Positions 1 to 23,172 of a stretch of 23,172 nucleotides of DNA are shown here, in pieces. Position 1 is the stretch's first letter, and every line of letters starts with the position of its first letter. The position numbers and the translations under genes were made by a program. The notes beneath the pieces are model-generated. The model was not told the DNA's origin and searched no databases. It was given only the letters and a program-made list of their open reading frames with translations. Where the stretch lies: IMG/VR virus record IMGVR_UViG_3300017776_000200, positions 1 through 23,172 of that record; one strand, written 5' to 3'. This DNA comes from a virus.

Positions 1-187
1 AGCTAGTGCATTTGGTGGATCATTAGGCAGAGATGCATCTATGATTAATGCTTATGAAGCTAAAGCAGAAAGACAAATTATTAGAGCAAGAAATATAGCA
101 TCTCTAGAAACTACTACTAAAAAGTTAAATACTACTAGATTTATAGCTGAAAGAAGGAGCAGTCGAAGTGGACTTGTTAATTACTAA
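1..187 (+). CDS. C-terminal end of an upstream virion gene (partial)
   Basis: An open frame runs from base 2 to a TAA at 185-187 and gives the last 61 residues of a protein that begins outside the window. The visible part is helical, polar and rich in Ala, Arg, Lys and Ser, ending in RSGLVNY. Its stop overlaps the next ATG as TAATG, the junction style of the whole left arm, which supports a real gene. In T7-like phages the gene just before the gp12-like tail tubular protein is usually the gp11-like tail tubular protein A (adaptor). That is a positional guess only, since too little sequence is visible to recognise a domain. Confidence 0.6.
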   Translation, partial: ASAFGGSLGRDASMINAYEAKAERQIIRARNIASLETTTKKLNTTRFIAERRSSRSGLVNY

Positions 188-2403
188 TGCCAAGAAAAGT
201 CAGACAAGTATTTACCAACTTTTCAGCTGGAGAACTTAATCCTCTATTAAACGCTAGAACAGATGCTAAAGCATACTTTGAAGGTGCTAGACAATGTAAG
301 AACTGGTATCTCTTAGATGAAGGTGGTGTTATGCGTAGACCAGCAACGCAATTTACAGCAGAATTACCAGCAGAATCTAGAATAATTCCATTTATATTTG
401 CAGAAGATGAAGTAGCTATATTTGCATTATCAAACAATAGATTAGATGTTTATAACTCTAGTGGTACAGCAATAGCTAGTAATATTACTTCAAACTGTAA
501 CTGGACTACAGCACAATTATTTGAATTAAGTTATGCTCAGTTTGCTGATACAGTTTTTATTTGTCATAGAAGTAATCCTATAGTTCAAATCAAAAGAACT
601 GCAGCCTCTACTTTTGCAGTTAGTTTATATACATTTGAAGAAGATGATAGTGTAAGTGTAGGTGGAGCAAACAAGACACTACAACCATTTTATAAATATG
701 CAGATACTGCTATTACAGTTACTTTATCTGCTCACGCTACTGGCACAGGAAGAACATTAACAGCTAGTGCTAATGCTTTTAGTGCTAGTTATGTAAACAC
801 ATATTTAACAGTAAATAATAAACAAGTTTTTGTAACTGGATATACAAGTGCTACTGAAGTAACTGTTACTGTTTTAGAAGATACAGTTACTACTGGGCCT
901 CATGCTGATTGGCAAGAACAATTAATATCTACTGTTAGAGGATTTCCACAAGCAGTTACATTTCACGATAATAGACTTTGGTTTGGTGGTGTTAGAGATA
1001 ATCCTTCAGTTATTATTGCTTCTGAAATAGGTGGGTATTTTAGTTTTGATTTAGGAACAGGATTAGCTAATGAAGCTATTAATGTAAACATTACAGCTGA
1101 TACAGTAAACGAAATTAGACATTTAATATCTGGTAGAAACTTACAAATTTTTACAGATTCAGGTGAGTATTATATTCCTCAAAGTAATGACAGTGCTATT
1201 ACACCAGCTAGTATAGCATTCCTTAGACAAACACCTTATGGATGTAATAGATCAAGACCAATACCTTTTGATGGTGCTACAATATTTACATCTAAAAATG
1301 GTAAATCAATTCGTGAGTTCGTTTTTTCTGATTTAGAACAAGCTTATAAATCAAATAGTATTTCTGTACTTTCATCTCAAGTAATTGATAATCCTAAAGA
1401 TATTACAATGATGACTGGTAACGAAGAAAGACCAGAGCAATTTGCTTTTTTTTTAAATAGTGGAACTAATTTAAATGGTCAAATAGCTATTTTTCACAGT
1501 ATTAGAGATGAGAAAATAGCTGGTTGGACTATTTGGAATACTAAAACAAATGATAAATTTCACAGTATTACATCTATTAATGAATTTTTATTTGTAGTTA
1601 CTAAAAGAATATTACCATCAGGAACTAAATATTTATTAGAAAAATTTGGTAATGATGATTCTATAACTTTAGACTGTAGTACAACAACAACTGTATTTCA
1701 AAAAGGAACACCATTAGTCAAAGGTGGTAGTCAAACTGGTAGTAGTTTAATTATTGATGGAATTACTACTGCACCATCTATTCTTGAAACATTTACTATA
1801 GCTGGGAATGCTACTGAATATGCAATTCAAGCTGTAACACAATTAGGAAGTAATGAATATAGATTACAATTAGATAAAGATTTAGCAGCAACTCCAACAA
1901 ATAATGCTGTAATTACAATAGTAAAAGGTTTTATTCATACTGTTAATAGTATTTATGAACCAACTAATGTTGTAGAAGCTGTTTTTGGAAACGGTGCATT
2001 AGGTTCTTATACAGTAGATAGTAATAACAGAATTACTCTAAATAATGCTCCTCAAATTACTGGTGTTAGAGTAGGATATAACTTTACACCGATATTAGAA
2101 ACAATGCCTATTGATAAAGAAATTGATACTGGGCCATTGACAGGACAACCAAGAAGGATTAATAAAGCTATAATAGATATTTCTGGAGGATTAGATGTAA
2201 CTATGAAAGCTGCTGATTTAACTTCTAAAGAATTAATAATACAACAAGCCGATTTTACTATAGGTAGTGATTTATCATCTTCTGGTGGTAAAAAAGAATT
2301 TACCTTTTTAGGATATAGTAAATCACCAACAATAACAATATCGCAAGATAGCCCATTACCATTAAAGGTATTAGGTTTAGCAATGGAGATACAGTTCGCA
2401 TGA
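187..2403 (+). CDS. Tail tubular protein B (T7 gp12-like nozzle)
   Basis: This 738-residue protein is probably the tail nozzle that forms the distal end of the short tail. The N-terminus carries the characteristic signature of the family: FSAGELNPLL at residues 12-21, R24-x-D26, Y30, then C-x-N at 37-39, GG at 46-47 and RRPATQF at 50-56. T7 gp12 is 794 residues, so the length fits. The rest is beta-rich with many Thr/Val/Ile alternations, as expected for a propeller-like tail protein. It starts in a TAATG overlap with the preceding gene and ends in an ATGA overlap with the next. Position directly before a gp14-sized protein supports the call. No clear Shine-Dalgarno lies at the usual distance, so translation is probably coupled to the upstream frame. 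Confidence 0.88.
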   Translation: MPRKVRQVFTNFSAGELNPLLNARTDAKAYFEGARQCKNWYLLDEGGVMRRPATQFTAELPAESRIIPFIFAEDEVAIFALSNNRLDVYNSSGTAIASNITSNCNWTTAQLFELSYAQFADTVFICHRSNPIVQIKRTAASTFAVSLYTFEEDDSVSVGGANKTLQPFYKYADTAITVTLSAHATGTGRTLTASANAFSASYVNTYLTVNNKQVFVTGYTSATEVTVTVLEDTVTTGPHADWQEQLISTVRGFPQAVTFHDNRLWFGGVRDNPSVIIASEIGGYFSFDLGTGLANEAINVNITADTVNEIRHLISGRNLQIFTDSGEYYIPQSNDSAITPASIAFLRQTPYGCNRSRPIPFDGATIFTSKNGKSIREFVFSDLEQAYKSNSISVLSSQVIDNPKDITMMTGNEERPEQFAFFLNSGTNLNGQIAIFHSIRDEKIAGWTIWNTKTNDKFHSITSINEFLFVVTKRILPSGTKYLLEKFGNDDSITLDCSTTTTVFQKGTPLVKGGSQTGSSLIIDGITTAPSILETFTIAGNATEYAIQAVTQLGSNEYRLQLDKDLAATPTNNAVITIVKGFIHTVNSIYEPTNVVEAVFGNGALGSYTVDSNNRITLNNAPQITGVRVGYNFTPILETMPIDKEIDTGPLTGQPRRINKAIIDISGGLDVTMKAADLTSKELIIQQADFTIGSDLSSSGGKKEFTFLGYSKSPTITISQDSPLPLKVLGLAMEIQFA

Positions 2404-2933
2404 GTAGTCAAGCAATAGCAGCAACATTAATGTTAATATCAGCTGGTATTACAGCTGTAGGTACGATTTCATCTATGAAATCACAACAAGCTGCATTAAA
2501 TAGAGAAAAATATAGATTAGAAACAGAATCAAAAATGGCTGCATTAGCAGCAGCACAAGAAGAAAATGCAAGAAGGCAGTACTCTGAAAAAGAAAAAGCC
2601 AATAACCTAGCGTATCAATCTATAGCTGGATATGCAGATGATAGTATGTCTTTTCTAAATATGAATAAACAAATTATACAAAATAGAAATAAAGATATAG
2701 CTGATATCAGACTTATGGGGAAATCAGTTAATTTAAAATATAGACAAATGGCATTCGAAAACCAAGCTAGAATGGAAGCAGTAACATTTGGTGGTTATAC
2801 TTCTGCTATAGCTAGTTTAGTAAATGGTTATGGAAATTATAAATATTATGGATCAACAAGCACTAATACTAAAAGTACATATAAAACACCAACAAATGAA
2901 AACTTTGATCCTAGTTATGGAAGCGATTATTAA
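2400..2933 (+). CDS. Internal virion protein, gp14-like
   Basis: This 177-residue protein opens with a hydrophobic stretch at about residues 4-24 (IAATLMLISAGITAVGTISS). A long helical, Ala/Glu/Lys/Gln-rich segment follows at about 28-70, then a Tyr/Gly/Ser/Thr-rich tail. T7 gp14, the first ejection protein that inserts into the outer membrane, is 196 residues and occupies the same position after gp12. Size, N-terminal membrane-active segment and context all agree, though no residue-level family motif is visible. It overlaps the upstream stop by four bases (ATGA) and the downstream start as TAATG. Confidence 0.68.
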   Translation: MSSQAIAATLMLISAGITAVGTISSMKSQQAALNREKYRLETESKMAALAAAQEENARRQYSEKEKANNLAYQSIAGYADDSMSFLNMNKQIIQNRNKDIADIRLMGKSVNLKYRQMAFENQARMEAVTFGGYTSAIASLVNGYGNYKYYGSTSTNTKSTYKTPTNENFDPSYGSDY

Positions 2934-5095
2934 TGGCATTAACATCAGGCGAAAAACAAAATAAAGCAACAGTAAGCTCTATACAGAGCAGAATGGGCGT
3001 AGTAGATGCAGCTAATGTAGGGAATCCTTTAGGATTAGCAGCTGAAGGTGCATCTAAGGTATTAGATGTATTTGCAGAACGTCAAGCTAATATAGAAGAA
3101 GTATCTTGGAAAACAGATTTTAAATTAAAAAGTAGACAAGCATTATTAAATCTTTCAAGAGTACATTTTGAAGATCCTGATGGTTTTACAAAAGCAACTA
3201 ATAGCTATAGAGATTCTCTTGTTAATGAAGCTCCTAATAGATTTAAAAATTATGCAAAAGAATTTATAGGGAATATTGCATTTGAATATGGAGATCAAAT
3301 TTGGCAAGAAGCTAAATCACAAAAAACTATATTAGAAATTAGTAATTGGTCAAATAATTATAAAGATTTTATAGCACAAAGAAATTCAATTATAATGACT
3401 AAACCACCTAGTGATTTTCAAGATTACTGGACACAAAGTTTATTACCTGAAATGGCAGATACTATGGCTGATTATGAAAAGTTATATAATTCATATGATG
3501 CAAGTATACAATCACAACTAGCATCACAAAAAGGATTTGGAACGCCAGAAGAATTTAATAAAGCATTAGAATTAGGTTTTGAAACACAAAGATTAATTAG
3601 TTTAACAGCTAAGGATTTAAACAATGCACAAGCATTAGATACAGCATACATACAACAAATGGGTGGAATACCAGATAACTATGAAACAGAAGTTTCTAAA
3701 GTTTTAAAACAATATCAACTATGGGGAACAAAATATATAGATAAACCTAATCACGATACAGATGATGCTAGTGTATATGTAAATACTAATAGAGAAGATA
3801 GAGCTGGTATTATTACAAGTGTAGAAAAATACATAGATTCATGGAATGTTGTAAATGAAAAGAATATAAAAAAACAAGATATAATATTAAGTCAAGATAA
3901 AGAAGTAGTAGTGCAAAGCACTGTTGCTGAAATAGAAGATGGATTTACTAAATCTACTGAAGAAATAAGAGTAATAGCAATTAATAATAATTTAACACAA
4001 GATCAACTTGATAGATTAATAGATATAAATACTTTAACATTACAAGTTCAAGACCTATCTGGACAAATTAGTTCTTATGGAAAAAACGAATCAGGTAATT
4101 ATCAAGTTAATGCAAATATGACTGAATTTGATGTTAATAGTTTAATTTTTAATAAAACAAAATATTTAAATGATTTAGGTATAGAAATAACACAAGAAGA
4201 ACTAAAAGATAAAGCTATAATGCAACAAATGTTTTCAATTATTTCTACTACTCCTGAATTTGACGATAATATTACACAAAGTGTTTTTAACAATATGGAT
4301 TTATCTACTGTAGTAGCATCAGGAGCAACAGGCAACAATATTGTAACTAATTCATTAGTAGAACTATCTAGGGTATATAGTCAAGTTCCTAGTGTATTAG
4401 AAAACTATTTTAGTAGTATGGATAGTTTTAACTTTGAAGTACAAGCAGATAGACAAGAATTAAGAAATATGGCTGAATTTGCAAATAATCTTTCTAAAAC
4501 AAAAGGTAGACCATTAGCTTTTAGTGATAGTGAAGGTAATAAAAATTTTGCAAACTTAGTAGAATTACATGAAGAATTGCAAAAAGTAGGTAGATTAAAT
4601 ATGAATATAGCAAATCTTACAGAAAAACAAATTAATGATTTAAACTTAGATGTAGGTGAATATGAAAAGCTAATTATAGAAAAATGGGTTAGTAAAACAT
4701 ATCCAGAACAAACTGTACTAGATGAAAAAATTGAATTTATGAATAGCGTTATAGGAGAAAGTGGTACAGACTTTAATAGAATGATGGAAAACTTTTTTGA
4801 AGATCAACAAGAAGATGGCCCATGGTGGGGGTTGGGTTTTGTAGATACAGATTTATTAACTGGTAATAATGAATTTAATATTATGGGTAGAGATAAAGAT
4901 TTACAGCCATCTTTTAATTTAGTTATGCAAGAAGCTGGTGAACAAATATTTGTAAGAGTGGCTAGTATGTTTGATAATCAAACATATAAAGTATTAATGA
5001 CAGAAGATAGTATTAAAAAAGAATTTGAAAAACAATTACCTTACATTCTAAATACTATTAGAACTATGGGTTATGGATATGATGAAAATATATAA
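2933..5095 (+). CDS. Internal virion protein, gp15-like
   Basis: This 720-residue, mostly alpha-helical, acidic protein has frequent Asn/Gln/Glu/Lys and no signal peptide or membrane segment. T7 gp15, the ejection protein forming the periplasmic part of the DNA channel, is 747 residues and has the same place between gp14 and gp16. I recognise no catalytic motif. A Trp-rich, Gly-rich patch lies at about residues 625-640 (PWWGLGF). Start and stop are both TAATG overlaps with neighbours, placing it in the coupled virion operon. The function is inferred from length and order, not from a recognised domain. Confidence 0.62.
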   Translation: MALTSGEKQNKATVSSIQSRMGVVDAANVGNPLGLAAEGASKVLDVFAERQANIEEVSWKTDFKLKSRQALLNLSRVHFEDPDGFTKATNSYRDSLVNEAPNRFKNYAKEFIGNIAFEYGDQIWQEAKSQKTILEISNWSNNYKDFIAQRNSIIMTKPPSDFQDYWTQSLLPEMADTMADYEKLYNSYDASIQSQLASQKGFGTPEEFNKALELGFETQRLISLTAKDLNNAQALDTAYIQQMGGIPDNYETEVSKVLKQYQLWGTKYIDKPNHDTDDASVYVNTNREDRAGIITSVEKYIDSWNVVNEKNIKKQDIILSQDKEVVVQSTVAEIEDGFTKSTEEIRVIAINNNLTQDQLDRLIDINTLTLQVQDLSGQISSYGKNESGNYQVNANMTEFDVNSLIFNKTKYLNDLGIEITQEELKDKAIMQQMFSIISTTPEFDDNITQSVFNNMDLSTVVASGATGNNIVTNSLVELSRVYSQVPSVLENYFSSMDSFNFEVQADRQELRNMAEFANNLSKTKGRPLAFSDSEGNKNFANLVELHEELQKVGRLNMNIANLTEKQINDLNLDVGEYEKLIIEKWVSKTYPEQTVLDEKIEFMNSVIGESGTDFNRMMENFFEDQQEDGPWWGLGFVDTDLLTGNNEFNIMGRDKDLQPSFNLVMQEAGEQIFVRVASMFDNQTYKVLMTEDSIKKEFEKQLPYILNTIRTMGYGYDENI

Positions 5096-6642
5096 TGACT
5101 AGAGAATTAGTAAAATATCCTATGTTTAAAACTTATATGTCAAAAGGTTTATCAGAAGATGAAATTAAAACAGATGCAACACTGACTATAGTTAATAGAG
5201 GATTAAATATGACTGATGGAGAAAGAGCAGCACTTGGATTAAGTTCTGATTTTTTTACAGCTGAAAATATACTAGGTCTTATGGATAACAAAAGAATTAG
5301 ATTTGATTATGATGCAACAAGTATAGGTGATCCAACATATAGAATATCTATGGATTTAGATGGAGATGGAATATTTATGGCATTAAATAATCCTAATAAT
5401 CCAGAATCAGGGTTTAAACCTGAAGCTAATAGAGAATTAAATGCATCATTAACATTATCTGGTGTTAGATCAGACTTCCAAAATACAGCATGGCAAAATT
5501 GGAAAAGTCAAAATATTAAAGCAGATACATTTTTCAAAACATATGGATTTGCAAATATAGAAGAACAACCATTAGTTATGCAAACATTAAAAGGTATGTT
5601 TAACCTTGTGTATAATGGATATAACAAAGGTAAAAATGGAATAGAAGATTTAGGTAGAATGTTTAATGATATTGAATGGCTACCTGATGTTAGTATTGAT
5701 ATGAATACTGTAGAAAGACAATTACAAGAAAATCAAATTGCTTTTCTAACATATCAACAACAAAAAGAAGCTGGAGTATTTGATGATAATCTAGCTACAC
5801 AATTTTCAGGCAAGGAGCAAACAGCTATGGGATATCAAAATACAGCAACAAACTTATTAATGGACACTATTAACAAACAAGAAGGTGGTTTCTATGCACA
5901 AGCATATGATTCTGGTTTTACAGGAAATAGAAACAAAACATTTAATGTTGGTACTAGAGCTGGTGGTGGTGGCCCAGTAGAAATGGTTACTGAAGGTAGT
6001 AAAATACAAAAAGCAGAATATGATCTTATGATGTCAGAAAATGGTGATCCTACTATTGGTACTGGATTATCGTTAAAAGATCCAACTGTTAAATCTCAAT
6101 TAACAGAACTTGGTTACGATATTGACAAGTTATTAACTGGTGAACAAACAATTACTAGAGAAGATAACAACATTGTTATGATGAAAATGTTAGATGATAA
6201 ATTAAAATTAGTACAAAGTATTACTGGTATAGATGATTTAGCATCAAATAAAAACGCATACTTAACTGTAGCTCTAGTTAAATTAGCATATAACAGTTCT
6301 TCATGGATTGGGCCAAGATTTCAAAAAGCATTAAATCAGTTTATTAAAACTGGTGATATGAAATACATTGGTAGTTTTGGAAGTTATAAAGAAGGCACAG
6401 ATGAGTTTTACTCAGGTGCAACTGCTGCTGGTGTTAAACAATATGAACCAGCATTGTTAAATGAATTATGGAATGATGCAGAAGGACAAGCTGCAATAGG
6501 ATATGGTGGATTTAGAACTATGATGAGAGATGTAGCAGAATATATTACTGCATGGTCACAAGGTCAAATGACTTATTTTCCTGATTTACAAGTTACAACA
6601 TCACCACAAATACAAAAAAAGAATAAATCTATATTAGACTAG
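5095..6642 (+). CDS. Ejection-complex protein with GH24 lysozyme-like domain
   Basis: This 515-residue protein lies between the gp15-like and gp16-like genes. Residues about 257-400 resemble a GH24 (T4-lysozyme-type) muramidase: KQEGG with candidate catalytic E263, AYDS with D272, then GDPTIGTG with T320. After these come an ITREDNN segment and a VALVKLAYN helix like the ALVSLAYN helix of the family. The E, D and T triad order and the TIGxG motif fit, but about 45 residues (Gly-rich, GTRAGGGGP) separate D272 from T320, far more than in T4 lysozyme. The N-terminal 250 residues are unrecognised. The likely job is local peptidoglycan opening during DNA injection; T7 does this with a transglycosylase domain at the N-terminus of gp16. 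The enzymatic call rests on motif reading and could be a degenerate fold. Confidence 0.62.
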   Translation: MTRELVKYPMFKTYMSKGLSEDEIKTDATLTIVNRGLNMTDGERAALGLSSDFFTAENILGLMDNKRIRFDYDATSIGDPTYRISMDLDGDGIFMALNNPNNPESGFKPEANRELNASLTLSGVRSDFQNTAWQNWKSQNIKADTFFKTYGFANIEEQPLVMQTLKGMFNLVYNGYNKGKNGIEDLGRMFNDIEWLPDVSIDMNTVERQLQENQIAFLTYQQQKEAGVFDDNLATQFSGKEQTAMGYQNTATNLLMDTINKQEGGFYAQAYDSGFTGNRNKTFNVGTRAGGGGPVEMVTEGSKIQKAEYDLMMSENGDPTIGTGLSLKDPTVKSQLTELGYDIDKLLTGEQTITREDNNIVMMKMLDDKLKLVQSITGIDDLASNKNAYLTVALVKLAYNSSSWIGPRFQKALNQFIKTGDMKYIGSFGSYKEGTDEFYSGATAAGVKQYEPALLNELWNDAEGQAAIGYGGFRTMMRDVAEYITAWSQGQMTYFPDLQVTTSPQIQKKNKSILD

Positions 6643-9600
6643 ATGGGTGAGTTTTCTACAGTAGGAGATATTAGTCAAGCAAAACCTAATATTAGTGGTA
6701 GACCAGATCCAACTGAACCATTAAATTATTTTCAAGATGTAAGAGATGTTGGTGCTGGATGGGCAGACGAAAATATTTTTGGTTTAGCTTTTAAATACAT
6801 TGTAGATGCTTCTGTTGCACAAGATGATACAGAATTTGTTACTGACAAAACATATAACATATTTTTTGATAGACAATTAAAAGGACTTGAGCCTTATATT
6901 GGAAACTTCCTACACAGTAAAAGTAAAAAACATACAAGTAAATTAATTAAAGACTTTATAGAAGATAGTAAAAAAGCAAATGGTTCACCTTCATATATTG
7001 TAGGTAGAGTATTAGGTGGACTAACTGATCCATCAAGTTTGTTTATGTTTACCAAAGCTGGTAGTTTTATGTTTACTGGTACTAGATTAATGAGATCAGG
7101 TAAAGTTGGTGGATTAATAACTACAGAAGAAATGGTTAAACAAGGTTTAAGCACTACAAGAACGTGGGAAGAAACAGCCTTAATATCAGCTAGTGGTTTT
7201 ATATTACCAGCATTATTCCCAGCTATAAACAATAAATTAGCTGGTAAACAGTTTGATGATACGGCTAGTAAGTTAGATAATATGGACACACATTATTCTA
7301 ATAGTCAATATGTAGGTGGTGGTATTTATAAAGAAGGATCTGTTGGTGCTGGTGCTACACAGCCTATAAGAACAGAAGCAGAGTGGATTAAAGCAAATCA
7401 AATTAAACCTACTGGTATGGGTTATCTTGGAGAAAAATCAGGATTTACTCCATTATTTAGAGTGTTAGATAAAGGTGGATTAGAAGAACAAGATTTTATT
7501 ACTACAGTATTAGAAAATCCATTACTAACTAAAGGTAACTTTGAAGGCGTACCTTCTGCTCCTACTATTGAAAGAAAAATTAAATCAAGACATTACATGA
7601 TTAAAATAAGTGATGATGCAGTTATGTCTGAATATAATGCTTATTTAAAAAGATTAGGTAAAAACGAACAAAAATTTTTAGAAAAAGTTGTTAATACTAA
7701 AATTGGTACAGGACTTGATAAAACTGGTGTTATGACACCGAGAGAGTTTTCTTCAGCTGTTACAAGAGCTAGACTAAATCCAGATGCACCAGCTATTCCT
7801 GAAGTAAAAGCAGCTGCAAAACATACAGAAGATTTGTTTTATGCTCCATTAGGTAAAGAATATCAAGAAAGTGGTATTTCTATAGCATGGCATAAATATC
7901 AAATTGATAGACTTGATATGTTTATTAAACAAATGGATGGTAGTATTGAAGGTAGAAAAGCAGTTACAAATAAGAAAAAACTACAAAAACTAGAAGATTT
8001 AATAGTATTAAGAAGAAAGCTTAAAGCTAAATTAACTTTAATGGAAACTAAAGGTATTCATCTTAGAAAAAATTACATTAACCCATTATATAAAAGAGAT
8101 GCTATTGATGCTAATCCAGAACTATTTAAACAAATAATGAGAGAAGAATTAGAAAAGTTAGCTGCAAGAAATCCGTCATTATTAAAAAAAAGCCCTAATA
8201 TGACAAAAGCACAAGAAGAAGCATGGATGATGAAAAATGGAAATTCTCCAGATATTATTGATGATATTATAGAATCATTTATGCAGTATCAACCTACTCT
8301 TAGACTTAGACAAATTGATGACGTATTAAATGAAATACCAGAAGAAGCATTGGGAGAAGTTAATAAAATATCTAGTAGATTTCTAGGTAGAGATTTAAAT
8401 ATTGATTATACTAGATTAATGAAAGAAGGATTTATGGAAGATGATATAATGCTTCTACAAAGACATTACTTTAATCAAGTAGTTCCTGACATAGAATTAA
8501 CAAAAGTATTTGGTGATCCTATGGGATATGGAACACGTTGGTCACCAGATAACAGTTATCAACAAGGTATAATACAAATTAGTGATGAAATGCTAAGAAA
8601 AAACAAAAAGTACGATATGTATTATAATCAAAGATTTGATGAAAATGCTTTGCCATTAAGTAGTTTTTTAACAAAACAACAAATTAAAAATCTACAAGAT
8701 ATAGATGCTTCTATACATTTAGTTAGAGGAACATATGGTTTGCCTTATGATCCTAATAGAACCTTTAGTAGAGGTTTAAGAATGATGAAATTATACAATG
8801 CTACTACTATGCTTACTGGTATAGCACAAGTAGTAGATACAGCTAGATTAGTTATGATTAATGGTATGACTAAAACATTTAAAATACAAACTGAAATGTT
8901 TCAAAGTGGTATGGCTAAAGAAATATTAAAGATGTCTAAAAACTCTACACAATTAGGTGGTGAAGCTTTAGACATGATAGATAGCTCAAGAGCTATGGGT
9001 ATGTATGGATTAGAAGATGCATTCGGTGTATTTAATAAAATGGAAAGAGGTATGAGTAAAGTAGGTAATGTTTATTTTACATTCTTAAATGCAAGTAACC
9101 CTTGGAATGCCTCAGTTAAAACAATGGCTGGATTCTTTAATGGTACTAGAATAATAGAAAATGTAGAAAAAATAGCATTAGGTAAACCTATTTCTAAATT
9201 AAATAGAGCTAGAATGAACTTCTTAGGTATTACAGATGATATTGCTAGAGAAATATATAAACAATATCAAAAACATGGTGTAGGTAAAAATGGTAAAATA
9301 TCTAGTAAAGCAGATGGAAATGAATTTAAACATATGCGTGTAGCTAATAGTGATGCTTGGGATGACACACCTAAAGCAAAAGAAGCTGCTGAAATATATC
9401 ATCAAGGATTATCTAAACAAGTTAATGTAGATATTGTTACTCCAAGTAAAGGAGATGTACCATTATGGGCCAATACAGAAATGGGTGGTGCTATATCACA
9501 ATTTAAAAAATTTGGTGCAGCGGCTACACAAAGAATGTTAATGCGTGGATTACAAGAAAAAGACACAAATTTTATGCAAGGTATATTGTTGTTAATGGCT

Positions 9601-10011
9601 GGTGGTATGATGGTAGATGCCTTTAGACAAAAACAATTTGGTAGAGATTATAGTAAGAAACCACTTGGTCAAAAATTAGTAGATGGATTTGATAGATCAG
9701 GTTTAGGTGGTATTTTTTCAGATATTAATAATGCTATTGAAAGATTAGGTAATAATGAAATTGGTTTAAGACCATTATTAGGTGGTAAAAAACCATACGG
9801 CACTTACAAAGATATATTAAATAATCCTATTCCTGATGTATTAGGGCCAACAGCTAGTCAAATATCTAATATATCAGATATTATGTGGACATGGGGTACA
9901 GGTAAGTACAATCATCACACAGCTCGTAATGTGCGTAGACTAGTACCATTCCAGAATGTATGGTTTTTGGATTCACTATTTGATAAATTAGAAAAAAATG
10001 TATTAAGATAA
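6643..10011 (+). CDS. Large internal virion protein, gp16-like
   Basis: This is the largest protein of the window, 1122 residues, in the T7 gp16 position (gp16 is 1318 residues). It is helical and basic. Small-residue hydrophobic stretches occur near residues 175-195 (ISASGFILPALFPAI) and about 979-993 (GILLLMAGGMMVDAF), suitable for membrane insertion during ejection. The C-terminus near 1097-1116 reads RLVPFQNVWFLDSLFD, a pattern I associate with the C-termini of gp16-type internal core proteins. No lysozyme or transglycosylase motif is visible at the N-terminus; that role seems moved to the preceding gene. The start ATG directly follows the upstream TAG, and the next gene begins right after its TAA. 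Confidence 0.75.
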   Translation: MGEFSTVGDISQAKPNISGRPDPTEPLNYFQDVRDVGAGWADENIFGLAFKYIVDASVAQDDTEFVTDKTYNIFFDRQLKGLEPYIGNFLHSKSKKHTSKLIKDFIEDSKKANGSPSYIVGRVLGGLTDPSSLFMFTKAGSFMFTGTRLMRSGKVGGLITTEEMVKQGLSTTRTWEETALISASGFILPALFPAINNKLAGKQFDDTASKLDNMDTHYSNSQYVGGGIYKEGSVGAGATQPIRTEAEWIKANQIKPTGMGYLGEKSGFTPLFRVLDKGGLEEQDFITTVLENPLLTKGNFEGVPSAPTIERKIKSRHYMIKISDDAVMSEYNAYLKRLGKNEQKFLEKVVNTKIGTGLDKTGVMTPREFSSAVTRARLNPDAPAIPEVKAAAKHTEDLFYAPLGKEYQESGISIAWHKYQIDRLDMFIKQMDGSIEGRKAVTNKKKLQKLEDLIVLRRKLKAKLTLMETKGIHLRKNYINPLYKRDAIDANPELFKQIMREELEKLAARNPSLLKKSPNMTKAQEEAWMMKNGNSPDIIDDIIESFMQYQPTLRLRQIDDVLNEIPEEALGEVNKISSRFLGRDLNIDYTRLMKEGFMEDDIMLLQRHYFNQVVPDIELTKVFGDPMGYGTRWSPDNSYQQGIIQISDEMLRKNKKYDMYYNQRFDENALPLSSFLTKQQIKNLQDIDASIHLVRGTYGLPYDPNRTFSRGLRMMKLYNATTMLTGIAQVVDTARLVMINGMTKTFKIQTEMFQSGMAKEILKMSKNSTQLGGEALDMIDSSRAMGMYGLEDAFGVFNKMERGMSKVGNVYFTFLNASNPWNASVKTMAGFFNGTRIIENVEKIALGKPISKLNRARMNFLGITDDIAREIYKQYQKHGVGKNGKISSKADGNEFKHMRVANSDAWDDTPKAKEAAEIYHQGLSKQVNVDIVTPSKGDVPLWANTEMGGAISQFKKFGAAATQRMLMRGLQEKDTNFMQGILLLMAGGMMVDAFRQKQFGRDYSKKPLGQKLVDGFDRSGLGGIFSDINNAIERLGNNEIGLRPLLGGKKPYGTYKDILNNPIPDVLGPTASQISNISDIMWTWGTGKYNHHTARNVRRLVPFQNVWFLDSLFDKLEKNVLR

Positions 10012-13000
10012 ATGGCAATAACAATATCAGACATATCACCTAGAATACAATATACAGCTACGTCTGGACAAACATCATTTACAGTTCCTTTTGAGTTCTT
10101 TGGTGATAATGATTTAGTAGTAGTTAATACTAATGCTGGTGGTGTTAATACAACTTTAACTAAAGCTGCAAGTCCTTCTAGTGTATCACAATATTCTGTC
10201 ACAGGAGCTGGTGTTACTGGTGGTGGTTCTATTACACTTGGTGGTGGAGCAACTTTAAACGATAAATACACAATTACAAGAAATGTACCAATAGCTAGAT
10301 CAACTGATTTTGCTACTACTGGTGTATTTCCTATAGATTCTTTAAATACAGAATTAGATAAACTTGTTGCAATGATGCAACAACAAGGAGTAGATATTAA
10401 TTTATCTCCTAGAGCTTCTTCTACAACATCAACAGCTTATGGTTTAATATTTCCAGAATTAGTTGCTGATAAAATATTATCAGTAAATAGTGCTGGTGAT
10501 AGTCTTTTATTTTCTCAAGAAATAGGTAATTTTAAAGGAAATTGGTCAGCTAGTACATCATATGTACAAAGAGATATAGTAAAAGATACTTCTACAAATA
10601 ATATATTTATAGCAAACACTGCTCATACATCATCAGGATCACAACCTTTAACTACAAATACAGATTCTGCAAAGTGGGATTTATTAGTAGATGCTGCATC
10701 AGCAACAACTTCAGCAAGTGCTGCTGCAACTTCAGCTACTGCTGCTGCTTCTAGTGCAACTACTGCATCTGGTCATGCTACTACAGCAACTACCAAAGCT
10801 GGTGAAGCCGCAACTTCTGCTACAGCTTCAGCCAGTTCTGCTACAGCTTCTGCTAGTTCTGCAACAAGTGCTAGTGGTTCTGCATCAACTGCAACGACTA
10901 AGGCTAGTGAGGCTAGTACAAGTGCTACTAATGCTGCATCATCTGCAACATCTGCTACTAGCTCTGCATCTACAGCTACAACCAAAGCAAGTGAAGCATC
11001 TACGTCTGCAACAAACGCTGCATCTTCAGCAACTACTGCATCTACTAATGCTACAACTGCTACAACAAAAGCAACTGAGGCTGCTACATCAGCTACAACA
11101 GCTTCTACACAAGCAAGTACAGCTACTACAAAGGCAAGTGAAGCCGCTACATCAGCAACAAATGCAGCTACATCTGCTACATCATCTGCTACTTCAGCGA
11201 CTAATGCTGGTAATTCAGCTACCGCAGCCGCTAATTCTGCCGCTGCTGCTGCTAATTCATTTGATGATTTTGATGATAAATACTTAGGAAGTAAAACTTC
11301 TAATCCTACAGTAGACAATGATGGTAATGCTTTAGTAACTGGTGCTTTATATTTTAATTCAACTGCAAATGAAATGCGTGTTTATGATGGTGCTAATTGG
11401 ATTGCTGCCTCAAGTGCTGGTACAGCTTCTTTAATTTTATATGAGTACACAGCAACAGCTGGTCAAACAACTTTTACTGGTAGTGATGATAACTCAGCAA
11501 CACTTTCTTACAGTGTAGGTAATTTACAAGTAATGATGAATGGTATTGTATTAGACCCTTCAGATTTTACAGCAACAACTGGTACATCTATTGTGCTAGG
11601 TAGTGGAGCTGCTCTAAATGATTTAGTTAATATCTATGCTTTTAAATCTTTTACTGTATCTGAAATTAATGCAAACAATCTAAATGACGGAATAGTACCT
11701 GATGCAAGATTTCCAGCAACCTTACCAGCTATATCTGGTGCTAACTTAACAAACTTAGATGCTTCTGATTTAGCAAGTGGTACTGTACCTGATGCAAGAT
11801 TTCCAGCAACACTTCCAGCTTTAAATGGTTCTGCTTTAACAAATTTAACTTCTGGTAACTTAACTGGTGCATTACCAGCTATTGATGGTTCTGCTCTCAC
11901 AGGTATAGAATCAGGAATTGCTTGGCAATCATCAATTAAAACAGCTAATTTTTCAGCATCTTCTAATGAAGGTTATTGGGTTGATACATCATCAAACACA
12001 GTAACTATAACATTCCCTTCAAGTCCAAGTGTAGGAGATACTATTGAATTAGTAGACTATGCAAGAAATTGGGGAACAAATAAAATTATAATAGATAGTA
12101 ATACTAAAAACTATCAAGGCGACCCAGATACATTTATTGTTCAATACGACACAAGTGGTCAAGGATTAAGAGTAGTTTATTCTGGTGCAACCAAAGGTTG
12201 GATTCCAACATCAGACGAAGTATCTGAAGATAATCCTATAAATGCTTATAATGTAGATTTCTTAGTTGTCGCTGGTGGAGCTGGTGGCGGTATGGATTCT
12301 GGTGGAGGTGGAGGTGCTGGTGGTTATCGAGCATCATACAACTCTGAGGCATCAGGTGGTGGAGGTTCTTCGGAAACTGCACTACAGGTTATAGCTGGAA
12401 CTCAATACACTGTAACAGTAGGCTCTGGTGGTTCTGCATCATCAGGTGGTTCTGCTAGTCGAGGGGGTAGTGGTAGTGGTTCTGTTTTTGGTTCAATAAG
12501 TTCAACTGGTGGTGGTGGTGGAGGAAGTAATAGTGAATCACCTGACCTAAGACCTGGACTTAATGGAGGTTCTGGCGGTGGTGCTGGTACAAATTCAAAT
12601 GGCGGAGTTCATCAAGGTGGCTCTGGAACAGCTAATCAAGGCTTTGATGGTGGAGATTCTGACGGAGGGTCATTTCCAAATAGAAAAGGTGGTGGTGGCG
12701 GAGGTGCTTCTGCTGCTGGTGGAAATGCATCACAAACTGTTGCTGGTAGTGGAGGTAATGGTGTTGCTTCAACAATCACAGGTTCTTCAGTCACACGAGC
12801 TGGTGGCGGTGGAGGTGGCGGTCAAGGTAATGCTGGTACTGCTGGTTCTGGAGGTTCAGGCGGTGGCGGTGCTGGAAGCGTTAATGGTAATGGAACAAAT
12901 GGAACAGGAAACACTGGTAGTGGTGGAGGTGCTTGTTCATACAATCAGACAAGTGGTGCTGGGGGTTCTGGTATCGTTATTCTTCGTATGCCAACTGCTA

Positions 13001-13095
13001 GTTATTCAGGCACAACATCAGGTTCACCTTCTGTTTCAACAAGTGGCTCAGATACAATATTAACATACACAGGTTCAGGGAGTTACACAGCGTAA
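10012..13095 (+). CDS. Tail fibre protein, T7 gp17-type N-terminus with Gly-rich tip
   Basis: This 1027-residue modular adhesin is built as follows. Residues 1 to about 125 form a T7-type tail-attachment domain (IQYTATSGQTSFTVPFEF, later ITRNVPI). Residues about 173-226 contain a W...Y...D...A...W pattern like small carbohydrate-binding modules. Residues about 227-419 are an Ala/Ser/Thr heptad shaft. Residues about 475-555 repeat the YTATAGQTTFTG module. Copies of PDARFPATLPA follow at about 560-630. A beta domain lies at about 655-740 (TVTITFPSSPSVGD). From about 748 there is a Gly-rich domain starting FLVVAGGAGGG, ending near SGIVILRMPTASYSG. The fibre should be trimeric and recognise the host surface. 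It sits directly after the ejection genes and its stop overlaps the next start (TAATG). Confidence 0.88.
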   Translation: MAITISDISPRIQYTATSGQTSFTVPFEFFGDNDLVVVNTNAGGVNTTLTKAASPSSVSQYSVTGAGVTGGGSITLGGGATLNDKYTITRNVPIARSTDFATTGVFPIDSLNTELDKLVAMMQQQGVDINLSPRASSTTSTAYGLIFPELVADKILSVNSAGDSLLFSQEIGNFKGNWSASTSYVQRDIVKDTSTNNIFIANTAHTSSGSQPLTTNTDSAKWDLLVDAASATTSASAAATSATAAASSATTASGHATTATTKAGEAATSATASASSATASASSATSASGSASTATTKASEASTSATNAASSATSATSSASTATTKASEASTSATNAASSATTASTNATTATTKATEAATSATTASTQASTATTKASEAATSATNAATSATSSATSATNAGNSATAAANSAAAAANSFDDFDDKYLGSKTSNPTVDNDGNALVTGALYFNSTANEMRVYDGANWIAASSAGTASLILYEYTATAGQTTFTGSDDNSATLSYSVGNLQVMMNGIVLDPSDFTATTGTSIVLGSGAALNDLVNIYAFKSFTVSEINANNLNDGIVPDARFPATLPAISGANLTNLDASDLASGTVPDARFPATLPALNGSALTNLTSGNLTGALPAIDGSALTGIESGIAWQSSIKTANFSASSNEGYWVDTSSNTVTITFPSSPSVGDTIELVDYARNWGTNKIIIDSNTKNYQGDPDTFIVQYDTSGQGLRVVYSGATKGWIPTSDEVSEDNPINAYNVDFLVVAGGAGGGMDSGGGGGAGGYRASYNSEASGGGGSSETALQVIAGTQYTVTVGSGGSASSGGSASRGGSGSGSVFGSISSTGGGGGGSNSESPDLRPGLNGGSGGGAGTNSNGGVHQGGSGTANQGFDGGDSDGGSFPNRKGGGGGGASAAGGNASQTVAGSGGNGVASTITGSSVTRAGGGGGGGQGNAGTAGSGGSGGGGAGSVNGNGTNGTGNTGSGGGACSYNQTSGAGGSGIVILRMPTASYSGTTSGSPSVSTSGSDTILTYTGSGSYTA
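10786..11268 (+). repeat. In-frame heptad repeats coding the fibre shaft
   Basis: The motif ATTKA recurs five times inside the fibre gene (first at residue 259), with spacings of 35, 28, 28 and 21 residues, all multiples of seven. Within each block the register is ATTKASE followed by heptads such as ASTSATN and AASSATS. The DNA copies have diverged at synonymous positions, so selection on protein register, not recent slippage, is suggested. An A/S/T-rich trimeric coiled coil is the natural reading. Both the opposite strand and another + frame stay open here because of composition. Confidence 0.85.
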
Positions 13096-13445
13096 TGGCA
13101 CATTTCGCAAAATTAGGAGTTGGAAACATTATTGAAAGAGTGGAAGTGGTATCAAATGATATTGCTACAAACGAACAAGCTGGAGTAAATTTTTTAAATA
13201 CTTTATATGGCACTAGAGATACTTGGAAACAAACATCTTACAATGGCACTATAAGAAAAAACTTTGCTGGTGTTGGTTATAGTTATAACCAAACAAAAGA
13301 TGCTTTTATTCCACCCAAACCTTTTAACAGTTGGACATTAGATGAAGATACTTGTCTTTGGGAAGCACCTGTTGCTTATCCTGATGACGGACAATTTTAT
13401 CAATGGAATGAAACAAACCAAGAATGGGAGATAATTAATGACTAG
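13095..13445 (+). CDS. Tail-associated structural protein of the MAHFAKL family
   Basis: This 116-residue protein starts MAHFAKLGVGNIIERVEVVS and continues with TWKQTSYNGTIRKNFAGVGY, then FIPPKPFNSWTLDEDTCLWE and YPDDGQFYQWNE. This is a recurrent family of small aromatic-rich proteins found next to tail fibre genes in marine myo- and podoviruses. It is usually annotated as hypothetical or virion structural. Its position between two fibre-like genes fits a tail or fibre accessory role, but the biochemical function is unknown. The start lies in a TAATG overlap and the end overlaps the next gene by eight bases. Confidence 0.72.
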   Translation: MAHFAKLGVGNIIERVEVVSNDIATNEQAGVNFLNTLYGTRDTWKQTSYNGTIRKNFAGVGYSYNQTKDAFIPPKPFNSWTLDEDTCLWEAPVAYPDDGQFYQWNETNQEWEIIND

Positions 13446-14484
13446 AGCAAGGGATTTAGCAAATTTTATAAATGGCATAGACGCAAGTAAAATTATATCT
13501 GGTACTTTTGCAGATGCTAGAATAGCAGCATCTAATGTTTCTCAACACGCATCATCTTTTGATGATAACAATCTTGTTAATGACATATCTACTTTAGCAT
13601 TAAGAGAAGCTACTAGAGAAAATCTAGTAGGATATAATACTAATTCTAGTTCTGTAGATGTTTTTCAAGACGCAACCAAATTAGATGCTCTTTCTAATAG
13701 TTCTAGAAATACAAGTGAATATGTTTCAAGCCTTACATCAGTTATATCTCCTAAGAGATATTGGAGAGCATTTAAAACTTCAGGTGCTGTATCTGGAAGT
13801 TATCATAGTATACTAAAAGTATTTAGTGGTGCAGACCATTCCACACAGGAAACTGTAACTGCTGGAATGTTATCATCAACTGGCGTAACTGTAACTAGTG
13901 GTTTACAAAACTTGTTAGATGGAGATGCTTCAACAGTAGCCTTTCACACTGATACTGCTCCTGTTGGCTCTACTGTAACTATTGACTTTGGTTCAGGTAA
14001 TGAAAAAGCATTAACTAGATGGTTCTTTGATTATAATTCACTAACAAATGCTTCATGGAGAGCTGAATGGTCGTCTGATAATACTAACTGGACTGCTGTT
14101 ACAGTAGGAATACAAATAAGTAATTTCATGGATTGGGATGCAGTTACAACTGACACATTTAATGCGACTGGAAACTTTACTGGTGCAACAATAACAGCAC
14201 CTAGTTCTGTTTCTAAAATGGGTGGTATTTTTACTTATCAAGATACTTCTGGAACAAACTCATTAAACACAGACATAATTTTACAGCTATCAGCAGATGG
14301 TGGTTCTAACTTTACCACTACAACTTTGACAGCTTTGCCAGACTTTTCTACAGGAATTAAAATGGCAAAAGCAAATGATGTAAGTGTTACTGCTGGTACA
14401 TCATTAAAATATAAAATCCTCTTTGCTAATCAAAGTAGTGGTAGCAAAGAAGCAAGAATTAGAGGAGTTAGTTTACAATACTAA
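13438..14484 (+). CDS. Second tail fibre/receptor-binding protein with discoidin-like domain
   Basis: This 348-residue protein begins MTRARDLANF and DASKIISGTFADARIAASN, resembling the repeat ASDLASGTVPDARFPA in the main fibre. Residues about 145-245 have the pattern of an F5/8 type C (discoidin) jelly roll: NLLDGDAST, then VGSTVTIDFGSG, then AEWSSDNTNWTAV. Such domains bind sugars, so a receptor-binding or fibre-tip role is plausible. The C-terminal third is beta-rich (TDIILQLSADGGSNF) and reads as another carbohydrate- or structure-binding module. It overlaps the previous gene by eight bases (start ATG within the last codons). Confidence in a tail location is good; the ligand is unknown. 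Confidence 0.7.
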   Translation: MTRARDLANFINGIDASKIISGTFADARIAASNVSQHASSFDDNNLVNDISTLALREATRENLVGYNTNSSSVDVFQDATKLDALSNSSRNTSEYVSSLTSVISPKRYWRAFKTSGAVSGSYHSILKVFSGADHSTQETVTAGMLSSTGVTVTSGLQNLLDGDASTVAFHTDTAPVGSTVTIDFGSGNEKALTRWFFDYNSLTNASWRAEWSSDNTNWTAVTVGIQISNFMDWDAVTTDTFNATGNFTGATITAPSSVSKMGGIFTYQDTSGTNSLNTDIILQLSADGGSNFTTTTLTALPDFSTGIKMAKANDVSVTAGTSLKYKILFANQSSGSKEARIRGVSLQY

Positions 14485-14491
14485 TAGTTAA

Positions 14492-14533
14492 ATGTGTGAG
14501 TGTTGCGAAGGTTACGACTGTATTTGTAAGTAA
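14492..14533 (+). CDS. 13-residue cysteine-rich peptide (candidate mini-gene)
   Basis: The gap between two genes is filled by a short frame, MCECCEGYDCICK, starting eight bases after the preceding stop. It ends in a TAA that overlaps the next ATG as TAATG, exactly like the accepted genes of this operon. Five of 13 residues are cysteine in a CxCC...CxC arrangement that could bind a metal ion or form a compact disulfide or lipidated peptide. No good Shine-Dalgarno is present, but neighbouring genes lack one too. The alternative is that it is a chance frame in a spacer. The junction style and residue bias make me favour a real product. Confidence 0.45.
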   Translation: MCECCEGYDCICK

Positions 14534-14898
14534 TGCCTAGCCTATCAGACAAAACAGAAATAGGTTTACCTCTTAAAAACTTATTGAGTTTATTAGGTGT
14601 AACTGCTACAGCAGTCTGGGCATACTTTGGTATTATTGAAAGACTAAACAATATAGAAACTAGAGCTACTCTATTTGAAGCTGATCTTGTAAAGAACGCA
14701 GATCAAACTCCTATAGATCAGGAACAGTTTATGCTACTAGAATTTGTATCAGAACAAGTAGAAGGTATGTCAGAAGATTTAGAAAACATGGCACATAACA
14801 AAGTAAACATTATGAGATTACAAGCTGATATGGAAAAAGCATTAGAAAATATAGAAGAATTAAAAGATAAAGTAAGAGCAAACGGATATGATCACTAA
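14533..14898 (+). CDS. Membrane-anchored coiled-coil protein of the lysis region
   Basis: This 121-residue protein has one hydrophobic segment at about residues 15-35 (LLSLLGVTATAVWAYFGIIE) followed by a long charged helical region through the C-terminus (ENMAHNKVNIMRL, then MEKALENIEELKDKV). A similar layout, a polar N-terminus with GLPL, one membrane segment ending WAYFGIIERL and a coiled coil, is common in marine phages near lysis genes. It could be a spanin-like or holin-accessory protein, but no lipobox or defining motif is seen. It starts at a TAATG overlap and overlaps the next gene by eleven bases. Confidence 0.7.
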   Translation: MPSLSDKTEIGLPLKNLLSLLGVTATAVWAYFGIIERLNNIETRATLFEADLVKNADQTPIDQEQFMLLEFVSEQVEGMSEDLENMAHNKVNIMRLQADMEKALENIEELKDKVRANGYDH

Positions 14899-15106
14899 AG
14901 TAATTATAGCATTGTTATTATTTTCTGGTGGTACTATGATTGAACATACTATTACTGATGGTGTTAAAGATTGTCTTGAAAAGAAAAGAATGATTGAAAG
15001 AAATATGAAATCAGAAACAGCTAAAGTATCATGTGTTAAAGTAGAAGCACAAATAGAAACTATAGAAGGCCGTGAATTTATAAGATCAATAGGTAAAATA
15101 AACTAA
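14888..15106 (+). CDS. Small secreted protein with two cysteines
   Basis: This 72-residue protein has a basic start and hydrophobic core typical of a signal peptide (ITKVIIALLLFSGGTMI). A mature part follows with DGVKDCLEKK and a second Cys 20 residues later (KVSCVKVEAQI). The two cysteines could form a periplasmic disulfide. It resembles the 68-residue protein two genes downstream. The place inside the lysis block suggests a periplasmic role, possibly spanin-like. It overlaps the upstream gene by eleven bases and joins the next by TAATG. Confidence 0.65.
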   Translation: MITKVIIALLLFSGGTMIEHTITDGVKDCLEKKRMIERNMKSETAKVSCVKVEAQIETIEGREFIRSIGKIN

Positions 15107-15306
15107 TGAGTACATTAACGAAACTAGCTAAAATAGAACAAAAGCTAGATTCAATGCATAATGATTTAACTAAAAATAAACAAGACATAGAAGAACTAAA
15201 GAGAAAAATGAATATGGGTGCTGGTGGTATAAAAGCACTAGCTATATTTGGAGGTATAATTATAGCACTTACAATGTTTATTACAAAATTAGTTGGTATG
15301 AGATGA
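15106..15306 (+). CDS. Small holin-like protein (coiled coil plus C-terminal membrane segment)
   Basis: This 66-residue protein has a charged helix with heptad-like hydrophobics at about residues 4-35 (LAKIEQKLDSM, DIEELKRKM) and a single membrane segment at about 41-60 (GIKALAIFGGIIIALTMFIT). This is the layout of XhlA-type hemolysin/holin accessory proteins, though I cannot confirm family membership. Its neighbours are also small envelope proteins. It starts at TAATG and ends at an ATGA overlap. Confidence 0.65.
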   Translation: MSTLTKLAKIEQKLDSMHNDLTKNKQDIEELKRKMNMGAGGIKALAIFGGIIIALTMFITKLVGMR

Positions 15307-15509
15307 AAGTATTTCTTATTATGTTTTTCTGTATTCAAAATCCAGAAATACCATTAAAAGATACTTGTTTAAAAGAAGTAAGATCAAATCAATTTGATAC
15401 TGTAGAAAAATGTTTGAAAGAAATTGAAGCTATTAGAGTAACTGTTAGTCATTTACCTGATGTTTATACTACAGGATTTTGTACAAGTAAGACTATACAA
15501 AGTATATAA
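15303..15509 (+). CDS. Small secreted protein with conserved cysteine pair
   Basis: This 68-residue protein has a short hydrophobic N-terminus (KVFLIMFFC) and a mature part containing DTVEKCLKE and a second Cys 23 residues later (TTGFCTSK), plus an extra Cys in KDTCLKE. The DxVxxCL element and Cys spacing resemble the 72-residue protein at 14888-15106, suggesting an old duplication. It is probably periplasmic or membrane-attached; the function is unknown. The ATGA overlap with the upstream gene supports its start. Confidence 0.6.
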   Translation: MKVFLIMFFCIQNPEIPLKDTCLKEVRSNQFDTVEKCLKEIEAIRVTVSHLPDVYTTGFCTSKTIQSI

Positions 15510-15528
15510 TTTTATTTAATCTAAATTC

Positions 15529-16233
15529 GTGTCTAAACGAATATTAGTTATAAGTGATTGTCATTTTCCATATCATCATGAATCACTATTCTCTTTTTTA
15601 AATAAATTAAATAAACAATACAAACCAGATACTGTCGTTCATATTGGAGATGAAATGGATTGGCATTCTATTAACGTAAGTCATGTTATAAATCCAGACT
15701 TACCATCTCCAGCTGATGAGTTACTTGGTGGACGTTCTCTATGTAAGCAATTAGAAAAAATATTTCCTAAGATGACACTACTAGAATCTAATCATGGATC
15801 TATGGTGCTTAGACGTGCTATGGCAAAGGGTATGTCAAAATTCTTTATCAAAGATTACAATGAAATACTAGAAGTGGGTAAAGGATGGGTGTGGAAAGAG
15901 AAACATATTATTGAAACTGATAAAGGAAGGATTTGTTTTGCTCATCAATTCTGTAAAGATATTGCAAAAGCTGTTAGAGAAACATCTCAAAGTTGTGTAC
16001 AAGGGCATTTTCATACTACGTCAGAAATTAAATATGTAGCTAATGATTATAATTTAAACTGGGGTATGTCTGTTGGTTGTCTTGTGGATAAAAAATCACT
16101 AGCTATGGCATATATGAAAGTGAATTTATCAAAGCCAGTATTGTCTTGTGGAGTTATCACAGAAGGTATACCTTACATTGTTCCTATGGTTCTAAAGAAA
16201 AGTGGATCATGGGATGGAAATATTTACTTATAA
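15529..16233 (+). CDS. Calcineurin-like metallophosphoesterase
   Basis: This 234-residue protein shows the metal-binding motifs of the family in order: D10-x-H12 (ISDCHFPY), G40-D41 with D44 (HIGDEMDW), N88-H89 (ESNHGS), H139 (FAHQF) and GHFH with H160 and H162. These residues coordinate two metal ions and support phosphodiester or phosphomonoester hydrolysis; the substrate is unknown. The start is GTG at 15529, chosen because the DxH strand begins immediately after it and no upstream ATG fits. No Shine-Dalgarno is evident. It lies among envelope and lysis genes after the only notable spacer (19 nt) of the block. Related phosphoesterases are common in marine phages, where the target may be nucleic acid, nucleotide or an envelope phosphodiester. 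Confidence 0.85.
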   Translation: MSKRILVISDCHFPYHHESLFSFLNKLNKQYKPDTVVHIGDEMDWHSINVSHVINPDLPSPADELLGGRSLCKQLEKIFPKMTLLESNHGSMVLRRAMAKGMSKFFIKDYNEILEVGKGWVWKEKHIIETDKGRICFAHQFCKDIAKAVRETSQSCVQGHFHTTSEIKYVANDYNLNWGMSVGCLVDKKSLAMAYMKVNLSKPVLSCGVITEGIPYIVPMVLKKSGSWDGNIYL

Positions 16234-16242
16234 GGAGTGAAC

Positions 16243-16350
16243 ATGGATATGATTAAAGATATGTGGATGAAATGGAAACCAGTATTAAGTCATTATAAAA
16301 TATGGATGATAATCTCTGGTGTACTGTTTGCCATGTTATTGTTTAGCTAA
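16243..16350 (+). CDS. 35-residue single-pass membrane peptide
   Basis: This short frame has a strong Shine-Dalgarno (AAGGAG at 16232-16237) six bases before its ATG. It encodes an amphipathic, Met/Trp/Lys-rich N-terminus (MDMIKDMWMKWKPVL) and a hydrophobic C-terminal segment (IWMIISGVLFAMLLFS). The stop overlaps the start of the 3TM holin gene as TAATG, so the two are translationally coupled. It is well suited to be a holin partner, antiholin or small membrane lysis effector; this is an inference from position and topology. Confidence 0.68.
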   Translation: MDMIKDMWMKWKPVLSHYKIWMIISGVLFAMLLFS

Positions 16351-16751
16351 TGCTAAATTTATTAGGAGCTATTGGGCCTATTGCTAAAATAGCGTTAGGT
16401 GTTGTTGATAAGTCAGTACAAGATAAAGACTTAGCAGAAAAACTTAAATCTCAAATTACATCTCAGATGTTAGATAATAATAGCAAAGAATTACAAAGTG
16501 CAGCATCAATCATACAAGCTGAAGCTGGTAGTAAGCATTGGCTTACTGCAACGTGGCGACCAGCATTAATGTGGATATGTATTATAGTAATTTTTAATAA
16601 TTATATACTAATGCCTTTTGCTAACATAATATTTGGTACGACAGTAGAACTGTCTATTCCTGATCCTATGTGGAATTTACTAACAATCGGTGTTGGTGGG
16701 TATATAGCTGGTAGAAGTGGTGAAAAGATCGCTGAGAACTGGAAAAAATAG
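16350..16751 (+). CDS. GTA-type 3TM holin
   Basis: This 133-residue protein has a polar N-terminal half (a weakly hydrophobic helix at about residues 3-18, then KDLAEKLKSQI) and the hallmark KHWLTATWRPALMW, leading into a membrane segment at about 72-92. A last hydrophobic segment lies at about 107-122 (WNLLTIGVGGYIAGRSG). The HxWxxxWRP pattern is typical of the holin family found in gene transfer agents and marine phages. Holins permeabilise the inner membrane at lysis. It is the last gene of the + strand late operon, and a strong hairpin follows. No endolysin is visible next to it. Confidence 0.8.
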   Translation: MLNLLGAIGPIAKIALGVVDKSVQDKDLAEKLKSQITSQMLDNNSKELQSAASIIQAEAGSKHWLTATWRPALMWICIIVIFNNYILMPFANIIFGTTVELSIPDPMWNLLTIGVGGYIAGRSGEKIAENWKK

Positions 16752-16760
16752 CATTTTAAG

Positions 16761-16799
16761 AGCCATACAGGGGGTACTTTTATGATCCCCTGTATGGTT
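16761..16799. terminator. Probable bidirectional terminator hairpin between convergent operons
   Basis: An 11-bp perfect inverted repeat, CCATACAGGGG (16763-16773) and CCCCTGTATGG (16787-16797), can be extended by two weaker pairs. It lies in the 58-base gap between the 3' ends of the + strand holin and - strand SSB genes. The loop is 13 nt. Neither side has a long U tract, so it is either a weak intrinsic terminator or a 3'-end protecting or processing hairpin. Its position is exactly where a two-way terminator is expected. Confidence 0.7.
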
Positions 16800-16809
16800 A
16801 AGTATTAAT

Positions 16810-17223
16810 CTAGAAAGGAATATCTGCTGCATCATCATCTGTTGATTTTGATACTTTAGCATCTTCTGTTTTGCCAGAACCCTCTGGTCTGCCTATCATT
16901 TTAAGCATTCCTTTATATTTGGCAATAACAATCTCTGTAGTGTACTTAGTTACACCATCTTGTTCATACTTTCTGGTTTCGATTTGACCTTCTAGGTAAA
17001 TTGTCTGACCTTTTTTACAGTATTTTTCTACTGTATCGGCAATCATAGGATCAAATACAACGACATTGTGCCATTGTGTTTTCTCTTGTAGTTCACCATC
17101 TTTATTTTTGAACCTTTCATTGGTAGCTAGATTCAATCTGGCAAACTTAGAATCGGTTGTAGTTATTTTGATCTCTGGATCAGCACCCAGATTACCAAGC
17201 AGTGTTGCTTTGTTTATTGTCAT
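16810..17223 (-). CDS. ssb: Single-stranded DNA-binding protein
   Basis: This 137-residue protein has the bacterial SSB OB-fold pattern: NKATLLGNLGADPEI at the N-terminus, FARLNLATNERF, then WHNVVVFDPMIADTVEKY, KKGQTIYLEGQIETRKY and YTTEIVI. A short flexible linker follows, and the acidic tail ends DDDAADIPF, the interaction tip used to recruit recombination and replication proteins. It coats ssDNA during phage replication and recombination. It has a strong Shine-Dalgarno (AAGGAG) and is the last gene of the - strand operon that also encodes the exonuclease and annealing protein. Confidence 0.95.
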   Translation of the reverse strand: MTINKATLLGNLGADPEIKITTTDSKFARLNLATNERFKNKDGELQEKTQWHNVVVFDPMIADTVEKYCKKGQTIYLEGQIETRKYEQDGVTKYTTEIVIAKYKGMLKMIGRPEGSGKTEDAKVSKSTDDDAADIPF

Positions 17224-17235
17224 GTAGATTTCTCC

Positions 17236-17445
17236 TTATCTTAAATCGTCGTGTCGCTCTCTGACACATTCATCAATCACACTATCTAAATATGATCTAC
17301 CAAAGAATGTTAGATACATTAGTTTTTTGTACCAAGGGATTCCTTTATAAACATTATGACATACTTCATAATGATCGTCACCATCATAGTTTCGTACCAA
17401 TGAATTACAAATATCATGGTAACACATATCAGGCATTGTTTTCAT
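17236..17445 (-). CDS. Small hypothetical protein with four cysteines
   Basis: This 69-residue protein is not recognised. It is rich in Asp/His/Tyr/Cys (CYHDICNSL, DDHYEVCHNVY, then a C-terminal VIDECVRER), giving four Cys and several His that might bind a metal. A hydrophobic aromatic patch KKLMYLTFFG is too short for a clear membrane segment. A good purine-rich Shine-Dalgarno (GAAAGGAAAG) precedes the ATG. It lies immediately upstream of ssb with a 12-base gap. Confidence 0.62.
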   Translation of the reverse strand: MKTMPDMCYHDICNSLVRNYDGDDHYEVCHNVYKGIPWYKKLMYLTFFGRSYLDSVIDECVRERHDDLR

Positions 17446-17611
17446 TTCTTTCCTTTCTATTATTACAAACTATACATTTATATTTTGATCTTTTTTTTAT
17501 CATCATAGATTTTGTATATTTTCGGCTACAAATATTACACGATTTAATAATAAAACTTTCTTGAGTTAGTTTAGTAACATGGTTCATTAATTGTAAAAGG
17601 GGATGATGCAA
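17429..17611 (-). CDS. Possible small zinc-ribbon protein
   Basis: The frame encodes CNIC (C25, C28) and CIVC (C46, C49) separated by a basic stretch, a CxxC-x17-CxxC zinc-ribbon arrangement, followed by a charged tail. The full frame opens with TTG at 17611; an internal ATG at 17587 would give a 52-residue form that keeps all cysteines. Neither start has a Shine-Dalgarno, unlike neighbours. It overlaps the next gene by 17 bases. The cysteine pattern argues for a real nucleic-acid-binding mini-protein; the poor start argues against. Confidence 0.42.
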   Translation of the reverse strand: MHHPLLQLMNHVTKLTQESFIIKSCNICSRKYTKSMMIKKRSKYKCIVCNNRKERNENNA

Positions 17612-17668
17612 AGACTACTGTATGGACACATTGACAACACCATCCCCACATTTGCGAAGAACTGTCAA
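17599..17668 (-). promoter_or_regulatory. Interleaved inverted repeats: pseudoknot or attenuator candidate
   Basis: Two perfect stems interleave in the spacer downstream of the annealing-protein gene. GGGGATG (17599-17605) pairs with CATCCCC (17641-17647), and TTGACA (17631-17636) pairs with TGTCAA (17663-17668). On the minus strand the first stem is followed by UUUU, like a weak intrinsic terminator. The second stem would form first and could compete with it or build an H-type pseudoknot. It precedes three small genes including ssb, so it may tune their expression. Confidence 0.4.
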
Positions 17669-17680
17669 GGCCCAACTGGT

Positions 17681-18145
17681 TTAGGATATCTTTTTTACTT
17701 TATCAGTACCGATACCTAAATCTTTTTTAACTTGTTCTACATACTTACTGCTTTCAAACAAGCCCATGAATACATCAGCTGACATGCCAAGATGACTAAA
17801 TGCTTTTGTTAGTGCATCAGTCATAACTTTTTTGCCAGCTTCGTCATCAAATTTACCTTTAGTATTTTTTAAAGGTAGTAATGAACAGACAGGGCCAAAA
17901 CTATTTGCTTGATGTTTTGTCCACACAGATACTTCGGCTGATATATACTCATTAGTATAATTATATTTTACATCATATCCCCATCCATGACCTACTGGGC
18001 CAAAGATTTCTGTCATTTTACCAATTTGATACATGGGATCAATACTGGTAAATCCTCTACCGAAAGTAACATCTTTCGTAAATCTAGGATCAGTAACTTT
18101 TATTAGATCCCATATTTTTTTGTTAGTCTTATATGCTTCACTCAT
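17681..18145 (-). CDS. Rad52/ERF-like single-strand annealing protein
   Basis: This 154-residue protein has motifs of phage annealing proteins: DPRFTK at residues 19-24, GRGFTSIDPMYQIGKMTEIFGP at 29-50 (the last part being TEIFGPVGHGWGY) and KKVMTDALTKAFSHLG at 105-120 followed by SADVFMG. It should anneal complementary ssDNA in partnership with the exonuclease encoded two genes upstream and SSB downstream. It is somewhat shorter than many family members because there is little C-terminal tail. It starts in an ATGA overlap with the winged-helix gene and has AAAGGAG twelve bases upstream. The broad call is secure; Rad52-like versus ERF subfamily is not. Confidence 0.8.
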   Translation of the reverse strand: MSEAYKTNKKIWDLIKVTDPRFTKDVTFGRGFTSIDPMYQIGKMTEIFGPVGHGWGYDVKYNYTNEYISAEVSVWTKHQANSFGPVCSLLPLKNTKGKFDDEAGKKVMTDALTKAFSHLGMSADVFMGLFESSKYVEQVKKDLGIGTDKVKKIS

Positions 18146-18465
18146 TTAAATATTAACTCCTTTTGTTTAGTTATTTTATCCTTGTGAATCCAAGCTATAA
18201 CATTTCTATTATTCTTGTTCTTTCTTCGTTCACCAGAATCTTGTAATATACCTTGATGTGTAAGTTCTGTTATTCTTGCTCTTACACTTATAAGGTTATG
18301 ATTTAATTGATCGGCTACTTCATCAGCCGTATATGTATTATATTGACCTAATTTAAATACATCTTCAATAGCAAATTTTTGTCTTGGATATTGCATATTG
18401 ATCTTGTCGGCTGCTTCTTTACTAGTTGTTTTATTAGTATAACCAGCATTGTTTGGATAAGTCAT
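18142..18465 (-). CDS. Winged-helix DNA-binding protein
   Basis: This 107-residue protein has a flexible polar N-terminus. Residues about 30-92 have a winged-helix pattern: YTADEVADQLN (helix), SVRARITELTHQG (recognition helix) and ILQDSGERRKNKNNRNVIAW (wing with a basic turn). It may be a regulator or a DNA-binding accessory of recombination. It lies between exonuclease and annealing protein with ATGA overlaps on both sides and a GAGGAG Shine-Dalgarno, so it is co-expressed with them. The target site is unknown. Confidence 0.72.
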   Translation of the reverse strand: MTYPNNAGYTNKTTSKEAADKINMQYPRQKFAIEDVFKLGQYNTYTADEVADQLNHNLISVRARITELTHQGILQDSGERRKNKNNRNVIAWIHKDKITKQKELIFK

Positions 18466-19109
18466 GCTATCTCCTCTACTAAGTATTGTGTCTTTCTTTT
18501 CTTTTGATAATATTCATACCAATTATGATGAGGTATTGTTTTATCCAGAATGCATAAATACAAATACTTTTCTGCTAGTACTAGATCATTAATATACTTG
18601 TCATCTCTATCTACTTTAAATATATGATGATTCATATTACCACAAAATATTGATAAATATGTTTTATCAAAATCTAATACGTTCATGTAATGTTGCAATT
18701 GACCATAGTATTTCTGTACTTGATCTGCTACTGGTTTAAAAGGATTAGTGTGTTTAGCTTCAAAAATAGCTTCTTCACCATCTCTATCTCCTTTTTCATT
18801 TGAATGAATTAAGCCATCTACTCTAGCGTGTGCATATGGTTTATCTGGATCTTTCCATATATCATCAGTAGTAGTTACTGGTAATCCTGTAATATGAGTA
18901 AACCATCTTCGGTTTAATTCTTCTGTGGCTATGCCCATTTGAACAGGTAAAACATGAGATAAATCAGCAGTTACTTTATTGATTTTATCATCAACAATTT
19001 TACGCCATTCAGCATAAGTACCAAGCACTATATTGTTAGCATCACTGCCACCAATAGTTTCTAAGACCTGAAATTCTTTTGTCTTTGTTTCGTTTTGTAG
19101 TCCTTCCAT
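18462..19109 (-). CDS. YqaJ-type PD-(D/E)XK exonuclease
   Basis: This 215-residue protein has the active-site layout of phage recombination exonucleases: GIATEEL (E63/E64), AHARVDGL (D98), EAIFEAKHT (E117-x-K119) and YYGQLQHYM (Q137). The N-terminus carries IGGSDANNIVLG, the serine-containing entry motif of the YqaJ group. It should resect dsDNA ends to give ssDNA for the annealing protein encoded downstream. Its start lies inside the preceding gene (49-base overlap) and is supported by GAGAGGA upstream of the ATG. Length is typical for the family. Confidence 0.87.
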   Translation of the reverse strand: MEGLQNETKTKEFQVLETIGGSDANNIVLGTYAEWRKIVDDKINKVTADLSHVLPVQMGIATEELNRRWFTHITGLPVTTTDDIWKDPDKPYAHARVDGLIHSNEKGDRDGEEAIFEAKHTNPFKPVADQVQKYYGQLQHYMNVLDFDKTYLSIFCGNMNHHIFKVDRDDKYINDLVLAEKYLYLCILDKTIPHHNWYEYYQKKRKTQYLVEEIA

Positions 19110-19351
19110 TTGTCTATTTCCTCTCTATATTTATTGTATAATAATTCTGCTTCGTAATATACAATCTTATTTTCGGCTACTTTTTTTGAATTATATAAGT
19201 AGTCAAACCATTTAGCTTTGTTGTAATTTAAATAACGATAGCCTAATTTAGTAACAAACTCTTTCTTTTTTTGTTTACGCTCCATTGGAGAAAGTTTGCT
19301 TTCTTTTATTTGATTAGCTAGTTTTTGTAGAAGTTCATTTACGCTTTGCAT
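19061..19351 (-). CDS. Hypothetical basic helical protein
   Basis: This 96-residue protein is not recognised. It is strongly basic and aromatic (SPMERKQKKKEFVTKLGYRYL, then AKWFDYLYNSKK, then DKWKDYKTKQRQK) and predicted helical, consistent with nucleic-acid contact. It overlaps the preceding gene by 17 bases and the exonuclease by 49, and has GGAAGGA before its ATG. Context suggests a recombination or replication accessory; function is unknown. Confidence 0.6.
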   Translation of the reverse strand: MQSVNELLQKLANQIKESKLSPMERKQKKKEFVTKLGYRYLNYNKAKWFDYLYNSKKVAENKIVYYEAELLYNKYREEIDKWKDYKTKQRQKNFRS

Positions 19352-19517
19352 CTTGATCCTTCCAATATTGTAAAACAGCTAAATTTACATCTTCATGTAA
19401 AACTCTTAAATTACCTATGTCTATTTCAGTAGGAGAACCAATACTTTTATTGACATTATAAATCTCATCTTTTGTTAGTGAGATATATAATTTATTATTT
19501 AGATATACTATCCTCAT
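19335..19517 (-). CDS. Small hypothetical protein
   Basis: This 60-residue protein is not recognised. It begins with a beta-like MRIVYLNNKLYISLTKDEI and continues with DIGNLRVLHEDVNLAVLQYW, ending basic. It has a good GAGGAAAC Shine-Dalgarno and overlaps both the upstream XRE gene (23 bases) and the downstream gene (17 bases), typical of this compact operon. Confidence 0.55.
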   Translation of the reverse strand: MRIVYLNNKLYISLTKDEIYNVNKSIGSPTEIDIGNLRVLHEDVNLAVLQYWKDQDAKRK

Positions 19518-19746
19518 GTTTCCTCAATTCTAATACAATATCACAATCTAATGCATCGGCCCAGCAACAAAATAAATAACCACTCGGTTTTCTAATACCG
19601 ACTTCCCATTTTGATACTAAACCTTTAGCTACTCCTAGAATATCATCTAGGTTAGCTTGTGTTATACCTTTTCTATTTCTAGCTTCTACGAATTGAGGAA
19701 TAATTTTAGTAAAAAATCTTTTGCCTAAAGCATATTCCATATTCAA
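19495..19746 (-). CDS. XRE/Cro-type helix-turn-helix regulator
   Basis: This 83-residue single-domain protein has an HTH of the Cro/CI type: EARNRKGITQANLDDILGVA at about residues 21-40, recognition helix KGLVSKWEVG at 41-50, then RKPS, the standard ending of the motif. A C-terminal helix with CCWADALDCDIVLEL follows, as in minimal XRE proteins. It is a likely transcriptional regulator of the early operon. Oddly, it is the only confidently predicted gene on this strand without a Shine-Dalgarno, and it starts 17 bases after the final stem of the large structured RNA. Its translation may therefore depend on that upstream RNA. Confidence 0.8.
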   Translation of the reverse strand: MNMEYALGKRFFTKIIPQFVEARNRKGITQANLDDILGVAKGLVSKWEVGIRKPSGYLFCCWADALDCDIVLELRKHEDSISK

Positions 19747-19762
19747 GAAGTAATGTTTTTTT

Positions 19763-20340
19763 ATACGAAAGGCAAGGATGATATCTCATTACGGCTACTA
19801 CCTTGCCTTAGGTATTATAAAAAAGAACTTTGTACATACTCCACTTGTAACAAAGATTAAGTGATGACCCTCCTGTTATTCTTGATGCCGTTATTCACCA
19901 AGCAGTATGGATAGGGAAACACATACTTTTTTACATATTCGGTAGGTATAGGAGGCAACCCAACGAAACTCAATTCACTGAAGGCGTGGGATTATTTTAT
20001 CACCCACAAGCTTTCGACTACAGATAGAATTTTGCTCTATGTCTACTCACAACCACCCTTGAGTACCTCAGGCATTTGCCCATACTTCATCTTAGGTGTA
20101 CCTTACGCCTCTGTTGAAACGTTATTCGGTCAGCCTGAAAGGGAGGGCTACTCCCTAACGTGAAACTTTGAGGATGTGCAGAACGTCAATGTTATATCTG
20201 CTTTAGTAGAGATCAGGCTACTTATAACAACATCCTCTCGCTTAGCGAAACTTATAGGTAGTTTTAGGAAAAACAGATACTCTCATGTTTATACATCCCT
20301 CGGCACTACCTTAGCCTAAAGAATTACCAACGGGCAATCC
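19763..20340 (-). ncRNA. Large structured noncoding RNA candidate (GOLLD/ROOL-like in size and character; family unassigned)
   Basis: No credible ORF exists across about 600 nt, and G/C reaches 32 of 60 at 20101-20160. Read on the minus strand, perfect helices are dense. 20230-20237 pairs with 20170-20177 (8 bp), stacked on 20223-20229 with 20190-20196 (7 bp), stacked on 20218-20222 with 20205-20209. 20151-20156 pairs with 20140-20145. 20105-20110 pairs with 19982-19987. 19922-19927 pairs with 19904-19909. 19896-19902 pairs with 19881-19887. 19850-19855 pairs with 19828-19833. The terminal 9-bp stem is 19769-19777 with 19801-19809, extended by 4 bp. 19938-19947 pairs with 19958-19967 with one mismatch, and its loop (19950-19955) matches 19869-19874. 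This is an RNA-like architecture; I propose it is transcribed with the early operon. tmRNA, RNase P RNA and group I/II intron signatures were not found. Confidence 0.75.
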
Positions 20341-20348
20341 TAAACTTA

Positions 20349-21161
20349 TTAATTTAATACTTTCATACCAGCAACTTTGCGTTGTCTATCATATACTGTA
20401 TTGATAGATGCACTTGGGTAATGTGTTGCCCAGTGTGTCCATGCTTGATATGCACTAAATAAATTCTTACCATATCTTTTAGAGTATGAATCATATTCAT
20501 CAATTATATATTTCTTACATTGTTGATTGACATGACTTTTATCTTTATGTGTTGGTTGAAAACATAATTTATCTGTATGTGATTCCATTTCATATGAAGT
20601 CATATCTATTTCACACATGTTATTTAGTTTACTAGATACTTGATGCAAGTTACATAATTGTTTTCCATTTGTTTCTAATACAAGTTCTTTCTTACTACTA
20701 TGTCTTTTAGAGATATGTATATCCCATAAATTATGACCTAAGCCATTAGTACATATTTCATAAACATAACTAATAATTAAGATAAACGATCTAGTACCAT
20801 TCAAACTATTAAACATAGATGCTTTTAACAAAACACGACTATCTCTAAATGGTTGTTGATAGTGCGGTAATGTAAAGTCATATCGTATAATAGTACCATC
20901 TGGTGCTGATCTCGGTTGTATAATCATACCTGTAGTATCGAAGTGTTTATCCAAATAAGTCACTGTTTTTACTACACATTCTTCATTTGTAAGTACCTGA
21001 TATGATTGTTTTTGTATAGATAATAACTGATCTGTATTACCATTTCTTAACTGTTTATAACCTTTGATGAGTTCACCTTGTTGATTATAAATAGGCATTT
21101 CATTAACTGGAAAAAATAAATGTGCATTGTTATCCAGTTCGGTTTGTAGTAGTGTATTCAT
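20349..21161 (-). CDS. DUF932-like protein
   Basis: This 270-residue protein matches, by pattern, the phage/plasmid DUF932 family. An N-terminal portion contains NGNTDQLLSIQKQSYQVLTN. A central beta region contains SLNGTRSFILIISYVYEICTNG, the 'NG.RSF....YR..CTNG'-like core of the family. A helical C-terminal region ends HYPSASINTVYDRQRKVAG. The biochemical role of DUF932 is unclear; such genes occur in early regions of phages and near recombination genes. It has a strong AGGAAAGGA Shine-Dalgarno. The large structured RNA starts within about ten bases of its stop, so both may share a transcript. Confidence 0.62.
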   Translation of the reverse strand: MNTLLQTELDNNAHLFFPVNEMPIYNQQGELIKGYKQLRNGNTDQLLSIQKQSYQVLTNEECVVKTVTYLDKHFDTTGMIIQPRSAPDGTIIRYDFTLPHYQQPFRDSRVLLKASMFNSLNGTRSFILIISYVYEICTNGLGHNLWDIHISKRHSSKKELVLETNGKQLCNLHQVSSKLNNMCEIDMTSYEMESHTDKLCFQPTHKDKSHVNQQCKKYIIDEYDSYSKRYGKNLFSAYQAWTHWATHYPSASINTVYDRQRKVAGMKVLN

Positions 21162-21186
21162 ATATTAGTCCTTTCCTCTAATAGAG

Positions 21187-21438
21187 CTAGATGGTAGTTA
21201 GTGGGTTATCATCTAGCTCACAAATTGCTTGATCCAATGCGATTTGTAATTCTGATTGGATTTCGTCAATATTATATATTGCTCTGTGAATTTTTTCACC
21301 ACGAACAATTCTACAATCTTGTACATTTTTCAATATCGTTATTGCATTTTCGATTGCAACAAGACTAGTTTTGTAATCATTGATATTGTTTTGTATTATC
21401 TCAAGTTCTTCTTGATACATCGCTTTTACTTTTCCCAT
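21187..21438 (-). CDS. Small coiled-coil hypothetical protein
   Basis: This 83-residue acidic helical protein (YQEELEIIQNNINDYKTSL, AIENAITILKNV, then QSELQIALDQAICELDD) is probably a coiled coil. I recognise no family. An AAAGG element precedes the start, and the ATG lies 37 bases inside the upstream gene's frame. It is part of an unbroken run of small early genes upstream of the DUF932-like gene. Confidence 0.55.
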   Translation of the reverse strand: MGKVKAMYQEELEIIQNNINDYKTSLVAIENAITILKNVQDCRIVRGEKIHRAIYNIDEIQSELQIALDQAICELDDNPLTTI

Positions 21439-21619
21439 ATTTACCTTTCTCTGTTTCTAGTAATTGCATATCTAATAAAGCAATACGTTCTTTATGTGTT
21501 AATAAATCATTATCTCTAAAAGATTTTATTAATTTGATGTTAGCCATATATAATTTATGAACTCTTACATGTAAGTCTTTAATCATGTCTAATAACATCT
21601 GAGTATTTTTTAAGTCCAT
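21401..21619 (-). CDS. Small hypothetical protein
   Basis: This 72-residue helical protein (MDLKNTQMLLDMIKDLHVRV, then KERIALLDMQLLETEKG) has a basic tail. No family is recognised. A strong GAGGAAGG Shine-Dalgarno supports the start, and it overlaps both neighbours. It may be a host-takeover or regulatory mini-protein, by context only. Confidence 0.58.
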   Translation of the reverse strand: MDLKNTQMLLDMIKDLHVRVHKLYMANIKLIKSFRDNDLLTHKERIALLDMQLLETEKGKYGKSKSDVSRRT

Positions 21620-21966
21620 GCTGTATTACCTTCCTCTTTTATTTCTTGTTCGAACTTTTTATCATGTTCGTACTTATTAAACTTAGGTTCATCTATATTT
21701 CCATATACTGCACCAGTTCTAGCATCATATACATAGCCTTCTGGTGATATATGGAACACTCTTTTAGCTACACCAAAAGCTTCTGCACGATTCATTTGCT
21801 GTTCCATTTTGTTAACTCTATATAAATTCATCATTGTTTCTGAATATCTAGGATTAACTGCATTATGATAGTACCATACGGCTCTATCTTTAGCATATTT
21901 ATATACTACTGTTGTAGCAATACTCTTTGCAATCTTAGGTGCAAACCTTAAAGTCCATTTAATCAT
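21610..21966 (-). CDS. Hypothetical protein with basic amphipathic N-terminus
   Basis: This 118-residue protein has a basic, amphipathic N-terminal helix (IKWTLRFAPKIAKSIATTVV), a helical middle (NRAEAFGVAKRVF), and a beta-hairpin-like HISPEGYVYDARTGAVYGNI. The last looks like a small repeat of 'G-x-VY-D/G'. The tail is acidic. It could associate with a membrane or nucleic acid through the N-terminus. The family is not recognised. It has a GAAAGGA Shine-Dalgarno and overlaps the previous gene by eight bases. Confidence 0.58.
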   Translation of the reverse strand: MIKWTLRFAPKIAKSIATTVVYKYAKDRAVWYYHNAVNPRYSETMMNLYRVNKMEQQMNRAEAFGVAKRVFHISPEGYVYDARTGAVYGNIDEPKFNKYEHDKKFEQEIKEEGNTAWT

Positions 21967-22210
21967 CTACTTTTGTCCTTTCAACAAATGGGAATACTAA
22001 ATCCCCTTCTTTTGCAATTAATTTTTCTTTAATTAATTCAAACTCATCTTCTTTTTTAATTGCATGTTCTACTATTTTAATAACATCAGTAATCCATTTA
22101 TGATAATGATCTACTGTTTTTACATCCATGCATTCATTATTATTCTTTAATTCAAATTCTACGGCTTGGAATGCTTTTAGCTGTTCAGCTAATCTTTCTT
22201 TACTATTCAT
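21959..22210 (-). CDS. Small hypothetical helical protein
   Basis: This 83-residue acidic helical protein (NSKERLAEQLKAFQAVEFEL, then HKWITDVIKIVEHAIKKEDE) ends in a short VFPFVERTKVDD tail. The family is not recognised. The start lies eight bases inside the upstream 38-residue gene and has AAAGGAA in front. Confidence 0.57.
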   Translation of the reverse strand: MNSKERLAEQLKAFQAVEFELKNNNECMDVKTVDHYHKWITDVIKIVEHAIKKEDEFELIKEKLIAKEGDLVFPFVERTKVDD

Positions 22211-22319
22211 CTATATTCCTTTCCAATATCGGTTTTATAACATGAAGTTCTAGTATTGCATAACTAGCTCCACTCCATGCTCCTAATAATAACATATATA
22301 TCATATGTGTAGTAATCAT
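22203..22319 (-). CDS. 38-residue single-pass membrane peptide
   Basis: This short frame with an excellent Shine-Dalgarno (AAAGGAG) encodes a hydrophobic N-terminal segment (MIYMLLLGAWSGASYAILEL) and a charged C-terminus (KPILERNIDE). The stop overlaps the next gene's start region (ATGAATAG), so it is coupled to the small-gene cluster. It is a small early membrane protein, perhaps acting on the host envelope or superinfection; this is only a contextual idea. Confidence 0.66.
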   Translation of the reverse strand: MITTHMIYMLLLGAWSGASYAILELHVIKPILERNIDE

Positions 22320-22348
22320 TTAATTTACTCCTTTCGGTTTAATATAAA

Positions 22349-22377
22349 GCCGAGCGAATGCGAGGCATTTTTTTTTT
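22349..22377 (+). terminator. Intrinsic terminator shape on the + strand, antisense to the early operon
   Basis: On the + strand GCCGAGC (22349-22355) pairs with GCGAGGC (22360-22366) around a GAAT loop, the two central positions being tandem G-A mismatches of the sheared type. It is followed by A and ten T. That is a canonical intrinsic terminator outline for + strand transcription, although no + strand gene lies to its left for more than 5 kb. On the minus strand the same tract is a run of A just upstream of the 38-residue gene. Confidence 0.5.
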
Positions 22378-22419
22378 CTGGATCGCTATCCAGATGATAA
22401 GGGGTTTATCCCCTTATCA
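22377..22419. repeat. Two back-to-back perfect hairpins after the coiled-coil gene
   Basis: TCTGGAT (22377-22383) pairs with ATCCAGA (22388-22394) with a 4-nt loop. Directly adjacent, TGATAAGGGG (22395-22404) pairs with CCCCTTATCA (22410-22419) with a 5-nt loop. They lie 27 bases downstream of the stop of the minus-strand gene at 22447-22983. Neither is followed by a U tract in the minus direction, so they look more like RNA processing or stability hairpins than a simple terminator. Confidence 0.55.
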
Positions 22420-22446
22420 ATAAATGTTTTTAACTATGAAAGAATA

Positions 22447-22983
22447 TTATTCAGCTATAGCTGGTATTACTTCGCTACCCTCAATAACTGCATCTAGTTC
22501 TTGGTTATGTTTTGATAACCATTCTTTGCCCTTGTTATTAGCATCATTAAGCTTTTCAAGGTTTTTGACCTGACCAGATGAATAAGGAACATATTTCTCA
22601 ACATGTTGCTCGTAAAATTCAACAGTGGTTTGACGCTTGGTTTCTAGTAATTCAAGGGTGTATTGCATTCTTTCTACTGACCATTCAATTCTTGATAGTT
22701 GGTTAGCAAATGTTTCTTGACCTTGAAAGGATGCCTTAACTGAATTAATGTTAGATCCATTGATCTCTTTTAGCTTCTGATACTCAATAGCTTTTTTATC
22801 CATCAATGTTTTTTGATTGTTAATTCTGTAATCTAATCTTCTGATTTCAGAACCAAGTTCACACTTAGTATTGAATAAATCATCAAATTTCAACATATCA
22901 CGATATAGTGTATTTAATGATGCTTGAGTATTAGTTCTAGTAGTAGCTAATATTTCAGTTTCTTTTTGTTCTATTGTAGTCAT
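22447..22983 (-). CDS. Coiled-coil early protein, function unknown
   Basis: This 178-residue protein is almost entirely helical with charged heptad-like stretches (KCELGSEIRRLDYRINNQKT, then QLSRIEWSVERMQYTLELLE) and an acidic end (DAVIEGSEVIPAIAE). The frame extends upstream to a TTG at 23082, but the ATG at 22983 is preferred because AGGAG sits seven bases before it. The upstream part would be an AT-rich, Asn/Ile-only sequence. It is the first gene of the visible minus-strand early region, behind an AT-rich promoter-like segment. The family is not recognised; a scaffolding or host-interaction protein is possible. Confidence 0.72.
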   Translation of the reverse strand: MTTIEQKETEILATTRTNTQASLNTLYRDMLKFDDLFNTKCELGSEIRRLDYRINNQKTLMDKKAIEYQKLKEINGSNINSVKASFQGQETFANQLSRIEWSVERMQYTLELLETKRQTTVEFYEQHVEKYVPYSSGQVKNLEKLNDANNKGKEWLSKHNQELDAVIEGSEVIPAIAE

Positions 22984-23047
22984 TGTAGTTCTCCTATTTA
23001 AGATATTATAATTTATATTATTTATATATTTTATAATATTGTTATAT
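22984..23047 (-). promoter_or_regulatory. AT-rich leader with promoter-like hexamers for the early operon
   Basis: This segment is nearly all A/T and contains a perfect minus-strand TATAAT (23010-23005) plus several near matches, about 22-27 bases before the start codon. No convincing TTGACA-type -35 box is seen at standard spacing, so the exact promoter cannot be fixed. Position at the head of the early operon makes a promoter here likely. Confidence 0.35.
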
Positions 23048-23070
23048 GGTGTTATCTCCATGATAACGCC
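23048..23070. promoter_or_regulatory. Operator-like inverted repeat upstream of the early operon
   Basis: GGTGTTATC (23048-23056) and GATAACGCC (23062-23070) form a 9-bp inverted repeat with one G-T pair and a 5-base centre. The half-site GTTATC is perfect. It lies just upstream of the promoter-like AT-rich segment and could bind the XRE or winged-helix regulator encoded in this window, or form an RNA hairpin. No binding evidence is available. Confidence 0.35.
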
Positions 23071-23110
23071 GTTAATGACCAAACAAACTAAAAAAAAGAG
23101 TAATGCAAAT

Positions 23111-23167
23111 GTTGCCTTTGAGGCGACATATTGTTGTGTCAGGAACGCTGGGGTTGGGGCCCTAGCG
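23111..23167. other. GC-rich hairpins at the right edge (noncoding)
   Basis: Base composition shifts to G-rich. GTTGCC (23111-23116) pairs with GGCGAC (23122-23127), and CGCTGGGG, 23146-23153, pairs with CCCTAGCG, 23160-23167 (8 bp with one G-U). No ORF covers this segment. It may be the start of a second structured RNA, a terminator for a gene to the right, or an intergenic regulatory zone; the window ends too soon to tell. Confidence 0.4.
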
Positions 23168-23172
23168 AATAA

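Follow-up and report, generated by a model that had tools for sequence, protein, structure and literature searches.

A 23-kb IMG/VR contig, analysed over its full length of 23,172 nucleotides (the window), contains a gap of about 580 nt at positions 19763-20340. The first-pass annotation read this gap as one large, ornate RNA on the minus strand, possibly a divergent relative of the GOLLD and ROOL RNAs. The locus thus raises three questions: whether the gap encodes structured RNA, whether that RNA is one molecule or several, and whether it acts on the gene behind it or on its own.

The gap and its surroundings

As had been claimed, the region lacks a credible ORF: none on either strand exceeds 47 aa, and the minus strand contains none of at least 40 aa. 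The reported rise in GC is correct in its counts (32/60 at 20101-20160; 14/60 at 5101-5160) and for the region as a whole (41% compared to 32.3% for the window), but 27 of 452 stretches of the same size, mainly in tail genes, have equal or higher GC. Two patches of 46-52% GC (10651-11250 and 12151-13050) lie within a 1027-aa tail-region ORF of this 32% GC contig and are perhaps acquired or repetitive tail sequence. Folding energy of 599 nt was modestly better than that of shuffled sequence (z = -1.9), and the plus strand scored the same as the minus strand. Energy alone is therefore insufficient proof of an RNA, and minimum free energy was dropped as evidence.

A RecE-like exonuclease gene is situated downstream of the RNA region, whose immediate neighbours are:

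20349-21161, minus strand: DUF932 protein of 270 aa, upstream neighbour (Pfam PF06067, E 3.5e-6)
19495-19740, minus strand: small helix-turn-helix (HTH) protein, downstream neighbour (Pfam PF01381, E 6.7e-8)

The proteins nearest to the tail protein of the window are those of Pelagibacter phages (39% to EXVC031P Hodr), and the podovirus carrying the window therefore likely has a SAR11-type host.

The manA-related domain

At curated cut-offs, Rfam gave no match in the window region. A permissive search returned neither GOLLD nor ROOL at E 10, and instead matched manA RNA (RF01745) at 20156-19977 on the minus strand, with 39.5 bits and E 1.1e-8 (8.8e-11 when computed for one genome). The match spans the full model (1-192 of 192) and does not reach the gathering score of 55.2 bits, which implies a divergent manA relative rather than a formal Rfam hit. 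Other contigs of the window's own family score the same as the window, and cyanophage-type contigs score up to 121 bits. tRNA models (up to E 10) and ARAGORN found nothing in the window region, and a tRNA or tmRNA identity of the core was dropped. A host-derived element was likewise dropped, as neither subfamily signature matched any of 84,980 bacterial and archaeal species genomes. A blastn search of isolate phages with the window region and four other subfamily members (L060, L067, L263, and L264) gave no match.

Comparison of relatives delimited the conserved unit. The whole intergenic region is present in five contigs (L002, L003, L007, L008, and L009); other contigs have just ≈190 nt of it in common with the window. 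A DNA-signature search yielded 86 group-1 and 93 group-2 stretches, nearly all from metagenome contigs. The elements of the core are:

19974-20165, minus strand: manA-family RNA from P0 to P0 (RF01745 match; 97.4% paired in 70 distinct relatives)
20160-20164, minus strand: 5' strand of the P0 outer helix, UUCAC, pairing with GUGAA at 19974-19978; covaries
20140-20156, minus strand: P1 hairpin (20156-20151 with 20145-20140), matching the first hairpin of RF01745
20133-20136, minus strand: 5' strand of P2, pairing with 19982-19985 and closing a five-way junction
20100-20130, minus strand: P3, with the GACCGAAUAA internal loop, P3b (20121-20117/20110-20106) and UAAGGU; covariation
20054-20098, minus strand: P4, with P4a (20098-20094/20058-20054) and apical P4c (20081-20078/20073-20070), both compensatory
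19986-20007, minus strand: P6, GUGGG(U...UAAU)CCCAC, with pairs retained in 70/70 relatives

Among the 70 distinct cores, 97.4% of the cells in 27 pairs were standard pairs; the corresponding values were 78.2 ± 0.6% for shuffles and 36-51% for slid controls. Two-sided changes occurred in 17 of the 27 pairs, in counts that ignore relatedness, and these changes were spread over many divergent lineages. They are located in P2 (where C-G, G-C, U-A, and A-U are all seen), P3a (A-U in 34/70 and G-C in 34/70), P3b, P4a, P4c, and P6 (where one position is U-A in 54 and A-U in 16 of the 70). In relatives, P1 is swapped for different, still paired stems. P5 is too variable in sequence for counting, and it and the conserved internal loops were judged by sequence conservation alone. 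By contrast, a long-range helix that the first-pass annotation had drawn between 20105-20110 and 19982-19987 was paired in just 52% of cells across the 70 relatives. The reason is that P3b and P2, both conserved, use the same nucleotides. A pseudoknot of the P6 loop was also dropped, as inspection by eye gave no consistent partner.

The window copy thus has the P1 hairpin and the P2-closed five-way junction with P3-P6 that characterize manA, in the same hairpin order and in a marine phage setting. It also carries the conserved loop sequences of P3 and P6 (GACYGAAUAA...UAAGGU and GUGGGU...UAAUCCCAC), the P3 loop being the most conserved of manA. It differs from RF01745 in its score below the gathering score, its shorter P4 and P5, and the addition of P0. 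Moreover, its subfamily occurs in SAR11-type podoviruses and pelagimyophages, whereas RF01745 is found mainly in cyanophages. We conclude that 20165-19974 on the minus strand is a new divergent manA subfamily in SAR11-type phages.

P0 sits just outside the Rfam model and closes the domain. In relatives, it takes the forms UUCGU/GCGAA, AGAAACUGA/UCAGUUUCU, and UAUGC/GCAUA, and reaches 21 bp in L137. Its mean helix score was 19.3, compared to 13.6 when 5' and 3' sides were combined across loci, a crude control that is conservative because some pairs come from close relatives. In several group-1 members, the helix finder chose other short pairings, so support for P0 comes mainly from group 2, L138, L176, L296, and aligned group-1 examples. 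The segment common to otherwise unrelated contexts has both its ends at P0, and the conserved unit, which is mobile as a whole, measures ≈190 nt. In L137, L380, and L410, the P0 inverted repeats extend up to 21 bp, and their 5' arm shares positions with the -10 box of the putative promoter.

The group-2 RNA of HTVC008M (KC465899), an isolate on Pelagibacter HTCC1062, has the same fold and 75.9% identity to the L137 core over 160 nt. Unlike the window copy, it precedes gp32 in a myophage and has been annotated as a 56-aa protein, AGE60342.1, which overlaps the conserved RNA (KC465899.1 5035-5196, plus strand; L255 4501-4662). AGE60342.1 is probably not a protein, in which case at least one annotated "protein" is corrected here.

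The core topology bears some resemblance to class II tRNA, with a gapless P2/P6 stack like the acceptor and T-arm and a 2-nt UG linker. The group-2 P4 tip (GGCCGARUGGCUGAAGAC in L134, L137, L163, L218, and L243) is like the D-arm of bacterial tRNA-Ser, and P6 in the same five contigs is like a T-arm with an enlarged loop. These likenesses come without a tRNA-model match and are a lead only.

Genomic contexts and possible mode of action

manA RNA was described in 2010 as a riboswitch candidate in 5' UTRs (Weinberg 2010, PMC2864571), its structure was updated in Rfam 14 (PMC7779021), and Rfam types RF01745 as Cis-reg. In contrast to that assignment, the evidence gathered here favours a stand-alone RNA. 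The copy in L022 occupies the interval that separates tRNA-Thr from tRNA-Ser, and the copy in L021 lies between tRNA-Asn and a tRNA-Asp-like start; both are only a few nucleotides from either neighbour. The copy in cyanophage S-SSM7 has a perfect TTGACA-17-TATAAT immediately 5' of it, and tRNA-Gly starts ≈2 nt past the match. manA copies therefore stand among phage tRNAs with tRNA-like spacing, and like these the modules come and go as units, although the window region itself has no tRNA match. Antisense copies were found in complete as well as partial genomes. In the complete circular phage genome 023Pt_psg01, the RNA, preceded by TTGACA-17-TATATA, runs antisense to every one of the 18 genes annotated over 5.2 kb, and in L243, L361, and L398 it is inverted relative to L167, where it is sense with the same genes on either side.

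Altogether, a dozen or more unrelated gene junctions host the RNA, with the genes at these junctions called by a simple ORF script and not taken from curated records. The next gene may be talC, tRNA-Gly, DUF932, gp32, GuaC-like, or one of many small unknowns, with GuaC and some gp32 names resting on sequence resemblance, and some loci have no next gene. The next genes form no coherent controlled set such as a riboswitch would have, and a single controlled gene was dropped as a candidate because the contexts are too diverse. Some relatives with the same operon have no RNA.

The placement of copies among tRNAs, in inverted orientation, and at many junctions where they come and go argues for a stand-alone RNA. 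From these family contexts, we predict that manA is most likely a free-standing phage RNA, a reading that we consider probable and favour over a riboswitch. The modules would be read from the minus strand within the early operon of the probable SAR11 podovirus. The manA core would form a self-closed ≈190-nt domain: P2, itself enclosed by P0 and P1, would close the five-way junction with P3-P6. Transcription could start at the RNA's own sigma-70 promoter or proceed within an operon or tRNA-array transcript, and processing of the flanking RNA may then free the manA RNA. Once freed, it might use its invariant loops to bind a factor of host or phage origin and so act in trans. No promoter was found adjoining the window's own copy, which would accordingly be made from the operon transcript and presumably released from it.

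The main alternative is the 2010 proposal that manA is a riboswitch or other cis leader, in which a bound ligand or protein alters expression of the next gene. A 5'-UTR position is indeed true of many loci. In group 2, the pelagimyophage subfamily, 45 of 55 copies lie right behind a sigma-70-like promoter scoring at least 10/12 (background ≈2%), these sites being consensus matches, and the -10 box ends a few nucleotides 5' of P0. Group-2 copies mostly precede the gp32 SSB gene or operon, including that of HTVC008M, and transcription would run into the gene without an intervening terminator. Intrinsic terminators 3' of the RNA were found in 2/44 cases and, in group 2, 0/46 (background 6%), and at most loci a same-strand gene follows within 15-220 nt; in L097, L224, L268, L270, and L313 the start codon is 17-21 nt away. 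The lack of a terminator and the proximity of a gene make a cis role possible at those loci. By contrast, a 5'-UTR position is impossible for inverted copies, which have no sense gene behind them, and for those between tRNAs; the great diversity of next genes and the empty junctions in otherwise identical operons also speak against a cis leader, which we therefore judge unlikely as the general explanation. A mixed picture is also possible, in which manA is a stand-alone RNA that is often at the head of an early transcript. If manA is free-standing, the search for a metabolite ligand looked in the wrong place, and the question of orphan manA can now be tested with the isolates HTVC008M and S-SSM7.

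Alternatively, the RNA could stabilize or process transcripts, with P0 shielding early mRNA from host nucleases at its 5' end or at an internally cut end. The few nucleotides between the group-2 -10 box and P0 imply that the 5' end would be paired, in a helix of up to 21 bp, and the linkers between modules in the gap are repeated. Yet such an element does not need invariant junction loops, and the inverted and tRNA-array copies would be left unexplained; we regard this role as improbable.

Several group-2 pelagimyophage-type contigs also encode a permuted tmRNA (RF04321/RF01849), at L163 16-231 (+), L135 8423-8616 (-), L207 3026-3230 (+), L354 6275-6599, and L359 1406-1749; tag peptides can be read from them, ADFTEYALAA and ANDNNFALAA among others. 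In T4-like contigs (L011, L018, L060, L087, and others), tandem or overlapping manA copies lie ≈366 nt 5' of gp32-like and UvsX-like genes, so named by likeness of sequence.

Separable modules in the gap

The remainder of the gap is made up of further elements:

20170-20250, minus strand: module B, a small hairpin (20250-20238) and a three-way junction (20237-20170); covariation
20257-20341, minus strand: module A, a hairpin (20341-20320) and a GGUAGU/ACUACC-closed element (20310-20257)
19813-19973, minus strand: variable segment that differs or is missing in close relatives (alignment)
19769-19809, minus strand: conserved hairpin, AAGGCAAGG/CCUUGCCUU, before the HTH gene

The three-helix element that had been noticed at 20170-20237 is real. 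In module B, 98.6% of cells are paired, with nine two-sided pairs compared to 2.4 in shuffles, and 0/500 shuffles were as good; the comparison covers eight sequences and is hence modest. Neither module B nor the manA core has a conserved ORF running through it in relatives, and both contain covarying pairs.

These elements are arranged differently in different phages. Among contigs sharing the window's junction, B is missing from L009, present without the core in L427, and placed 3' of the core in L261. L161 likewise carries B 3' of the core. The junction between a 136-aa gene and DUF932 contains the core alone in L097 and L224, B alone in L422, B and core in L256, and A and core in L294 and L322, so that module A there adjoins the core at a different gene junction. 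The same junction is empty in L441, L442, L245, L318, L443, L446, L450, L454, L457, and L458, with GGAGGA directly after the stop codon; L245 carries its RNA after the SSB gene instead. In L008 and L440, another hairpin module with compensatory closing stems takes the place of the variable segment. The hairpin at 19769-19809 is near-identical in all same-site relatives, whether or not the manA core is present. Modules are bordered by repeated AAAGUUUC-like linkers, and the loss of B in L009 extends exactly from repeat to repeat.

In relatives, the parts of the gap are gained, lost, and rearranged independently of one another, so the gap is not one continuous RNA but a short row of distinct structured RNA modules. 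The first-pass annotation was thus right about minus-strand structured RNA in the early region of a SAR11-type podovirus, and wrong about its unity. A single ornate RNA of ≈580 nt would, like GOLLD and ROOL, be a large structured noncoding region in a phage and would account for the numerous stable helices side by side, but it is very improbable given that GOLLD and ROOL were unmatched at any tested threshold, that the parts occur alone and reshuffled, and that the proposed enclosing helix is not conserved.

More tentatively, marine phages may possess a cassette system of small structured RNAs (the manA core, A, B, and others), joined by short AAAGUUUC linkers and shuffled like tRNAs between early genes, with trans-acting roles that might include takeover of translation or countering host defences. 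If this is true, RNA modules join the accessory parts exchanged by phages of the most abundant ocean bacteria.

Further recurring hairpin modules are visible in the same gap in L008 (≈6290-6345), L440, L437, and L261, with closing stems UUGAUCUA/UAGAUCAA versus AGACCUA/UAGGUCU, and there is also a CGGUG...CACCGAAUA hairpin.
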